From NCBI GenBank assembly GCA_028688225.1, contig JAQTYQ010000004.1, positions 1-64,000 on the forward strand: a stretch of DNA of 64,000 nt. Direction: 5' to 3'. Position numbers and translations under genes: made by a program. Shown here in pieces: positions 1-64,000 of this stretch. Numbering within the stretch: position 1 is the first letter of the stretch; each line of letters opens with the position of its first letter. This DNA comes from Opitutaceae bacterium (GTDB lineage Bacteria; Verrucomicrobiota; Verrucomicrobiia; Opitutales; Opitutaceae). Under the pieces are notes generated by a model that was given only the letters and a program-made list of their open reading frames with translations, did not search any database and was not told where the DNA came from.

Positions 1-18
1 GCACGGCGCGGGCCGGGC

Positions 19-2172
19 CTAGGCGGCCTTGAGGACGGGTTCGGTCTGGCGCTGGAGATGGGCGGGCAGCGGCACGATGCCGGCATTTTCCACGTCGGTG
101 GCCGGCGGCAGCTCCTGGAACGAGAGCGTGACCAGCCGCGGCAGCGACGGCTCGAAGAAGCGCTTGATTGGCAGGCGCACCTCGGCCGACACCACGAGGA
201 TGGCGGGTGAGCCCTGCTGCACGAGTTCGCCGGCGCGGCGGCCGAGCTCCTCGAGCAGGTGGTGGCCGGTGGCGGGATCGAGCGCGAGGCCGACCTCGGT
301 GGGCGTGCGGTGCACCTTGCCGGCCAGCCACTGTTCCAGGCGCGGATCGAGCGTGATGCCCTTCACGACGCCGGGCCGGCACTCGTATTCGGGCACAAAG
401 TAGAGCCCGAGGCGGCGGCGGATGAGTTCGGAGAGATCGTCGGGATTCTTCGAGAGCGCGGCGAAGTCGGCGATGCCCTCGAGGATGAGCGGAAGATTGA
501 GGATCGAGATGCCCTCGCGGAGCAGGTTCTGCAGCACGCGCTGGATGACGCCGAGGTTGACGAGGTCGGGGAGCAGCTCGCTGACGAGCGCGGGCTGGGT
601 CTCCTTCAGATGGTCGATGATGGTCTGCACCTCCTGACGGCCAAGCAGATGGTGGGCGTTGGCCTTGAGCGTCTCGGAGAGGTGGGTGATGAGCACGGCC
701 GCGGCGTCGACCACGGTATAGCCGTTGAGCTCGGCCGTCTTTTTCTCCTCCTCGCCGATCCAGGTGGCCTCGAGGTTGAAGACCGGCTCGCGGGTGGGCA
801 CGCCGCGCAGGCGCACCTGGCTGCCGGCGACGTTCATCGCCAGCCAGCGGCCGGGCATGATCTGGCAGCGGGCCAGCGGCTTGCCGCGCAGCAGGAAGCG
901 GTAGTCGTTGGCTTCGAGCTCGAGATTGTCGCGCACCGAGATCGGCGGCACGACGATGCCGCGTTCGCGCGCGAGCGCGCGCCGCACGCCGGTCACCCGC
1001 GCGAGCAGGTCGCCGCCGCTTTGGGCGTCGGCCAGGCCGAGCAGGCCATAGCCGACCTCGATCGCGAACACGTCGACCGCGGTGAGCTGGCGGAAGTCGT
1101 CCGCGGCGCGAACCGGCGCGGCGCCGGCCTTGGCCGCGGCCGGTGCCTTGCCGGCGGGCCGGGCCGGGATTCCGGCCAGCTCGTCCGGCGGGCTGTCGGT
1201 CTTGCGCAGGGCGCGGGCGACAAAGCCGGCCAGACCGCCGAGCAGGAGAAAGGGGAGGGCCGGCATGCCGGGCATGAGGCCGAAGGCCCCGAGCATGGCG
1301 CCGGCGATGCCGATGGCCCGCGGGTAGCGCACGATCTGCCGGCCGATGTGCGTGCCAAGATTGGCGTTCTCGGACGCCCGCGTGACCAGGATGCCGGCGG
1401 CCACCGAGATGATGAGCGCGGGCACCTGGGCCACGAGCCCGTCGCCGATGGACAGCAGGGTGAATCGCTGCAGCGACTCGGCGAGCGAGAGTCCCATCTG
1501 GAAGACGCCGATGGCGAAGCCGCCGAGGATGTTGACGAGCGTGATGAGGATGCTGGCGATGGCGTCGCCGCGCACGAACTTCGAGGCGCCGTCCATCGCG
1601 CCGTAGAAGTCGGCCTCCTTCTGGACCTTCACGCGGCGGGCGGTGGCGGTGGTCTCGTCGATGATGCCGGCATTCAACTCGGCATCGATGGCCATCTGTT
1701 TGCCGGGCAGCGCGTCGAGGGTGAACCGGGCCGAAACCTCGGCGATCCGGCCGGCGCCCTTGGTGATGACCACGAAGTTGATCACCGCGAGGATGCAGAA
1801 CAGGACGACGCCGACGACGAAGTTGCCCTGCACGACGAAATGGCCGAACGAATCGATGACATGGCCGGCGTAGCCGTGCGTCAGGATGAGGCGCGTCGAG
1901 CCGATGTTGAGCGCGAGGCGATACAACGTCAGCGCGAGCAGGATCGTGGGGAAGCCGGAGAACTCCGGCGGGTCCCTGACGTAGACCACCACCAGGAGGA
2001 CGAGCAGCGCCAGCCCGATGCTCAGCGCCAGCAGCGGGTCGAGCACGCAGGGCGGCACCGGCAGGATGAGCAGCAGGACGGTGCCGAACAACGCGAACGT
2101 GAACAGCAGGTCGGCGCGCTGCAGCAGGCGGTTGAGATGGGCGGAGGTCGAGACGGGCATGGCTCGGCTCAT
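19..2172 (-). CDS. flhA: Flagellar export gate protein FlhA
   Basis: FlhA is the inner-membrane export gate of the flagellar type III secretion system. It passes substrates and chaperone complexes to the channel. The 717-residue product has the usual length. About eight hydrophobic segments fill residues 20-320. The FHIPEP-family signature (RFTLDALPGKQMAIDAELNAG, split here as RFTLDALPGK then QMAIDAELNAG) follows the fourth segment. An Ala/Pro-rich linker lies near residues 335-360, and the cytosolic domain that docks chaperones completes the protein. The ATG overlaps the flhB stop in an ATGA junction, so the two are translationally coupled. It is the last recognisable gene of the flgB-led operon. 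Confidence 0.97.
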   Translation of the reverse strand: MSRAMPVSTSAHLNRLLQRADLLFTFALFGTVLLLILPVPPCVLDPLLALSIGLALLVLLVVVYVRDPPEFSGFPTILLALTLYRLALNIGSTRLILTHGYAGHVIDSFGHFVVQGNFVVGVVLFCILAVINFVVITKGAGRIAEVSARFTLDALPGKQMAIDAELNAGIIDETTATARRVKVQKEADFYGAMDGASKFVRGDAIASILITLVNILGGFAIGVFQMGLSLAESLQRFTLLSIGDGLVAQVPALIISVAAGILVTRASENANLGTHIGRQIVRYPRAIGIAGAMLGAFGLMPGMPALPFLLLGGLAGFVARALRKTDSPPDELAGIPARPAGKAPAAAKAGAAPVRAADDFRQLTAVDVFAIEVGYGLLGLADAQSGGDLLARVTGVRRALARERGIVVPPISVRDNLELEANDYRFLLRGKPLARCQIMPGRWLAMNVAGSQVRLRGVPTREPVFNLEATWIGEEEKKTAELNGYTVVDAAAVLITHLSETLKANAHHLLGRQEVQTIIDHLKETQPALVSELLPDLVNLGVIQRVLQNLLREGISILNLPLILEGIADFAALSKNPDDLSELIRRRLGLYFVPEYECRPGVVKGITLDPRLEQWLAGKVHRTPTEVGLALDPATGHHLLEELGRRAGELVQQGSPAILVVSAEVRLPIKRFFEPSLPRLVTLSFQELPPATDVENAGIVPLPAHLQRQTEPVLKAA

Positions 2173-3272
2173 CCGGCGGCCTGGGCCCGGCGGGCCGGCA
2201 GGCGATAGAAGTAATAGCGATGCGTGCGGTAGACGACCGCGAGGATCTCGGCCACGGCCTGGTAGAGCTCGGCGGGAATGGCCTCGCCGACGCGGCCCAT
2301 GGCGTGGAGCACGCGGGCCACCGGCGGATTCTCCATCACCGGCACCTCGTGTTCCGCCGCGAGCGCCTTGATGCGCTGCGCGAACCGGTTTTCGCCCTTC
2401 GCCAGCACCACCGGGGCCGTGTCGATGCCGCGTTCGTATTTGAGGGCCACCGCATAGTGGGTCGGGTTGGTCACCACCACGTCCGCCGTGGGCACCGCGG
2501 ACAGCATCTGCTTCTGCAGGAGCCGGCGCGCCAGCCGCCGCTGGGCGGCCTTAAGGAGGGCGTCGCCCTCGGTGTTGCGGCGCTCGTCCTTCACCTCCTG
2601 GCGCGTCATCATCTGCTCGCGCCGGGTGCGGAAGATCTCATAGGCGTAGCTGACGGCGGCGATTCCGCCGAGGGCGACCAGCAGCCGGCCGAGAAAACGG
2701 AGCGCGGCGTGATGCAGGAACTGGCCGAGATAGGCGGTTTCCACCGGGGCGCAGAAGAGCGGATCGTTGATCACGCCTTTCACCCCGCCGTACAGGGCCG
2801 CCCCGACCGCGCCCAGCTTGAGCAGGTCGAGGCCAAAATGCGCGAGCGCCGTCTGCGAGAACACGCGCCGCCAGCCGGCGGCGGGATCGAGGTGCTCCCA
2901 ATGGATGCCAAAGGCTTTGGGCGTCAGCTGGAATCCGCTCTGGATGCTGCCGGCGAGCAGCGTGGCGCCGGCGCAGGCGACGAGCACGGGCAGCAGCATG
3001 CGGCCGAGGGCGTAGGCCGCGACTCCGAGGTGGGCCGGCGCGGTGTCGAGGGTCATCCGCGTCGCGCCCAGCTGCGTGAACAGGCTCACCGTCAGCGAGC
3101 CGATTTCGCGCGCCACCGACGTCGCGGTGAGCGAAAACACGATGAGCGCCGCCGCCAGCGCGAAGGCGAGATGCATTTCCGGCGACTTTGCGAACTGGCC
3201 GCGTTCGGTCGCTTCGGTCAGGTGTTTTTCGGTCGGCTGCTCGGTCTTTTGGTCTTGCTCGTGCTCGGGCAT
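2169..3272 (-). CDS. flhB: Flagellar export switch protein FlhB
   Basis: FlhB controls substrate specificity of the flagellar export apparatus, switching from rod/hook to filament proteins. The 367-residue product shows the family plan. A charged, Gln/Glu-rich N-terminus is followed by four membrane segments (about residues 25-210) and a cytoplasmic domain carrying the self-cleavage motif NPTH in VVVTNPTHYAVALKYE. I place the start at the ATG before PEHEQDQKTEQ. A TTG 30 bases further upstream would add ten residues of little family character. The gene is separated from fliR by about 158 bases and overlaps flhA by four. Confidence 0.96.
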   Translation of the reverse strand: MPEHEQDQKTEQPTEKHLTEATERGQFAKSPEMHLAFALAAALIVFSLTATSVAREIGSLTVSLFTQLGATRMTLDTAPAHLGVAAYALGRMLLPVLVACAGATLLAGSIQSGFQLTPKAFGIHWEHLDPAAGWRRVFSQTALAHFGLDLLKLGAVGAALYGGVKGVINDPLFCAPVETAYLGQFLHHAALRFLGRLLVALGGIAAVSYAYEIFRTRREQMMTRQEVKDERRNTEGDALLKAAQRRLARRLLQKQMLSAVPTADVVVTNPTHYAVALKYERGIDTAPVVLAKGENRFAQRIKALAAEHEVPVMENPPVARVLHAMGRVGEAIPAELYQAVAEILAVVYRTHRYYFYRLPARRAQAAG

Positions 3273-3384
3273 CCGCCCCGGGTTGAGCACTGGTGATGCC
3301 AAGGCCGGACCGGAGCGTGTAAGCCGCTAGGAAGCAAACGCTAACACTGAATAAATCCCGGCCAGGGACCGGTCGCGGAAACAG

Positions 3385-3412
3385 TGCGGCGCGCGGACCG
3401 CCGCGCGCGGCA
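3385..3412. repeat. GC-rich hairpin between fliR and flhB
   Basis: Two 12-base arms (TGCGGCGCGCGG and CCGCGCGCGGCA) with one mismatch enclose a four-base loop. On the plus strand the hairpin is followed by five T, but no plus-strand gene precedes it. On the transcribed minus strand no T-run follows, so it is more likely a processing or stability structure inside the operon than a terminator. Confidence 0.4.
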
Positions 3413-3430
3413 GTTTTTGCCGGCGGCTCG

Positions 3431-4186
3431 TCACTGCGGCGGCAGGATCTGCAGCAGGCGCCACGGCAGGGCGTCGAACTCGCCCCAGAGATAGCGGGCG
3501 AACAGCGTGCCTGATCCGGCGAGCAACGCCAGGCCGAGCATGACCCGCAGCGGGAAGCTCATGACGAAGACGCCCATCCGCGGGACGGCGCGGCCCAGGA
3601 TCGAGAACGCCAGCGTCACGAGGAAATTCAAGGCGATGAAAGGCGCGGCGATGCGCACGCCGAGTTCGATCGAGTCTCCCGTCAGCCGCACGAGGGCATC
3701 GGCTGCTTCCGCGCCGAAGCCGGCTGCTCCCGCCGGCGCCAGGTCGAAGGACCGCGCAAACGCCCGCAGCACGCCCAGATGCCCGCCCAGGGTGAAGAAC
3801 AGCAGGCCCGCAAACAGGGAGAGATAGGCGGGCAGCGGCTCCTGGTCCGGCACCGGGGTGTCAAAGCCGGGGCCGGCGACCAGTCCGATCTCCGTCACGA
3901 TGATCCGGCCGGCCATCTCCACGGCGGCAAACACCAGCCGGCCGATGAAGCCCAGGGCGAGCCCGACCAGCACCTCGCCCGCCGCCGCCGCCGCCAGTCG
4001 GCCCGGCGCCGGCGGCCCCACGGATGCATGCGGGACAAGTCTGTACAGCAGAGTGGCGAGGCCCAGCGCGAAGCCCACCCGCAGGATCACCGGCACCGGG
4101 CGCGCCCCGGGCGATGGCAACACCGCCAGCACGCCCGTCGCGCGCAGCAGCACCATAAGCCAGGCGAAGAGCAGGTCAAAGGGCAT
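3431..4186 (-). CDS. fliR: Flagellar export gate protein FliR
   Basis: FliR forms the export gate with FliP and FliQ in the centre of the MS ring. The 251-residue product is almost entirely hydrophobic with about six membrane segments, and contains family-typical stretches such as [18 protein letters not shown] at the start and [15 protein letters not shown] in the middle. I chose the ATG at 4186 because it gives the standard hydrophobic N-terminus. An upstream in-frame extension is basic and unlike the family. It follows fliQ by 23 bases. Confidence 0.95.
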
Positions 4187-4209
4187 GGATCGCCGCGAGA
4201 ATCGCGCGG

Positions 4210-4479
4210 TCAGGGCCCGAGGGAGCCCATGCGCGTGAAGAGCGAGGTCGTGAACTCGACCAGCGAACGCAGCAGCCACGGCGCCAGCAACAGGCCGGCG
4301 CCGGCGAGCGCCAGCAGCTTGGGGGCGAAGGAGAGGGTCTGCTCCTGCAGGCTGGTGATCGCCTGGATGAGACTCGTGGCCAGGCCCACCACCAGGGTCA
4401 CGGCGAGAAACGGCGTGATGACATAGAGGGCGAAAAGCACCGTGGACTTGAAGATATCGATGGCGAAGTCCGGATTCAC
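4210..4479 (-). CDS. fliQ: Flagellar export gate protein FliQ
   Basis: This 89-residue, two-helix membrane protein is the expected length for FliQ, a core subunit of the type III export channel. It shows the family pattern: [20 protein letters not shown], then the [14 protein letters not shown] loop between the helices. The apparent start is GTG, overlapping the fliP stop codon in a GTGA junction, which implies coupling to fliP translation. It lies between fliP and fliR as in most flagellar operons. Confidence 0.95.
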
Positions 4480-5297
4480 GAATGGAAGCTTTCGATCAGG
4501 GAACGCACGACCAGGTGCCAGCCGTCCACCAGCACAAACAGCAGCAGCTTGAACGGCAGCGAGACGACGACGGGCGGCATCATCATCATGCCCAGCGCCA
4601 TCAGCACCGAGGAGACGAGCAGGTCAATGACGAGGAAGGGCAGAAAGAGCAGGAAACCCATCTGGAAGGACGTCTGCAGTTCGCTGAGGACAAAGGCCGG
4701 GACGATGATCCGCAACGGCAGGTCCTTGACGGGCGTGGGGCCGAACCGCCCCAGCTCGAGGAAAAACTCGAGGTCGCGGGTGCGGGTCTGCTTCAGCATA
4801 AATTCCCGGAGCGGCACCGAGGCCCGGTCGAGGGCCTCCGGGGAGGTCATCTTTCCGGCCAGGTAGGGCTGCAGCGCCTCGGCGTTCATCCGGTCGAAGA
4901 CCGGGCCCATGACAAACAAGGTCAGAAAGAGGGAGAGGCCGACGATGATCTGGTTGGCGGGGGCGTTGGGCACGCCGAGTGCGGAACGGACGAACCCGAG
5001 GACGATGATGATGCGCGTGAAGCTCGTCATGAGCATGATCAGGGAGGGCGCGAGCGTGAGCAGCGTCATCACCACGACGATCTGCACGGCCACGCTGACA
5101 TCGCCCGGCCGCTGCGTGCCTTCGAGATTGACGGTGAGCCGCAACGGATCGGAAGGCCGGACCCCGGCCGGCGTGGATGCAGCCGCCTCGGCCGGCGGTG
5201 GCGGGGCGCCCGTCTGCGCCCGTGCCTCCGGGACGGAGGCCAATGCGACCAGCCCGCCGAGCAGGGCCGCGGCCAGCCACCGGCCGGCGGTGGTCAT
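4476..5297 (-). CDS. fliP: Flagellar export gate protein FliP
   Basis: FliP builds the export channel with FliQ and FliR. The 273-residue product begins with a cleavable signal peptide ([19 protein letters not shown]), as FliP does. The conserved core follows: [33 protein letters not shown] and [16 protein letters not shown], both in pieces readily recognisable as FliP. An Ala/Pro-rich insert separates the signal peptide from the core. I place the start at the ATG overlapping the fliO stop. A longer in-frame upstream stretch is an Arg/Pro-rich shadow of fliO. Confidence 0.96.
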
Positions 5298-5686
5298 GGC
5301 TCCTCCTCGCCCGCCTCCGGCAGTTCGCACAGCAGCCGGATGCGGCCCGGGGTCACGCCGAGCAGCAGTTTTTTCCCCGCGTAGACGGCGACGACCAGAT
5401 ACTGGCGGTTGCCGAGGGAGCGGGTTTCCGCGATTGCCAGCCGGCCGCCGGCCCGGCCTGCCGGGGTGCCGCGGGGCCGGCTGTGCCGGAGCCACCAAGC
5501 GCCGCCGGCGGCGAGGATCAGGGCCCCGGCCAGCCAGGGCGCGCGGCTCCAGCCGTCGTCCTCGCGGGCGGCGGCCGGTGGTGCGTGCTCGGGGCGCGGA
5601 TAGATGACAATGTCCCCGGCGGAGGGCGCCGCCGGGGCGGCGGCCAGACTCACCGTGGCGAGGACGAGCAGAGCCAGGAGACGCAT
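5294..5686 (-). CDS. fliO: Flagellar biosynthesis protein FliO
   Basis: FliO is a small bitopic membrane protein that assists assembly of the FliP ring. This 130-residue product has a signal-like N-terminus (MRLLALLVLATVSLAAAPA), a Pro/Glu-rich periplasmic stretch, one membrane helix (APWLAGALILAAGGAWWL) and a cytoplasmic domain with the FliO pattern ETRSLGNRQYLVVAVYAGKK. The position between fliN and fliP, with a four-base overlap with fliP, supports the call. Its own similarity to family members is modest, as is usual for FliO. Confidence 0.88.
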   Translation of the reverse strand: MRLLALLVLATVSLAAAPAAPSAGDIVIYPRPEHAPPAAAREDDGWSRAPWLAGALILAAGGAWWLRHSRPRGTPAGRAGGRLAIAETRSLGNRQYLVVAVYAGKKLLLGVTPGRIRLLCELPEAGEEEP

Positions 5687-5699
5687 GGGAGAGACGGGG

Positions 5700-5966
5700 T
5701 CAGCCGATTTTCTCGGCGCCGACGAGCTCGGTGATCTTGATGCCGAAATTGTCCTCGACGACCACGACCTCGCCGTAGGCGACCAGCTTGTCGTTGACGT
5801 AGAGACCGACCGGATCGCTCGCATGCTGGTTGAGCTGCACGACGGCGCCGGGCGCCAGTTCGAGCACCTCACGCATCGACAGCTGGCAGGAGCCGAGCTG
5901 GACGGTGACCTTCACCTTCACGTCCAGCACGACGTCCAGGGTTCGTTCTTCATTTAGGGTTGGCAT
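5700..5966 (-). CDS. fliN: Flagellar motor switch protein FliN
   Basis: FliN is the C-ring component of the rotor switch. The product is 88 residues and is essentially one SpoA/FliN domain: LDVKVKVTVQLGSCQLSMRE, then the typical GLYVNDKLVAYGEVVVVEDNFGIKI and a short tail. I set the start at the ATG of PTLNEERTLDVVLDV, which leaves a 13-base overlap with the end of fliM. The much longer open frame upstream is the shadow of fliM. It is short compared with proteobacterial FliN, lacking the extended N-terminus. Confidence 0.95.
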   Translation of the reverse strand: MPTLNEERTLDVVLDVKVKVTVQLGSCQLSMREVLELAPGAVVQLNQHASDPVGLYVNDKLVAYGEVVVVEDNFGIKITELVGAEKIG

Positions 5967-6997
5967 GGGAGAAGGGGGTGGTCGTGAATCCGGCGGGTGA
6001 TCTGGACGGCGGCGTGGGCGCCATCCAGGCCGACCTTGCCGATAAAGCGGGGCGCACCGTTCAGCAGGATCCGGGTCTCCTCGATCAGGCCGGGGGGCAG
6101 CTCGATGATGTCGCCCGCCCGGAGACTCACGATTTCGCGCAGGTTGATCTCGCAGGCGTCCCACTCGGCCCGCACCGGCACGAGGATGTGATCGTAGGCC
6201 GGCTGCCAGGCGGCGTGCTTTTCCGTCCGGACCGTGTTCGTGTCCTTCTGCCGCCGCGCCTGCATCCGGCGGACGATGGGTTCGATCGTGTAGTAGGGCA
6301 CGCCGATCTGGATCTGCTCGGAGCAATCGCCGAAGCTGGCCTCGAGGGAAAGGGCGAGCATGATGGCATCCTTGGGCGACGTCTGGAGGAAGCGGCCGTT
6401 GTTTTCGTGCCCGAGGATGAGCGGACGCAGCTCCTGCTCGTTCTTCCACTGGGCGCACCACTCCTCGGTGATGATGCCGATGATGTCCTCCAGCAGGGCG
6501 ATCTCGATCTCGGTGAGGTAGCGCTCCAGTTTCACCGAGTGTCCGCGGCCGCCGAGCATGCGGTCGGCGATGGTGAGCGCGAGGCGCGGATTGATGTCGA
6601 GGATGCCCACGCCGACCAGCGGCTCGACCTTGAACAGGCACAGATGGGTGGGGCTGGGCAGGGCGTCGGTGAATTTTCCGTAGGTGAGGGTGGTGAGCTT
6701 GGCCATCTTGAGGCCGAACTCCATGCGCAGAAACAGCGAGAGCCGGGCGGCCAGATAGCGGATGAAATCCTCGTGCAGCAGCCGGAGGCGGCGCAGCTCG
6801 ACCTCGGTCAGGAAGACCGGATTGCGGAAATCATAAGGCTCGATCTTGAGGGACTTCGGATCGGCCGCCGGGGCCCCGGCGGCATGGAAAACCGGTTGCT
6901 TCGGCGCCGCGGTCTGCTGCGCGAGCAGCCGGTCGATCTCGGACTGGTCGAGCACCACGCCGGGCGACTCGGGGGCTCTGGCGGTTTCGTCGGGCAT
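5954..6997 (-). CDS. fliM: Flagellar motor switch protein FliM
   Basis: FliM links the C-ring to the chemotaxis signal. The 347-residue product starts with a CheY-binding peptide of the expected form (VLDQSEIDRLLAQQ). Next comes the middle FliG-contacting domain, with GKFTDALPSPTHLCLFKV and RLALTIADRMLGGRG, and a C-terminal FliN-like domain ending LDGAHAAVQITRRI. It lies 27 bases after fliL and overlaps fliN. The intact N-terminal motif indicates that the motor responds to a phosphorylated CheY-type protein, although no single-domain CheY is present in the window. Confidence 0.97.
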   Translation of the reverse strand: MPDETARAPESPGVVLDQSEIDRLLAQQTAAPKQPVFHAAGAPAADPKSLKIEPYDFRNPVFLTEVELRRLRLLHEDFIRYLAARLSLFLRMEFGLKMAKLTTLTYGKFTDALPSPTHLCLFKVEPLVGVGILDINPRLALTIADRMLGGRGHSVKLERYLTEIEIALLEDIIGIITEEWCAQWKNEQELRPLILGHENNGRFLQTSPKDAIMLALSLEASFGDCSEQIQIGVPYYTIEPIVRRMQARRQKDTNTVRTEKHAAWQPAYDHILVPVRAEWDACEINLREIVSLRAGDIIELPPGLIEETRILLNGAPRFIGKVGLDGAHAAVQITRRIHDHPLLPCQP

Positions 6998-7024
6998 CGG
7001 ATCCGGAGGTCGGGGCGGCGCGGA

Positions 7025-7627
7025 CTACTGCACCACGAAATCCGAGAAATAGATCTGTCCGGCCAGCTGCTTGCCCAGGGCCTGGTTGTAGGCCAGCACC
7101 AGCTTTTCGCGGATGATGTTTTTCGCCCCGGTCTCCTCCAGGTCGGACAGCGAAAGGGAGGACAGGACGTTGAGGGTCACGTCGAGCAGCTTCGGTTTGT
7201 TGGCGTCAAAGGTGGCGTGGAGCGTGGTGTCGGTGCCGGTGACGAGGAACGAGGTCTTGAGATAACGCGTGCCCATGGTGCCGGCGAGATTCACCACGAT
7301 GTTGTTGAATTCATAGGTGTTGGTGGTCGCGCCGGGCTCGCCCTTCTTGGGCTCGGCCGCCGTCTCCTCGCCGCCGGCGGGCTTGGCGGGGGCTTCCCCG
7401 CCGGGCCCGGCGGCAAGGCGTTGCTCGAGCTGCGGCAGGAGCACAAACTGGGCGACGGCCCACGTGAGGAGCGGCGCGGCGATGAGCACGCTCGCAATCG
7501 GCGCCAGCGCGCCCAGGAGGGCGGCGGCGCTTTTTTTCTTCGCCGCCGGGGGCGCGGCGGCCGGTTCAGGGGCCGGGGCGGCGGGCGCCGCGGGCGCGGT
7601 CCCGGAGGGGTCGGCTTTGGCAGGCAT
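7025..7627 (-). CDS. fliL: Flagellar basal-body protein FliL
   Basis: FliL associates with the stators around the basal body and supports torque. The product is 200 residues: a cytoplasmic Ala/Pro-rich tail, one membrane helix (residues about 35-65, including GALAPIASVLIAAPLLTWAV), an Ala/Glu-rich linker, and a periplasmic domain with the family pattern NTYEFNNIVVNLAGTMGTRYLK and a C-terminal GQIYFSDFVVQ. The low-complexity N-terminus is longer than in enteric FliL. It sits between flgE and fliM. Confidence 0.9.
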   Translation of the reverse strand: MPAKADPSGTAPAAPAAPAPEPAAAPPAAKKKSAAALLGALAPIASVLIAAPLLTWAVAQFVLLPQLEQRLAAGPGGEAPAKPAGGEETAAEPKKGEPGATTNTYEFNNIVVNLAGTMGTRYLKTSFLVTGTDTTLHATFDANKPKLLDVTLNVLSSLSLSDLEETGAKNIIREKLVLAYNQALGKQLAGQIYFSDFVVQ

Positions 7628-7671
7628 GACGGGGAATCAGCGGCGGGGCGGGGCCGGGGCGGCGCGGCCGG

Positions 7672-8610
7672 TCACGAGCGCTTGAGGTTGACGATGTCCT
7701 CGAGGATGGTGTCGGAGACGGTCACCAGGCGGGAGCTGGCCTGGAAACTGCGCTGGGTGGTGATCATGTCGGCGAACTGCTCGGTGAGGTCGACGTTGGA
7801 GAGCTCGAGCTGGCCGGACTGGATCGCCCCGAGTCCGTTGGTCCCGGGATTGTTGGCGCCGGCGGTGGCGCCGCTCAGCACGCTGCCGCCCGGCGTGGTG
7901 CCGCCATTGAGCGGACCGGCCGCCTCGAAGCCGGCATACAGGCTGTTGCCTTCCTTCGTCAGCGCGGTCGGGTCGGAAAAATTCTGCAGCTGCACGCGGT
8001 TGGTGGTGGCCGAACTGCCGTCGGAGTAGGATTCGATGACATTGCCCGCGGTATCGATGCTGATCGACTGCAGCTTGGGTTGCACGGGCGGCGTCCCGGT
8101 CGCGGCGGGCAGGTTCTGGCCGATCCGGATGTCGCCGATCGCGCCGGTGTTGGTGGCGCTCAACGGTGCCGCCGGGGTGCCGCCGGTCAGCCCCTGCACG
8201 CGGTAGCCCTGGGGATTGACGAGGTAGCCCTGGTCATCGATGCGAAATTCGCCGTCACGGGTGGCATACTGCTGGCCGCTGGCCGCGTCCTTCACAATGA
8301 AGAAGCCGCCGCCCGAGATCGCGAGATCGGTGGTGTTGCCGGTCGAGGTCAGGGCGCCCTGGCCGAAATTCGCGGTGATGCCGGAGATCTGGACGCCGGT
8401 GCCGACTTGGAGCGGCGCCTGGTTCGAGGTGCTGCCGTTGGAGGGGGCGGAACCGCGGAGCGTGTTGCTGAAACTGTCGGCGAACGTCGCCTTGGAGGAT
8501 TTGAACCCCGTCGTGTTGACGTTGGCGATGTTGTTGCCGATGACTTCAAGGCCCTGGGTAAAGCTCTTGAGCGCGCTGACGCCGGAGGTGAGGGTACCGA
8601 TGAGGGACAT
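7672..8610 (-). CDS. flgE: Flagellar hook protein FlgE
   Basis: This 312-residue rod/hook-family protein is placed after flgD, so the hook subunit FlgE is the best call. The N-terminal D0 signature (LEVIGNNIANVNTTGFKSS) and the C-terminal helix (VDLTEQFADMITTQRSFQAS) are intact. Between them the FlgE-type region contains LTSTGNTTDLAISGGGFFIV. It is shorter than enteric FlgE, and a FlgF-like role cannot be excluded from sequence alone. I set the start at MSLIGTLTSGVSALK, because upstream residues in frame are Pro-rich and untypical. Confidence 0.88.
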   Translation of the reverse strand: MSLIGTLTSGVSALKSFTQGLEVIGNNIANVNTTGFKSSKATFADSFSNTLRGSAPSNGSTSNQAPLQVGTGVQISGITANFGQGALTSTGNTTDLAISGGGFFIVKDAASGQQYATRDGEFRIDDQGYLVNPQGYRVQGLTGGTPAAPLSATNTGAIGDIRIGQNLPAATGTPPVQPKLQSISIDTAGNVIESYSDGSSATTNRVQLQNFSDPTALTKEGNSLYAGFEAAGPLNGGTTPGGSVLSGATAGANNPGTNGLGAIQSGQLELSNVDLTEQFADMITTQRSFQASSRLVTVSDTILEDIVNLKRS

Positions 8611-8641
8611 GGGTGGATGAATGCAGGTTGGGGTTGCAGGA

Positions 8642-9091
8642 TCAGGCCGCGGGCTGGTCCGCGGGGGAAGTGGCATCGACGGAAATCAACGAGGACAACG
8701 GGTAGAAGATGCCGTTGACCTCCAGCTGGGGCACATCGCCCGCGGTGTTCACCGATGTGACGCAGCCGGAGACGGTCCCCTGATTGCCGTCGTCCAGGGT
8801 GACGTTGCGACCCAGGTAGGTGCTGGCGGCCAGCTTTTGCTGGTCGCCGCGCATCAAGGTGATCTCGCTCGAGAGCGAGCTCATCTGCTGCAGGGAGGTG
8901 AACTGGGCCATCTGCGCGAGGAACGACGTATCGTCCATCGGCTGGAGCGGATCCTGGCTTTGCAACTGCTGCGAGAGCAGCTGGAGGAAATCCTGCTGGC
9001 TGAGGGTCTTGGTCGGCGTGCGGACGGTGGAGGCACTCGTTGCGTCTGTGGCGGAGCGGGTCGAATCGGTGGCGGAGGTGACGGATGACAT
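8642..9091 (-). CDS. flgD: Hook-cap assembly protein FlgD
   Basis: FlgD caps the growing hook and is exported and discarded. The 149-residue product contains the conserved export and assembly region SQQDFLQLLSQQLQSQDPLQPMDDTSFLAQMAQFTSLQQM (pieces LLSQQLQSQDPLQPMDD and LAQMAQFTSLQQM), preceded by a Ser/Thr-rich head. After that only a short beta domain follows, so it is a minimal FlgD lacking the full Ig-like part of enteric homologues. Its place between fliK and flgE is normal. Confidence 0.92.
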   Translation of the reverse strand: MSSVTSATDSTRSATDATSASTVRTPTKTLSQQDFLQLLSQQLQSQDPLQPMDDTSFLAQMAQFTSLQQMSSLSSEITLMRGDQQKLAASTYLGRNVTLDDGNQGTVSGCVTSVNTAGDVPQLEVNGIFYPLSSLISVDATSPADQPAA

Positions 9092-9103
9092 GACGGGATG
9101 GGT

Positions 9104-10630
9104 TCAGGCAAAGGCAAGGAGGCGACCCTTGGTCGAGGCCGGAGCCGGGATTTGGGGCACGGGGTCGGCGGCCGCAATGGGCCGGGACGCAAGGCGGCCG
9201 GCCGGCGAAACCGGCTCGGGCGCGGTCGGCGGGTGTGCCGGCCGCTGCCCGTCCCGGAAATCCGTCGCCGAGTCGAAGGAGCCTGCGCTAGCGACGAAGG
9301 CCGGCTCCGCGATGTGCACCGGCCGGTCGGCGGAGCCGGCGGAAAGGGCGGGCGCGGCGACGTTCCACTCGCGGGTCAGGGCGTGGCGCAATTCGGCCGA
9401 GTCGGTGCGAAAGGTGGTGTGAATGATGCCGTCCCGCAGTTCAACCCGCACCGAGAGCGGGGTGTGGTCGCCGACCGACAGATGCAGCTCCACGCTGGAA
9501 CGACTCGGGCCGTGGATGCGCTCGATGGCGGCGAGCGTGGCCTCCACGGCCGCCCCGGCGTGGGGGGTGGGCACTGGCGCGGCTTCGCGGGGCGCGTCGT
9601 CCGGCGCATGGGTCATGCCCGACGGTTCCCTGACGGCATCCATCAACGGCGGCCATTCCGAGCGGGCCGACACGGGAGATTCAGCCGGTTTGCGCATGAC
9701 AGCGGGTGATTCAGCACCAGCGATGCCAACGGCGGGCGGGTGCGGCCTAACCTGCTGTTCTCCAGTGTGAAAAAGTTCATCATGACCAGGCGGGTCGGCG
9801 ATGACGGGGGAATCCGGACCGGAAGCATGGAGCTTTGCCGCCGGTGGACCGGCATTTTTTTCCGATGCGCGCTCCGGGGCAGGCGCGATGACAGAGAAGG
9901 TGGGACTCGGCACTGACGATAATGGGGCGAGAGGCGGCAGAGCATTATTTTGGGGCGCAACGACAGAGAAGACGGGACCCGGCACCGGTGGCCATGTGCT
10001 GCCCATCCGGTCAGGGACGGAGTCCGCGGGCATGCTGACGACAGGAGCGGCGACCGCGCAGCCGGCCGGCGCCGGCCGCTGCTCAGCGGGATCCGGTGCT
10101 GCGTGGGGCAGCGCCGTCGCGATGTGGTCCGGTCGGACGATCGGAATGACCGTCCCAGAGACGTCGGAATCTGATTCCCTGCCATCCATGGTGGAGAGGG
10201 AAGACACGGAGGGCTGGAGCGTGCCGTCTGAAGAATCGTCGATCGGCTCCGGCACATCGGGCGCCTGAGCCGACGGGACGACGCCAGGAACGATGGCGAG
10301 CATCAGCGCGGCAGTCAGCGCCTCTGTCGGCTGACGCTTCCGGAGATTCGGCTTGGCCGTTTCCGCCGGCTTCTGTGGATCATCGGGCTCGGTCAGGCAG
10401 CCGGATGGCCCCGGCGCCGGCGGCATCATGGAGATTGCGGAAACCGCGGCGTTGGCCGTGAGATCCGCCACAGATGGTGTCGCGGCTTGGGCGCCGGCGA
10501 GTACATCCGCGAAGAGTTGAACTAGTTCCGCCGTCACGGCGGGAGCCCCGAGCGATGTCGTCCCCGGCGCCGGCGCGACTTCGACTGTCGCGGGAGTGGA
10601 CGGTGGGGTGGAAGGGAGCGTGAGATTCAT
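9104..10630 (-). CDS. fliK: Probable hook-length control protein FliK
   Basis: FliK measures hook length and triggers the FlhB specificity switch. The 508-residue product is mostly Pro/Ala/Ser-rich and low in structure, typical of the FliK ruler. Near residues 385-460 there is a compact segment, VELHLSVGDHTPLSVRVELRDG followed by IIHTTFRTDSAELRHAL, resembling the FliK C-terminal domain. Position directly before flgD strongly supports the call. Sequence similarity across the ruler is weak, as expected. The palindromic element at 10717-11026 lies immediately upstream. Confidence 0.8.
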   Translation of the reverse strand: MNLTLPSTPPSTPATVEVAPAPGTTSLGAPAVTAELVQLFADVLAGAQAATPSVADLTANAAVSAISMMPPAPGPSGCLTEPDDPQKPAETAKPNLRKRQPTEALTAALMLAIVPGVVPSAQAPDVPEPIDDSSDGTLQPSVSSLSTMDGRESDSDVSGTVIPIVRPDHIATALPHAAPDPAEQRPAPAGCAVAAPVVSMPADSVPDRMGSTWPPVPGPVFSVVAPQNNALPPLAPLSSVPSPTFSVIAPAPERASEKNAGPPAAKLHASGPDSPVIADPPGHDELFHTGEQQVRPHPPAVGIAGAESPAVMRKPAESPVSARSEWPPLMDAVREPSGMTHAPDDAPREAAPVPTPHAGAAVEATLAAIERIHGPSRSSVELHLSVGDHTPLSVRVELRDGIIHTTFRTDSAELRHALTREWNVAAPALSAGSADRPVHIAEPAFVASAGSFDSATDFRDGQRPAHPPTAPEPVSPAGRLASRPIAAADPVPQIPAPASTKGRLLAFA

Positions 10631-10716
10631 GAGGTGTTTCCATCCCTGGCGTGGTGCGCCGCGTCATCCGTGAGCGCGGTGGAGAACGGACGATCGCCCG
10701 TCCGGGGGCGGGAGCG

Positions 10717-11026
10717 CTAGCCCGGATGTTTCACACTCTGCACGCAGAAGAGAGCACAGTCTATGCGAAACCCCTGGCTGCCGGCTCGACTCCAAGGCAT
10801 CCGGGCTAAGGGCAAAACCGCCCTTTGCAAGGGCAGATGCCAGGACGATCCTTCGGAGAATGATTTGAGGGACAATCTTTTCATCGGGAGTGGATTGAGG
10901 TGCCTTGTTCTTTTTGAAAGGGCGGTTTTGCTTATAGCCCGCATGGCGTGGGGCTCCTGGCGGCGCTTTGATCGAGGGCTGGCCATAGCCATTGCGGCGG
11001 CGGAGACTGTGAAAGATGCGGGCTAG
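10717..11026. mobile_element. Nested-palindrome MITE-like element within the flagellar operon
   Basis: About 310 bases without a credible gene. The ends form an imperfect terminal inverted repeat of about 25 bases, starting CTAGCCC and ending GGGCTAG. Inside, a 15-base perfect inverted repeat (GCAAAACCGCCCTTT at 10812-10826, complement at 10917-10931) forms a second pair. The core TAGCCCGSATG occurs four times in alternating orientation (10718-10728, 10798-10808, 10935-10945, 11015-11025). GAGC lies on both flanks (10712-10715 and 11027-11030), a possible 4-bp target duplication. The left and right ends read outward as stop codons, and the right end supplies the TAG of the upstream motE-like gene. 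Two short open frames inside (91 and 87 codons) mirror each other and look incidental. Confidence 0.72.
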
Positions 11027-11634
11027 GAGCTGTTGTTCGCGTGCGCCGCCCGGACGATCCGGAGTTTTTCCGTCAGGACGGCGGCCCGTTGGGCCAGGGG
11101 GGCATCGGTGGCGGAGGTGCGGCTCATCTCCTCGAAGATCGGAGCCACGGCGTCGGCCTTCATGAGGAATAGGATTTTGACCACGGTCGTGTCGTCCATC
11201 TCCCGAAAGACGGCGACCGCGGCCTTGGGGGAGAGCGAGGAATAGGTCTGGGCCAGGGTGCGCAGGTTTTTCGTCTCGTTGGTCTGGATCTCAATGACTT
11301 TGGCGGAGATCTCGCGCTGCATCGTGTCGATGTCCGCGCGCATCTTGTCGAGCTCCCGCCGCTCGGCGGCAAAACGGGCCTCGCGTTGCGTGAATTCGTC
11401 GGCCTGCTGTTTGACCTGGACACGCTCCTCCCTGAGATCGGAGGCGAGGTTTTCGATCTCGATCGTCCAAAAGTTCCAGGGGGCGGCGGGCTTGCGCGCC
11501 TCGGCGGCGGCGTGCTGAACCAGCGCCCGGGCCGACACCATGCGGGCGGCGCGCCAGAACCATCCCAGGCCGGTGGCGAGGCCGGCGACCAGGCCGACGA
11601 GAATCAGCACGGCAGGGTGGCGGAGGAGTCTCAT
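11023..11634 (-). CDS. MotE-like flagellar protein (coiled-coil plus MgtE-N-like domain)
   Basis: The 203-residue product has one N-terminal membrane helix (HPAVLILVGLVAGLATGLGW), a long coiled coil (residues about 60-130, rich in Glu/Arg/Gln) and a C-terminal helical domain of the MgtE_N/FliG-like fold. That domain shows SSLSPKAAVAVFREMDDTTVVKILFLM, which matches MotE, a chaperone of a periplasmic stator component in other bacteria. It overlaps the fliJ stop by four bases. Its stop codon TAG coincides with the terminus of the palindromic element, so the original C-terminus may have been slightly different. Confidence 0.75.
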   Translation of the reverse strand: MRLLRHPAVLILVGLVAGLATGLGWFWRAARMVSARALVQHAAAEARKPAAPWNFWTIEIENLASDLREERVQVKQQADEFTQREARFAAERRELDKMRADIDTMQREISAKVIEIQTNETKNLRTLAQTYSSLSPKAAVAVFREMDDTTVVKILFLMKADAVAPIFEEMSRTSATDAPLAQRAAVLTEKLRIVRAAHANNSS

Positions 11635-12086
11635 GAGAGGAGCCGGGCGGCGCGCGCGGCGGCGATGCTGGCCCGTTCGTCCAGCGCGGTCTGGCTCTCT
11701 CGTTCGAGGGCCAGCCGGTGCGCCGCCCGGGCGCGGGTTCTAAGGTTGCCGAGCACTTTTACGTCGCGGACGGCCTCGTGATACTCGGTGAGCCGGCGGT
11801 CGCGACCGGCGCGAGCCTCGGCCACGCGACGCTGTGCGGCCGTCTCGTCGTCACAGGCACGGCGCAAGGCGGCGAGAAACGCCACATGCTCGGCGGCGCG
11901 CAGGGTGAAGGCGCGGCCGGTGCGCAGGAGATGCTCCAGCAGGATGCGGCGGCCGCTGGCCTCGGCGAGGTCGGCCTCGGCCTGCTCGCAGGCCCGGATG
12001 GCGGCGGCCAGGTGTTCCCGGGCCCGCAGCTCCCGCATGGCCCGGAGGGTGGCGACCGACTCGAGGTGGAAGCGGAAGCGTCTCAT
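11631..12086 (-). CDS. fliJ: Flagellar export protein FliJ
   Basis: FliJ is the coiled-coil stalk of the export ATPase complex and escorts chaperones. The product is 151 residues, almost wholly helical and Arg/Ala/Glu-rich, with the typical start MRRFRFHLESVATLRAM. I set the start at this ATG, four bases into the fliI stop; the longer open frame upstream is the shadow of fliI. The order fliI-fliJ is standard. FliJ proteins have low primary conservation, so the call leans on length, the opening motif and position. Confidence 0.88.
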   Translation of the reverse strand: MRRFRFHLESVATLRAMRELRAREHLAAAIRACEQAEADLAEASGRRILLEHLLRTGRAFTLRAAEHVAFLAALRRACDDETAAQRRVAEARAGRDRRLTEYHEAVRDVKVLGNLRTRARAAHRLALERESQTALDERASIAAARAARLLS

Positions 12087-13402
12087 GGGAGGAGGCGCCG
12101 CAGCGCCGCGTAGCTGTCGTCCCGGGCAACGCGTTCGTGGACCCCCTGGCGCAGGAACGCGCGGAGCGGTTCGTGCAGGGCGATCGCCTGGTCCAGCGTC
12201 GGACTGGAGTTCTTCTGGTAGGCGCCGACGGTGATCAGGTCTTCGTTCTGACGGTAAAGCGCGAGGTGCTCGCGTGCCCGGCCGGCCAGCGCCACCTCGT
12301 CGGGGGAGCAGATGTCGCGGGAGAGACGGCTGACGCTCTCGAGGACGTCGATGGCCGGGTAGTGGTTGAAATTGGCAAGCGTGCGCGACAGCACGAGGTG
12401 CCCGTCGAGGATGCCGCGCACGGCGTCGGTCACCGGTTCGTTGAGATCGTCGCCCTCGACCAGCACGGTGTACAGCGCGGTGATGGCGCCGCTCTCGCCC
12501 GCGCCGGCCCGCTCGAGGAGGCGCGGCAGCAGCCCGAAGACCGACGGCGTGTAGCCGCGCGTGGCCGGCGGTTCGCCGATGGCGAGGCCGATCTCGCGCT
12601 GGGCCATGGCGAACCGCGTGACCGAGTCGAAGAGCAGGAGGACGTTCTTGCCGGCGGAGCGGAACGCCTCGGCGATGGCCGTGGCGGTGAAAGCGGCGCG
12701 CAGGCGCAACGGGGCGGGCGTGTCGGACGTGGCCACGACGACGACGGCGCGGGTCAGGCCGTCGGCGCCGAGATCCTTCTCGAGGAATTCGCGCACCTCG
12801 CGGCCGCGCTCGCCCACGAGCGCCACGACGACGACATCGGCCTCGGCGCCGCGGGCGATCATGCCAAGCAGGGTCGACTTGCCGACGCCGGAGCCGGCGA
12901 ACAGGCCGAGGCGCTGGCCGCGGCCCAGCGGCACAAACGTATCGATCGCCCGCACCCCGGTGACAAAGGGCTCCTTGATGCGCTGGCGACGCAGCGGGTG
13001 CGGCGGCACGGACATCTGCGGGTCGCCGGGCTCCAGCGGCAGGAACCCCAGTCCGTCCATCGGCCGGCCCAATGCATCCAGCACCCGGCCAAGCAGAACG
13101 GGGCTGGGGGACGGCACGGGCGGCCGGTCGCAGGCGGCGACCTCGCAACCGGCGTGCAGGCCGATGGTATCGCCGAGCGGCATCAACAGGACCTTGTGTT
13201 CGCGGAATCCGACGACTTCAGCCATGATCGAAACATCGTCACGCCCTGAACGGAGGAGGCAGAGTTCGCCGAGGCCGACGTTGGGCCCCTCGGACTCGAT
13301 GATGAGCCCGGTGACGCCGGTGACGGTGCCGAGCCGCTGGGCGGCCGGCATGGTCCGCACCTGGCTGCGGAGGGCGTCAACGAAGGGGGCGATGGCGTAC
13401 AT
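12083..13402 (-). CDS. fliI: Flagellar export ATPase FliI
   Basis: FliI is the F1-beta-like hexameric ATPase that drives flagellar protein export. The 439-residue product has the Walker A motif GSGVGKST near residue 165, Walker B-type NVLLLFDSVTRFAMAQREIGLA, and the T3SS-type signature PATRGYTPSVFGLLPRLLERAG. It is full length and ends in the usual helical C-terminal domain. It follows fliH and overlaps fliJ by four bases. Confidence 0.97.
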   Translation of the reverse strand: MYAIAPFVDALRSQVRTMPAAQRLGTVTGVTGLIIESEGPNVGLGELCLLRSGRDDVSIMAEVVGFREHKVLLMPLGDTIGLHAGCEVAACDRPPVPSPSPVLLGRVLDALGRPMDGLGFLPLEPGDPQMSVPPHPLRRQRIKEPFVTGVRAIDTFVPLGRGQRLGLFAGSGVGKSTLLGMIARGAEADVVVVALVGERGREVREFLEKDLGADGLTRAVVVVATSDTPAPLRLRAAFTATAIAEAFRSAGKNVLLLFDSVTRFAMAQREIGLAIGEPPATRGYTPSVFGLLPRLLERAGAGESGAITALYTVLVEGDDLNEPVTDAVRGILDGHLVLSRTLANFNHYPAIDVLESVSRLSRDICSPDEVALAGRAREHLALYRQNEDLITVGAYQKNSSPTLDQAIALHEPLRAFLRQGVHERVARDDSYAALRRLLP

Positions 13403-13426
13403 GAGGCGGGCGGGCCCGCGCCTGGC

Positions 13427-14008
13427 TCAGGCGTGGGTGAGGTTGAGGGAGAGGGTGTCGAGTTTGGCGGCGCGCCGGGCGTCGGTGAGGCCGAAGCGGC
13501 TGCGCACCTGGCAGTCGCCCGGTGCGAGCGCGGTGTCGGTCCGCAGGCGCAGCCCCGGATAGCGCTGCAGCCATTCGGGGTTGAGCTGGGTGAGCAGCTG
13601 GGCGTCGCGGGAGCTGAGGATGAGCTCGAGGTTTTCGCGCTCGGGATAGAGCTGGTCGAGCGCCTCGCGGCAGATGCGATCGATGACCTCCACCGGCGGC
13701 TCGTAGCCGGCCAGGAGGCGGCGGGCCAGGTCGAGCGCCAGGCCCGGCAGGGCGGCCTGCAACTGGGCCAGCAGTTCCGGTTCGAGGCCGGCCAGCCGGC
13801 GGAAGATGCCATCCTGCAGGTGCTGCACGTCGGTGCGCATGTCGACCAGCTGCTGGTCGGCAAAGGCCCGGGCGGCGTCACCGCCCTGGCGGTAGGCCTG
13901 TTGCCGGATCTCCTCGACCTCGGCCTCGGTGAAGACGCGGGCGGAGCGGCCCGGGATGAGGGCGCCGGTGAGCGGTCGGTCGAACGGGACGAGGGTGGCG
14001 AGGGGCAT
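13427..14008 (-). CDS. fliH: Flagellar assembly protein FliH
   Basis: FliH is the peripheral stalk and negative regulator of FliI. The 193-residue product has the FliH/YscL arrangement: an N-terminal unstructured part, a helical middle rich in Gln/Glu/Arg (EAEVEEIRQQAYRQGGDAAR) and a globular C-terminal domain ending CQVRSRFGLTDARRAAKL. Conservation is modest. Position between fliG and fliI, and the length, make the assignment secure. It lies three bases from fliG. Confidence 0.88.
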   Translation of the reverse strand: MPLATLVPFDRPLTGALIPGRSARVFTEAEVEEIRQQAYRQGGDAARAFADQQLVDMRTDVQHLQDGIFRRLAGLEPELLAQLQAALPGLALDLARRLLAGYEPPVEVIDRICREALDQLYPERENLELILSSRDAQLLTQLNPEWLQRYPGLRLRTDTALAPGDCQVRSRFGLTDARRAAKLDTLSLNLTHA

Positions 14009-14011
14009 GGG

Positions 14012-15031
14012 TCAGGCGATGACGGCTTGCTCGGCGTCGATCTCGAGCGAGATCTGGCCCTCCTCCTCGAGGCGGCGCACGACCTGGATGATGGCGTCCT
14101 GCGCGGTTTCGACGTCCTTGAGCCGGACGGGACCGAGCAGGGAGATTTCCTCGCGCAGGCTTTCGGCGGCCCGCTTGGAGATGGCGGCGAAAATCTGGTC
14201 GCGCAGCGATTCGCTGGCGGACTTCATGGCCACGGCGAGGTTGGCGGAGTCGACCTCGCGCAGCACGCGCTGCAGATCGGCGGCCACGAGGCGCCCGAGG
14301 TCCTCGAAGCTGAACATCTTCTTGCGCACCTGGGAGCCGAGCCCGGTATTGCGTTCCTCCAGCCGGGCGAGCAGGCCCTTGCTCATCTCCTTGTCGAGTC
14401 CGTTGAGCAGTTCGGCGACGACGCGCACGCCGCCGCTGTGATGGAAGGTCGGCCGCATCTTGGTGTCGAAATGCTTGCCCAGGCTGCGCACGATCTTGCC
14501 GACGAGTTCGAGCGAGGTGCTCTCGATCGTGCCGAGCCGCTCGATGACCTCCTCGCGCATGTCGGGGCTGAGCAGGGTGAAGATCTCCGAGGCCTTGTGC
14601 GGCTCGAGGTACGAGAGGACGAAGGCGATCGTCTGCGGCTGCTCATGCTTGATGAGGTTGAAGATCTGCCGGCCTTCCATCTCGCTGATGTCCTTGATCA
14701 CCTCGACCGAGCTGCTGACGGGGCCGACGCGACCGATGATGGACGAGGCCTTGTAGTCGCCCTTGGCGATCTCGAGCGTGCGCTGCGCGTAGGGCAGGCC
14801 GCCGAGCGCGGAGGTGAGGCTGGCGCCGATGAGGGTGGAGAACTCCTCGATCGCCTGGCGCTGCACCTCGGCCGGGATCATCGTGAAGGCCGACATCTCG
14901 CGGCAGAGGAGCTCGATCTCGGGGTCCTCAAAATGCTTCAGCACCTCGGCGGCGGCTTCCGGGCCGATGATGATGAGCAGGACGGCCAGCTTCTGCTGGC
15001 GGGAGAATTTGGCGTAATCGAGTTCGGCCAT
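14012..15031 (-). CDS. fliG: Flagellar motor switch protein FliG
   Basis: FliG joins the MS ring to the C ring and contacts the stator. The 339-residue product has its three domains. The N-domain carries KLAVLLIIIGPEAAAEVLKH, the middle domain carries the EHPQ-type motif as KHEQPQTIAFVLSYL, and the C-domain has the torque helix around LRDQIFAAISKRAAESLREE with charged residues. Length is normal. It follows fliF by ten bases. Confidence 0.97.
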   Translation of the reverse strand: MAELDYAKFSRQQKLAVLLIIIGPEAAAEVLKHFEDPEIELLCREMSAFTMIPAEVQRQAIEEFSTLIGASLTSALGGLPYAQRTLEIAKGDYKASSIIGRVGPVSSSVEVIKDISEMEGRQIFNLIKHEQPQTIAFVLSYLEPHKASEIFTLLSPDMREEVIERLGTIESTSLELVGKIVRSLGKHFDTKMRPTFHHSGGVRVVAELLNGLDKEMSKGLLARLEERNTGLGSQVRKKMFSFEDLGRLVAADLQRVLREVDSANLAVAMKSASESLRDQIFAAISKRAAESLREEISLLGPVRLKDVETAQDAIIQVVRRLEEEGQISLEIDAEQAVIA

Positions 15032-15041
15032 GGCGGCGGGG

Positions 15042-16604
15042 TCAGTTCTTCTTCACCGCGGCCCAGTCGCGCAGGGCCACGCCGATGTTGGCGGGCTTCT
15101 GGCGGATGAGCTCGTTGAGCAACTCGGGGGTGATGGTGCCCGGCAGGGACCGGCTGCGGGGTCCGCTGGCGGCGGCCTCGCTCAGCAGCTCGACGGGCAG
15201 GGGCTCCGGCTTCTGCCGGCGGAGGAGCCGCCAGAACACCGCGAGGACCGCCAGGGCGAGGGCGAGGGCGACGTAGCGGCTGGCGCCCTCCATCCAGGCG
15301 GCGACGCGGGTCTCCTGCTCGATCTGTTCCACCTGCGCCGCGATGGGCGCGGCCTGGAACGACGCCTCCTGCAGGCTGACCAGGCCGGCCAGCGACTGGC
15401 CGGCGGTCGCGCGCAAGCCGAGGGCGTTGACCACGATCTGGCGGAGCGCATCGAGCTCCTGGGAGGTGCGCGGCGCGGCCTGGCCGTTGGCGCCGGGCGG
15501 ACGCTGGGCGATGAAGACCGCCGCGGTCAGGCTCTTGATCGCGCCGGGGTTGCGGACGATGTTGGTGGTGGTGCGGTTGATCTCGTAGGTGGTGGTGCGG
15601 TTCTTGCGGGTTTGCTCGTTGATCGAGGTCGGCTTGGCGGTGTCGGCCGCCGGGGCCTTGTCGGGCACGTTGGCGGTCACGCCCACGACGCCTCCCGTAC
15701 GCGTCTCCGTGGTGTTGGTCGTGTCCTCGGTGTTGGTCTGGCTGCGCACGACCTGGCCCTCGGGGTCGTATTTCTCCTCGGTCAATGTGGTGGCGTCGGT
15801 TTCGATCTCGGCCGAGACCCGCACGACGGCGTTGCCGGGGCCGATGACGTCGGCGAGCATGCTCTGGACCTTCTTGGCAAAATAATCCTCGACCTGTTCG
15901 CGGTAGCGCATCTGACCGGCGGCGCTGCTGAGCAGGGGGTCCTCCTTGAGGTCCGCGGAAAGGACGCGGCCCTGGTTGTCGACGACGGCAACCTGGTCGG
16001 GCAGGAGGCCCTGGACGGAGCTGGCCACCAGGTTGCGGATCGCGTTGACCGCCTCGGTGGCCAGGCGGCCGCCGGCCAGCTCGACGAAGACCGAGGCGGT
16101 CGGCTTGACGCCCTGGTCGGTGAGGAGCAGGCGGTTTTCGGGCTGGACGATCATCACGCGGGCGGAGCGCACGCCGCGCAACTGCGCGATGGTGCGGCTG
16201 AGTTCGCCCTGGAGGGCGCGCAGATAATTGGTGCGCTGCACAAAGTCGCTCAGGCCGAACTGCCCCTTGTCGAAGATCTCAAATCCGACCCCGTCGCCGG
16301 TGGGCAGCCCTTTCGCCGCCAGGTCCATGCGCAGGCGGTAGACCTGGTCCGCGGGCACGTAGACCGCGCCGCCGCCGGCCGCAATCTGGTGCGGGATGTT
16401 CTGGGACTGCAGCTGGCTGATGATCGCGGAGGCATCCTTGTCGCCGAGCCGGCCGTAGAGCAGGACATAATCGGGCCGGCGCGACCAGAGCACGAGGGCC
16501 ACGAAGCCGGCGAGCACGACGGCGCCGGCAAGGACGAGCGACACGCGCTGGTTGAGGCCGAGCTGCTTCCAGAGCGCGAGCAGCGATTGCGCAAAGGCTT
16601 TCAT
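15042..16604 (-). CDS. fliF: Flagellar MS-ring protein FliF
   Basis: FliF forms the MS ring in the inner membrane. The 520-residue product has an N-terminal membrane helix (LVLAGAVVLAGFVALVLW), ring-building motifs (YVLLYGRLGDKDASAIISQL) and the periplasmic signature NYLRALQGELSRTIAQLRGV. A second helix lies near residue 435 (ALALALAVLAVFW), and the C-terminal tail NIGVALRDWAAVKKN should bind FliG. Length is slightly under the enteric form. It stands between fliE and fliG. Confidence 0.97.
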   Translation of the reverse strand: MKAFAQSLLALWKQLGLNQRVSLVLAGAVVLAGFVALVLWSRRPDYVLLYGRLGDKDASAIISQLQSQNIPHQIAAGGGAVYVPADQVYRLRMDLAAKGLPTGDGVGFEIFDKGQFGLSDFVQRTNYLRALQGELSRTIAQLRGVRSARVMIVQPENRLLLTDQGVKPTASVFVELAGGRLATEAVNAIRNLVASSVQGLLPDQVAVVDNQGRVLSADLKEDPLLSSAAGQMRYREQVEDYFAKKVQSMLADVIGPGNAVVRVSAEIETDATTLTEEKYDPEGQVVRSQTNTEDTTNTTETRTGGVVGVTANVPDKAPAADTAKPTSINEQTRKNRTTTYEINRTTTNIVRNPGAIKSLTAAVFIAQRPPGANGQAAPRTSQELDALRQIVVNALGLRATAGQSLAGLVSLQEASFQAAPIAAQVEQIEQETRVAAWMEGASRYVALALALAVLAVFWRLLRRQKPEPLPVELLSEAAASGPRSRSLPGTITPELLNELIRQKPANIGVALRDWAAVKKN

Positions 16605-16644
16605 GGCGGTGGAGACGGGGAAAGGATGGTGGCGCCGGGCGGCG

Positions 16645-16992
16645 TCAGACCGGCAGGCGCATCAGTTCCTGGTACGAATCGATGAGTTTGTTGCGCACCT
16701 CGACCATGAGGGAGAACGCGACCGACGCCTCCTGCATGGCGATGACGCTTTGGTGGAGTTGACCCTGGTCGCCGAGCAGGACGCTGCGGGTGACGGCGTC
16801 GGCTTGCGCCTGCCTGGCCTCGACGGAGCCGACGAGCTGGTCGAAGACCCGGGCAAAGGACTCGCCGGCCAGGGCCGCGGGCGGAGCCGCCGCCGTCCGG
16901 GCGCCGGCCGGGGGAAGCAGTGGCGGCGTCGGCACCGGAGCGCGCGCCGGGAGGGCGGAGAGCGACGGACCGATCGTGGATACCGGGGACAT
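16645..16992 (-). CDS. fliE: MS-ring/rod junction protein FliE
   Basis: FliE connects the MS ring to the proximal rod and is the first exported rod component. The 115-residue product ends with the characteristic FliE segment DLVGSVEARQAQAD-type stretch (here QLVGSVEARQAQADAV) and EASVAFSLMVEVRNKLIDSYQELMRL. The N-terminus is Ala/Pro-rich. It lies between flgC and fliF, the normal order. Confidence 0.94.
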   Translation of the reverse strand: MSPVSTIGPSLSALPARAPVPTPPLLPPAGARTAAAPPAALAGESFARVFDQLVGSVEARQAQADAVTRSVLLGDQGQLHQSVIAMQEASVAFSLMVEVRNKLIDSYQELMRLPV

Positions 16993-16998
16993 GGGCGG

Positions 16999-17418
16999 TT
17001 ACTGGCCGATCCGGAGCGTGCGCTGCGCCATTTCGCGCGCGTTCTTGGCCACCGAGAGATTGGCCTCATAGGTGCGCGTGGCCGTGATGAGGTCGACCAT
17101 TTCGTAGGCGAGATTGACATTGGGCAGCGCGACAATGCCCTGGGCGTTGGCGTCGGGATTTTGCGGGTCGTACACCTGCTCACCGGGCGTGGGATCGGAG
17201 GTGATCGCAGCGACCCGCACGCCCTGCAGCGGCGGAGCGCCGAGGCCGGCCTGGCGGAGCAGTTCCGTTTCAAATGAAACGAGCTTCCGTTGGTAGGGAC
17301 CGCCGGCCGCGGTCCGGGTGGTCTGGGCGTTGGCGATGTTCTGGGCGATGATGTCGAGCCGGGTCTTCTGGGCGCCCAGGGCCGAAGCGGTGATTTCGAT
17401 GCCGGAAAGAAGATTCAT
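16999..17418 (-). CDS. flgC: Flagellar proximal-rod protein FlgC
   Basis: FlgC is a proximal rod subunit. The 139-residue product has the standard N-terminal rod signature (LDIIAQNIANAQTTRTAAGG), the middle motif YDPQNPDANAQGIVALPNVNL and the C-terminal helix YEMVDLITATRTYEANLS. Length matches the family. It is the second gene of the flgB operon and lies six bases before fliE. Confidence 0.97.
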   Translation of the reverse strand: MNLLSGIEITASALGAQKTRLDIIAQNIANAQTTRTAAGGPYQRKLVSFETELLRQAGLGAPPLQGVRVAAITSDPTPGEQVYDPQNPDANAQGIVALPNVNLAYEMVDLITATRTYEANLSVAKNAREMAQRTLRIGQ

Positions 17419-17459
17419 GCGGAAAGGCGCGGGGTTGGAGGCGGGACGGCAGGGGAGTG

Positions 17460-17846
17460 TCAGACCGTGCGGCCGGTGATGGCCGTCTTGAGCTGCTTGA
17501 GGTTGTGGGAGACGACTTCGCTGAGAAAATCGTGCTCTATGGTGTTCCGGTTCAGGGCGAGCAACTCGCTTTCCAGCTCGACCGAGTTGCCATCGGGGCG
17601 GACGTTGCGGGCGCGTGCATCGACCGCGAGGGTGGGCTGGAGGGTCGCGAGTGTCCGGGGCAGATCGTCGCGGGCCAGGCTGGCGCGCAGCTCGGTTTCG
17701 AAACTCGGCGCCACATCGAGCCGGCGGTAGCCCGGGGTCTCGGCATTGGCGATATTTGCGGCGATGGCCTGCTGGCGGAGCACGGCGGCGTCGAGTAGCT
17801 TGCCGGCCAGCACCAGATTATCGGACGCAAACAGCGGCTCGATCAT
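17460..17846 (-). CDS. flgB: Flagellar proximal-rod protein FlgB
   Basis: FlgB is a proximal rod subunit and opens the long flagellar operon. The 128-residue product begins MIEPLFASDNLVLAGKLLD, typical of FlgB, and contains the rod motif IAANIANAETPGYRRLDV. I chose this ATG because an upstream extension is basic and untypical. A sigma-54 promoter ends about 11 bases before the ATG, which would leave almost no 5' leader (see findings). Confidence 0.96.
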   Translation of the reverse strand: MIEPLFASDNLVLAGKLLDAAVLRQQAIAANIANAETPGYRRLDVAPSFETELRASLARDDLPRTLATLQPTLAVDARARNVRPDGNSVELESELLALNRNTIEHDFLSEVVSHNLKQLKTAITGRTV

Positions 17847-17857
17847 GCCGTGAATCA

Positions 17858-17873
17858 AGCAAAGACGGTGCCA
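17858..17873 (-). promoter_or_regulatory. Sigma-54 promoter of the flgB operon
   Basis: Read on the minus strand the sequence is TGGCAC-N5-TTGCT, an exact match to the sigma-54 -24/-12 consensus. It lies directly upstream of flgB, and the window also encodes a sigma-54 activator with an intact GAFTGA loop. Predicted transcription would start within a few bases of the flgB ATG. Confidence 0.82.
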
Positions 17874-17950
17874 GCGCGGACACGCCCGGCGGTACTCACG
17901 TGACATCAAGAGGATAATCCGGCTCGACGCGCGGCTGGGGCCGCCGGCGC

Positions 17951-17969
17951 GCCGCCCGCAGCGGGCGGC
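17951..17969. repeat. Perfect 9-bp palindrome between flgB and cheR
   Basis: GCCGCCCGC and GCGGGCGGC flank a single A in the divergent intergenic region. It could insulate the two promoters or be an activator site; nothing in the sequence decides which. Confidence 0.35.
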
Positions 17970-18050
17970 GCCCGGCCTCCGGGGAAAATATTGCCGGCCG
18001 GCGGAACGCAGCCCGCGCCCGGCGCCGCCGCTTCATTAATGCGCCAACGG

Positions 18051-18058
18051 ACCGATAT
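18051..18058 (+). promoter_or_regulatory. Possible sigma-28 -10 element before cheR
   Basis: ACCGATAT is identical to the -10 octamer of the clear promoter at 33119-33145 and lies 15 bases before the cheR ATG. The matching -35 (TTCATTAA at 18032-18039) is poor, so this is weaker than the other sites. Confidence 0.35.
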
Positions 18059-18073
18059 CAGATTCAACCCCGT

Positions 18074-18913
18074 ATGCGGGCAAGCGACTATGAGTTTATT
18101 CGTCATCTCGTTTACGAACGCAGCCGGATAGATCTTGGACCCGACAAGCGGGAACTGGTATCCGCGCGCCTCGGTAAGCGCGTCCGGGCGACGCGGTTCG
18201 CGTCGATCGCGGACTATTGCCTGTTTCTGCGCAGCGAGGCGCCGGAGGACGAGGTTGCCAATCTCATCGACGCAGTCTCGACGAACCACACGTATTTTTT
18301 CCGTGAGAGCAGCCACTTTGACTTTCTGCGCACGGTGGCGCTCCCGGATCTGGCGGGCCGCCGGCGCCAGACGTACTGGCCACAACTGCGCCTCTGGAGC
18401 GCCGCCTGTTCGAGCGGGGAGGAGCCCTATTCGCTGGCCATCGTGCTCGCCGAGGCGCTGCCCGCGCTGGCGGCCGACTGGTCGTGGCGCATCGAGGCCA
18501 CGGACATCTCCCGGCGCGTCCTGGCGCAGGCGCAGGCCGCCATCTATGACGAGAAGGCCGTGAGCCGAATGCCCCCCGACATCATCCAGCGCTATTTCCA
18601 ACGCGGCTATGGGCCCCAGGAAGGCAACTATCGCGCCAAGCGGTTCCTCCAGGAGCGCGTTTTCTTCGCGCAGCTCAATCTGGTGGGCGACGCTCTCCCC
18701 TTTTCCGAGCCGTTCCAGGTGATCTTCTGCCGCAACGTCATGATCTATTTCGACCGACCGACCCAAGAGGAGCTGGTCCACCGGCTCGCCCGGCAGCTGG
18801 TGCCGGGCGGCTATCTGTTTGTCGGACATTCCGAGAGTCTCACGGGTGTCCGGCATCCGCTGCAGTCGGTGCATCCGGCGGTCTACCGCCGGCCGCCCGC
18901 CGCCCGCCCATGA
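18074..18913 (+). CDS. cheR: Chemotaxis protein methyltransferase CheR
   Basis: CheR transfers methyl groups from SAM to glutamates of chemoreceptors, setting adaptation. The 279-residue product has the N-terminal helical domain (residues 1-75) and the SAM-binding domain with the family motifs NHTYFFRESSHFDFL, LWSAACSSGEEPYSLAI and VIFCRNVMIYFD. Length is standard. It begins the plus-strand chemotaxis cluster and overlaps cheB by four bases. Confidence 0.97.
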   Translation: MRASDYEFIRHLVYERSRIDLGPDKRELVSARLGKRVRATRFASIADYCLFLRSEAPEDEVANLIDAVSTNHTYFFRESSHFDFLRTVALPDLAGRRRQTYWPQLRLWSAACSSGEEPYSLAIVLAEALPALAADWSWRIEATDISRRVLAQAQAAIYDEKAVSRMPPDIIQRYFQRGYGPQEGNYRAKRFLQERVFFAQLNLVGDALPFSEPFQVIFCRNVMIYFDRPTQEELVHRLARQLVPGGYLFVGHSESLTGVRHPLQSVHPAVYRRPPAARP

Positions 18914-19980
18914 ACCCGCCGAAGATTCGTGTCCTGGTCGTCGACGACTCCGCCGTCGTCCGCAAGCTGGTGAGCACGGCGCTGGCCGCCGATCCGGAGA
19001 TCGAGGTGGTAGGAACGGCGGTCGACCCGTACGCGGCGCGCGACCAGATCGTCGCCCTCGCCCCCGACGTCCTCACGCTCGACCTGGAGATGCCCCGGAT
19101 GGACGGGCTGACGTTCCTGCGGATCCTGATGGCGCAGCGGCCGATGCCGGTCGTGGTGATGAGTTCGTTGACCCAGAACGGTTCGGACTGCGCTTGGGAG
19201 GCCTTGCGGCTGGGGGCGGTCGATGTGCTGGGCAAGCCCGGCGGGGTCTGGTCCATGGGCGACTTCGGGCCCCAGCTCGCGGCCAAAGTGAAGGCCGCGG
19301 CCGGCGCGCGGCTGCACCCAATGCCGGACGGCGCGCCGCCGATCTCGGGCGTTGTCGCGCCGCGGCACCCGCGCGCGCTGATCCTCCTCGGCGCCTCGAC
19401 CGGGGGCACCGAGGCGCTGCGCGCGGTGCTGACGCGGCTGCCGGACGGGCTGCCGCCCATCGCCATCGTGCAACACATCCCGGCGGTCTTTTCGCGGGCT
19501 TTTGCCGAGCGGCTTGACCAGATGTGCGCATTCAAGGTCGTGGAGGCCCGCGACGGCGATGTGCTTCGTCCGGGCGAGGCCTATGTCGCGCCGGGGGATT
19601 TCCACCTGCTGCTGCGGTGGCAGGATGAGCATTACCGGGCGCAGGTCGTTGCGGGGCCGCCGGTGTGGCATCAACGGCCGGCCGTGGACCTGCTGCTGAA
19701 ATCGGCGGCCGACGCGGGGGCGGGAGCCCGGACCATCGCCGGAGTGCTGACCGGGATGGGCAAGGACGGCGCCGAGGGCCTGCTGCGCCTGCGGGATCGC
19801 GGGGCGATCACCTTCGCCCAGGACGAAGCGACGAGCGTCGTCTACGGCATGCCGCGCGTGGCCTGGGAAACCGGCGCCGCCCAGCGGCAGGTGGCGCTCA
19901 CCCGCATGCCGGAATTCATCTGCCGCCAAGTGGAGTCCCTCGGCACCCGCCGGGCGGCCGCGCCCTCCCTCCGCCCATGA
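18910..19980 (+). CDS. cheB: Chemotaxis response regulator and methylesterase CheB
   Basis: CheB removes methyl groups from receptors and deamidates them. The 356-residue product has an N-terminal receiver with the phospho-acceptor at D58 (VLTLDLEMPRMDG). A C-terminal esterase domain shows the catalytic triad context: ILLGASTGGTEAL (Ser), IAIVQHIPAVFS (His) and GVLTGMGKDGAEGL (Asp). The ATG overlaps the cheR stop and its own stop overlaps the next gene (ATGA), so all three are coupled. Confidence 0.97.
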   Translation: MNPPKIRVLVVDDSAVVRKLVSTALAADPEIEVVGTAVDPYAARDQIVALAPDVLTLDLEMPRMDGLTFLRILMAQRPMPVVVMSSLTQNGSDCAWEALRLGAVDVLGKPGGVWSMGDFGPQLAAKVKAAAGARLHPMPDGAPPISGVVAPRHPRALILLGASTGGTEALRAVLTRLPDGLPPIAIVQHIPAVFSRAFAERLDQMCAFKVVEARDGDVLRPGEAYVAPGDFHLLLRWQDEHYRAQVVAGPPVWHQRPAVDLLLKSAADAGAGARTIAGVLTGMGKDGAEGLLRLRDRGAITFAQDEATSVVYGMPRVAWETGAAQRQVALTRMPEFICRQVESLGTRRAAAPSLRP

Positions 19981-21242
19981 GCCCGCCGCCGTCCAACCTG
20001 CCCCTGCTCATCGTCGACGACGAGGCCATCGTCCTCCAGACGCTCAAGGAGACCCTGGAGCGCGAGGGATTCCCGGTCGTCACCTCCCAGCGTGCGCGCA
20101 AGGCGATCGAGATCATGGCCGGGCGCGAATTTTCGGTCATCATTTCCGATCAGCGCATGCCCGAGATGAGCGGCCTGGAGTTTCTGGTCGAGTGCAAGAA
20201 ACTGCAGCCGCACGCCTCGCGCATCCTCATCACGGCCGTGCTGTCGCTGCCGACGATCATCGATTCGATCAACAAGGGCGAAATCTTCCGCTTCCTCACC
20301 AAGCCCTGGTTGCGCGAGGAGCTGATCGCGACCGTCAAAAACGCCGTCAACCGCTACGAGCTCATCCAGCACAACGCCGTGCTGCAGCGGGAGACCCAGC
20401 GGCTCAACACCGAGCTGACGGCCGCCAACCAGGCGCTCGCGGTCCAGGTGCGCGATCTCGAACTGCAGCGGCAGGCCCTCGATCACGCCAACCGCGAGCT
20501 GGCGCTGCGGTATGACCGGTCGCTCGACCTGTGCTGCCGGATTCTGACCATGTTCGATCCGCTGCTGGGCGGCCAGACCAAGGCCATGGTGGAAATCGCC
20601 GGGAAGATGGCGCAGACGGAGTATTTCCAGGAGGAGGAGCGGCAGGTGCTGCGCATCGCCGCCTGGCTCTGCGATCTCGGACTGATCGGCGTGCCCCGGG
20701 ACCTGTTGCGGACATTCCGGACCAATCCCGGCGGCCTGGGAGACTACGAACGCACGCTCATCCGCAACCATCCGGTCTACAGCCAGACCCTGGCTTCCTA
20801 TGTCGACGCGCGCGCCCTGGTGGGCGAGACCATCCGGGCGCATCACGAGCGCTTCGACGGGAGCGGGTACCCCGACAGCCTGGCCGGCTATGCCATCCCC
20901 TGGACCGCCCGCTGTCTGGCCGTGGCGGTGGTGTTCGTCGAGAGTGGCCTGCCGAAGGAGCAGGCGGCCGAGCTGGTGCTGGGCGAATCCGGCCGCGCGC
21001 TTGATCCGGAAGCCGTGCGGCTCTTCCTCAAAGTGACCCAGCTGGTCGAGTTGCCGCGCCAGGTGCGCGAAGTCATGCTGGAAGAGCTGCAGCCGGGCAT
21101 GGTGCTGGCGGGCGGCATCTATAGTCCGCACGGCCTGCTGCTGATCAGCGAGGGGATGATGCTCACGCCCGGCACCATCGCCAAAATCCGGAGCCACAAC
21201 CTGGTTGCACCGATCAACCAGCGCCTGCTGGTGCTGTCCTGA
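19977..21242 (+). CDS. Response regulator with degenerate HD-GYP domain
   Basis: The 421-residue product has a receiver domain (acidic pocket D14/D15, acceptor D58 in VIISDQRMPEMSG), a coiled-coil linker (about residues 115-180) and an HD-GYP-like output domain. The GYP part is preserved (HHERFDGSGYP, residues 289-299). In the metal-binding HD pair, however, the His is replaced by Cys (WLCDLGLIG, C232-D233), and the usual GK after it is missing. Canonical HD-GYP proteins hydrolyse cyclic di-GMP; this one may bind it without cleaving. The start ATG overlaps the cheB stop, pointing to a role in chemotaxis output. The catalytic loss is inferred. Confidence 0.86.
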   Translation: MSPPPSNLPLLIVDDEAIVLQTLKETLEREGFPVVTSQRARKAIEIMAGREFSVIISDQRMPEMSGLEFLVECKKLQPHASRILITAVLSLPTIIDSINKGEIFRFLTKPWLREELIATVKNAVNRYELIQHNAVLQRETQRLNTELTAANQALAVQVRDLELQRQALDHANRELALRYDRSLDLCCRILTMFDPLLGGQTKAMVEIAGKMAQTEYFQEEERQVLRIAAWLCDLGLIGVPRDLLRTFRTNPGGLGDYERTLIRNHPVYSQTLASYVDARALVGETIRAHHERFDGSGYPDSLAGYAIPWTARCLAVAVVFVESGLPKEQAAELVLGESGRALDPEAVRLFLKVTQLVELPRQVREVMLEELQPGMVLAGGIYSPHGLLLISEGMMLTPGTIAKIRSHNLVAPINQRLLVLS

Positions 21243-21277
21243 GCCGCGGTCACGCACCCCGGCCCCGATCGGCCCGC

Positions 21278-21304
21278 TCAAGTTGGAAGGGAGGCGTCCG
21301 TCTT
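21278..21304 (+). promoter_or_regulatory. Possible sigma-28 promoter before cheD
   Basis: TCAAGTTG-N11-TCCGTCTT. The -35 is a full match to the local pattern; the -10 keeps only CCG and one T. It is 33 bases before the preferred cheD ATG. Confidence 0.4.
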
Positions 21305-21337
21305 AGGAGATGGCGCCCCGCCGTGTCGATTTCCTCT

Positions 21338-21862
21338 ATGCCCGGATCTTCCACCATCGCCTCGCTCTTCCCGCAACGCGTGATTATCGGCGTCGGCGAA
21401 CTGGCGGCCTCCAACGACCCGAGTCTGACGCTGAGCACCTATGCGCTTGGTTCCTGCGTGGGCGTCGTGGCCTTCGATGCGCAGGTGCACGTGGGCGGCA
21501 TCCTCCATCTCATGCTGCCCGACTCGACGATTGCGCCCGAGCGGGCGGCGGCGCAGCCGGCAATGTTTGCCGACACCGGGTTTCCCCGGCTGCTGCGCGA
21601 CCTGACCGGCCTGCAGGCCGCGCCCCACCGCCTGAAGCTCTTTCTGGCCGGCGGGGCGTCGGTGCTGCATGGCGTCGACCCGTTTCAAATCGGCGAACGC
21701 AACCTGCGGGCCGTGCGCCAGCTCGTGCAGCAGAACAGCCTGGCAGTATCCGGGGCTGATCTCGGCGGGACGGTCAACCGCACCGTGCACCTGCAGATCG
21801 CCACCGGGCGCGTGACCTGGCGCCTGCCCGACTGCCGCGAGAGCACGATCATGCTCGATTGA
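21338..21862 (+). CDS. cheD: Chemoreceptor glutamine deamidase CheD
   Basis: CheD deamidates receptor glutamines and in some bacteria stimulates CheC/CheX-type phosphatases. The product is about 174 residues, with the family motif LSTYALGSCVGVVAFD carrying the active-site Cys, then VHVGGILHLMLPDS and FLAGGASVL. I use the ATG of PGSSTIASLFPQ. A GTG 15 bases upstream, in frame, is an alternative. It follows the HD-GYP regulator by about 95 bases. Confidence 0.93.
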   Translation: MPGSSTIASLFPQRVIIGVGELAASNDPSLTLSTYALGSCVGVVAFDAQVHVGGILHLMLPDSTIAPERAAAQPAMFADTGFPRLLRDLTGLQAAPHRLKLFLAGGASVLHGVDPFQIGERNLRAVRQLVQQNSLAVSGADLGGTVNRTVHLQIATGRVTWRLPDCRESTIMLD

Positions 21863-21883
21863 AGCGCGGCCGGCGCCGCCGGT

Positions 21884-22756
21884 TCAGAAAGCCACCGGGC
21901 CGCAGGTCAGGCGGTTCTGCAGCACGTTCCGGGCGCGCTCCAGCACCACCGGCAGGGCCTGGTTGAGCAATTCCGGCGTGAAGCCCCAGGCGAGCAGGAA
22001 GTCGCCGTCGAGCGCAAAGAGGAAACCGTCCTCGGTGACGCCGGCGCCCATGGCGGTGGCGAGATAATGCGCGGCATGGAGGGTCGCCAGCAGTGGTTTC
22101 ATCGCATCGGGGGCCTGCGCGGGCCGCACTTGAAAGGTGGCCGCCGCCACGAGCGAGGGCGGGAAGCGCCAATGCTGCAGAAGCCGGGTGCCGGCGTCGG
22201 CATAGTCGTAGCCGAGCACGCTGCGCTCGGCCTGGGTCCAGGGGCACGCCTGCGCCTGCTGGAAAGCGCGGATCGCGCCGAACCATGCGCCGCACGCATG
22301 CGCGATGGCCAGTTTGCCGACGGTGCACACGAGGCCCGCGGTGTAAGCCTGCCCGGGATCCGCCTGGCGGCTGCATTCCGCCAGGTGCTCGGCGGCGATG
22401 GCGCGGCACAGCGCGTGCCGGCAGAAATCCCCGGCTTCCCAGCGGTAGCCGTCCGCCGTATGATTCATCCAGCGGCCGGCCAGCGACAGGACCGCGAGGC
22501 GGTAGATTTCCCGCCGGCCGAGACGAAAGATGGCTTCGCTCAGGCGGTCGATCGGTTCGGCGGAGGCGAAATAGGTCGAATTGGCGAGACGCAGGGTCGA
22601 GCTGGCGAGCGTCGGATCGATCCGGATGATGGCCTCGAGTTCGTCCGAGGGGCGGTCGTCCCGGGCCAGGGCGGCGCTCAGTCGCGGCAGCAGCTGCGGG
22701 GCGCAGGGCAGCCGCAGCGCCAGGGCGCAGACATCGTCGAAGGTGGGCGGTGTCAT
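21884..22756 (-). CDS. HDOD-domain signalling protein
   Basis: The 290-residue product is a single HDOD domain: LPCAPQLLPRLSAAL, then IIRIDPTLASSTLRLANS and IDRLSEAIFRLGRREI are typical of the family. HDOD domains are non-catalytic relatives of HD hydrolases. Here the HD pair is absent (LVCTVGKLAIAHA). The gene lies 11 bases downstream of cheA on the same strand, so it is probably cotranscribed with cheA and acts in the same signalling circuit. Its molecular partner is unknown. Confidence 0.87.
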   Translation of the reverse strand: MTPPTFDDVCALALRLPCAPQLLPRLSAALARDDRPSDELEAIIRIDPTLASSTLRLANSTYFASAEPIDRLSEAIFRLGRREIYRLAVLSLAGRWMNHTADGYRWEAGDFCRHALCRAIAAEHLAECSRQADPGQAYTAGLVCTVGKLAIAHACGAWFGAIRAFQQAQACPWTQAERSVLGYDYADAGTRLLQHWRFPPSLVAAATFQVRPAQAPDAMKPLLATLHAAHYLATAMGAGVTEDGFLFALDGDFLLAWGFTPELLNQALPVVLERARNVLQNRLTCGPVAF

Positions 22757-22767
22757 CGGGGCGCCCG

Positions 22768-24861
22768 TCACGCCGCTTGGAACAGCGACACGGGATCGAG
22801 GATGAGGGCGATGTTCCCGTCGCCCAGGATGGCCCCGCCGGCGACACCGGGCAGCTGCTGCAGGTAGCCGCCGAGGTTTTTGATCACGACCTCCTGCTTG
22901 GCCAGCATGGCGTCCACGAGCAGCGCGCGCGATTTGCCCGCGACGTCGACGACCACGACGATCCCGTCGGCGGGGTTTTCGACCGCGTGCGGGATCGCGA
23001 ATTGTCGGTGCAGGCGGTGCAGGGGCAGGATCCGGCCCCGGAGATCGAGCACCTCCACCGTGCCGTGGACGGTGACGAGAGCCTCCGGCGGCGGCCGCAG
23101 CGCCATTTTCACCGCGGTGCTCGGCAGGATGAAACGGTCGCCGCCGACCGTGACCACCAGGCCGTCGATGATGGCCATGGTGAGCGGCAGCCGGATGCGG
23201 AAGGTCGAACCCCGTCCGGCCTCGGTCTCGATCTCGATCAACCCGCGCAGGCGTTCGATGTTGCGCCGGACCACGTCCATGCCGACGCCGCGGCCGGAGA
23301 CCGCGGTCACCTTTTCCGCGGTGGAGAATCCGGGCAGGAAAATGAGGTTGAGGATCTCCTCGCGGGACAGCTCGACGCCGGCGGCCACCAGGCCGAGCCC
23401 CCGCGCCTTGGCCAGGATCTTGCCCGGGTCGATCCCCCGGCCGTCGTCGCTCAGTTCGATGATCACGTGGCTGCCTTCGTGGCGGGCCATGAGGTGCACG
23501 GTGCCGGAATCGGGTTTGCCGGCGGACACCCGCTCGGCCGGCGGCTCCAGGCCGTGGTCGAGGGCGTTGCGCACCATGTGCGTGAGCGGATCGGCGATCT
23601 CCTCGACGACCGTGCGGTCGAGCTCGGTCTCGCCGCCGCTGACCAGGAAGGCGACGCGCCGGCCGCATTCGCGGGCGAGGTCGCGGGCCAGGCGCTCCAT
23701 CCGCTGGAACGTCGGCTTGATCGGAATCATGCGCACTGCCATGGCGGTGTTCTGCAGTTCCTTTGTGATGCGGGAGAGCTGCGCCAGATCGCGCTGGATG
23801 GCGCCGGTTCCGTCGGTGCCGGCCATCCGCGAGCTGACGAGGAGCTGGCTCTGCACGATCACGAGTTCGCCGACCACGTCCATGAGCGTGTCGAGCTTCT
23901 CGGTGTTGACCCGCACCGTCGTGGCGGACCCGATCCGCATGGCGGGGCCGGTGGCGGCCGGGGTCGCCGGCCCGGTCGCCGCGGGTGCGGGGTCGGCCGC
24001 GGGAAAGGCGAGGGGAACGACGGGGGACGCGGGCGGCGCGGCGGCGGCGGGCCCGGCGGCGGCGGTGCAGCGCTTCACTGCGGCGATGAGTCCGGCCACC
24101 GGGATCACCCGGTCCGGCAGCCGGCCGTGTTCCAGGGCCGCGGTGATCTGCCCGACCAGGGACTGCAGCGCGTCGCGGCTCTGCAACACCTGGGTGACGA
24201 TTTCCGAATTAAGCCGGAGCTTCTGGTGGCGGACCAGGTCGAGCAGGGACTCGACCTCGTGCGCCAGCGTGTGCATGGGCTTGAGGTGAAGAAAGCCGGC
24301 CACGCCCTTGATTGTGTGAAAGGAGCGAAAAATGGCGTTCAGAGCCTCGGGATCCTCCGGCCGCTGTTCGAGCGCCAGCAGGGCCGCCTCGATTTGCTGC
24401 AGATGGTCCAGCGCCTCGGCGTGAAATTCGATCAGCAGCTCGCGGTTTTCCTCCAGGTGCAGGTCGAGCAGTTCATCCGCGGGGACGGGTGCGCCCGGCG
24501 CCTCGGCGGGCCCGGCGGCTTCCGGTGGCGCGGCGGCCTGCTCCGCGAACGGCGGGAGCGGCCGGTCCAGGCGGGCTGCCTCCAGCGCCTTCGGCAGCCA
24601 GTCGACGAGGCGGCACAAGGCGGAGTGCGTCGGGGCGTCGAAGGGTTGGGCGCCGTCCAGCCGCACTTCCAGTTGATGGCGGATGCCCTCGACCGGCGCG
24701 GCGATGGCGGGAGCCGCTGCCAGCAGCAGCGCCAGATCGCCGAGCAGGCTGAAGGCGGGGATCAGGCCGTCGTCGCGTCCGGGTTGTGCGAGCAAGGATT
24801 CGCTCGCCAGCCGGCTGACGAGATCGTCGGCGCTGCCGAATGTTTCTGCGGAAAAAGCCAT
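22768..24861 (-). CDS. cheA: Chemotaxis histidine kinase CheA
   Basis: CheA passes receptor signals to CheY and CheB by phosphotransfer. The 697-residue product has an atypical head of about 130 residues. The Hpt domain follows, with the acceptor H182 in FRSFHTIKGVAGFLHL, then an Ala/Pro linker, the dimerisation domain (KLDTLMDVVGELVIVQSQL) and an ATPase domain with HMVRNALDHGLE, SDDGRGID and SGRGVGMDVV. A C-terminal CheW-like domain completes it. In enteric CheA the Hpt is at the very N-terminus; here it is internal. A strong sigma-28 promoter precedes the gene. Confidence 0.96.
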   Translation of the reverse strand: MAFSAETFGSADDLVSRLASESLLAQPGRDDGLIPAFSLLGDLALLLAAAPAIAAPVEGIRHQLEVRLDGAQPFDAPTHSALCRLVDWLPKALEAARLDRPLPPFAEQAAAPPEAAGPAEAPGAPVPADELLDLHLEENRELLIEFHAEALDHLQQIEAALLALEQRPEDPEALNAIFRSFHTIKGVAGFLHLKPMHTLAHEVESLLDLVRHQKLRLNSEIVTQVLQSRDALQSLVGQITAALEHGRLPDRVIPVAGLIAAVKRCTAAAGPAAAAPPASPVVPLAFPAADPAPAATGPATPAATGPAMRIGSATTVRVNTEKLDTLMDVVGELVIVQSQLLVSSRMAGTDGTGAIQRDLAQLSRITKELQNTAMAVRMIPIKPTFQRMERLARDLARECGRRVAFLVSGGETELDRTVVEEIADPLTHMVRNALDHGLEPPAERVSAGKPDSGTVHLMARHEGSHVIIELSDDGRGIDPGKILAKARGLGLVAAGVELSREEILNLIFLPGFSTAEKVTAVSGRGVGMDVVRRNIERLRGLIEIETEAGRGSTFRIRLPLTMAIIDGLVVTVGGDRFILPSTAVKMALRPPPEALVTVHGTVEVLDLRGRILPLHRLHRQFAIPHAVENPADGIVVVVDVAGKSRALLVDAMLAKQEVVIKNLGGYLQQLPGVAGGAILGDGNIALILDPVSLFQAA

Positions 24862-24885
24862 GGCCGAGGGATTTGGCTCTCCTGT

Positions 24886-24912
24886 TCATCGGCAGAACCG
24901 GGACGGAGTTTA
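24886..24912 (-). promoter_or_regulatory. Sigma-28 promoter of cheA
   Basis: Minus-strand reading gives TAAACTCC-N11-GCCGATGA, close to the flagellar sigma-28 consensus TAAAGTTT-N11-GCCGATAA with the exact spacing. It lies 25 bases before the cheA ATG. Confidence 0.8.
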
Positions 24913-24976
24913 GATCGGTTGCGGCCCCGGGGGCGCCGGGATCGATGACGGGAGGCGCGAGTGGTCGCGCCGGAGG

Positions 24977-25003
24977 TTAATTTCCGCCCGAAACGGCCGA
25001 TAC
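24977..25003 (+). promoter_or_regulatory. Sigma-28 promoter of cheX
   Basis: TTAATTTC-N11-GCCGATAC, with a near-perfect -10 and exact spacing, 31 bases before the cheX ATG. It is divergent from the cheA promoter 64 bases away. Confidence 0.68.
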
Positions 25004-25034
25004 GATCTGTCAACGCCGCGCGCGCCCTTCCTGC

Positions 25035-25580
25035 ATGCCCTCGCTCGAATGTATTTCCGACCAGGCGATCAAGAGCCATATCACTCGTGCCGTCCACGAG
25101 GTCTTTACGACCATGCTGGGCCAGAATCCCCGGCCGATGGAGGGGGCGAGCGAGACCGGCGGGCAACCGTGGCCGCCCCTGTCCACGCGCGAAGGGGTGC
25201 ATCCGCCGCATATCGTCGGCACGGTGGGGTTCATCGGCGAAGTCAACGGCCTGATTTACCTCTACCTGCCGGAACCCTTTGCCCGGCTCGCGACCTGCCG
25301 GCTGCTCGGCCTCGACCAGGGCGACCTCGGCCAGGGCAATGAGGAGGCAGCGATCAACGACGCCATCGGGGAACTCACCAACATGACCGTCGGGGTGTTC
25401 AAAAACGGATTGTGCGACTCGGGCTATTCCTGCCGGCTCACGATCCCGTCGATCCTCCGGGGCCGCGATTTCTGCATCGAACCGGTCAAGTCGGTTCTGC
25501 GTCGGGTCTTCTATTTCGACTGCGCGGGCCATCGGGTTGTGACCGATCTCCTGATGAAATTCGGCGATTCCTCTCCGTAA
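25035..25580 (+). CDS. cheX: Chemotaxis phosphatase CheX
   Basis: CheX dephosphorylates CheY-P. The 181-residue product has the family core with the active-site helix pattern E-x2-N as NDAIGELTNMTVGVFKNGL, and a typical beta segment IVGTVGFIGEVNGLIYLYL before it. It lies two bases upstream of a receiver protein, its likely substrate. It has a somewhat extended N-terminus containing STREGVHPPH. No cheC or cheZ is present in the window, so this is the candidate phosphatase. Confidence 0.9.
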   Translation: MPSLECISDQAIKSHITRAVHEVFTTMLGQNPRPMEGASETGGQPWPPLSTREGVHPPHIVGTVGFIGEVNGLIYLYLPEPFARLATCRLLGLDQGDLGQGNEEAAINDAIGELTNMTVGVFKNGLCDSGYSCRLTIPSILRGRDFCIEPVKSVLRRVFYFDCAGHRVVTDLLMKFGDSSP

Positions 25581-25582
25581 CC

Positions 25583-26800
25583 ATGCGCTACCGTATCCTC
25601 ACCGTCGACGACTCCAAGACCGTCCGCATCATCGTGCGGAAGGCGTTCAAGGGCTTTGACTGCGATATTCTGGAAGCGGCCAACGGTGTCGAGGGCCTGG
25701 CCGTGGCCGGCAAAGACGTGCCCGACGTGATCCTGCTGGATGTGACGATGCCGGTGATGGACGGCGTCGAGATGCTGACCAAGCTCAAGGCCGATCCGCA
25801 GTTGAAGGGCATTCCCGTGGTCATGCTCACCGCCGAAGGCGGGCGCGAAAATGTGCTGAAGGTCGCCAAAATCGGCGTGCGCGACTATATCGTCAAGCCG
25901 TTCAAGGAGGATCTGCTCATCGAAAAGCTCGGCCGGATCATCGACCTCAAGCCGCTCAGCGAGGGCCCGGTCAAGGCCAAGTCGATCCTGGATCCCTGCG
26001 ACATCGTCGTGGCCGAGGACAAGCCGGTCATCATCCAGCAGATCCAGGACGGGCTGGCCCACATGCCGTGGACGATCCGCGGGGTGAGCACGACCGGGGA
26101 GGCGGTCGACGCCTGCCAGCGCCAGGTGCCCGACATCTTCCTCATCAGCCTGTCGCTGCCCGACGAGGGCGCGTTCAAGCTGTTCCGCCATCTGCGGACC
26201 AATCTGAAGACGAAGTACACCCCGGTCTTTGCGCTGGTGGTCAAGACCGAGACGTCCGCGCAGCAGCAAGCCCAGCAGATCGGATTTTCCGCGATCATCA
26301 CCAAGCCGATCGAGATTGCCGAACTCGAGGCGAAGATGGCCAAGGCCATGAACCTCGACACCTCCCCGCGCTATTTCACGCTCGAGAAGGATTGCTTTGT
26401 GATGCGGCTGCCGGAGAACTGCTCGCCCATCGTGATCAACGAGGTGTCCAACTACCTCAAGCCCAAGCTGGCCGAGGCGGTCAACGCCGGCATGACGCGC
26501 GCGATCATCGATGTGGAGGAGGTCAAGGGCCTCAACATGACGATCATCAAGCTGCTGTTCCAGACGATGCAAACCTGCCGGGAGCTCGCGATGCAGTTCT
26601 CGCTGGTGGGCAATCCCCAGATCGTCGCCGAATGCAAGGGGTTTGAAGACACGCGCAACTGGTCGTTCTTCGAATCGATGAATGAAGCCCGGGCCTACTT
26701 GGCGGCCAAGGCGCCGCCGGCGCGCGATGGCGCCGAGCCGCGACCGGCATCGCCCGCCACCACCACGGCCACCGCGACACCGGCGACGGCTGGCGCGTAA
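25583..26800 (+). CDS. CheY-like protein with two receiver modules and a STAS-like domain
   Basis: The 405-residue product has an intact receiver (D9/D10, acceptor D53 in VILLDVTMPVMDG, Lys in IVKPFK; residues 1-122). A second receiver-like module (about residues 135-255) lacks the acceptor, having ISLSLPDEG where Asp is expected. The C-terminal domain (about 260-375) resembles STAS, with AIIDVEEVKGLNMTIIKLL and a short Ala/Pro/Thr tail. It immediately follows cheX. It may be the motor-directed CheY, a phosphate sink or an adaptor; sequence does not decide. The start is the ATG two bases after the cheX stop. Confidence 0.85.
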   Translation: MRYRILTVDDSKTVRIIVRKAFKGFDCDILEAANGVEGLAVAGKDVPDVILLDVTMPVMDGVEMLTKLKADPQLKGIPVVMLTAEGGRENVLKVAKIGVRDYIVKPFKEDLLIEKLGRIIDLKPLSEGPVKAKSILDPCDIVVAEDKPVIIQQIQDGLAHMPWTIRGVSTTGEAVDACQRQVPDIFLISLSLPDEGAFKLFRHLRTNLKTKYTPVFALVVKTETSAQQQAQQIGFSAIITKPIEIAELEAKMAKAMNLDTSPRYFTLEKDCFVMRLPENCSPIVINEVSNYLKPKLAEAVNAGMTRAIIDVEEVKGLNMTIIKLLFQTMQTCRELAMQFSLVGNPQIVAECKGFEDTRNWSFFESMNEARAYLAAKAPPARDGAEPRPASPATTTATATPATAGA

Positions 26801-26912
26801 AGGGCGCCCGCCGGCTTGGCCCTCCCGGAAGGAAGAGGAGTCGCCGCCCACGGCGGCCATGGACGGCAATCGTTGCTGACGGCCCTGCCCGCGGCGGACG
26901 GCCAGGCCAGCC

Positions 26913-27428
26913 TCAGCTTCCGGTATGGCGGGCGAGCGACACCACGGTTTCGGGCGCCACCACCCGGTCGATGTCGAGGAGCGTCTTCACCGTGCCCTTT
27001 ACCTTCGCGATGCCGAGGATGTACTCGGTGTTCAGACGGCTGCCAAAATCGGGAGTGGGCTCGATTTCCGAATCATTGAGATTCACCACCTCGTCGACAC
27101 TGTCGACGATCAGCCCCATCTGCACGGTGGTTTCGGAAGCCAGCTTCACCTGGACGACGATGATGCAGGTGCGTTCGGCAATGACGGCTTCGAGGCCGAA
27201 TTTCAGCCGCAGATCGACCACCGGGATCACCCGGCCCCGGAGATTGATGACGCCCTTGACGTAGGGAGGCATGTGCGGGATGGGCGTGATTTTCTGCAGC
27301 CGGATGATCTCGCGCACTTTCAGGACCGCGATGCCATACGCCTCGCGGTGCAGCACCACCGTCAGATATTTTCCGGTCAGATCGGTGGAACGGGCGGCTG
27401 GCCCGCCGGGAGTGGCACGTGTGCTCAT
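26913..27428 (-). CDS. cheW: Chemotaxis coupling protein CheW
   Basis: CheW couples receptors to CheA. The 171-residue product is one CheW domain: YLTVVLHREAYGIAVLKVRE, then IPHMPPYVKGVINLRGRVIPVVDLRLKFGL and ILGIAKVKGTVKTLLDI. A 20-residue Ala/Thr-rich head precedes it. The gene faces the REC-REC-STAS gene convergently. A clear sigma-28 promoter lies directly upstream. Confidence 0.96.
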   Translation of the reverse strand: MSTRATPGGPAARSTDLTGKYLTVVLHREAYGIAVLKVREIIRLQKITPIPHMPPYVKGVINLRGRVIPVVDLRLKFGLEAVIAERTCIIVVQVKLASETTVQMGLIVDSVDEVVNLNDSEIEPTPDFGSRLNTEYILGIAKVKGTVKTLLDIDRVVAPETVVSLARHTGS

Positions 27429-27435
27429 CGAGGTG

Positions 27436-27462
27436 TAATCGGCACCGAGGGCCGGTCTTTGA
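27436..27462 (-). promoter_or_regulatory. Sigma-28 promoter of cheW
   Basis: Minus-strand reading is TCAAAGAC-N11-GCCGATTA, seven of eight in the -10 and exact spacing. It ends eight bases before the cheW ATG, so the leader would be very short. Confidence 0.75.
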
Positions 27463-27502
27463 AGCGGTTCTTGGCGGCCAGCCGGAACCCGTTCCTGTCC
27501 GC

Positions 27503-29440
27503 CTACACCGGCAACGGACCGGGCTCGAGTTGGTCCGCGGGCCGTTGGTCGTCGTCGGCCGTGGCTTCCGGCAGCACCCGGCGCAGCGCCTGCTCGAGAC
27601 AGTCGATTGCAAACGGCTTGGGCACGAAGCCGGCGACGGGCACGCCTTCGTACAAGGCGGTCACTTCTTGTTCGCTGTAGCCGCTGATCAACAGCACGGG
27701 CACGGCCGGCTGCAGCGCCCGGAGCTGGCCGACGAGCTCGCGGCCGTCCAGGCCGGAGATGGTGGCATCGAGCAGAACGGCCCGGAAGGGGGCCGCCGCC
27801 TGACGGGACAGGCGGATAGCCTCGTAGCCCTCGGGCGCCGCTAGCACCTCGAATCCCAGTCGCGCCAGCAGGATGGAAGCCGTTTCGCTGACAATCTCGT
27901 CATCTTCGACCACCAGAATGGTCCCAGTGCCATGCCAGGCATGTGCCTCCGGGCGGAGATGGGGGACGTCGCCGGCGCCAACGGCCAGCGGCAGCAGCAC
28001 CCGCACGGTCGTGCCGCGGCCCGGAGTGCTCCGGATATGCAGCGCGCCATGATGTCCGCGCACAATGCCCTGGACCGCCGCGAGCCCGAGGCCCCGGCCC
28101 CGGGGCTTGGTGGTGAAGAAAGGTTCAAACATGCGCCGCAGGGTCTCGGAATCCATGCCGCAGCCGGAATCCTGCACCTCGAAGAAGGCATAGCATCCTT
28201 CGCGCAGCTCATCGGCCCACGGCACACCCGCGAAATTGTGGCTGCGCGCCTCGACCACGCCGGTCGTCAGCCGGATGATGCCGGACCGGCCGGCCATGGC
28301 GTCGGAGGCGTTGGTGATGAGATTCATCAGCACCTGCCGGATCTGGGTGGCCTCGGCTTCCACGATCACGGGCGTGGCGGCGAGCGCGAAGCGCAGTTCC
28401 ACGCGTTTGCTGATGCTCATGGTCAGCAGGTTGGTCATCTCCTGCACCAGCGTGTTGAGGTCGACATGGGTCACGTTGAACGCCCCGCGGCCGGAGTAGG
28501 CGAGCATCTCGCGGGCGAGATCGGCCATCCGCACCGCGGCCTGTTTGATCTGCTCGATGCGGGCGGTGACCACCCCCTCGGGCGGAAGGTCGAGCATGGC
28601 GAGCTCGGCGTTGCTGAGCACGCCGGTCAGGAGGTTGTTGAAGTCGTGGGCGATGCTGCCGGCCAGCAGGCCGAGGCTTTCCAGCTTCTGCGATTCGAGC
28701 AGCCGGGCCTGCAACTGGAGGCGCTCCTCGGCGGCGCGTTGCCGCTCCGTGATATCGAGATCGACCCCGATCATGTGACTGGGAGCGCCCTGGTCGTCAC
28801 GGAGCACGCCGCCGCGGGCGAGCATGATCCGCCAGGTGCCGTCCTTGTGCCGCAGGCGGAAGGTGGATTCGAAGTCGCCGTCGGGCGCCGTGAGGTGGGT
28901 CCGGAACTCTTGATGGACGCGCGGCAGGTCTTCGGGGTGAATCAGGCGGTCCCATTCGGCCAGGTTGTTGCCGATTTCCTCGGCATCGTAGCCAAGCTGG
29001 CTGCGCCAGCGGCGGGAAAAGACGATTTGGTCGGTCCGGAGGTTCCATTCCCAGAGGCCGACGTTGGCCGTGTCGGAGACCAGGCCCAGCTGGCGGGCGC
29101 GGCCCTCGAGCTGTTGCTCGACGCGGCGCAGGCGGGTCAGTTCGAACCAGAAGACGAGAAAGATCAGGGTGCCGGCGGCGAGAATGCCGGCGAGGTTGAT
29201 GGCCAGTTGCCCGTGGGTGTTCGATCGGCCTATCGCGGCCAGCAGGTCGATTACGACAACGAGCCCGATTGCCCCAACGATGACCGCGCCTGCAGTCAGC
29301 AATGCGCATCGCACAAGGGGGCTGGAGAGACGCAGCGTCATGGGACTGAACGGGAGAGTCCTCATCGGCTCAAACCCGGCCGTCTTGAGGATATTTAAGG
29401 AATTGGGGGATACCGGAGCGTCACGCGCCCGCGCCGTCAT
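27503..29440 (-). CDS. PAS-domain hybrid sensor histidine kinase
   Basis: The 645-residue product has two N-terminal membrane helices (about residues 40-105), a PAS domain (NVGLWEWNLRTDQIVFSRRW, FRLRHKDGTWRIMLARGG), a HisKA domain with phospho-acceptor in GSIAHDFNNLLTG, an HATPase domain (EVQDSGCGMD, PRGRGLGLAAV) and a C-terminal receiver (AVLLDATISGLDG). The first ATG overlaps the end of the upstream sigma-54 activator by 20 bases; ATGs at 29365 and 29341 are alternatives. Its position makes it a likely kinase for that activator, like FlgS or FleS. This pairing is inferred from position. Confidence 0.88.
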   Translation of the reverse strand: MTARARDAPVSPNSLNILKTAGFEPMRTLPFSPMTLRLSSPLVRCALLTAGAVIVGAIGLVVVIDLLAAIGRSNTHGQLAINLAGILAAGTLIFLVFWFELTRLRRVEQQLEGRARQLGLVSDTANVGLWEWNLRTDQIVFSRRWRSQLGYDAEEIGNNLAEWDRLIHPEDLPRVHQEFRTHLTAPDGDFESTFRLRHKDGTWRIMLARGGVLRDDQGAPSHMIGVDLDITERQRAAEERLQLQARLLESQKLESLGLLAGSIAHDFNNLLTGVLSNAELAMLDLPPEGVVTARIEQIKQAAVRMADLAREMLAYSGRGAFNVTHVDLNTLVQEMTNLLTMSISKRVELRFALAATPVIVEAEATQIRQVLMNLITNASDAMAGRSGIIRLTTGVVEARSHNFAGVPWADELREGCYAFFEVQDSGCGMDSETLRRMFEPFFTTKPRGRGLGLAAVQGIVRGHHGALHIRSTPGRGTTVRVLLPLAVGAGDVPHLRPEAHAWHGTGTILVVEDDEIVSETASILLARLGFEVLAAPEGYEAIRLSRQAAAPFRAVLLDATISGLDGRELVGQLRALQPAVPVLLISGYSEQEVTALYEGVPVAGFVPKPFAIDCLEQALRRVLPEATADDDQRPADQLEPGPLPV

Positions 29441-30992
29441 CAGCGTCGGCGGCTGTGCCGATGGCGCGATACTCCTGCAGCTTGTTGCGCAGCGTGCGGA
29501 TGCTGATGCCGAGGAGGGTCGCGGTGCGGGTGCGGTTGCCGTTGGTGTGGTGCAATGCGGAAAGGATGTGCTGGCGCTCCACCTCCTCGAGCGGAATGAC
29601 CGCCGGGGCGGCGGCGGCGGGGTTCCCGTGTCCGTTGACCGGAACGGAGACCGCCGGATCGTCCGGCCCCGGCGGCGGGGTCAGACCGGCGACAGGCGCT
29701 GCCGCCGGCTCGGGGTGGGCGGCGGGGACCGGCGACATGCGGCCGTCGGCTTCCGGGGCCGGCGCGGGGGACCACGGCGCGGTTTCGCGGGGGCAGGGCG
29801 GCGGGAGGGGCTTGGCGGCGGATCGCGCCAGGTTTGGCAGGCCCAAGGCGACGCAGGACACGAAGCGGTTGTCCTCGGTGAGGATGACCGCCCGCTCAAC
29901 GGTATTCTGCAGCTCCCGGACATTGCCGGGCCAGGCGTACGTCTGAATGGCGGCGCGCGCGTTGTCGGAGAAGCCGAGCGGACGGATGCCGTGCTTGCGC
30001 GCGAACCGCTGGAGAAAATAGTCGGCGAGGTCCAGAATATCCTCCCGTCGCTCGCGCAGGGGCGGCACGTGGACGGGGAAGACATTGAGCCGGTAGTAAA
30101 GGTCCTGGCGGAATTCGCCCCGCTCGACGCAATGCAGCAGGTCGCGGTTCGACGTGGCGAGAATGCGGACGTTGACCTTGATGGTCTTGTTGCCGCCCAC
30201 GCGTTCGAATTCGCGCTCCTGCAGCACGCGCAGCAGCTTGGCCTGCAGGTTGAGCGGGATCTCGCTCACCTCGTCGAGCAACAGCGTGCCGCGGTGGGCC
30301 AGTTCGAACCGGCCTTCGCGCCGCTCGGACGCGCCGGTGAAGGCCCCTTTTTCATGCCCGAAGAACTCGCTCTCGATCAGGTTCTCCGAAACCGCCGCGC
30401 AGTTGACCTTGATATACGACTCCTGGCGGCGCGGACTGTGGCGGTAAAGCTCGCGGGCGACCATTTCCTTGCCGGTGCCGCTTTCGCCGGTGATGAGGAT
30501 GGTGGCGTCGGTCTGGGCGACCCGTTCGATGATCTGCCGGAGCCGCTGCATCAGCGGGCTGCGGCCGATGATTTCTCCGGCCGGTCCCTCCCGTTCGCTG
30601 AAGTAACGGTTGACCGTGATGAGTTGGTGGACGGCCTCGGCCTTCTTGATCACCACCTCGATCTGCCCGGGCGTGAATGGCTTGATCAAATAGTCGAACG
30701 CGCCGGCCCGCATACAGCTCACCGCGCTCTCGATCGTGCCATGGCCGGTGATCATGACCACGGCGGGGCGCTCCGGGAGCAGCCGGACGCGCTCCAGGAA
30801 CTGGTGGCCGTCGCCGTCCGGCAGGCGCATGTCCACAAACAGGATGTCAAACGGTTCGCGTGACACCAACGCCTCGGCTTCGGCCAGGCAACGCGCGGTG
30901 CTGACCTGATAATGCTTCCGGCGCAGGATGTCGCCCAAGACGTTGAGGACTAATGGCTCGTCGTCTAGGACGAGGATTTTTTCTAGTGACAT
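29421..30992 (-). CDS. Sigma-54-dependent response regulator (FlgR/FleR-like)
   Basis: The 523-residue product is an NtrC-type activator. It has a receiver with D54 (ILFVDMRLPDGDG), an AAA+ domain with Walker A GESGTGKE, the sigma-54-contacting loop GAFTGA (in EKGAFTGASERREG) and the sensor region WPGNVRELQNTVERAV. A Pro/Ala-rich linker follows, then a Fis-type helix-turn-helix near the end (ALHHTNGNRTRTATLLGIS). I start at MSLEKILVLDDEP. The exact sigma-54 promoter before flgB and the adjacent kinase suggest it controls the flagellar operon. Confidence 0.93.
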   Translation of the reverse strand: MSLEKILVLDDEPLVLNVLGDILRRKHYQVSTARCLAEAEALVSREPFDILFVDMRLPDGDGHQFLERVRLLPERPAVVMITGHGTIESAVSCMRAGAFDYLIKPFTPGQIEVVIKKAEAVHQLITVNRYFSEREGPAGEIIGRSPLMQRLRQIIERVAQTDATILITGESGTGKEMVARELYRHSPRRQESYIKVNCAAVSENLIESEFFGHEKGAFTGASERREGRFELAHRGTLLLDEVSEIPLNLQAKLLRVLQEREFERVGGNKTIKVNVRILATSNRDLLHCVERGEFRQDLYYRLNVFPVHVPPLRERREDILDLADYFLQRFARKHGIRPLGFSDNARAAIQTYAWPGNVRELQNTVERAVILTEDNRFVSCVALGLPNLARSAAKPLPPPCPRETAPWSPAPAPEADGRMSPVPAAHPEPAAAPVAGLTPPPGPDDPAVSVPVNGHGNPAAAAPAVIPLEEVERQHILSALHHTNGNRTRTATLLGISIRTLRNKLQEYRAIGTAADADDGAGA

Positions 30993-31460
30993 GGCAGAGA
31001 GGGGTAGCAAGTCACCAAGGGATAACCGCTCGTGAAGCTGCTTGAAGCGGGCCGCAAAATCCAACCGAAACATCCATTATTTTTTGTCAATGTCTTGCCA
31101 TTATTTGTTGTCCTCCACCTCCACCATCAGTAGTGGCCCCGACTCGGCCAGCACCTCGTCCGCCGGTGGAAACGGTGAGAACGGATGTGCGGGCTTGCGG
31201 TCGTACGCCTGGTTCCGGCCATCCAGAGTGCCTGCTTCGCTCGATGAACTTGCCGGGTGATTTCCGGACGGCGGCCGACAGTGGCAGCCAGAACTTGGGA
31301 GGAGGTGCGACGCTCATGCAATGTCGGAGATCGGCGCGCGGGTGGAGCCAGGCACCGGTCAACAAAAAATCTCCGCAAAAGATTTAATCGGCCGAAACAG
31401 AAACCGGTTTAGGCAGGAATTTCCTACCGGCGGCAAGAGCCCGGCCCCGGCCGGACCGCC
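30993..31460. other. Intergenic region with no gene recognised
   Basis: About 470 bases upstream of the sigma-54 activator. It is less GC-rich around 31060-31110, where TTGACA on the minus strand (complement at 31085-31090) could be a -35, but no matching -10 is convincing. Short open frames here have no family character. Presumably it holds the activator gene's promoter. Confidence 0.4.
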
Positions 31461-31487
31461 TCAAGTTGCCGCCCAAGGTGTCGATGT
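31461..31487 (+). promoter_or_regulatory. Sigma-28 promoter before the 128-aa gene
   Basis: TCAAGTTG-N11-GTCGATGT has a full -35 match and exact spacing; the -10 has GAT in place. It lies 38 bases before the ATG. Confidence 0.62.
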
Positions 31488-31525
31488 TGCTTCCAACCGG
31501 GTTGCCGCCGCGCCCTCCCCCATCC

Positions 31526-31912
31526 ATGTCCTATCGTCTGCTCTCGTTTCTGACCGATGTCGAAAACGTGGTCCAGGCCACGGCCGCTGCCACCAATGGC
31601 CCGCGTTGGGAGACCGCCCGCATCGTCGATTTCCACGCGCGTCTGGCACGGCTGAGTTTTCGCCAGCCGGCCACCGCTGGCGGCGGATGGCACGGGCATG
31701 TCCAGTTGCAGCACTTTTCCCTGGCCGACGGCCGGATCTGCCTGAAGGCACACCTGAGCTGGGTTGGCCGGGAAACGCCGCGCACGATCGAGATCTACAC
31801 CGTGCCGGGCCTGGACTGGGTTGCCCAGGCTCGCCAGGTGGCGGAAGCATGGTTCGTTGGTCCCCCTGCGGCTGGTACATCTGTCGGCCCGGCGCTCGCG
31901 GCAACCGGATGA
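31526..31912 (+). CDS. Hypothetical protein, possible class-3 flagellar gene
   Basis: The 128-residue product begins MSYRLLSFLTDVENVVQAT and alternates short beta-like stretches (ARLARLSFRQPA, GHVQLQHFSLADGRICLKAH) with a final helix (WVAQARQVAEAWFVG). There is no signal peptide or membrane helix. I do not recognise a family. It faces fliT convergently and has a sigma-28-like promoter, which suggests a role in filament assembly or motility. A small soluble chaperone or regulator would fit, but this is speculation. Confidence 0.6.
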   Translation: MSYRLLSFLTDVENVVQATAAATNGPRWETARIVDFHARLARLSFRQPATAGGGWHGHVQLQHFSLADGRICLKAHLSWVGRETPRTIEIYTVPGLDWVAQARQVAEAWFVGPPAAGTSVGPALAATG

Positions 31913-31932
31913 GCCGGAGCCACGGCGGGCGC

Positions 31933-32325
31933 TCAGGCGCAGCGGTGGAGATGCGGAGCAGGTGTCTGGCAGTCGGTCGGCTCGACGGCTCCATAAGCGG
32001 CTTTCAATCCCCCCAAACGGCGGCGAACGGTATCGAGCAGGTTGCGCCGGGCGCGGATGGCCTCGAGACGCGCCGCCAAAAGCTGCAGCGAGGCGGTGCG
32101 CCGGGCTTGCACCGCCAGCAGCCGTGGTCGCAGCGCTGGCAGCACGTGCGTGCGGGTCTCCGGCTTGCCCAGCAGTTCAACCAACCGGGCGATGACCGGC
32201 TCGGCGCGGTGCTGGGTCAGCACCATCGTCGCCGGATCGCCGTGGCGCACGCCGGCCTCTTCCTCGATCGCCAGCGTCTCGATCGCGTCCAGCAGCCGGC
32301 GGCAGGTCTCACCGGGCGATTCCAT
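31933..32325 (-). CDS. FliT-like flagellar protein
   Basis: The 130-residue product is almost entirely helical, with a conserved-looking start ETCRRLLDAIETLAIEEEAG and repeated Leu/Arg-rich helices, like FliT-type export chaperones. It lies directly downstream of fliS, sharing one base of stop and start (TGATG), the usual fliS-fliT arrangement. FliT proteins are poorly conserved, so the name depends on position and size. It would act as chaperone for the filament cap FliD. Confidence 0.6.
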   Translation of the reverse strand: MESPGETCRRLLDAIETLAIEEEAGVRHGDPATMVLTQHRAEPVIARLVELLGKPETRTHVLPALRPRLLAVQARRTASLQLLAARLEAIRARRNLLDTVRRRLGGLKAAYGAVEPTDCQTPAPHLHRCA

Positions 32326-32756
32326 CAGGCCACGCTCTGGACGCCCGCCGGGGTCGGGGCGGTGCGCAGATCGCGGCGCAGCATCTCGGCCCAGGCATCG
32401 CGCAGTTCCCGCAACAGCTGTTCGACTTCGACCACCGCCGCCACGTCCTTCTTGAGGTTCGCCTCGATGAGCCGGCGGTTGTAGTATTCATAGAGCCGGT
32501 CCAGGTTGGCAGCGATCTCCCCCCCGGCCTGGTGGTCGATCACGCCCTGCAATTCAGCAATGATGTTCTGCGCCTTGAGCAGGTTGCTGTTGACGGTCTC
32601 GATGCGGCGCGGGTCGTGGGGGCTGCCTTCGAGGGCGGCGCGGGCCAGCCCGAGGAACCGCAGGGCCCCGTCATACAGCAGCAGGACCAGTTGCCCGGGG
32701 CTGGCCGTCAGGACCGACTGGGTCTGGTAAGTGCGAGCGTAGCCGTGAGCCGCCAT
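32325..32756 (-). CDS. fliS: Flagellin chaperone FliS
   Basis: FliS binds the C-terminus of flagellin and prevents premature assembly. The 143-residue helical product has the typical start ARTYQTQSVLTASPGQLVLLLYDGALRF and the later motif NIIAELQGVIDHQAGGEIAANLDRLYEYYNRRL, both in pieces standard for FliS. I use the ATG of MAAHGYARTYQ rather than a TTG 12 bases upstream. It follows the FlgM-like gene closely and is probably cotranscribed with it from the promoter at 33119. Confidence 0.96.
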   Translation of the reverse strand: MAAHGYARTYQTQSVLTASPGQLVLLLYDGALRFLGLARAALEGSPHDPRRIETVNSNLLKAQNIIAELQGVIDHQAGGEIAANLDRLYEYYNRRLIEANLKKDVAAVVEVEQLLRELRDAWAEMLRRDLRTAPTPAGVQSVA

Positions 32757-32768
32757 GAGAAGCAGCAA

Positions 32769-33086
32769 TCAGCTGGAATCGTCGGCCAGATCGGGCGAGG
32801 TGAGGATCAGTCGGCTCAGGTGCCCGACGATCTCAGGGGTGGGATAAGTGGGATCGGCCGCCAGGGCGCGGCCGCGTTCGACGATCTCGGGACGGACTTC
32901 CGGATGCGCCTGGAGCGCGGTCCGCAGGTGATCGGCGCCCACGGTCGAGAGGTGGTCTCGTTTTGCTGCTGCCGCAGGGACAAAGCGAACCTCCGCCGCC
33001 AGGGCTTGGGCACGCCCGGCTGCGTCAGAATGAGTGGTAGATCGGATCATGGAGGACGGGTCGGTAACGGTCAGCCCGGTCTTCAT
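32769..33086 (-). CDS. Small protein, possible FlgM-like anti-sigma factor
   Basis: The 105-residue product has a loose N-terminal half and a helical C-terminal half, HPEVRPEIVERGRALAADPTY then PTPEIVGHLSRLIL. The spacing of two helices around a Y-x-x-x-P-E-x-V turn recalls the sigma-binding end of FlgM. It is the first gene before fliS and sits behind a strong sigma-28 promoter, the usual place and control for flgM. Similarity is weak, and a profile search is needed to confirm it. The disordered N-terminus also fits FlgM. Confidence 0.5.
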   Translation of the reverse strand: MKTGLTVTDPSSMIRSTTHSDAAGRAQALAAEVRFVPAAAAKRDHLSTVGADHLRTALQAHPEVRPEIVERGRALAADPTYPTPEIVGHLSRLILTSPDLADDSS

Positions 33087-33118
33087 GCTGGGAACGCCGT
33101 TGGAGATGATAACCGTTC

Positions 33119-33145
33119 ATATCGGTGCGCTGCGGGAGAACTTGA
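33119..33145 (-). promoter_or_regulatory. Sigma-28 promoter of the FlgM-like/fliS/fliT operon
   Basis: Minus-strand reading is TCAAGTTC-N11-ACCGATAT, very close to the flagellar sigma-28 consensus with exact spacing, 32 bases before the first ATG. Confidence 0.78.
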
Positions 33146-33169
33146 GGATGGGTCGCGCCCGCGGCCCGG

Positions 33170-33853
33170 TCACCGGGGCGGCAGGGTCGCGAAGGCGGCC
33201 TCCGCGGCGTAGGCCGCGAAATGCGCCGGGCTGCGCAGGACGGTATAGCCGGCATCGCCCGGCTCCATGGCCGGGTGCTGCCGGCGGTCATACCGGCGGG
33301 CAGCGTTGGCCACGGCGGGGTCCTGGGCGGAAAAAAGCGTGTCGAAAGCCCAGAGGATGGCGCTGTCCGTGGTGGTCGCGAGTTTGGCCCGCAGGCCGAC
33401 CGTGAGCGGGGGGTAGGGCGAGAACGCGGTGATGTCGATGAACATGACCGCGTCGGCGCCGTACTCCCGGGCCAGCATGGACAGGAATTCGGAGGGCAGC
33501 GCGTCGGTCGAAAGCACGGCCCGGATGCCGAACAGGCGCCAGAGCGCCGGGCGGTCCGCGACCACGACCTCGAAGCGGCCCGACTGCTGGAGCGCCGCGA
33601 GCAGGACCGGGTTGAACGAGGCGAGGGTTTCGGTGGGCACGCCGGGCACGCCCGCGGCCGGCAGGAGCACCACCCGCCGGATGGAATCAGGCAAACGCGA
33701 CCGGCCGGTATGATTCACCGGCTCGAAGAACGGTCCCCGGGCGGCCGGATCGCCCAAGCCTTCCACCGAGGCGCAGCCGCCCGCCAGCCACAATGCGGCG
33801 ACTCCGAGGAGTGCGCGTGCGCTCCAGCCGGGCCCCTGGACGCGGCGTTTCAT
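33170..33853 (-). CDS. Putative lipoprotein downstream of fliD
   Basis: The 227-residue product has a lipoprotein signal, a basic head then LLGVAALWLAGGCASVEG with the lipobox LAGGC. The mature part contains RRVVLLPAAGVPGVPTETLA and EYGADAVMFIDITAFSPYPP, reminiscent of envelope lipoproteins with a nucleotide-fold-like periplasmic domain, but I cannot name a family. I start at MKRRVQGPGW, since the upstream extension is untypical. It follows fliD by 74 bases and is likely cotranscribed, so a motility role is possible. Confidence 0.75.
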   Translation of the reverse strand: MKRRVQGPGWSARALLGVAALWLAGGCASVEGLGDPAARGPFFEPVNHTGRSRLPDSIRRVVLLPAAGVPGVPTETLASFNPVLLAALQQSGRFEVVVADRPALWRLFGIRAVLSTDALPSEFLSMLAREYGADAVMFIDITAFSPYPPLTVGLRAKLATTTDSAILWAFDTLFSAQDPAVANAARRYDRRQHPAMEPGDAGYTVLRSPAHFAAYAAEAAFATLPPR

Positions 33854-33927
33854 CCCGCTGCGCCACCGCATCAAGCGGCGGTCTGCCGCCGGCTCCGCCG
33901 GGAGGATGAGCTGAACTGGCCGGGGCC

Positions 33928-35670
33928 TCATTCGTTGCTGTTGCTCGAGTTGTTGAACATTTGGTTGAGATAATTGAGCTGGGTCTGCGCGAGGCTCTGG
34001 GCGGTCTGCATGGCTTCGAAGGCCGTGGTCAGCAGGGCGCGCTCCTGGTCGAGCTGGCGCTGGAGGGCGGCCACCTGGTTTTCAATCGAGTTGTTCTGCT
34101 GGATCAGGGTGCTGGAGGCCATGGACAGCAGGCCGTGCACACTCAGCACGTTGTTCAGGGAGGCGTTCACCGTGGCGGCGAAACCGGTTGTGGCGGTGTC
34201 GAAGAACGCTGCGACATCCTGGGTGCTGTTCGCCAGGGCGGCGGCGAACTTGCTGCTGTCCTTGACCGTCAGCTGCGAACTGGTGGAGTCGAAGTCGATG
34301 CCGAGGTCGGCCAGGCGCCGGACCGTGCCGGTCAGGCCCGGCACCTGCGCGAAGACCAGCGCCCGCAGCCCCTCGGCCCAGTTCTGGATGTCGTGGTTGC
34401 CGGAGAGCAGGGAGGATTGGACCTTGCCGGTGGTGGAATCGATGGTGATCTGGGTCTGGTCGTCGATGGAGCTCTGGACGGCGTTGAACTGGTTGATGAA
34501 GTTCTGGATCGCCGTGCTCATGGCGTCCGTGTCCGTGGCCACCGTGATCGTCTGGGTGGTGGCCGAGGCGGCCTGCACGGACAGGCCCGCGGCGCCGAAG
34601 GCAGCGCCGTCGAGGGTGTTGCTGGCGCTGGTCAGGGTGCCGCCGCCGTTGACGGAAAAGAGGGCGTTCTGGCCATGGACCAGGGTCGCGCCGGAGGTCA
34701 GCCCGAGGGCGCCGAGCAGCCCGCCGGCGGCCTCGTTCACCCCGGCCCCGATGTCGCCGGTGGTATTGTTCGTCAGGACAATGCGGTCGGCGGCGGCGTC
34801 ATAACTCGCGGTGACCCCGGCGGTGGAGGCATTGATGCGCCCGAGCACGGTCGCGAGCGAGTCGGTGTTGACGTTATAGGCGATGCTCACGCCGTTGACG
34901 GTGAAGGAGCCGTTGCCCGAGCCGTCGACCGCGGTGATGGCGGCGTTGAGGCGCGCGTTCACGATCGGGACGTTGAGCGAGGCCGCGCCCAGCGCAAACG
35001 AGCTGGTGATGGTGCCGGTGCCGTTGTTGGCCAGGCGCATCGCCTGCAGGAAATTACTCGTGTCGTTGACGGCGCCGAGCACGACCGGACTGGCGCTGCT
35101 GAGCGTGACGGCGTCGGTGGCGGCACTGTAGCCGGCGGTGACGGCTCCGCTGGTGGCGGTGGAGATCTTGGCGAACACGTCTTGCAGCGAGTCGGTCAGG
35201 GCGATCGTGACTTGCTGGCCGTTGACGGTGAACGTGCCCGCGGTGACGGCGGTCGCGGTGGGCAGCGAGGCGAGGGTGAGGCCCGTGACGTCATCGGTGG
35301 AGCTCAGGCCGGCGGTAATGTTCCCGGCGCCCGTCAACCGGGCGGCGGTCGCCAGCTGCGAGACGGTGATGGCATAGGTGCCGGTCGCGGTGCCGGTCGC
35401 GGCGGAGACCTTCCAGTTCGAATCGGTTGCGGTCGCCGTGCGGCCGTTGAAAAGGGAGGAGTCAGAGAGCGCCTGGACGCTGCTCTGGAGGGTCGTAATG
35501 TCGGTTTGGAGCTGCGCGAGGCTCGCGAGCTTCTCCTTGTTGGCGGACTCCGTGGCCTGCAGCCGGGTGATCGGCGTGCTGTCCACGGCGATGAGCCTGT
35601 CGACCATGGTTTGCCAGTCGAAGGAGCCGTAGGCGGAAGAGGTAAGACCGGAGATGTTGATGCTCGCCAT
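33928..35670 (-). CDS. fliD: Flagellar filament cap protein FliD
   Basis: FliD (HAP2) caps the filament and folds incoming flagellin. The 580-residue product has the N-terminal FliD signature (GFDWQTMVDRLIAVDSTPITRL-like: SFDWQTMVDRLIAVDSTP), a long Thr/Ala-rich middle with at least two flagellin_IN-type units (GTFTVNGQQVTIALTDSLQDV and GSFTVNGVSIAYNVNTDSLATV, residues in order), and the C-terminal coiled region ending LAQTQLNYLNQMFNNSS. Length is above the enteric form. I start at MASINISGLTSSAYG. Confidence 0.95.
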   Translation of the reverse strand: MASINISGLTSSAYGSFDWQTMVDRLIAVDSTPITRLQATESANKEKLASLAQLQTDITTLQSSVQALSDSSLFNGRTATATDSNWKVSAATGTATGTYAITVSQLATAARLTGAGNITAGLSSTDDVTGLTLASLPTATAVTAGTFTVNGQQVTIALTDSLQDVFAKISTATSGAVTAGYSAATDAVTLSSASPVVLGAVNDTSNFLQAMRLANNGTGTITSSFALGAASLNVPIVNARLNAAITAVDGSGNGSFTVNGVSIAYNVNTDSLATVLGRINASTAGVTASYDAAADRIVLTNNTTGDIGAGVNEAAGGLLGALGLTSGATLVHGQNALFSVNGGGTLTSASNTLDGAAFGAAGLSVQAASATTQTITVATDTDAMSTAIQNFINQFNAVQSSIDDQTQITIDSTTGKVQSSLLSGNHDIQNWAEGLRALVFAQVPGLTGTVRRLADLGIDFDSTSSQLTVKDSSKFAAALANSTQDVAAFFDTATTGFAATVNASLNNVLSVHGLLSMASSTLIQQNNSIENQVAALQRQLDQERALLTTAFEAMQTAQSLAQTQLNYLNQMFNNSSNSNE

Positions 35671-35698
35671 CGGCAGAAGGGATGATTCGACGGCCACA

Positions 35699-35725
35699 AC
35701 ATCGGCACGGGACGCCCCCGCTTGA
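35699..35725 (-). promoter_or_regulatory. Sigma-28 promoter of fliD
   Basis: Minus-strand reading is TCAAGCGG-N11-GCCGATGT, with GCCGAT intact and exact spacing, 28 bases before the fliD ATG. Confidence 0.75.
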
Positions 35726-35752
35726 ACGCGGGGAAATTTTCCCGGATCGCGC

Positions 35753-35779
35753 TTATTTTTCCCGCCGCCGCGCCGTAAC
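35753..35779 (+). promoter_or_regulatory. Possible sigma-28 promoter of the first flagellin gene
   Basis: TTATTTTT-N11-GCCGTAAC. The spacing is exact and the -10 shares GCCG and a following TAA-like run; the -35 is poor. It resembles the cheX promoter. Leader would be about 95 bases. Confidence 0.4.
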
Positions 35780-35844
35780 AGGTGGCAACCGCGGCAAAGG
35801 ATTGCCCGGCCGGCGCAGACCGGCGTCCCTCTCCGGTCTCGGAC

Positions 35845-35860
35845 GCGACACGGACGTCGC
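35845..35860 (+). promoter_or_regulatory. Hairpin with GGA loop (CsrA-like site) in first flagellin leader
   Basis: GCGAC and GTCGC pair around the loop ACGGAC. The sequence ACACGGACGT fits the CsrA consensus ACANGGANGT exactly. A second GGA lies in the ribosome binding site AAGGA at 35871-35875, seven bases before the ATG. Paired sites of this kind allow CsrA to block ribosome entry. Confidence 0.6.
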
Positions 35861-35882
35861 ACGCTCGATCAAGGAAGATACC

Positions 35883-36695
35883 ATGTCAGTCGTCATCAAT
35901 ACCAACTTCGCCGCCACCGTTGCCGCCGACAACCTGGCTGCGTCCAACGCTTCGCTGCAGAAGAGCCTCAACCGGCTCTCGAGCGGCTCCAAGATCGTCA
36001 GTCCCGCCGACGATGCCGGCGGTCTGGCGGTCTCGATGAAACTGTCCGCCGCCGCGACCCGTTCCGGGGCGGTCGTGACCAATATCGCCAACTCCGTCTC
36101 GTTTCTCCAGGCGCAGGATGGCGTGCTCAAGGTGGCCGGGGAGGTGCTTCAGCGCATGGGTGAGCTGAAGACACTCTACTCCGACCCGACCAAGAACGCC
36201 AACGACAAGGCCAACTACGACTCCGAGTTCACCCAGCTGCAGGCGCAGCTCGGCTCGCTGGCGGGCGAATCCTTCAACGGCGTGGCGCTCTTCGGCACCG
36301 GCAGCCTCACGGTCCCCGTGTCCGAGGATGGCAGCACGACCGTCACGATCACGGCCAAGAACCTGGCCGACAGCTCCTCGGGCGTGGGCGTGCTCACCGC
36401 CACCGGCGTGGGCTCGCTGTCCGGGATCCAGCTGTCGGACATCACGACGGCGGTCCAGAACGTCGCGACGATGCGCGCCAACAACGGCGCCGAGCAGAGC
36501 CGGCTGGGCTTCGCCTCCGAGGTTCTGACGGTGAACAAGGCCAACCTCGAGGCGGCCAACAGCCGCATCACCGATGTCGACGTGGCCCAGGAATCCACCC
36601 AGCTCGCCCGCTGGAACATCCTGGTGCAATCCGGCACCGCGATGCTGGCCCAGGCCAACCAGAGTCCGCAGATCGCGCTGAAACTCCTGCAGTAG
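35883..36695 (+). CDS. fliC: Flagellin 1
   Basis: The 270-residue product is a compact flagellin. N-terminal D0/D1 (SLNRLSSGSKIVSPADDAGGLAVS, in pieces LNRLSSGSKIVSPADDAGG) and C-terminal D1/D0 (ANSRITDVDVAQESTQLARW, ending QIALKLLQ) are intact. Only a short variable region (about residues 120-185) lies between, so the outer domains D2/D3 are nearly absent. The start ATG has a good AAGGA ribosome site seven bases upstream. The 3' 112 bases before the tail are identical to the next gene. Ser/Thr residues in the variable part are candidate glycosylation sites. Confidence 0.97.
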   Translation: MSVVINTNFAATVAADNLAASNASLQKSLNRLSSGSKIVSPADDAGGLAVSMKLSAAATRSGAVVTNIANSVSFLQAQDGVLKVAGEVLQRMGELKTLYSDPTKNANDKANYDSEFTQLQAQLGSLAGESFNGVALFGTGSLTVPVSEDGSTTVTITAKNLADSSSGVGVLTATGVGSLSGIQLSDITTAVQNVATMRANNGAEQSRLGFASEVLTVNKANLEAANSRITDVDVAQESTQLARWNILVQSGTAMLAQANQSPQIALKLLQ

Positions 36696-36851
36696 GAGTA
36701 CGCGCCTGCTTCCGTCGCGGGGTCCGGCTGAACGGCCGGGCCCCGCCTCCCCCCGCGCCGGCGCCACTTGGCTGAACGGTATGGTTTTTTGATCCTGCCT
36801 CCCCCCGCTTCCGCGTCTCCTCCAGGCGCGGGCTCTTTTGAGGCATCCGCC

Positions 36852-36878
36852 TCAAACGGCACGGCCCGGTGCCGGTAA
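36852..36878 (+). promoter_or_regulatory. Sigma-28 promoter of the second flagellin gene
   Basis: TCAAACGG-N11-GCCGGTAA, seven of eight in the -10 and exact spacing. The predicted leader of about 45 bases contains the GGA-loop hairpin. Confidence 0.75.
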
Positions 36879-36890
36879 TCCGGGCCCGTG

Positions 36891-36907
36891 GCGACAACGG
36901 ATGTCGC
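36891..36907 (+). promoter_or_regulatory. Hairpin with GGA loop (CsrA-like site) in second flagellin leader
   Basis: GCGAC and GTCGC pair around the seven-base loop AACGGAT, matching CsrA consensus with one extra base. The ribosome site AAGGA at 36916-36920 gives a second GGA, eight bases before the ATG. The arrangement mirrors the first flagellin leader although the surrounding sequence has diverged. Confidence 0.6.
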
Positions 36908-36928
36908 ACAAGATCAAGGATAGATACC

Positions 36929-37744
36929 ATGTCAGTAGTCATTAACACAAACTATGCTGCCCAGATTGCCGCAGACAATCTGGCGGCTTCCAACGCATCG
37001 CTGCAAAAAAGCCTCAACCGGCTTTCGAGCGGCTCCAAGATCGTGAGTCCGGCCGACGACGCAGGCGGTCTCGCGGTTTCGATGAAGTTGTCCGCCGCGG
37101 CCAAACGCTCGGCGGCCACCAACACCAACATCGCCAACTCGACCTCGTTCCTGCAGGCGCAGGACGGCGTTCTCAAGGTCACCGCGGAGGTGCTCGACCG
37201 CATGTCGCAGCTCGAGACCCTCTATCAGGACCCGACCAAGAACGCCAACGACAAGGCGAACTACGACGCAGAGTTCATCCAGCTGCAGAGCCAGCTCACC
37301 TCGCTCACGGGCGAGGCCTTCAACGGCGTGACGCTCTTCGGCACCAACTCGGCCATCAGCGTGAAGGTGTCGGAAGACGGCACCCAGACGGTGGCGGTCA
37401 CGGCCAAGAACCTGGCCGACAGCTCCTCGGGCGTGGGCGTGCTCAATGCCTCCAGCGTAACCTCGCTGTCCGGGATCCAGCTGTCGGACATCACGACGGC
37501 GATCCAGCACGTCGCGACGATGCGCGCCAACAACGGCGCCGAACAGAGCCGGTTGGGCTTCGCCTCCGAAGTCCTCACGGTCAACCAGGCCAACCTCGAG
37601 GCGGCCAACAGCCGCATCACCGATGTCGACGTGGCCCAGGAATCCACCCAGCTCGCCCGCTGGAACATCCTGGTGCAATCCGGCACCGCGATGCTGGCGC
37701 AAGCGAATCAGAGCTCACAGATTGCGCTGAAACTCCTGCAGTAA
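36929..37744 (+). CDS. Flagellin 2
   Basis: The 271-residue flagellin is a close paralogue of the gene 234 bases upstream. It shares the opening MSVVINTN and all conserved D0/D1 segments, with differences concentrated in residues 120-175. It ends QIALKLLQ like its neighbour. A sigma-28 promoter and hairpin leader precede it, and a strong terminator follows. Having its own promoter, it can be expressed separately. I start at the ATG behind AAGGA; an in-frame upstream extension is not flagellin-like. Confidence 0.97.
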   Translation: MSVVINTNYAAQIAADNLAASNASLQKSLNRLSSGSKIVSPADDAGGLAVSMKLSAAAKRSAATNTNIANSTSFLQAQDGVLKVTAEVLDRMSQLETLYQDPTKNANDKANYDAEFIQLQSQLTSLTGEAFNGVTLFGTNSAISVKVSEDGTQTVAVTAKNLADSSSGVGVLNASSVTSLSGIQLSDITTAIQHVATMRANNGAEQSRLGFASEVLTVNQANLEAANSRITDVDVAQESTQLARWNILVQSGTAMLAQANQSSQIALKLLQ

Positions 37745-37776
37745 GCGCAATCCTGTCGCTCGTGGTTTGTCCTATG

Positions 37777-37805
37777 AAAGGCCTCCGCCTCGCGCGGAGG
37801 CCTTT
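37777..37805 (+). terminator. Rho-independent terminator after the flagellin pair
   Basis: A perfect 12-base stem (AAAGGCCTCCGC with its complement) and five-base loop begin 32 bases after the flagellin 2 stop, followed by the weakly T-rich CTACTTTT. Confidence 0.85.
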
Positions 37806-37914
37806 CTACTTTTGGGCCGGCTGCAGTCCGCCCGCCGGCCGGCAATTTCTGCCGGCCCCGGCCATCCATAGCGTGTGGCCCGGGTCATCAGACGGACCGG
37901 CGCAAAATAACGCC

Positions 37915-38049
37915 ATGCTAGCCCCGGTGGCTCAACTTCTTGCAGAACGATCGCTGCTGCTGGCCTGCGCTTTGCTCTTTCTGCGCCGACCCATGCCATC
38001 CGCCGACCCTGCCGGATCCATCCGCCTCCGTTCCGTGTGCCTGCCATGA
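37915..38049 (+). CDS. Possible 44-aa ORF coupled to the radical SAM gene
   Basis: A short frame, MLAPVAQLLAERSLLLACAL then LFLRRPMPSADPAGS, whose TGA overlaps the following ATG (ATGA). It has a hydrophobic start but no clear ribosome site. It could be a leader peptide or chance. Confidence 0.25.
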   Translation: MLAPVAQLLAERSLLLACALLFLRRPMPSADPAGSIRLRSVCLP

Positions 38050-39374
38050 AGGTCCTCTTCACCAATCCCCCCTGGTGGGAAGCCGATCCCGCCGGTAAAT
38101 GCTTGCGCGGCGGTGTCCGCGCCGGCTCGCGCTGGCCGTTCACCCAGCCCGTGCGGTCCACGCCCGACCATCCGGTGTGGGGCGAATACGTGCCGTACCC
38201 GTTTTTCATGGGCTATGCGGCGGCCTATGTCGCCCGCCACACCGGCGCCCAGGTCCGGCTGCGCGACTCCATCGCCCTGCGCGAAAGTTACCAGGCTTAT
38301 TTCAACTACCTCCTCGAGGAAAAACCCGACGTCGTCTTTCTCGAAAGTGCGACCCCGAGCTGGGACCACGACGCCAAGGTCATCGCCTCCATCGCCCGGC
38401 ACCTGCCGCACGCCCGGATCGCCGTCTGCGGCCCCATCGCCACCTTCAAGGCCGGCGAAATCCTGGCGACGCTGCCCGTCGTCGCCTGCATCCAGGGCGA
38501 GTACGAGAAGGGCGCGGTCAAGGTCGTGAACGGCGCCACCGGCGTGCTCGAACACGACCTGCTCACCGTCGGGGAGATGAACGAGGCGCCGTTCCCGTAC
38601 TACGACGAGTGGATCGCCCGGCGGTATTTCGACTACAACCCCCACGGCCAGCTTTTCCCGCACGCCCACGTCTGGTCGAGCCGCGGCTGCCCGTTCAAGT
38701 GCATCTTCTGCGTCTGGCCGGCGACCATGACCGGCCACGATCCCGACGGCACCCACCGGCGCACCGTCCGCCACTACACGCCCGAGTACATGCTGGCCTT
38801 CCTCCAGGACCTGCAGGCGCGCTTCCATTTCGCCTCGATCTATTTCGACGACGACACCTTCAACCTCGGCAACTCCCATGTGGTGAAGATGTGCGAGGTC
38901 ATGCGGCGGATCAAGCTGCCCTGGTCGGCCATGTGCCGCGCCGACACCGTCAAGCCCGAGACGTGGAAGCTGATGCGCGACAGCGGCTGCTTCGGCGTGA
39001 AACTGGGCTTTGAGAGCGGCAGCCAGCACGTGGTGGACCAGATCGTCAACAAAGGCCTCGACCTCGAGGAGGCGCGGCGCACCGTCTTTGAACTCAAGCG
39101 ACTTGGCCTGACCGTGCACGGCACGTTCACCTACGGCCTGCCGGGCGAGACCAAGGAGCAGATGCAGGACACGAAGCGCTTCATCGCCTCGCTCCCGTTC
39201 GATTCCGTCCAGGAGTCCGGCGCCGCCGAGATCGAGGGCACGCCGCTCCACACCCTGCGCACCACCGGCAGGCTCGATGCCTACGCCGGCGCCCAGATGG
39301 ACCAGGCCTACGTCCGCGCGGGCGACGGCATGAAGAAATTCCAGCACGTCATCCACGAATTGGTGAATGGCTAG
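38046..39374 (+). CDS. B12-binding-type radical SAM protein
   Basis: The 442-residue product has an N-terminal Rossmann-like region of the cobalamin-binding type (MKVLFTNPPWW; LLEEKPDVVFLESATPSWD). A radical SAM core follows, with the cluster motif CxxxCxxC as RGCPFKCIFC and the later GVKLGFESGSQHVVDQI. Such enzymes methylate or rearrange unactivated carbons. It is the first gene after the flagellins and heads the glycosylation island, so modification of flagellin or of the attached sugar is plausible. The substrate is inferred from position only. Confidence 0.9.
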   Translation: MKVLFTNPPWWEADPAGKCLRGGVRAGSRWPFTQPVRSTPDHPVWGEYVPYPFFMGYAAAYVARHTGAQVRLRDSIALRESYQAYFNYLLEEKPDVVFLESATPSWDHDAKVIASIARHLPHARIAVCGPIATFKAGEILATLPVVACIQGEYEKGAVKVVNGATGVLEHDLLTVGEMNEAPFPYYDEWIARRYFDYNPHGQLFPHAHVWSSRGCPFKCIFCVWPATMTGHDPDGTHRRTVRHYTPEYMLAFLQDLQARFHFASIYFDDDTFNLGNSHVVKMCEVMRRIKLPWSAMCRADTVKPETWKLMRDSGCFGVKLGFESGSQHVVDQIVNKGLDLEEARRTVFELKRLGLTVHGTFTYGLPGETKEQMQDTKRFIASLPFDSVQESGAAEIEGTPLHTLRTTGRLDAYAGAQMDQAYVRAGDGMKKFQHVIHELVNG

Positions 39375-39397
39375 GCGCCGGCTCCGATCCTCCGCTC

Positions 39398-40099
39398 ATG
39401 AAAACCGCCGTCCTCATCTCCGGCCAGATGCGCTCGCTCGACGTATGCATCACCTCCATCCAGAAACACGTGCTCGACCGGATCGGCGACTACGACGTCC
39501 TCGCCCATGTTGCCGACGACGAGGACGCGTGGAAGGTCGAACTGCTGGAGCCCAAGCAGTGCCTCGTCGTCGCGCAGCCCACGTTCGACGAAAAAAACTA
39601 TATCCACCGCTCCGGCCGCGGGGTCATCGGGATCCAGCCCGTCCTCCGGATGTTCTGGAGCATGGAAGAGTCGAACAAACTCCGGCGGGCCGCTGAAGCC
39701 GGACGGGGCGCGCCCTACGACTGGGTGATCCGGCTTCGCCCGGACACGCAGTTCTTTTCGGACATCGAGGACCTGGCGGCCTGCGATCCATCGGCCGTCT
39801 ACCTGCCCACCTTCTGCAACTACTGGGGCTATCAGGACCGCTTCGCGTTCGGCGGCGTCCGCGCCATGGACGCCTATCATGACAAATGCGCGCTGGTGGA
39901 CACCTGCATGGCTGCGGGGGGCGTCTTCCATCCGGAGTCGATCCTCAAGTGGGCGATCGACCACGCCGGCGTGCCGGTGAAGCGCACCGAGATCCTCTTC
40001 GACACCCTCCGCAAGAATGGCTCCCGCATCCGCCCGGTCTGGGAGGAGCGCTACGGCGACGTCGTTCCCGCCTGGAAACGGGAGTTGACCGCGGCATGA
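39398..40099 (+). CDS. Putative glycosyltransferase-like protein
   Basis: The 233-residue product opens MKTAVLISGQMRSLDVCITS and has the paired motifs YDVLAHVADDEDAW and YDWVIRLRPDTQFFSDI, a pattern seen in a family of GT-A-like bacterial glycosyltransferases, with the RLRPD segment resembling a DxD-type site. It is 23 bases after the radical SAM gene and soluble. The sugar and acceptor are unknown; the context suggests flagellin glycan assembly. Confidence 0.72.
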   Translation: MKTAVLISGQMRSLDVCITSIQKHVLDRIGDYDVLAHVADDEDAWKVELLEPKQCLVVAQPTFDEKNYIHRSGRGVIGIQPVLRMFWSMEESNKLRRAAEAGRGAPYDWVIRLRPDTQFFSDIEDLAACDPSAVYLPTFCNYWGYQDRFAFGGVRAMDAYHDKCALVDTCMAAGGVFHPESILKWAIDHAGVPVKRTEILFDTLRKNGSRIRPVWEERYGDVVPAWKRELTAA

Positions 40100-40209
40100 G
40101 CACTCCGGCTCAGAGCGCGGCGCCCCCGGGGTCGCTCCGCGCGGAAACCGTGGTGGACAGCCGCCGCGCCCGCGTTCCGCCGGTGAACCGCGGACGCCTG
40201 GCCATCTGA
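40096..40209 (+). CDS. Possible 37-aa ORF
   Basis: Starts in an ATGA overlap with the preceding stop and reads MSTPAQSAAPPGSLRAETVV, then a basic tail ending NRGRLAI. It may be a remnant or a small coupled peptide. No family recognised. Confidence 0.22.
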   Translation: MSTPAQSAAPPGSLRAETVVDSRRARVPPVNRGRLAI

Positions 40210-40223
40210 CTTTCCGTATTCCC

Positions 40224-41015
40224 ATGACCTCCCTGCCCCCCGCTCCCGCTGCTTCGCCACTGCCGGCCCCGCCCCTTTTGCACCCCGATCATCAGGTCGC
40301 GGAATTCACCGTCCGGGGCCGGGCGCACCGTCTGCTCATCCCGCGCGGTTCGATGGACGACTGCCGCGCAATTTTCGAGGGCCGCGAGTATCCCGTGGGA
40401 CTCTTTCGCCACGCCGGCGTCACGACGATCCTCGACATCGGGGCGCACGTTGGGTTTGCGAGCCTCTATTTCCACCTGCAGTTCCCCGACGCCTGCATCC
40501 ATGCTTTCGAGCCGCTGGCGGAGAACCAGGACCTCTTCCGCGCCAACTTGGCCGACGTGCTCCAGGTCCGGTTGCACCCCCACGGCCTCGGCGCCGGGGA
40601 TGAAACCCGCACCCTTTATCTCTCTCGCCAGTTCGGGCTCGGCGCCAGTTCCGTGGTCAGGACCCGTGACCATGAGGGCGAATCAGCCTTGGTCGAATTG
40701 CGCGACGCCCGGAAAACCATCGGCGGATTGGTGCCTCCTGGCAACCCGGTCTCCATCCTCAAGATCGACACCGAAGGATTCGAGTTCGTCGTGCTTGATC
40801 GTTTGCGGGAGTGGCTTCCAGCCGTCGATGTGGTCTTTCTCGAGGTCCACAGCGAGCGCCGCCGCCGCGACATCGATCGGCTGCTCGCCCCGTGGTTCCA
40901 GCTTCGTCATTGCGAGGTCCCCTTCGGCCACCGCATCAAGCTGCTCTATCTCAATGCGCGTGCCCTGCAGGAGGGCCGCGTCGCCACGGTCAACGCTCCG
41001 GAAATCCTGATCTAG
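40224..41015 (+). CDS. FkbM-family SAM methyltransferase
   Basis: The 263-residue product has the FkbM pattern: SAM-binding motif TTILDIGAHVGFASLYFHL, the following acidic residue in IHAFEPLAENQDLF, and SILKIDTEGFEFVVLDRL with VDVVFLEVHSER. FkbM enzymes O-methylate sugars or other hydroxyls. In this position it may cap the flagellin glycan. It starts 15 bases after the small frame and is followed after 50 bases by the large glycosyltransferase. Confidence 0.9.
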   Translation: MTSLPPAPAASPLPAPPLLHPDHQVAEFTVRGRAHRLLIPRGSMDDCRAIFEGREYPVGLFRHAGVTTILDIGAHVGFASLYFHLQFPDACIHAFEPLAENQDLFRANLADVLQVRLHPHGLGAGDETRTLYLSRQFGLGASSVVRTRDHEGESALVELRDARKTIGGLVPPGNPVSILKIDTEGFEFVVLDRLREWLPAVDVVFLEVHSERRRRDIDRLLAPWFQLRHCEVPFGHRIKLLYLNARALQEGRVATVNAPEILI

Positions 41016-41065
41016 CCCGCCGCTTCACCGCAAAACCCCGGTTCCACCAACCCCCTTTTCGTATC

Positions 41066-44050
41066 ATGCCCCCCATCGCCCAACCCGCCGCGCCCGCCGG
41101 TCTCCCCCAGCCCCGCGTCCTGCTGTTTTTTCTGTCCCACCAGGATGGCTACCGGAAGCCGTTGTTTTCGCGGCATGAAGTGTTTTGCGGCCCCGACACC
41201 GACCTCCGGGTCGCCGCGACCCGCACCTTCGCGCTGCGCGCGCCGGTCGGTTCCTACGATGTCGGCGAAATCCTGCGCCAGGTGCCGGCCGAACAGCAGC
41301 CGGAGATCGTCATCGTCAAAGCCGACGCCACGCGCCGCAATTTTCCGCGCAACCTCGCGCGACTGAAATGCCCGAAGATCCTGCTGGTCGGCGACACCCA
41401 CCACCTCGACGCGCCGCTCCAGGCGCTCATCGGCTATGCCCGGGAGGAGCTGTTCGACTTTATCGTCTTTGACCACACCCGCCACCATGCGCACTGGTTT
41501 GCCAAGGCCGGGTTGCGCAATCTCTACTGGCTGCCCGCGGTCGACTACGGTTTCACTCCGCGCGACTTGTGCCCGGCGCCGACGCGTCCGCTCACGTTCG
41601 TCGGCCAGGTGGGCTGGCACCATCCCTATCGCCGGGCGGTGCTGGAGCAGGTGCGCGCGGCGGGCCTGCCGCTCGCACTGCTGCGCGGGCGGCTGCAGGA
41701 GACCGCCGATTACTACGCGGACTCGCAGGTCACGCTCAATGTCTCCCTCAACGGCGACCTCAACCTGCGCGTGTTCGAAGCCCTCTCCGCCGGCGGATTC
41801 CTGCTCACCGACGAGCTGTCCGAGCAATCCGGCCTGCGCCTGCTCTTTGAATCCGGGCGCCACCTCGACACCTGGCGGACCCCCGGCGAGCTGATCGAGA
41901 AGATCCGCCATTACCTCGCGCACCCGGCGGAGGCGCAGCGCATCCGGGCCGCGGGCCAGGCGGAGATCGTCCGCGCCCATCACCCGGAGGTGAAACTGCG
42001 CGAATTCTATGACTTGATTTTCAAGGGTCGCGTCAACCCGCGCTACGATCTCGGTCTCGATCCGCGTATCGCGATGACCCTGCCGCCGGCGGACACCGGG
42101 CCCGTCGCAGGGGAGGGGGCTTTGCGCGATCTCCCGGCTTACGAAACCCTGCAGGAGCTTCACCGCCGCGGTGGTCAGGTGACGGTTTATGTTCCGGCCG
42201 CCGAGCTGGAGACCCTGTCGGCTCTCGCCGATCTGCCGCGCCTGCGCTTCGAGCCGCACGCGGCGCTGGCCGCGATCGAGCCGGAGGTTTCCACCGGCCC
42301 CGAGATGCCGGTCTTGTGGGTGGACGAAGCCACCCCGGACGTGCCGGCGTTGCTGGCGCAATTTCCCGGAGCCCATGTACTGGCTTCGCCGTCGTCGTCG
42401 GAACTGCTCGCGGCCTGGGGATTTGAGGCGCGGGCGCCCCGGGAGGCGGCGCCGACCCTGTTTATCCGGCGCCAGACCGGGCGCTTCCTGCAACAAGCCT
42501 GGCAGGCCGGCGCCGTGGAGCTTGTGCGGCGCCTGCTCCCGGGTTTGGTGGCCGGCGCTCAGGACGCCGCCGATTGTGTCGCTTACGCGGAGTATGCCGA
42601 CCGGTTGCAGGACGCCGCGCTGTACCGCCGGGCGCTGGAACGCGCAGTCTCCCTCGACCGTCACTGTGCTCCGGCGCTGCTCCAGCTCGCCGCCCTGGCC
42701 CTCGATGCCGGCGACCAAGCCTCGGTGCTGATCCTGCTGGAGGAGGCGGCGCGGATCGCGCCGCTGCCTCCGGGGGTCGATCCGCTGCGCCATGAACTCG
42801 CGCAGCAGTGCGCCGGCGAAGCGACGGTGCGTCAGTACCTTGTCATCACCCACCGCGCGCCCGTGCCACCGGTGGATCGTGCCCGCCGGATTCTCCTTGT
42901 CACGAATCTCTTTCCCCCGCAGGAGCTCGGCGGCTACGGCCGCATGATGTGGGAGTTTGCCCAGGGGCTGCGCGCCCGCGGCCACGCCGTGAAAGTGCTG
43001 GCCGGCCAGGCCGGATATCTCCGCAAACCGGCCACACCGGACGAGGCGGAGATGGAATCATGCGTCTCCCGCGCGCTGGACCTGCTCGGCTCGTGGCGGC
43101 ACGGACGCTCCCGGATCGAACCCAATGCGCGCAAAGTCGCCGCCATGGCCGGCTCGAACGCCCGCAAGGCGGTGGACGCCGTCCGCAAATTCCAGGCCGA
43201 CGTCGTCCTGCTCGGCAATCTCGATTTCCTTGGCGCGCAACTGTTGCAAGCGGTCCTCGCGGCGGGCCATCCGGTGCTGCATGCCGTGGCCAACGCGGTG
43301 CCGGGGTATGCGCCGGCAGAACAACCCCGCTCGCCCCGGTACTGGGTCGCCCCTTGCAGCCATTGGAACGGGCAGGCGTTGCGGCAGGCGGGTTTTGCCC
43401 CTGCGCGCATGGAAACGCTGTACCCCGGGGCCAGGCTCGATCGGTTTTACCGGATGTTTCTGCCCGACACCGGCCGTCTCCGCGTCGCCTACGCCAGCCT
43501 CGTGCTTCCCTACAAGGGCGCGCATGTGCTGGTCGACGCCCTCGCCCGGTTGCACCAGCAGGGGCTCGACTTCACGGCCGAGATCGCCGGCGACACCACG
43601 GATCCCGCGTTCGTGGCGAATCTGCAGGATTTCTGCCGGCAGGCCGGGATGGACGGCAAGGTGTCGTTCCCCGGTTTCCTCGATCGCGCGGGGCTCGCGG
43701 CGCTGTTTGCCCGCAGCAACGTGCTGGTGTTTCCCAGCCAGTTCCCCGAGCCCTTTGGCATTTCGCAGGTCGAGGCCATGGCTGCGGGCCTGGTGGTTGT
43801 GTCCAGCGGCACGGGCGGCGCGTGCGAGGTCGTCCGCGACGAACGCGACGGTCTGCTCTTCAAGGCGGAGGACGTCGATGCCCTCGCGGCCCGGCTCACG
43901 GCGCTCGCGACCCGGCCCGAATTGTTTGCGCGGCTGCAGCGGCAGGGCCAGTTGCGGGCGCTCGATTTCTCGACCGACGGGGCGGTTTGCCGGATCGAGG
44001 GTCTGGTCGAGGAATTGCTCGCCAGCCGGGTGGAATCGTCCGCCGCCTGA
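41066..44050 (+). CDS. Two-domain glycosyltransferase with TPR-like middle
   Basis: The 994-residue product joins two glycosyltransferases. The N-terminal half (about residues 1-330) is CgeB/DUF3880-like, with DSQVTLNVSLNGDLNLRVFE and ALSAGGFLLTDELSEQSG. A spacer (about 340-620) includes short TPR-like helices. The C-terminal half (about 625-985) is a GT4 enzyme, with FPPQELGGYGRMMWEFAQGL, ASLVLPYKGAHVLVDALARL and the donor site FPEPFGISQVEAMAAGLVVV. No membrane segment is seen. The fusion suggests sequential addition of two sugars. It ends 11 bases before the IS remnant. Confidence 0.88.
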   Translation: MPPIAQPAAPAGLPQPRVLLFFLSHQDGYRKPLFSRHEVFCGPDTDLRVAATRTFALRAPVGSYDVGEILRQVPAEQQPEIVIVKADATRRNFPRNLARLKCPKILLVGDTHHLDAPLQALIGYAREELFDFIVFDHTRHHAHWFAKAGLRNLYWLPAVDYGFTPRDLCPAPTRPLTFVGQVGWHHPYRRAVLEQVRAAGLPLALLRGRLQETADYYADSQVTLNVSLNGDLNLRVFEALSAGGFLLTDELSEQSGLRLLFESGRHLDTWRTPGELIEKIRHYLAHPAEAQRIRAAGQAEIVRAHHPEVKLREFYDLIFKGRVNPRYDLGLDPRIAMTLPPADTGPVAGEGALRDLPAYETLQELHRRGGQVTVYVPAAELETLSALADLPRLRFEPHAALAAIEPEVSTGPEMPVLWVDEATPDVPALLAQFPGAHVLASPSSSELLAAWGFEARAPREAAPTLFIRRQTGRFLQQAWQAGAVELVRRLLPGLVAGAQDAADCVAYAEYADRLQDAALYRRALERAVSLDRHCAPALLQLAALALDAGDQASVLILLEEAARIAPLPPGVDPLRHELAQQCAGEATVRQYLVITHRAPVPPVDRARRILLVTNLFPPQELGGYGRMMWEFAQGLRARGHAVKVLAGQAGYLRKPATPDEAEMESCVSRALDLLGSWRHGRSRIEPNARKVAAMAGSNARKAVDAVRKFQADVVLLGNLDFLGAQLLQAVLAAGHPVLHAVANAVPGYAPAEQPRSPRYWVAPCSHWNGQALRQAGFAPARMETLYPGARLDRFYRMFLPDTGRLRVAYASLVLPYKGAHVLVDALARLHQQGLDFTAEIAGDTTDPAFVANLQDFCRQAGMDGKVSFPGFLDRAGLAALFARSNVLVFPSQFPEPFGISQVEAMAAGLVVVSSGTGGACEVVRDERDGLLFKAEDVDALAARLTALATRPELFARLQRQGQLRALDFSTDGAVCRIEGLVEELLASRVESSAA

Positions 44051-44129
44051 CCGGCCGGTGCTAGCAGCGTGTCGGACTTCGTCCTCCACGCTGCTAAACA
44101 AAATGGCTGCGCCATTTTGGCTGAGCCCG

Positions 44130-44628
44130 GAAGGGTCAAGTGATTTTCGGGTTTCTTGCTCGGCGGTGATCGCAGGCGTCCGTTTGCTTGATCCGGAGGC
44201 GATTGCCAACCCCGGGACTGCCCCCGCCGAGGGTTTCCGGCCGCTTTGCGCACTGCTCCGAGGGTGGGAAGCCGCCGGGGTCGGCGGCGCCGGCGGACCG
44301 GGCTGGTCCGGTGTTTTGCGGGCGCGCTCCTGCTGGGCCCGGGCCAAGGCACGCGCTTCGATCTCGGCGCGAGCCGATCGGGTCGTGATCGGGGTGCGGA
44401 TCGCCGCCGAGCAGCCGCCCCGCCACGTTCTCATCGGTCGTTGGTTCGATGCGCCGGCGCTCTGCTGGCCAGCAGAGTGTTCGCTCCCCGTGCCGCGGGT
44501 GTTCACTTCGACCTGCCGCAGATCGAGTTGCTCCACCGCATCGATCACGAAGTGCACGAGATGATCCGCGGGCACCCAGTCGCGCAAATCGGGCGGCAGC
44601 AGCAGCGGAGTCTCGCGGTTCACGGTCA
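44130..44628 (-). pseudogene. IS1182-family transposase remnant
   Basis: From the ATG at 44628 one frame reads NRETPLLLPPDLRDWVPADH then LVHFVIDAVEQLDLRQVEVN, the start of IS1182-type transposases. After GTGSEH the homology stops at a palindrome. It resumes in another frame with RRIEPTTDENVAGRLLGGDPHPDHD, equivalent to the later conserved block, and then a charged helix. A segment of about 20 residues is deleted between the blocks, and the catalytic part is missing. The gene cannot make a functional transposase. Confidence 0.85.
44460..44477. repeat. 18-bp perfect palindrome inside the IS remnant (copy 1)
   Basis: CTCTGCTGGCCAGCAGAG sits exactly where the transposase homology breaks off. The inner 16 bases recur at 44630-44645. 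Confidence 0.7.
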
Positions 44629-44646
44629 TTCTGCTGGCCAGCAGAA
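44629..44646. repeat. 18-bp perfect palindrome inside the IS remnant (copy 2)
   Basis: TTCTGCTGGCCAGCAGAA lies next to the transposase start codon. It shares its inner 16 bases with copy 1; the outer pair has changed from C-G to T-A in a compensatory way. Confidence 0.7.
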
Positions 44647-44734
44647 CGGGCGGGCATGCCTCTCTGACGCACCCCCTGCGCCAAAGTTCAAAACTTCCCC
44701 GCTGCATCGGAAGAAAACTCGCCGTTCTGCACCA

Positions 44735-44750
44735 AACGGCGGCCGCCGTT
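44735..44750. repeat. 16-bp perfect palindrome near the right IS end
   Basis: AACGGCGGCCGCCGTT lies four bases before the right terminal hairpin of the IS remnant. Role unknown. Confidence 0.5.
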
Positions 44751-44786
44751 GGTTTAGGAGCCTGGAGGGCGAAGCCCGACAGGCTC

Positions 44787-46676
44787 CTAGGCGACCCGGG
44801 CTGCCCGGGGCTGGGTGCACCAGTTGTGCCAGCAGGCGCGCAGCGCCGCTCCAAAGCGCGCCGCTTGTCCCGGATGGTCGAGCAGGGGGGAGCGCCGCAT
44901 CTCGTCGCGCAAGCCGGCGCGCAGCGCGGCCAGCCGCGGCCGGTCGGCGCCCAGGTGCGCGGCGATGCGGGTGTACTCGTCGGCCGTGGCGGCGATCCAT
45001 TCGGGATGTCCGACCGCGGTCAGCAGGCTGGCGCTGACGCGCGCCACGTGGCGGTCGCCGCGCAGCGTGACAACCGGCACGCCCATCCATAGCGCCTCGC
45101 AGGTGGTGGTGGTGCCGTGGTAGGGGAAGGTGTCGAGGGCGATGTCGATCCGGTGGTACACCGCCAGGTGGTCCCGGGTGTCGACCGTCCGCTCGAGGAG
45201 CTCGATGCGGCCGGCCGCCAAGCCGAGGGCCTGGAAGGGCGCGAGGTAATGCTCCCGGACCGCGGGATCGCCGAGACCGCGGCCTTTCAGGACGAGCCGC
45301 GAGTCGGGCGCCGCCTGCAGCACGCCGGCCCAAAGGCGCAGCGTCGTGGCGTTGATCTTGGCCAGGTTGTTGCAACAGCCGAAGGTCACGGGTGCGCCCG
45401 CGAGACAGGGCGGCGGATTCGGCTCGGGTGTGCCCGCCATCGGGAGGTAGGTCCAGGCGGTCGGCGCAAACCGCACGAGCTGTTCGGTGGCGAACCGGTC
45501 GGCATCGCCCACCGGGTCGGCGATGGCGTCGGTCAGGCGGTAATCCATGGCCGGGAGTCCGGTCGTATCGGGATAGCCCAGATAGGTGATCTGGACCGGC
45601 GCGAGACGGCGGGCGTAAAGCGGGAGACGACAGTTCATGCCGGTGTGACCGGCCAGATCGATCAGGATATCAGGCTGGTCTGCGCGGATGGTCCGTTCCA
45701 CGTCGGGATCGGGCTGGCCGATGAAATTCCGCCAGACGCCGGCCAGCCCGCGGAGGCGGGCGGAGATCGCGTCCTCGCGGATGTGGTCAAGGTAAAGCAG
45801 CAGTTCGAACTGCGTGCGGTCGAGGTGCTGCAGGAGCGGCTCGATGAAAAAGGCGCAGGAATGGGACCGCAGATCCGGCGAGAGGATGGCGACGCGCAGA
45901 CGGCGTCCGGACTCCGCCGGGTTGGGCAGGTCGGGCGCGGGCGGCGATCCGATGGCCCGGCCGAAAGCCACATGCTCGGCGAAGATCTGCTCCCGGGAGG
46001 GGCCGTCGAGATATTGCAGGGCGAACAGCCGGTAGCTGCGCGCCTGGTGATGATCCGGCTCGAGGTCGAGAAAGCGGCCGTATTCCTCGATCGCCTCGGC
46101 GATGCGGCTGCACTGCTGCAGCGCCTGCGCCCGGCCGAAACGCGCCAGGGCATACCCCGGATCCGCGGCCAGCGCCCGCTCGTGGCAGTGCAGCGCCTCC
46201 GCACTGTGGCCCATCAGGCTCAAGGTCAGGCCGTAGTTGTACCAGCTCAGGGCATGATCGGGCTTCAGGGCCACGGCCTGCTGGTGACATTCTAGCGCCT
46301 CGGGCAGGCGGTCCTGAGCCTTGAGACAGTAGGCAAGGTTGTCCCACGCCTCGGCGAAGTCAGGCTTCTTTTGCACGACGGTCCGCAGGTGTTTTTCCGC
46401 CTCGGGCAGGCTGCCGGCCGCGACGAGCGCCAGGCCCAGGCGCATCCGGCAGACGGCGGACCGGGGGTCCAGCCGCAAGGCGCGCGTGAGCAGATCCACC
46501 CCGTCCTGGGTGCGGCCTTGCTGGTAGGCGAGGGTGCCGGACAAGTGTAGCACATCGAAGTGCCGGGGGGCGGCGGCCCGGGCCTGCCGGTACAGGATCT
46601 CGGCTTCCGCCAGCCGGCCGGCCCGGTGATGGGTAACGGCCTGCTGGAGCAGCTGCTGGAGTTTCAGGGGAGACAT
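44787..46676 (-). CDS. TPR-containing O-GlcNAc transferase-like glycosyltransferase (GT41)
   Basis: The 629-residue product has about six N-terminal TPR units (residues 1-215) and a GT41 catalytic region like SPINDLY/OGT. Catalytic motifs include VAILSPDLRSHSCAFFIEPL, ILIDLAGHTGMNCRLPLYAR and RLAPVQITYLGYPDTTGLPA. The nucleotide-sugar site is FGCCNNLAKINATTLRLWA and the late signature is DTFPYHGTTTTCEALWMGVP. OGT-type enzymes glycosylate Ser/Thr of proteins, and bacterial ones beside flagellin genes modify flagellin. The stop codon falls in the right end of the IS remnant, so a few C-terminal residues may have been replaced. Confidence 0.95.
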   Translation of the reverse strand: MSPLKLQQLLQQAVTHHRAGRLAEAEILYRQARAAAPRHFDVLHLSGTLAYQQGRTQDGVDLLTRALRLDPRSAVCRMRLGLALVAAGSLPEAEKHLRTVVQKKPDFAEAWDNLAYCLKAQDRLPEALECHQQAVALKPDHALSWYNYGLTLSLMGHSAEALHCHERALAADPGYALARFGRAQALQQCSRIAEAIEEYGRFLDLEPDHHQARSYRLFALQYLDGPSREQIFAEHVAFGRAIGSPPAPDLPNPAESGRRLRVAILSPDLRSHSCAFFIEPLLQHLDRTQFELLLYLDHIREDAISARLRGLAGVWRNFIGQPDPDVERTIRADQPDILIDLAGHTGMNCRLPLYARRLAPVQITYLGYPDTTGLPAMDYRLTDAIADPVGDADRFATEQLVRFAPTAWTYLPMAGTPEPNPPPCLAGAPVTFGCCNNLAKINATTLRLWAGVLQAAPDSRLVLKGRGLGDPAVREHYLAPFQALGLAAGRIELLERTVDTRDHLAVYHRIDIALDTFPYHGTTTTCEALWMGVPVVTLRGDRHVARVSASLLTAVGHPEWIAATADEYTRIAAHLGADRPRLAALRAGLRDEMRRSPLLDHPGQAARFGAALRACWHNWCTQPRAARVA

Positions 46677-47866
46677 GAGGCCAGGGCGGAAACCGGCGCG
46701 GCCGCCTTGCTCCCGGCCGCGCCGGGGTGTCCCGCCGCGTGGATCGCCGCGGCGACAACCGTGCCGATGGTTTCATGCCGGTTGAAATGGTCGTAGATGC
46801 GCCGCCGGGCCGCGGCGGGCAGGGCGAGCGCCGCCTCGCAGGCGCGCGCGAGATCCTCGAGGTCGCCGTGCCGGTAGCGGTGGATGAGTCCGGCTTGGTG
46901 CAAAACCTCCAGCCGGCCGCCTTCCCGCGAATCTTCGGCGACCGGCACCAGGCCGAGACAGCCCGACCAGAAGGGGCGATCAGTATGCGTCGCCCGCATG
47001 CCGGGAGTGGTGAACATCCGCCCCTCCGGGCAGAAGCCGGCCTGGTAGCGGGCGAGGCGAAGGCGCTCTCCGACCGGCACCGAGTGGTCGTGGATCGCCA
47101 CCAGGCGATCCTTGAACCGGGTTTGCAGGAACTCGACCTGGCGGCGGCGATGCGGCGTGAAGCCCAGCTGCGAACCCAGAAAAAGGATTTTCTCCTCCGG
47201 CTGCTCGACGAAGGGAGCGGCGTACGGCCGGAGGTTGGCCACCCAGCTGCGGTGCAGCGTCAGGCAGCGCGGAGCCAGCGCGGCCCGTCCGGCTTCCGCC
47301 AGCGGCGCCTCGTCATGGATCAGGACGTCGAGATGGGGCGCCAGCTCGTTGAAGCACTCCAGATTCCGGCTTGCCTCGTCGAATGCATAGTAGAGCATGC
47401 GGACGCCGCGGTGCGCCAGATAAGCCAGGGTCCGGCCGATGACCCCGGCGAGATGCCGGGGATGCTGTCCGGTCAGGATCAGCCACCATTCCTCCTCGGG
47501 GGGCCGGATCCGGGACACGAATTCCGACAGGCCCCGCGCGCCGAGCACGTGGGCGGGGAGGAAGTCGATTTCCGGATGCGCCATTGCGGCGAACACCCGG
47601 ACGTTTTCGGCGTGCCAGTCGCGGTCGAGCTGCGCCAGCTGCAGCAGGCCCGGGTCCGCCGGATTGGCCACGCGCAGCGCGATATCGACATGCTCCATCT
47701 GCCGCAGGAACGTCCCGGTTTCCACCAGCGGGCCGGCCCACGGACAATAGCAGAAGCTCCGCACCCGCCGGCACGCCGGGGGCGAAGAAACCGGGGTGGG
47801 ATCACAGACAGTGATGGACGGAGAAAGCACGGCAGCGCGACCGGGTCGCCGGGGTTGTCCCTCCAT
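46664..47866 (-). CDS. Putative CgeB-like glycosyltransferase
   Basis: The 400-residue product has a C-terminal pattern like CgeB-type glycosyltransferases (KILFLGSQLGFTPHRRRQVE, ARYQAGFCPEGRMFTTPGMR, DRPFWSGCLGLVPVAEDSRE) and an N-terminal half containing LYYAFDEASRNLECFNELAP. No membrane segment is seen. It overlaps the OGT start by 13 bases, so the two are coupled and probably act on the same glycan. The N-terminal start is uncertain, since the first 30 residues are Pro/Arg-rich. Confidence 0.7.
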   Translation of the reverse strand: MEGQPRRPGRAAVLSPSITVCDPTPVSSPPACRRVRSFCYCPWAGPLVETGTFLRQMEHVDIALRVANPADPGLLQLAQLDRDWHAENVRVFAAMAHPEIDFLPAHVLGARGLSEFVSRIRPPEEEWWLILTGQHPRHLAGVIGRTLAYLAHRGVRMLYYAFDEASRNLECFNELAPHLDVLIHDEAPLAEAGRAALAPRCLTLHRSWVANLRPYAAPFVEQPEEKILFLGSQLGFTPHRRRQVEFLQTRFKDRLVAIHDHSVPVGERLRLARYQAGFCPEGRMFTTPGMRATHTDRPFWSGCLGLVPVAEDSREGGRLEVLHQAGLIHRYRHGDLEDLARACEAALALPAAARRRIYDHFNRHETIGTVVAAAIHAAGHPGAAGSKAAAPVSALASCLP

Positions 47867-47949
47867 GCATCGGCTCCAACCGCGCGGACTTCAGTCCGGA
47901 CGGCAATTTTCCGCCCCGGACCCATCACCGGCCGCGCGGCGGAAATTCC

Positions 47950-47976
47950 TCAATGCGAGCCCGGATGTGACGATGA
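47950..47976 (+). promoter_or_regulatory. Possible sigma-28 promoter before the second HDOD gene
   Basis: TCAATGCG-N11-GACGATGA has exact spacing, with moderate matches in both boxes, 73 bases before the ATG. Confidence 0.4.
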
Positions 47977-48049
47977 GGCAGACCACGAGGCTGTGCCGGC
48001 GGGGCCGTTGTCCGCATCCGCACGCCGGCGCGTCCCGCCCGCCTTCTGC

Positions 48050-48970
48050 ATGTCCAACCCGCATCCGAGCACCCCGGCCGCCGGCCCCTATCCCGAAGGG
48101 GAGATCCGCCGCCGGGTCGACGCTTGTCCCAAGCTCGCCTCGCTCCGGAGCATCAATCGCGCCCTGGCCGACCTCATCCGGTCGGAACAGAGCTACAGTT
48201 CTCAGATCGCCGAGATCATCCGCCGCGATCCGTCGTTGACCGCCCGCCTGCTGCGCATGGTCAACTCCGTCTATTTCGGACTGAGCGCGAAGGTGAACAG
48301 CATCGAGGAGGCGGTCTTCTACGTCGGTCTGCGCCAGATCCGCGAGTTGTCGATGGCGACCCCCGTGATCGAGGAACTCGAGAAGATCCACCCGTCCTCT
48401 GTGCGGCTGCCCTGGCACGAGATGTGGAAGCACAGCATCGGCACGGCCATCATGACGCGCGAACTGCTGTCGAACACGAACGTCTACGTCGATGACGACA
48501 CCGACTATATCATCGGCCTGCTGCACGACATCGGCAAGGTGGTGATGGCCCAGGCATTCCCGGAGGAATTCGGCCGCCTCATCACGCTGCCCGTCAGCAA
48601 TGTCGCGGCTGTTTGCGAACGGGAGCGGGAGCTGATCGGCTGGGATCACGCCCAGATCGGCGGCTATTATCTTGAGCGTCACAAACTCGCGCCCGAGATC
48701 ACCCATGCGGTGTTGTTTCACAACGCGCCCGAAAAAGCCTCCCTGCACGGTTTTTTCGCCGCCGCCGTGCAGGTGGCCGACATCCTCGTGCGCTACGCGG
48801 GCATCCGCGAGGGGTTTGAGGCGATCGACCCCGTCCGGGAAGACGCGTGGATGAGCCTGCCGGGCTGGAAGATCCTTTTTGGTACGGGCAAGCGCGAAAC
48901 GCAGCTGGCCCGCGCCGCGGTTTCCAGCAGCCTCGAGCGTCTGCCGGACCTGTTAAAGGGATTGGTGTGA
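48050..48970 (+). CDS. HDOD-domain protein with intact HD motif
   Basis: The 306-residue product has a complete HDOD pattern: IIRRDPSLTARLLRMVNSVY, IEEAVFYVGLRQIRELSM, and the HD pair in YIIGLLHDIGKVVMAQA. It ends with a short helical tail. Unlike the HDOD protein next to cheA it keeps the HD residues, so it could still bind metal. It lies at the far end of the flagellar region, followed by a hybrid kinase. Its role is unknown; HDOD proteins commonly link signalling to motility or biofilm formation. Confidence 0.9.
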   Translation: MSNPHPSTPAAGPYPEGEIRRRVDACPKLASLRSINRALADLIRSEQSYSSQIAEIIRRDPSLTARLLRMVNSVYFGLSAKVNSIEEAVFYVGLRQIRELSMATPVIEELEKIHPSSVRLPWHEMWKHSIGTAIMTRELLSNTNVYVDDDTDYIIGLLHDIGKVVMAQAFPEEFGRLITLPVSNVAAVCERERELIGWDHAQIGGYYLERHKLAPEITHAVLFHNAPEKASLHGFFAAAVQVADILVRYAGIREGFEAIDPVREDAWMSLPGWKILFGTGKRETQLARAAVSSSLERLPDLLKGLV

Positions 48971-49104
48971 CGGGTGCCGAGGCTTGGGCGCGCCGGCCTC
49001 CGGGGGCGACAGGAACAAAAAACATCCGCGACGGACCTCAATCCGAATGGTGATTGTGCCGAAGAAGAATCGGGGCACTGCCTTGCGCGTTTTGCCTCTC
49101 TCCC

Positions 49105-51342
49105 ATGCTGCCCGATATGCTGCCGTCGAGACCCGTCTCGGATTCATCACCGGCTGAGTCCGACCCTGCGCTTGTGCTGGTCGACGTCGAGGGACGCATC
49201 CGCCGGCTCAACCCGGCGGCGGTCCGGATCATCGGCCGGCCCGGATCGGAGGTGGCCGGGATGCCGGTGGACGAGGTGCTGCGGCTGTCCAGCCAGGCCA
49301 CACCACTCTCGGCGCCCTGGTGGGCGTCGCTGCTGCCCGACACGCCACTTGAAGTGGTCGGGTCGGGCGGGGACGCGCCGCTGGTGGGCCGCTCCCAGCG
49401 GCTGGAGGGAGCCGGCGATCCTTGGTGCCTGCTGGAATTGAGGCTGGTCAGCCCGGCCGGACGGGAGGCCGGCGCGGACGACGCGATCTGGCTCGACAGT
49501 TTCGAACTCGCCTTTCTCGCCGACCTGGAGGGCCGATTTGTGGCGGTCAGCCATTCCTTTGCCCGCAAATTCGGACGTCCGGCGCCGGCCTGGCCCGGCG
49601 GATCGGTCGCCGCGTTGCTGCATCCGGAGGACATCGCGGTCTGGAACAACGCGCTGCAGCGGCTGTGCCGGCCGCCGCATCGCGGCAAGCTCGAGCTGCG
49701 GTGGCATACCCCGCAGGGGTGGCGCTGGCTGGCCTGGGATCTCGGTTTCCAGGGAAAGGCGGGCGGACCGGGCGCGGTGTTGAAGGCGACGGGCTCCGAT
49801 GTGACCAAACGCCGCCTGGCCGAGGAGCAATATCACCGGCTGGCGTGCGCCGTGGAGCAGTCGCCGGTCGCGATCTTGATCACGGATCCCGAGGGCGGCG
49901 TGCAGTATGTAAACCGCAAATTCAGCGAGTCGACCGGGTGTTCGATCGAGGACATCCTGGACCGCAGTCTCGATCCGCTGCGCGCCGGCCATGCGGATGA
50001 AGAGGCCTATCGGAAATTCTGGCTGACGCTGCGGACCACCGGCGTGTGGCGCGGCGAGCTCTGCCTCACCCGGCAGGGCCGGACCGTCTGGGAGTCGATC
50101 CAGGTTTCGTCGATCCGCAACGAGGATGGCGCCGTCAGCAACCTCCTGTGCCTGCGCGAGGACATCACCGCCCGCAAACAGCTCGAGGACCAGCTCCGGC
50201 AGTCGCAGAAGATGGAGAGTCTCGGCACCCTGGCCGGCGGCATCGCCCATGACTTCAACAACATGCTGGCGATCATCAACGGTTACACCGAGATCTGCCT
50301 GAGCCGCGCCCGGGCGCAGGATGAGGCGCTGCGCAAGCATCTCCGCGAGATTCACAGCGCCGCCCAGCGCGCCTGCGGGTTGGTGCGGCAGATTCTGACC
50401 TTCAGCCGCAAAACCGAGGTGCGGTTTGCCCCGGTGTCCCTGTCCCAGCTCGTGCGGGAACTGGCGGCGCTGGTGGGGGAGACATTTCCCCGCACGATCA
50501 CGTTTGATCTCGATCTCGACGAATCGTTGCCCGATCTGCGCGGCGACCAGAACCAGTTGCAGCAGGTCATCATGAACCTCTGCGTGAATGCGCGGGATGC
50601 GATGCCGTCCGGCGGCGTCCTGACGCTGTCGCTGCGCCAGGTGTCCGGCCAGAGTCTCGAGCGGTTCCGCGCCGATCCCGCGCTGCATTACGCCGCCCTG
50701 GAGGTGAGCGACACCGGCATCGGCATGTCTCCGGAGGTCCAGGCGCGGTTGTTCGAGCCGTTTTTCACGACCAAGCAGACCAGCGGCGGCACGGGCTTGG
50801 GCCTGGCCGTCGTGTACGGCATCATCCTCAATCATTTCGGCTTCATCGAGGTCGCGAGCACGCCGGGACAGGGCAGCACCTTCCGGATTTATCTGCCGCT
50901 GACCGCGGCCAAGACGGACCAGCCCCTCGTGCCCCTCGTCTTGGGGGAGTTTCCCCCCGGACATGAATCCGTGCTGGTGGTGGAGGACGAGCCGAGTCTG
51001 CGCACCCTGCTCGTCATGGTTCTGGAGCAGAAGGGCTATTGCGTGCAGGCGGTCGGTGACGGACGGGCGGCGGTGGAGCTCCTGGCCTCCGGCGCGGCCA
51101 CGATCGACGTGATGTTGCTCGATTTCAATCTGCCCAGCGTCGACGGCATCGGAGTATTCAAAATCGCCCGGCGGGTCCGCTCGCGGATGAAAGTCATCGT
51201 GATCAGCGGCAACCTCAGCCTGGAGGCCAAGGCTGAATTCGTCCGGCTCGGCCAGACGGAATTTCTGGAGAAACCCTGCCGGCTCGAGGACGTCGGCCAG
51301 CGGATCCGGCAGGTGCTGGCGCCAATCTCACTATGCGCGTGA
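49105..51342 (+). CDS. Soluble PAS-domain hybrid histidine kinase
   Basis: The 745-residue product has two or three PAS-like domains (about residues 15-370, including DPEGGVQYVNRKFSESTGCS). Next come a HisKA domain with acceptor His in GGIAHDFNNMLAI, an ATPase domain (VSDTGIGMSPEVQARLFEPF, SGGTGLGLAVVYG) and a C-terminal receiver (VMLLDFNLPSVDG). There is no membrane helix, so it senses in the cytoplasm. I use the ATG of PDMLPSRPVSD; one 51 bases upstream is possible. It follows the HDOD gene by about 130 bases. Confidence 0.9.
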   Translation: MLPDMLPSRPVSDSSPAESDPALVLVDVEGRIRRLNPAAVRIIGRPGSEVAGMPVDEVLRLSSQATPLSAPWWASLLPDTPLEVVGSGGDAPLVGRSQRLEGAGDPWCLLELRLVSPAGREAGADDAIWLDSFELAFLADLEGRFVAVSHSFARKFGRPAPAWPGGSVAALLHPEDIAVWNNALQRLCRPPHRGKLELRWHTPQGWRWLAWDLGFQGKAGGPGAVLKATGSDVTKRRLAEEQYHRLACAVEQSPVAILITDPEGGVQYVNRKFSESTGCSIEDILDRSLDPLRAGHADEEAYRKFWLTLRTTGVWRGELCLTRQGRTVWESIQVSSIRNEDGAVSNLLCLREDITARKQLEDQLRQSQKMESLGTLAGGIAHDFNNMLAIINGYTEICLSRARAQDEALRKHLREIHSAAQRACGLVRQILTFSRKTEVRFAPVSLSQLVRELAALVGETFPRTITFDLDLDESLPDLRGDQNQLQQVIMNLCVNARDAMPSGGVLTLSLRQVSGQSLERFRADPALHYAALEVSDTGIGMSPEVQARLFEPFFTTKQTSGGTGLGLAVVYGIILNHFGFIEVASTPGQGSTFRIYLPLTAAKTDQPLVPLVLGEFPPGHESVLVVEDEPSLRTLLVMVLEQKGYCVQAVGDGRAAVELLASGAATIDVMLLDFNLPSVDGIGVFKIARRVRSRMKVIVISGNLSLEAKAEFVRLGQTEFLEKPCRLEDVGQRIRQVLAPISLCA

Positions 51343-51447
51343 TGCGTAAAACACCCCAGGCTGCCGCGGCTACAGGGAGCCGCCGGGCGTACCGATATCA
51401 CCCGCCGGGCGAACGCGAGCGATCCTGTATTCAGGACCGCGACCTGT

Positions 51448-51972
51448 ATGAACACGCGCACATCTTCCCGCTGGATCCGCTTGTTCGCCAAGCTGCTTCG
51501 TTATGTCTCATTGCTGGTGCTGCCGGCGTTCACGGTTGCGGTGGCGTCCCGGCTGCGTCCGACGGCGGGCTGGCCCAAGCCGGCGCCACCACCGTATCTG
51601 CCCACGGTCGGGCCCCTGCCGCTGCGTTTTCAGCAATCGCCGCCGCCCGATGTGTCGACGCGGCCTCCGCCGGCTGCGCCGCCGCGGCCCGCGGTGATCG
51701 CGGAGATCGCCACCGCCAATGCCGTGGCCGTCCGCCCCGAACCGGTGCCCGTCCAGCCCGCACCGGTCACATCCCCGGCAAAATCACCGGCCAAGGAGCC
51801 GGCATTGCTCCTTCCCGATGACACCAAGCCCTCTGCCGCCCGCCCCGAGGATGTTCTGCCCTTTTTCCAGTTCCCCGGTCCCGACCATCCCGCCGAAGCC
51901 GCGCCGGCGGAGCCCTCGAATTCCGATTCAAACCGTCTGCCTAAAAGTTCCGCCGTTTATCGTCAGCGATGA
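51448..51972 (+). CDS. Pro-rich single-pass membrane protein
   Basis: The 174-residue product has a basic start, one membrane helix (LLRYVSLLVLPAFTVAVAS) and a long Pro/Ala/Val-rich tail with no recognised domain, probably periplasmic. Its stop overlaps the next ATG (ATGA), coupling it to the TPR protein. The pair could form an envelope complex. A short palindrome (TCCTGTATTCAGGA) lies just before its start. Confidence 0.55.
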   Translation: MNTRTSSRWIRLFAKLLRYVSLLVLPAFTVAVASRLRPTAGWPKPAPPPYLPTVGPLPLRFQQSPPPDVSTRPPPAAPPRPAVIAEIATANAVAVRPEPVPVQPAPVTSPAKSPAKEPALLLPDDTKPSAARPEDVLPFFQFPGPDHPAEAAPAEPSNSDSNRLPKSSAVYRQR

Positions 51973-53279
51973 TTTCTGCAACTAGTCTTGCCCGTGGCCG
52001 CGGCCGGCTGACGCCCGTGGGGCTCGGCAGACTGGTCTTGGCCGTGCTGGCGACAGTCGTCTCCGCCGGCACCGCCGCGGTCGCCCCCGAGCCGCCACCC
52101 GGGGCTCCGGATGCGGTCGCGCCGCCTGCCGCCAGTCCGGCGGAGCCGGAACGCGAGATTCAAAGTTTCTTCAATCTCGGTTCGACTTATGCCGATCGCA
52201 AGGACTACGCCTCGGCCGAGCTGGCTTACCAGCAGATTCTGAACCACGCCAAGGCGACGCGCAATGATCAGCGCCGGACCCTCCTCACGCTGGCGCGCAT
52301 GTACCGGCAGCAGGGTGCCGATACCCGCGCCGTGGCGTGCTATGAGAAATACCTCAAGGTGTTCCCCAACGACGACACGATGCCGGCCATCTATCTCGAG
52401 CTCGGTCGGGCCCTCCGGTCTCTGGGCGCCTACCGGCTCGCGCTGGCCCGGTTCTACAGCGTGATCAACACGACGCTGAAAATCTCCGGCAATAATTTCG
52501 ACCAGTACCGGGTGCTGGCCAAGACCGCGCAGTTCGAGATCGCCGAGACGCATTTCCAGGAGGGCGACTATGCGGCGGCGAGCCGGTATTTTTCCCGATT
52601 GCAGCTCCTCGAGCTGGCGCCGGCCGACCGGGCCCGCGCCCAGTTCAAGGCCGCCTATGCCTTGGTGCTGGCAAAAGATTATGCGGCGGCGGCCGAGGCC
52701 CTGCATGGATTCCTCGACCAGTATCCCGCCGACGAAAACGGGCCCGAGGCCCGTTACCTGCTGGCCGTATCCCTCCGCCGGCTCGGCCGCACCTCCGAGG
52801 CGCTGGATGTCGTGCTGGCGTTGCTGCGGGCGGAACAGGCCCGCCAGGCGACCGACCCGCGCCGCTGGCGCTATTGGCAGCGCCGGACCGGCAACGAACT
52901 AGCCAACGGGTTCTACGAGCAGGGCAACTTCTGGGCCGCGTTGGTCATCTACGAGGCGCTGGCCGGCCTGTCGGCCCAGGAGCCGGCCTGGCGGCTGCCG
53001 GCCCTGTACGAAGCCGGACTCTGCTATGAGCGCCTCGGCCAGTACGACCGGGCGCGGACCAACTACGAAACCGTGATCGATGACTGTGCGAAGGTCCCGC
53101 CGCCGGATCAGGCGCCGGCCGGGCTGGACGATCTCGCGCTCATGGCATCGTGGCGGCGGCAGCACCTCGACCGGACCGAGCAGGCCGAGACGCAGGTCGC
53201 TTCGCTTTTTCACACCATTCCCTCCCCCCGCAATGACCCATCCGGACCCGTGGAAAAATCACCTCGTACTCTGCAATGA
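51969..53279 (+). CDS. Exported TPR-repeat protein
   Basis: The 436-residue product has a signal peptide (LGRLVLAVLATVVSAGTAAVA) and a series of TPR or Sel1-like helical repeats (residues about 60-400), for example YASAELAYQQILNHAKATRN and LGQYDRARTNYETVIDDC. Such proteins scaffold envelope complexes. It overlaps the following small gene by 47 bases. The link to motility is only positional. Confidence 0.75.
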   Translation: MISATSLARGRGRLTPVGLGRLVLAVLATVVSAGTAAVAPEPPPGAPDAVAPPAASPAEPEREIQSFFNLGSTYADRKDYASAELAYQQILNHAKATRNDQRRTLLTLARMYRQQGADTRAVACYEKYLKVFPNDDTMPAIYLELGRALRSLGAYRLALARFYSVINTTLKISGNNFDQYRVLAKTAQFEIAETHFQEGDYAAASRYFSRLQLLELAPADRARAQFKAAYALVLAKDYAAAAEALHGFLDQYPADENGPEARYLLAVSLRRLGRTSEALDVVLALLRAEQARQATDPRRWRYWQRRTGNELANGFYEQGNFWAALVIYEALAGLSAQEPAWRLPALYEAGLCYERLGQYDRARTNYETVIDDCAKVPPPDQAPAGLDDLALMASWRRQHLDRTEQAETQVASLFHTIPSPRNDPSGPVEKSPRTLQ

Positions 53280-53628
53280 GCTGCTCCAGTTCACCCTCGA
53301 CGAGAACCGTTTCCTGAAGAACGAGCGGCGGCTGCCTTCTGCGGCGCTGCTCGAACACCGCCGGACCCTGCTCGCGCGGCTCGACGACTCCCTGGCCAGC
53401 CTGCGGACGGCGTCGCGGGAGCAGGCGGTGCCTCCGTCAAGCCGGGCCGCCATCGAGCAGGCGAAAGCCCGGACGCTGCAGATTCTCCACCTCGAACGGG
53501 AGAACGAACAATTGCTGCTCCGCCACTGCCTGGCACCCCGGTCCGCCGTCCCGGCGGTCAACCTGGCCGGCATGCCCAATCTCCAGCGCGCCTACCAACG
53601 GCAAGAGGCCGCGCCACCCTGCGGTTGA
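53233..53628 (+). CDS. Small coiled-coil protein, weakly FlgN-like
   Basis: The 131-residue product is mostly helical and charged (NELLQFTLDENRFLKNERRL, EHRRTLLARLDDSLASLR). Its length and helical pattern recall FlgN-type export chaperones, but there is no firm match. Its ATG overlaps the TPR gene by 47 bases in another frame. Confidence 0.5.
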   Translation: MTHPDPWKNHLVLCNELLQFTLDENRFLKNERRLPSAALLEHRRTLLARLDDSLASLRTASREQAVPPSSRAAIEQAKARTLQILHLERENEQLLLRHCLAPRSAVPAVNLAGMPNLQRAYQRQEAAPPCG

Positions 53629-53650
53629 CGGTCCCGAAAGAGCCTGGACC

Positions 53651-54145
53651 TCAATTGCGCTGGATGAGCGCCTCGGCTTGGGCTCCGTAGATGGACCGCA
53701 ATTGTTCCGGGGAGCGCGCATCCCGCAGGCCGTCGCCCACCTGAATCACGACCGGCTGAACGACCCTGATTGGCTCCACCGCCGGATACACCCGGGTGGT
53801 CGGTACCCGTTCATAGTAAAAAGGCCAGTCATCATACGGGAGGCGGCCGGCAGACCGGGGCCAGCCATAATAATCATAATCGCCAAACAGGCTGCCGCCG
53901 TAGCTGAGGGCGAAGCCTGTTCCCATACCCCAACCCCAAAAAGCATCCCGGTCATGCCAACGGTCAAAGCCGCCCCGAAGGTGTCCGTGGCCGGCATGCG
54001 GATATCCATGACCGGCGCGGAAATGCACACGGGTCGGGTGATGGAAACCGCGTCCACTGGCGATTGGCGGGCGGAACATTTCGGCGCGGGCGCCGGCTGC
54101 CAGCGCAACGAGCAGGGCGAGGCATGACAGCGGTTTCATGGTCAT
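53651..54145 (-). CDS. Secreted His/Gly-rich hypothetical protein
   Basis: The 164-residue product has a signal peptide (PLSCLALLVALAAGARA), then a His/Gly/Arg-rich part (HFRAGHGYPHAGHGHLRGGF) and a Trp/Tyr-rich part (DYDYYGWPRSAGRLPYDDW). No family recognised. The His-rich stretch could bind metal. Base composition is lower in GC than its neighbours around 53865-53890. It is convergent with the preceding gene and divergent from the CorC-like gene. Confidence 0.6.
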   Translation of the reverse strand: MTMKPLSCLALLVALAAGARAEMFRPPIASGRGFHHPTRVHFRAGHGYPHAGHGHLRGGFDRWHDRDAFWGWGMGTGFALSYGGSLFGDYDYYGWPRSAGRLPYDDWPFYYERVPTTRVYPAVEPIRVVQPVVIQVGDGLRDARSPEQLRSIYGAQAEALIQRN

Positions 54146-54292
54146 GGGGACAGCATCGGATGAAAGTTATGATCGCTCAAGCCGGGTTTGAGACTGAAAC
54201 TGACCCTGAGACCCCCGCCCATCGTCACTGGTTCCCATGGTAAAAGGGGTTGCCCGGCCCGGCCGATTTCCTGTAAGCTGCTCCTCTTTTCC

Positions 54293-55621
54293 ATGTCGGG
54301 AATCACCACCCAGCTCTTCCTCCTTGGCTTCTTGCTGGTGGCCAACGGGCTCTTCGCCATGGCGGAGATTGCCATTGTTTCGGCCCGGAAGGCCCGGCTC
54401 CGGCAACTCGCGAACGAGGGGGACGAGGGCGCACAAGCAGCGCTCGAATTGGGAGCGGAGCCGACCCGGTTTCTGTCCACCGTGCAGGTGGGCATCACCC
54501 TGTGCGGCATTCTGGCGGGGGCCTTTGGCGGCTCGACCGTGGCCGACGAGGTGTCGCGGTGGCTCCTGCGCTTTCCGCAGCTCGCGCCGTGGGCTGATTA
54601 CATCGCCTTCGGCGGCGTGGTGGGCCTCATCACCTTTTTTTCCATCATTCTCGGCGAACTGGTGCCCAAGCGCATCGCGCTGAACAACCCCGAACGCATG
54701 GCCCGGCTCGTCGCGGGTCCCCTGCAGGGGATGTCGCGCGTGGTCGCGCCGGTCATCAATCTCCTCAGCGCCGCGACCGACCTTCTGCTCAAGCCCTTCG
54801 GCCTCACCCGGCGGCGCGAGACGCCCGTGAGCGACGAGGAGGTCAACATCCTGATCGAGCAGGGCCTCCAGGCCGGCGTCTTCCACAAGGCGGAAAAGGA
54901 GATGGTCGAGGGCGTGCTCGGCCTCGACCAGCTGCCGGTCACCGCGATCATGACGCCGCGGCCCAAGATCGTTTTCCTCAACATCGGCGACTCCGAGGAG
55001 GTCAACTGGCGCAAGATCGTCGCCAGCGGCCACTCGCACTTCCCGGTCTACCAGGACAACCGCGACCAGGTGCTCGGCATGGTGGCGGTAAAGGCCCTCT
55101 GGGCGCATTCGGCCATCAGCGTCCCGACCAGCCTCAAGAACCTGCTCACACCGCCGCTCGTCGTGCCGGAGACGATGAATTGCATCCAGCTGCTCGAGGC
55201 GTTCAAAAAATCGAGCCGGCACACCGCCCTCGTGGCCGACGAGTTCGGCAGCATCCAGGGCATGGTCACGCTCATCGACGTGCTTGAGGCCATCGTCGGC
55301 GACCTGCCCGCGCAGGGCCGGCGCGACCAGCCCGAGGCCCGGCAGCGCGAGGACGGTTCCTGGCTCATGGACGCCACGCTCGCGGTCAACGAACTCAAGG
55401 CGGTTCTCCACCTCGACGAGCTGCCGCAGGAAGCCGAGGCCGATTACCAGACGCTCGGCGGGCTGGTGATGACGCAGTTCGGGCGCATTCCGGCGGCGGG
55501 CGATCATTTCACGTGGCACGGCTGGCGTTTCGAGGTCGTCGACATGGACCGCCATCGCATCGACAAGGTGCTGGTCAGCCGCGTGCCGCCGCCCTCCGTG
55601 GAACAAAAAAAGGCAGGCTGA
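54293..55621 (+). CDS. CNNM/CorC-family transporter with CBS domains
   Basis: The 442-residue product has an N-terminal DUF21/CNNM domain with four membrane segments (residues 1-190, with ANGLFAMAEIAIVSARKARL and the signature LGELVPKRIALNNPE). A pair of CBS domains (about 205-330, AIMTPRPKIVFLNIGDSEE) and a C-terminal CorC/HlyC domain (DEFGSIQGMVTLIDVLEAIV, WHGWRFEVVDMDRHRIDKVL) follow. Such proteins export Mg or other ions, or protect against stress. I start at MSGITTQLFLL, four bases after CTTTTCC. Confidence 0.94.
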   Translation: MSGITTQLFLLGFLLVANGLFAMAEIAIVSARKARLRQLANEGDEGAQAALELGAEPTRFLSTVQVGITLCGILAGAFGGSTVADEVSRWLLRFPQLAPWADYIAFGGVVGLITFFSIILGELVPKRIALNNPERMARLVAGPLQGMSRVVAPVINLLSAATDLLLKPFGLTRRRETPVSDEEVNILIEQGLQAGVFHKAEKEMVEGVLGLDQLPVTAIMTPRPKIVFLNIGDSEEVNWRKIVASGHSHFPVYQDNRDQVLGMVAVKALWAHSAISVPTSLKNLLTPPLVVPETMNCIQLLEAFKKSSRHTALVADEFGSIQGMVTLIDVLEAIVGDLPAQGRRDQPEARQREDGSWLMDATLAVNELKAVLHLDELPQEAEADYQTLGGLVMTQFGRIPAAGDHFTWHGWRFEVVDMDRHRIDKVLVSRVPPPSVEQKKAG

Positions 55622-55661
55622 CGGCGGAGCAGCAGATTGCGCGCTCCGTGGAGGCCGCGAA

Positions 55662-55821
55662 CTCCCGGCAGCTATTATTGATGCTCGCCCAATTGCCTGA
55701 CGGGTAGGGACGGACCGCCGGGCCGTCCGTGCTTCTCGGCGCTCCCGGCAGCTATTATTGATGCTCGCCCAATTGCCTGATGGGTAGGGACGGACCGCCG
55801 GGCCGTCCGTGCTTCTCGGCG
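55662..55821. repeat. Two tandem copies of an 80-bp unit
   Basis: Copy 1 (55662-55741) and copy 2 (55742-55821) differ at one base (C at 55701, T at 55781). Each contains a GTAG plus hairpin (GGACGG ... CCGTCC), first at 55704-55728 and again 80 bases later. The near-identity indicates recent duplication. Confidence 0.9.
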
Positions 55822-55856
55822 CGCCCAGGCGCCTCCGCCCGGCAACGTCTGAAATT

Positions 55857-55932
55857 GTAGGGCGGGATCACCTGATCCCGCCAAATGATGTGAAGTGCGG
55901 AGATCAGGCGGGGTCGGGAGACCCCGCCCTAC
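55857..55932. repeat. REPIN-like pair of GTAG hairpins
   Basis: GTAG followed by a perfect hairpin (GGCGGGATCA, loop CC, complement; 55861-55882) faces an inverted copy (stem GGCGGGGTC, loop GGGA, then CTAC; 55907-55932). A 16-bp direct repeat, CAACGTCTGAAATTGT, flanks the pair at 55843-55858 and 55932-55947. The region between CorC-like and peroxiredoxin genes holds no gene. Confidence 0.85.
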
Positions 55933-56019
55933 AACGTCTGAAATTGTCGCGGGATCAGCCGGTCCGACATGTCCACGGCAGGCGACCCCCTCCTGCAATC
56001 TTTGACCGCGCCGGGCCGG

Positions 56020-56553
56020 TCACCCGCCCAGTTCCTTCAGCGCCTGCAGCACGTCGCCAGCCTGCTCCTTCGTCGAAGCCTTCAGGTCGCGCCAGACGAT
56101 TTTGCCTTCCCGGTTGATGAGGAAGGCCTGACGGCTGGCCAGCGCGCCCAGTGTGGGCACCTCCATCGTCGGCACGCCGAAGGCCTTGACGACCGCCTGG
56201 TCCTTGTCGGCGAGCAGCGTGAAGGGGAAGTGGTACTTCTCCTTGAAGGCTTTCTGCGCCGCCACGTCGTCGGTGCTGACGCCGATGACGGTTACGCCCT
56301 TATCGGTGAGGTCCTGATAGGCGTCGCGCAGGCTGCAGCCTTGGGCGGTGCAGCCGGGCGTGTCAGCCTTGGGGAAGAAGTAGACGAGCGTATACCCCTT
56401 CGGATAGAGGGCGCCGAGGTCGAGCTTCTCCCCGGTGTCCGTGATGCCGGTGACGGCAGGGGCCGGGTCGCCGACGGCCAGCGGCTCGGCCCGGGCCGGG
56501 GTGAACATGGTGAGAACCCCCAGCATGGTTAACAGACCAAGGAAAGTGCGCAT
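56020..56553 (-). CDS. Exported peroxiredoxin (Bcp/PrxQ type)
   Basis: The 177-residue product has a signal peptide (LLTMLGVLTMFTPARAEP) and a thioredoxin-fold peroxidase core. The peroxidatic Cys is in PKADTPGCTAQGCSLRD and the second Cys is five residues later, the PrxQ pattern. GVSTDDVAAQKAFKEKY and FLINREGKIVWRDL are also typical. It would reduce peroxides in the periplasm, unusual since most Bcp proteins are cytoplasmic. The stop is just beyond the repeat cluster. Confidence 0.92.
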   Translation of the reverse strand: MRTFLGLLTMLGVLTMFTPARAEPLAVGDPAPAVTGITDTGEKLDLGALYPKGYTLVYFFPKADTPGCTAQGCSLRDAYQDLTDKGVTVIGVSTDDVAAQKAFKEKYHFPFTLLADKDQAVVKAFGVPTMEVPTLGALASRQAFLINREGKIVWRDLKASTKEQAGDVLQALKELGG

Positions 56554-56626
56554 GCCGCAGCAATAGCCCGGAAAGGCTGTTTCGCAAACAGCGCCGGCAA
56601 AAAGCCGGCGGGCCGGCCTGGTCTCT

Positions 56627-56705
56627 GGCGGTCAGCGACCCCGCCCTACAACCCGGCAACAACCTCCGCGGGCGGCATTGTAGGGCGGGATCACCCGATC
56701 CCGCC
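56627..56705. repeat. Pair of GTAG hairpins facing outward
   Basis: A degenerate inverted copy (56627-56649, ending CTAC) is followed by GTAG and a hairpin with stem GGCGGGATC and loop ACCC (56680-56705). The two point away from each other, opposite to the other pairs. The region lies between the peroxiredoxin and HAD genes. Confidence 0.75.
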
Positions 56706-56724
56706 TTCATGTTTTTTGGCAGAA

Positions 56725-57438
56725 TCAGGAGATTTCGCCCTCCAGCCGGGCCACCAGCGCGGGCAGTTCGCGCAGCGAGGAAATCTGGAAAAACCGGCCG
56801 GTCGCAGCAGCCGGGGGCGGCGGGGCGGCCTGTTCCGCCGGCCAGAGCAAGGGATAGGGCACGAGCACCGCGCAGGCCCCGAGGTCGAGCGCAGGCAGGA
56901 TGTCGGACTTGAGCGAGTTGCCCACCATCAGGAACCGGCGGGGATCGATCTGCCGGCGGCGCAGGATGCGGGCGAAGGTCTCGACATCCTTTTCGGCGAC
57001 GATCTCGCTGTGCGCGAAATGATGCGCCAGGCCGGACTGGGCGAGCTTGCGCTCCTGGTCGCGCAGGTCGCCCTTGGTGATGAGCAGCAGTGGATGAGAT
57101 TGCGCGAGCTGCGCCACGGCCTCGGCGGCGCCGGCCAGCAGCTCGACGGGATGCGCGAGCATCTCCTGGGCAAAGGCGATGATCTCGCGGATTTCCCCGG
57201 CCCGGATGTCGCCGCCGCTGAGTTCGATGGCGGTCTCGATGCAGGAGAGCGCGTGGGCCTTGATGCCGTAGCCGTAAAGCTCGAGGTTGCGCAGCTCGGT
57301 GGCCAGCAGCCGGCGGTCGACGGTGGCAGCGTCGTGCCAGCGGCCGAGCAGCGCCCGGTATTTCTCGTGCGTGGCCTCGAAGATCGACTCGTTGTGCCAG
57401 AGCGTGTCGTCGGCGTCGAAGCCGATGGTGGTGACCAT
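56725..57438 (-). CDS. HAD-superfamily hydrolase
   Basis: The 237-residue product is a type I HAD phosphatase. It has motif I as TTIGFDADDTLWHNES (DxDxT), motif II Thr in LLLITKGDLRDQ, a Lys in IVAEKDVETF, and motif IV MVGNSLKSDILPAL. The helical cap lies between motifs I and II. Likely substrates are small phosphate esters; nothing nearby points to one. It is divergent from the outer-membrane protein gene. Confidence 0.9.
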   Translation of the reverse strand: MVTTIGFDADDTLWHNESIFEATHEKYRALLGRWHDAATVDRRLLATELRNLELYGYGIKAHALSCIETAIELSGGDIRAGEIREIIAFAQEMLAHPVELLAGAAEAVAQLAQSHPLLLITKGDLRDQERKLAQSGLAHHFAHSEIVAEKDVETFARILRRRQIDPRRFLMVGNSLKSDILPALDLGACAVLVPYPLLWPAEQAAPPPPAAATGRFFQISSLRELPALVARLEGEIS

Positions 57439-57603
57439 GCGGCAACGAAAGCCTCCCCGGCCGGCCGGTTCAAGAGGGAAGACCCACGCCGGTTCCCGGC
57501 GGCCCGTGCAATCCGCAACCGTGATCCGGCGCGCGGAACTTTTTTTCGCGCGCCGGTCATAATACCTTCATCCCGCGGCTTTTCGCGGGCCCCTAACCCA
57601 AAT

Positions 57604-58257
57604 ATGAACATGACTCAGAAAACCACCATGAGAACCCTCGCGCTCGTCCTCGCGGGCTGCAGCCTGGCGCTGGCCGCGCGCGCGCAAAGCACCGGCGCCG
57701 AGATTCCGGCTCCTTCGGCAAACTACGCGAAAGGCCTGCTCGGGCAGACGTACGTCGGCTTGGGCTACGGCTACACCGATCTGCGCAATTCCTCGGTCAA
57801 CCTGCAGGCGCTGCGCTTCGAGTACAACCAGCCGCTGAACACCGGCTTTGACCTGAACCTCGGCTACACGGGCGCCCGCACCTCGCTCTTCACGGGCAAC
57901 CGCAACACCCAGCAGTCCTTCGACGCCAACGCGGTGGCCTTCCTGCCCGACCGCGTCTGGGGCCGGCCCTACCTCAGCGTGGGCGGCGGCTGGACGTGGG
58001 TGAAAAACGCCGGCGTGAAGGACAACTCGTTCCTTTATCAGCTTGAGACCGGCGTGGAGTTTCAGGCGACAACGGCGCTGTCCGTCACGCCCTATGTGAA
58101 GTACCTCGAGACCCCCTCGCTTCACATCGACAACCGCTGGCGGTACGGCGTGAAGGCCAATTACTGGCTGACCAGCCAGTGGGGCGTCAGCGCCGGAGTC
58201 GGCCTGGACAATAAGGTGAACACGACTTACGCGCTGGGCGTGAACTTCCGGTTCTAA
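57604..58257 (+). CDS. Outer-membrane beta-barrel protein
   Basis: The 217-residue product has a signal peptide (LALVLAGCSLALAARAQS), then alternating aromatic strands such as QTYVGLGYGYTDLRNSS, FDLNLGYTGARTSLF and YALGVNFRF, ending in Phe, the signature of a small porin-like barrel. No cargo is evident. The gene is followed by a strong terminator and a degenerate REP. Confidence 0.85.
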   Translation: MNMTQKTTMRTLALVLAGCSLALAARAQSTGAEIPAPSANYAKGLLGQTYVGLGYGYTDLRNSSVNLQALRFEYNQPLNTGFDLNLGYTGARTSLFTGNRNTQQSFDANAVAFLPDRVWGRPYLSVGGGWTWVKNAGVKDNSFLYQLETGVEFQATTALSVTPYVKYLETPSLHIDNRWRYGVKANYWLTSQWGVSAGVGLDNKVNTTYALGVNFRF

Positions 58258-58299
58258 ACACCGGTTTCCTTCCGGCAGAAGCAAGATTGAGTATCGGCG

Positions 58300-58337
58300 A
58301 ACCCCGGCCCGTGGCTGGCCAGCCGCGGGCCGGGGTT
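58300..58337 (+). terminator. Terminator after the outer-membrane protein gene
   Basis: A 12-base perfect stem (AACCCCGGCCCG and its complement) encloses a loop carrying a smaller palindrome, TGGCTGGCCAGCC, and is followed by TTGTTTTGG. Confidence 0.85.
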
Positions 58338-58353
58338 TTGTTTTGGCAAACTT

Positions 58354-58379
58354 GGCGGGGTCGGGAGACCCCGCCCTGC
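58354..58379 (-). repeat. Single degenerate GTAG-type hairpin
   Basis: Stem GGCGGGGTC with loop GGGA as in the repeat at 55907, but followed by CTGC instead of CTAC. It is the only solitary member seen. Confidence 0.65.
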
Positions 58380-58388
58380 AACTTCCCG

Positions 58389-60116
58389 CTATTCCAATCC
58401 CGCCACGTTCAGATCGGCCGGATATTCGACGCTGAATTTGAGCGGAATCTCGCGCTTCTCGCCGGGCTTGAGGTCGAGGCGCCACACCAGCTTGCCGTCT
58501 TCCTCGCGGGTGACCTCCTTGGGATTCTCCTTCGTGCCCACGGCCGACTCGGCGGGCGCGAGCAGCGTCACCACGATCTTCTCGTGGCGCGACACCGGCA
58601 CCGGCTCCTTGAAGACCACCCGCTCGGCGGTCTTTTTGTTGTTCGTGAGGGTGACGAGGTATTCGTAGGTGACGCGGCGCCCCTTGCTCACGAGCCCGGT
58701 GTCCTCGCCGAAGCGGTTCACGAGCTTGCGCTTGATGGCGATGCCCTCGTCGGCGCCGAGCTGCAGCTCGAACTTCTCGCCCGGCATCACGGTCTTGAGC
58801 CGGCTGCTGGCGATGAACGTGTCGTCGAGGAAGGTGTTCATCAGGCCCGCCAGCAGCGGATACTCGCTGTTGTTGAAGGCGTAGGCGCTGAGGAACGCGG
58901 TCTCCATCATCTTGGGCGTGGCCTGGTATTGCAGGTTCGCCGCCAGCTTGGCCGTGGCGATGGGCACCTTCTGCACTGTGTTGTTGGCGGCGAGTGTGAC
59001 CGTCACCGGGACCTTGAACGTCGCGCTCGTCGCGCCGGTCTCGACCATAGCGACGAGCATGCCGGCGTCCTTCTCCTCGAGTTCTCCCATCGCCGGGGCC
59101 CCCGCCGCCAGGTTGAAGGCCTGAACCTGGCCCTCCGCCTTGGCCGCTTTCATTGTCGCGCGCCGCTCATCCATGGCTTCGGATAAAACCGCCGGCCTTG
59201 GCCGCATCACGTCCACGATCCACGGGCGCAGCTCGGGCGCGCCGCCGCCGAGGTTCGGGCGGGCGGTGGAAAGCGTGAGGGCGATGTCGTTCCAGTCCTC
59301 GCCGGTGCCGTTGCGCACGAGGCCGAAATACGCCAGCTCCACGGCGCGTTCCGCCACCCGCAGCCGGGCGTCATAGGACGGCGCCCAACTGGCGCCGGGC
59401 ACGGCGTACCGCAGGGCGACCTCCAGCCGGCCGGGCGTGGTCGCGGCCAGCCGCACGGTGACGGTCTTGTAGCTTTTGCCGCCGGCGCCGCGCAGCTCGT
59501 TGAGCTGCTGTTCGAGGGCGGCCTGCTTGCCCTTCACGTCCTCGCGCTGGCTGTCGAGCGACTGCTGTTCGGTGGCGATTTTGCCCAAGGTGTCCTCGGA
59601 GTAAACGTAGAGCTTCTGCCACTCGTCGAGCGTCGGCCGCGCCGCGGTGCCGCCTCCGTGCGCGGCGTCGGCGCCGAGCGGATAGATGACGCTGCCGGTC
59701 GCGGACTGGAGCATGCGTTTTACGAACTCACGCTGCTCGTTGAGAATCTGCGCCCGGTCGTCGAGGGTGCGCTGCTGTTTCTGCAGGCCGCGGATCTGGT
59801 CCTCCAGCTCCTGCACGCGGGCATTCGGCACAAAATCGATGTAAGCGGTCTGGGTGTTGACATCGAGGATGGTGGCCGCCGCGGTGCCGCGGCCGGACAC
59901 CTGCAGGGACTGGTCGAGCAGCGCGGCCGGCAGGCGCTCGAAGGCGACGGCTTGTTCGCCGGCGGCCAGGTCCACCGTGGCGATGCGGGTGACCACGGCG
60001 CGGTCGGCGTAGACCGTGACGGCGGAGATGTGCGAGTCAGCCGGCGCAGCGCGGAGCGCCGGGAGGGAGGAGAAAAGGAGCAGGGAGCAGGGCAGGAGGG
60101 CACGCAGGGTTTTCAT
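58389..60116 (-). CDS. DUF4139-domain exported protein
   Basis: The 575-residue product has a signal peptide (RALLPCSLLLFSSLPALRA), an N-terminal DUF4140-like domain (SHISAVTVYADRAVVTRIAT), a coiled coil (about residues 95-190) and a DUF4139 domain (YAVPGASWAPSYDARLRVAE, TGEDWNDIALTLSTARPNLG). Members have been called mucoidy-inhibitor-A-like, but their activity is unknown. It is likely secreted or periplasmic. I start at MKTLRALLPC; an ATG/TTG 33 bases upstream is possible. Confidence 0.85.
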   Translation of the reverse strand: MKTLRALLPCSLLLFSSLPALRAAPADSHISAVTVYADRAVVTRIATVDLAAGEQAVAFERLPAALLDQSLQVSGRGTAAATILDVNTQTAYIDFVPNARVQELEDQIRGLQKQQRTLDDRAQILNEQREFVKRMLQSATGSVIYPLGADAAHGGGTAARPTLDEWQKLYVYSEDTLGKIATEQQSLDSQREDVKGKQAALEQQLNELRGAGGKSYKTVTVRLAATTPGRLEVALRYAVPGASWAPSYDARLRVAERAVELAYFGLVRNGTGEDWNDIALTLSTARPNLGGGAPELRPWIVDVMRPRPAVLSEAMDERRATMKAAKAEGQVQAFNLAAGAPAMGELEEKDAGMLVAMVETGATSATFKVPVTVTLAANNTVQKVPIATAKLAANLQYQATPKMMETAFLSAYAFNNSEYPLLAGLMNTFLDDTFIASSRLKTVMPGEKFELQLGADEGIAIKRKLVNRFGEDTGLVSKGRRVTYEYLVTLTNNKKTAERVVFKEPVPVSRHEKIVVTLLAPAESAVGTKENPKEVTREEDGKLVWRLDLKPGEKREIPLKFSVEYPADLNVAGLE

Positions 60117-60244
60117 GGGAAGGGAATAGGACGTGAATGTGGATAACACGTTTGGCGGCCGGTTTTCTTAGTCCCGAAGCCGTGTGCATGAAACTATGAA
60201 GCAAAACGTTGGCGGGGCGATTCCAAAGCGCCGCCGGGTTTGTT

Positions 60245-60338
60245 TAGGAAACCGCTGGCACGCGCCGCGCCGCAGCCGGCAAGGCTGTTTCCGTCCTCCC
60301 CCGGAAGCACCGATGCGGTAGCGACGGGCGGTTTCCTA
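60245..60338. repeat. Inverted repeat abutting the acetylesterase stop codon
   Basis: TAGGAAACCGC (60245-60255) and its exact complement (60328-60338) bracket about 70 bases. The right arm contains the stop codon of the sialate O-acetylesterase gene. It may be a terminator or a small element; the loop is long for a terminator. Confidence 0.5.
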
Positions 60339-61877
60339 CCAATTGTCGCTGCGGAAGGGCCCGGCCGGCAGGCCGGCCCCGTCATAGAGGTTGGCCTCGG
60401 GCGCATCGGCCCAGGCGTAGCGCACGGCCACCGGCTCCTTCACTTCGGGCGCGGAGACGACGACGGTGTCGTGCTCGATCTGGGCCGTGGCGGGGTGGAA
60501 TTGCCGGTCGGCGCCGGCGATCTGGAAGCCCGCCGGCGGTCGGTCATGCGCCACGAGCCCGCCGTCGGCGTGATCGAAGCTCACCCGCATCGCCGCGCCT
60601 TCGCGGGCGGCGGACTTGAATATCGGGCCCGACCAGTCACCCGGGATGCCATAGAGATGATGGCGCGCGATGAGCGCGAGGCGCCGGCCGACCTCCTGCT
60701 TGTTGCGCGGGTGGATGTCGCCGGGATCGCCGATGTCGATGGCCACGGCCATGCCGGTGTTGGGCAGGGTCAGCGTCTGCGTCTGGGCCTCGCGCAGGCG
60801 GGCCCAGCTGGTGTCGTCGGGGACGCCGGTGCTGAAGTTGGCCAGTTGCACCCAGTAGAAGGGAAAGTCGCCCTGGCCCCAGTGTTTCCGCCACGCCGTG
60901 ATCATCGCGGCGAAAAGCGCGCGGTATTCGCCGGCCCGGCCGGCGTTGCTTTCGCCCTGATACCAGAGGGCGCCCCGGATGCCGTAGGGGATGAGCGGAT
61001 TGATCATGCCGTTGAACAGCCCGGTCGGAGTATCGGGATCGCCGGGCCCATGGGGGATATGACCATAGACCGCGCCCAGCCGGGCCCAACAGGCCGCTTT
61101 TTCCGCCGGCGGGGCATTCACCCATGCCAGGTAGGCGGCCGCTTCGGCTTTCTTAAACTCCGCGCGGGCGGCCTCATAAGCCGCCTGGTTTGGAAATTCC
61201 GCCACCGCCTGCTTCCAGCGCTCCTGCACGACGGCAAAGGCCGGATCGCTGGCGAGCGTAGCCTCGCTCATCCAGGATTCGATCTGCGTGCCGCCCCACG
61301 AGCTGTGGATGAGACCGATGGGCACGCCGAGTTTCTGGTGGAGATCGCGGGCAAAAAAATAGCCCACGGCGGTGAAGTTGCCCACGGTCTCGGGGGAGCA
61401 AACGGCCCACGCCCCGCCCACAGTGTCGGCCGGCCGGTCGGCGACGGTTTTCTCGACCGCGAATTGGCGGATGAGGGGGTACTGGGCGGCCGCGACCTCC
61501 TCGTCGGCGTTGTTCACGCGCAGCCAACCCCGCACGGTGAACTCCATGTTCGACTGGCCGGAGCACACCCACACCTCGCCCACGACGACATCCTGCACCT
61601 TGAGGATGTTCTTACCCGTGACGACGAGCTCGGCCGGCGCGCCGGGCTTGAGCGGCTCGAGGTAGACGATCCAGCGGCTGTCCTGGCCGGCGGTGGCCTG
61701 CACGGTCTGGTCTCGGAAAGTGACCGTCACCTTCTCGCCGGGAGCGGCCCGGCCCCAGACCGGCACCGGCTGGCCCTGCTGCAGCACCGCGTGGTCGACG
61801 AACAGCGACGCCAGGGTGACGTCGGCGCGCAGGCACCAGGGGAATAACGCGGCCAGGAGGAGAAGACGTTGGAACAT
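60336..61877 (-). CDS. Sialate O-acetylesterase-like SGNH hydrolase
   Basis: The 513-residue product has a signal peptide (LLLLAALFPWCLRAD), an N-terminal beta domain, and an SGNH esterase domain with the nucleophile in VWVCSGQSNMEF, followed by IHSSWGGTQIESWMSEATL and a late DIHPRNKQEVGRRL. These enzymes remove acetyl groups from sialic acids or plant xylans; verrucomicrobia often have several. The substrate cannot be decided. Its stop codon is inside an inverted repeat. Confidence 0.9.
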   Translation of the reverse strand: MFQRLLLLAALFPWCLRADVTLASLFVDHAVLQQGQPVPVWGRAAPGEKVTVTFRDQTVQATAGQDSRWIVYLEPLKPGAPAELVVTGKNILKVQDVVVGEVWVCSGQSNMEFTVRGWLRVNNADEEVAAAQYPLIRQFAVEKTVADRPADTVGGAWAVCSPETVGNFTAVGYFFARDLHQKLGVPIGLIHSSWGGTQIESWMSEATLASDPAFAVVQERWKQAVAEFPNQAAYEAARAEFKKAEAAAYLAWVNAPPAEKAACWARLGAVYGHIPHGPGDPDTPTGLFNGMINPLIPYGIRGALWYQGESNAGRAGEYRALFAAMITAWRKHWGQGDFPFYWVQLANFSTGVPDDTSWARLREAQTQTLTLPNTGMAVAIDIGDPGDIHPRNKQEVGRRLALIARHHLYGIPGDWSGPIFKSAAREGAAMRVSFDHADGGLVAHDRPPAGFQIAGADRQFHPATAQIEHDTVVVSAPEVKEPVAVRYAWADAPEANLYDGAGLPAGPFRSDNW

Positions 61878-61970
61878 GGCGGGGGGCAGTTAAACCGCAG
61901 GCCGGAATGAAGGGCAAGCCCGCGCGTTTTCGTTTCGACGCCGTGGCGCGTTTCGACAGGATCACCGGTC

Positions 61971-62816
61971 ATGCGTTCCCTCGCCGGACAGTCGGTCATC
62001 GTCACCGGGGCCTCGTCGGGCATCGGCGAAGCCACGGCGCGGCGCCTGGCCCGGGGCGGAGCGCAACTGGTCATCGTCGCCCGGCGGGCGGACCGGCTCG
62101 CGGCACTGGCACGCGAACTCGATCCCGCGGGGCGGCGCGTGCTCGCCGTCGCGGCCGACGTGACCGACGAGGCCGGCCGGCGTCGCGTGGTGGATGAGAC
62201 GCTCCGGCGCTTTGGCCGCATCGACGCGCTGGTGAACAACGCCGGCTATGGCACGCGCGGCCCGGTCGAGCGGGTGCCGGTCGAGCTCATCCGCCGCAAC
62301 TTCGAGACCAACCTGTTTTCCCTCATCGTCCTCACCCAGCTCGTGGCGCCGCACCTGCGAACGCAGGGCTCGGGCCGGATCGTCAACATCGGCTCGGTGG
62401 CGGGGCGCATCGCCCGGCCGCTCTCCTCGGTCTACGACTCCACCAAGCACGCGCTCGAGGCCATCACCGACGGCCTGCGCGGCGAGCTCGCGCCGTTCGG
62501 CGTCGAGGTGGTGCTCATCCGGCCCGGCTTCATCCTCACGGAGTTTGTCGACGCGGCGAACCAGGCCTCGGAGTCGGTGCTGGAGCAGGCCGGGCCGTAC
62601 GCGCCGTATTGCGCGGGCTTCCGCGCCGACTACCGGAAGTGGCACTGGCTGGCCGGCCGGCCCGACGACATCGCCCGGCTGGTCGAGAAGGCCCTCACCG
62701 CGAGCCGGCCGGCCCCGCGCTACGCCGGGCCCACCCACGCCAAACTGCTGCTCTTCCTCAAGTGGATCCTGCCGCCGCGCGTGATCGACCGCCTCGTGCG
62801 GCCGCGGCGGAAGTGA
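61971..62816 (+). CDS. Short-chain dehydrogenase/reductase
   Basis: The 281-residue product has the SDR cofactor motif VTGASSGIGEAT, the NNAGYGTRG motif, and the catalytic S...YDSTK (SVYDSTKHALEAITDG). The C-terminal extension ending WILPPRVIDRLVRPRRK is basic and could touch membrane. It is divergent from the acetylesterase. Likely an NAD(P)-dependent oxidoreductase of unknown substrate. Confidence 0.93.
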   Translation: MRSLAGQSVIVTGASSGIGEATARRLARGGAQLVIVARRADRLAALARELDPAGRRVLAVAADVTDEAGRRRVVDETLRRFGRIDALVNNAGYGTRGPVERVPVELIRRNFETNLFSLIVLTQLVAPHLRTQGSGRIVNIGSVAGRIARPLSSVYDSTKHALEAITDGLRGELAPFGVEVVLIRPGFILTEFVDAANQASESVLEQAGPYAPYCAGFRADYRKWHWLAGRPDDIARLVEKALTASRPAPRYAGPTHAKLLLFLKWILPPRVIDRLVRPRRK

Positions 62817-62852
62817 GACGCCGCAGAGGCGCTTGTGAATGAGCCGGCCGGG

Positions 62853-62914
62853 GTAGGGCGGCTTATCCTTAAGCCGCCGGATTGCCTCGGCGCATTACGG
62901 ATAACGCGCCCTAC
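62853..62914. repeat. REPIN-like pair of GTAG hairpins
   Basis: GTAG plus hairpin GGCGGCTTA-TCCT-TAAGCCGCC (62857-62878) faces an inverted partner with arms GGCGCATTA and TAACGCGCC (one mismatch) and CTAC (62889-62914). The stems differ from those at 55861 while architecture is kept, showing a diversified family. The rest of the gap to 63030 holds nothing recognisable. Confidence 0.82.
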
Positions 62915-63030
62915 CACGGGATCCGAAGCCGGGGAATAATGGTGGTGCCAATTGGAGCGGCAACGCCCCCGTCGCCGTTTTTCAAGGGAATACACGCCGA
63001 GGGCGTCGCGTCCCATGAAATTTCCAGCCT

Positions 63031-63675
63031 CTAACGCAACGCGGCGAGGGCGGCTTCCTGGCCGGGCCTGACCTCGTCGGGACCGGTGATGGTCACGCCG
63101 AGGTCGCGCAGCAATCCGTCGCGCAAGCCGTAGATCCAGCCGTGCACTGACAACTCCTGGCCGCGCTGCCAGGTGTCCCGCACGATCGTGGTCTGGCACA
63201 CGTTCACGACCTGCTCGATGACGTTGAGTTCGCACAGACGGTCGCCCTGGCCCACCGGGTCCGGGATCGCCTGCACGCGCGCGGCGTGTTTTTCGTTCAC
63301 GTCCTGCACATGGCGCAGCCAGTTGTCCGCCAGGCCCACCCGCTCGCCGCGCAGGGCGGCCAGCACGCCGCTGCAGCCATAGTGTCCGCAAACGATGACG
63401 TGGCGCACCTGGAGCACATCGACGGCGAACTGGAGGACGGACAGGCAATTGAGGTCCGTGTGCACGACCAGGTTGGCGATGTTGCGGTGGACAAACAACT
63501 CGCCCGGCGGCAGGCCGACGATCTCGTTGGCCGGCACGCGGCTGTCGGCGCAGCCGATCCACAGGTAAGCGGGCGTCTGTTGGCAGGCGAGCTGGCGGAA
63601 AAACTCCGGATCCTGCCGCTGGATGCGGGCGGCCCAGGCGCGATTGTTTTCGAACAGCCGGGAGAGGGTTCGCAT
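63031..63675 (-). CDS. Beta-carbonic anhydrase
   Basis: The 214-residue product is a beta-class carbonic anhydrase, hydrating CO2 with zinc. Zinc ligands are visible in LWIGCADSRVPANEI (Cys, Asp) and HVIVCGHYGCSGV (His, Cys). The start is the ATG of MRTLSRLFENNRAWA. Its length and the N-terminal helix resemble Can/CynT-like enzymes. Upstream lies a disrupted toxin-antitoxin pair. Confidence 0.95.
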   Translation of the reverse strand: MRTLSRLFENNRAWAARIQRQDPEFFRQLACQQTPAYLWIGCADSRVPANEIVGLPPGELFVHRNIANLVVHTDLNCLSVLQFAVDVLQVRHVIVCGHYGCSGVLAALRGERVGLADNWLRHVQDVNEKHAARVQAIPDPVGQGDRLCELNVIEQVVNVCQTTIVRDTWQRGQELSVHGWIYGLRDGLLRDLGVTITGPDEVRPGQEAALAALR

Positions 63676-63737
63676 AGGACGGTGCGGCGCGGAGCGAGGC
63701 AGAACCCGCCGGGCCTTGCAATCCGAATGCGCGCCCC

Positions 63738-63782
63738 GCCAACCAAGTCGTCGCGAGCTTGGTCCAGGATCTCCACCTTCAT
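63738..63782 (-). pseudogene. Truncated ParE/RelE-type toxin remnant
   Basis: Starting in an ATGA overlap with the antitoxin stop, the frame reads MKVEILDQARDDLVGG, the usual start of this toxin family. Homology then ends, and the frame runs on through the carbonic anhydrase upstream region and start without family likeness. The toxin has been deleted after about 15 residues. Confidence 0.72.
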
Positions 63783-63997
63783 GGCACTCGCTGGCGGATC
63801 TCGGTCTTGGCCTGATTCCAGTCGATGAACTGCGCCTGACCCGACTCGGCAACTTGCAGCCGCTCCTTGAGCACTTCCCCGTGCCATGACGGCGACTCAA
63901 AAGCGGCGGCGTTACGACTGAGGTCCTCCCACAAGGCTTCCATCGCTTGAAGCTTCTCGGGCAGGGTCATTTCACTAATGGGCAGTGGTGCGGACAT
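63779..63997 (-). CDS. Addiction-module antitoxin-like protein
   Basis: The 72-residue product, MSAPLPISEMTLPEKLQAME then ALWEDLSRNAAAF and FIDWNQAKTEIRQRVP, matches the small helical antitoxins found before ParE/RelE toxins (TIGR02574 type). Its stop overlaps the toxin start by four bases, the normal arrangement. With the toxin lost it is probably an orphan. It ends four bases from the window edge. Confidence 0.82.
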   Translation of the reverse strand: MSAPLPISEMTLPEKLQAMEALWEDLSRNAAAFESPSWHGEVLKERLQVAESGQAQFIDWNQAKTEIRQRVP

Positions 63998-64000
63998 ACC

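Follow-up and report, generated by a model that had tools for sequence, protein, structure and literature searches.

A dead IS1182 element between converging genes

Within the 64,000-nt stretch of DNA, from an Opitutales-like bacterium, that we analysed (the window), two neighbouring genes converge on a 728-bp relic of an insertion sequence. The transposase of the relic is read from the minus strand and carries an internal deletion. The features of the locus are as follows.

44062..44789, minus strand: IS1182-family insertion sequence relic, 728 bp; own-genome copies are 86-94% identical to pieces of it
44061..44064, plus strand: C-TA-G junction at the type A end; the second junction, at the other end, is 44787-44790
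44062..44096, plus strand: outer hairpin of type A (transposase 3′ end), repeat TAGCAGCGTGTCGGACTT plus an inverted copy of its outer part
44099..44119, plus strand: inner hairpin of type A, CAAAATGGC-tgc-GCCATTTTG
44486..44620, minus strand: N-terminal transposase remnant (NF033551, 22.8 bits, E 3.6e-5)
44732..44752, minus strand: inner palindrome of type B, CCAACGGC-ggcc-GCCGTTTGG, with one T unpaired
44755..44789, minus strand: outer hairpin of type B (transposase 5′ end), TAGGAGCCTGTCGGGCTT followed by the reverse complement of its outer part
44787..44789, minus strand: TAG stop codon of the facing TPR-type gene, identical with the first three bases of hairpin B
44787-46676, minus strand: open reading frame of the facing TPR-type gene

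The two 35-nt ends read TAGCAGCGTGTCGGACTTCGTCCTCCACGCTGCTA (44062-44096, plus strand) and TAGGAGCCTGTCGGGCTTCGCCCTCCAGGCTCCTA (44755-44789, minus strand). They differ at exactly six positions, and the original prediction that these form three paired substitutions (4/32, 8/28 and 15/21) proved exact on direct reading. With DNA folding parameters both ends adopt a common stem of 10 bp, a 2x2 internal loop, 4 bp and a triloop, at a z of about -5 to -7 relative to shuffles. The window contains the core pattern of the ends twice, with 0.11 occurrences expected. In the whole genome it is found at 28 sites with at most two mismatches, compared with none for a reversed-pattern control, and a covariance model detects about 60 sites. 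Because each end type retains its own inner neighbour in the genome (aaCAAAATGGC... for A, aaCCAACGGCG... for B), the hairpins are parts of the element and not of its target, and derivation from the target was rejected. The type B inner palindrome has perfect forms, CAAACGGC/GCCGTTTG, in other copies.

A further palindrome, TCTGCTGGCCAGCAGA, occurs twice in the relic (44461-44476 and 44630-44645), 169 bp apart. Longer relics are also present in this genome, and one of them (L015, 1377 bp) has a single partial copy of this palindrome and lacks the intervening segment, as if it had been deleted between the repeats.

Intact relatives and distribution

A search for intact elements with the same ends and an IS1182 transposase, as the original prediction had proposed, was successful. 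Intact relatives that share these ends and encode a complete DDE transposase were found at G015:C193 and G005:C58; the intact element of genome G005 (L133:1506-3143) measures 1638 bp and encodes 454 aa, and that of G015 (L156:665-2286) measures 1622 bp and encodes 467 aa. The two transposases score 321 and 305 bits against NF033551, for which the cut-off is 270, and match Pfam DDE_Tnp_1 and DUF772. Residues D161, D337 and E418 (P0002 numbering), putatively catalytic as judged from sequence, are conserved in both proteins. As membership of IS1182 demands, the shared terminal inverted repeat is present at both ends beside the transposase. The named records that hold intact copies (L176 and L177) are of uncultured Verrucomicrobia/Opitutia origin. 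We identify the window relic as a dead member of the IS1182 family (DDE), from a sub-group with hairpin terminal inverted repeats.

The covariance model matched 9 of 57 relatives and 8 of the 384 genomes of the class. Because so few genomes match, some of them with tens of copies, the hairpin ends belong to a few genera, in which they are patchily distributed and high in copy number. An Rfam search gave no match at E values up to 1.

Construction of the hairpin ends

Most IS1182 relatives have an 18-nt terminal repeat, TAGCAGCCTGTCGGACTT, and no hairpin, and plain related ends read cTAGCAGCCTGTCGGACTT followed by unrelated sequence. In the hairpin group the outer 9-10 nt of the 18-nt repeat recur, inverted, directly after it. 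Because the reverse complement of the outer part adjoins the repeat, the 5′ arm corresponds to the ordinary terminal repeat, with the added copy forming the 3′ arm. The TGTCGG core is intact in the outer arm, whereas the 3′ arm usually has CCTCCA, CCACCA or CC-GCA in place of CCGACA. Since the 3′ arm usually breaks the core in this way, only one arm would be readable as an element end and able to act as one. Discussion of terminal repeats in DDE elements generally treats them as sites for protein binding. In this group those bases carry an additional, structural constraint, and the two demands visibly conflict in the core, which is kept in one arm and usually broken in the other.

Most ends of the hairpin group have a second, unrelated hairpin 0-5 nt further in. 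Its arms are CAAAATGGC/GCCATTTTG, CAAATGGC/GCCATTTG, CAAACGGC/GCCGTTTG, CCAACGGGC/GCCCGTTGG or CAAACAGGC/GCCTGTTTG, among other types. Inner stems of at least 7 bp are present at 101 of 170 ends, compared with 1 of 170 after shuffling, and many of the arms have changed together.

Some elements have a long-spaced hairpin at the transposase 5′ end, where the partner of the repeat is an inverted copy lying about 50 nt inward (L229:2866-2933, L232:2865-2932 and L182:2754-2827).

The fold is maintained in source lineages

We assessed covariation in three ways. Across 28 end types, 93.7% of outer-stem cells are paired, against 72% in shuffled and 26-48% in slid controls, although the types were hand-picked among folding ends and the 93.7% is biased upward. 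Two-sided changes, which are less affected by this choice, are seen in all nine outer pairs, and the covariation score, 0.60, compares with 0.20 after shuffling and no more than 0.12 after sliding. When 94 outer arms were joined in a minimum spanning tree, the short edges carried 11 two-sided changes where 3.6 are expected, together with 86 one-sided changes. Finally, in a family of 209-bp miniature elements (MITEs) shared by two sister species (G106 and G079), the variable end is TAGGAATC, TAGGAGTT or TAGGAGGC and the partner arm changes to match each variant, the 5′ stem positions 6-8 being ATC, GTT or GGC and the partner arm GAT, AAC or GCC; the opposite end is constant (TAGCAGCC). At one orthologous gene end both species have an element, and the arms differ by changes that are almost all paired. 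Loop sequences vary freely.

Taken together, the three tests clearly show that the fold is maintained in source lineages, whereas dead copies lose it. Relic copies decay regardless of pairing, mostly by unpaired changes. The outcome that had been named as speaking against a selected fold, unpaired differences as frequent as paired ones, is thus what single relics display, but their paired changes still exceed expectation.

That two drifted repeats came to differ at paired positions by chance might be entertained for the window, in which there are only three such changes. The 28 end types and the second covarying hairpin refute this origin, to which we give hardly any credence.

The main rival to selection is templated correction, in which extrusion or strand switching at the fork copies a mutation from one arm into the other. 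Such quasipalindrome mutation is an established mechanism for bacterial palindromes, and it would give the same paired changes as selection. It would explain their presence in live and dead copies alike, and it fits the near-perfect palindromes found at the G015 left end, at L115 of G011 and at the G106 left ends. However, it should also erase the mismatches that face the TGTCGG core (TC/TC, TC/AC or a bulge), which persist across lineages and copies; relic copies gain unpaired changes freely; and the inner hairpin, which does not derive from the repeat, is kept too. We regard templated correction as a serious but rather unlikely account. Selection for the folded form, as originally proposed, agrees with the maintenance seen between element lineages, but is not the sole reading of it.

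The MITEs of G106 and G079 (L331-L349, about 209 bp) are each bounded by two hairpin ends of IS1182 type, and their inner CAAAACCGCC motifs pair together across the element. Several lie exactly at stop codons, including some at operon junctions.

The hairpin trait on the transposase tree

On a tree of 24 transposases, at least three changes are needed to account for the hairpin trait, and a single origin, with all carriers as one clade, was rejected by the AU test (p 4e-4). One hairpin carrier, L131, is sister to L182, which has a long-spaced palindrome at one end, and another, L194, is in Kiritimatiellae. At least three transposase lineages thus carry the trait, although swapping of ends among elements that share a host could imitate independent gain.

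Insertion at C-TA-G and at stop codons

Immediately outside the terminal repeat there is a C in 157 of 177 flanks, and we saw no target duplication beyond TA. Comparison of G106 with G079 yielded two clean empty sites, both belonging to MITEs with the same ends as the window element, in which the target is the TA of a TAG stop codon and every base is retained (...CGC-TA-GCATG... before dxr, and ...AAG-TA-GCGCGATGG...). Two further sites in this comparison, L334 and L338, are ambiguous. For the window copy, congeners yielded no empty site, being too distantly related. Among genes that face an element end, 47 terminate in frame at the element's own TAG and 5 run out of frame, where 1:2 is expected (p 1e-17). 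By eye, several of the proteins ending there have what we take to be native C termini, such as YchF (...FRFNV), a TonB protein (...NFGSH), an ECF sigma factor (...RETANV), CoaBC and a PP2C phosphatase. Insertion is thus precise at C-TA-G, with TA on both sides, and very often falls within TAG stop codons.

CTAG is a rare tetramer in the genome, and a good part of its occurrences are in stop codons: the window has 17 against about 192 expected from base composition, and 6 of the 17 are stop codons. The choice of C-TA-G together with tolerance explains the landing at stop codons, and special targeting is unnecessary. Because insertion is at C^TA^G and so often at stop codons, the hairpin of the element starts at the end of a gene.

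At two loci, hairpin ends stand head to tail and share a CTAG (L137:1988-2021 and L174:1383-1416), as if one element had landed in the CTA that forms the inner base of a second element's hairpin.

Possible roles of the hairpin

The best fit to these observations, with about an even chance of being correct, is that the hairpin insulates the element at the RNA level, supplies a substitute 3′ structure for the host mRNA, or both. The transposase would bind an ordinary double-stranded repeat, as in its hairpin-less sisters; since these use the same repeat, it need not see a hairpin. The hairpin itself would work in RNA. Because it begins at the stop codon, the transcript of the facing gene carries it at its 3′ end, and transcripts entering from a gene whose stop codon adjoins the element would fold at once and meet one or two hairpins before the transposase gene. 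The fold may insulate that gene, give the host mRNA a new 3′ structure replacing the displaced one, or both, and landing at a stop codon would then cost the host little.

Pairing is better near than away from stop codons, but this advantage vanishes when repeat decay is matched, so selection by the host is not seen. A wobble test for RNA against DNA, in which one-sided changes yielded G-U and A-C at 14:8, was not significant.

The original prediction had offered two other functions. The first is recognition of a hairpin at the ends, which we considered as a hairpin or cruciform seen by the transposase. The end hairpins covary, and IS1272, a member of the IS1182 family, targets stem-loops, for which structure-dependent transposition with action on cruciforms has been proposed (PMC5678879, PMC4923244). 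However, close sister elements share an identical terminal repeat but lack the hairpin, insertion takes place exactly at C-TA-G with no loss of a target stem-loop, and an element may have a hairpin at one end only or one with a long spacer (L182). Recognition of the hairpin is therefore improbable.

The second is that the ends are transcription barriers, in the strict form bidirectional intrinsic terminators carried to stop codons. The position of the hairpins directly after stop codons, the A-tract and T-tract that often form the inner arms (CAAAATGGC...GCCATTTTG) and the convergence of the window neighbours on the element would all suit this idea. However, we found no canonical intrinsic terminator (a GC stem followed by a T-tract) at the end hairpins: no run of five Ts follows the stems, and the inner stem is weak and short. 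One terminator candidate overlaps the type B inner palindrome, in a region with 13 candidates found against 9.4 expected. Related MITEs also lie between apparently co-transcribed genes, upstream of dxr and in a transporter pair, and because termination within an operon would be harmful, these insertions count against a strong terminator. A barrier to transcription of some kind is possible, but as intrinsic terminators the hairpins are poor candidates, and we think that reading improbable too.

Returning to a role in RNA, a broader version is that the repeats of several lineages are doubly used, as a double-stranded transposase site in DNA and as a double hairpin starting at the stop codon in RNA, and that this dual use was gained independently, making a portable 3′ untranslated region or insulator and insertion nearly harmless. 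We put this forward tentatively, as a possibility of less than even likelihood. Hairpin ends combined with C-TA-G targeting offer a testable case of an element evolving toward host tolerance.

Relation to known systems

With the IS1182 family as defined by NF033551, the elements share a DDE transposase with DUF772, a length of about 1.6 kb, the repeat TAGCAGCCTGTCGGACTT and no duplication beyond TA. Plain members from Verrucomicrobiota and Proteobacteria differ in having neither an inverted copy beside the repeat nor a second hairpin.

A link of the family to gene ends and structure is already known. IS1272/TnSha1 of staphylococci is associated with gene ends, terminators and secondary structure, and inserts into stem-loops, many of them terminators, which it replaces without target duplication (PMC5678879, PMC4923244). 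IS1272 replaces the stem-loop of its target and has no sequence preference, whereas here the element's own ends carry the structure and C-TA-G is the precise insertion site. For MITEs with the same ends as the window element, replacement of this type was not seen, the two clean empty sites in G079 having lost no base. In the open-access papers that we searched, there was no report of hairpins formed from an element's own terminal repeats.

IS200/IS605 elements also have hairpins near both ends, but these are subterminal, there is no terminal inverted repeat, and an HUH transposase acts on single strands. Membership of that group was rejected, as the present elements encode a DDE transposase and no Y1 HUH enzyme.

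REPs and REPINs are likewise short elements with two inverted hairpins, many near gene ends, and the MITEs and solo hairpins described here are similar. REPs belong to RAYT (Y1) transposases, whereas the present hairpins are IS1182 terminal repeats and their source elements encode DDE transposases. Solitary, REP-like outer hairpins with neither a partner end nor an inner hairpin are present at L117:2920-2953 and at other loci of G011.
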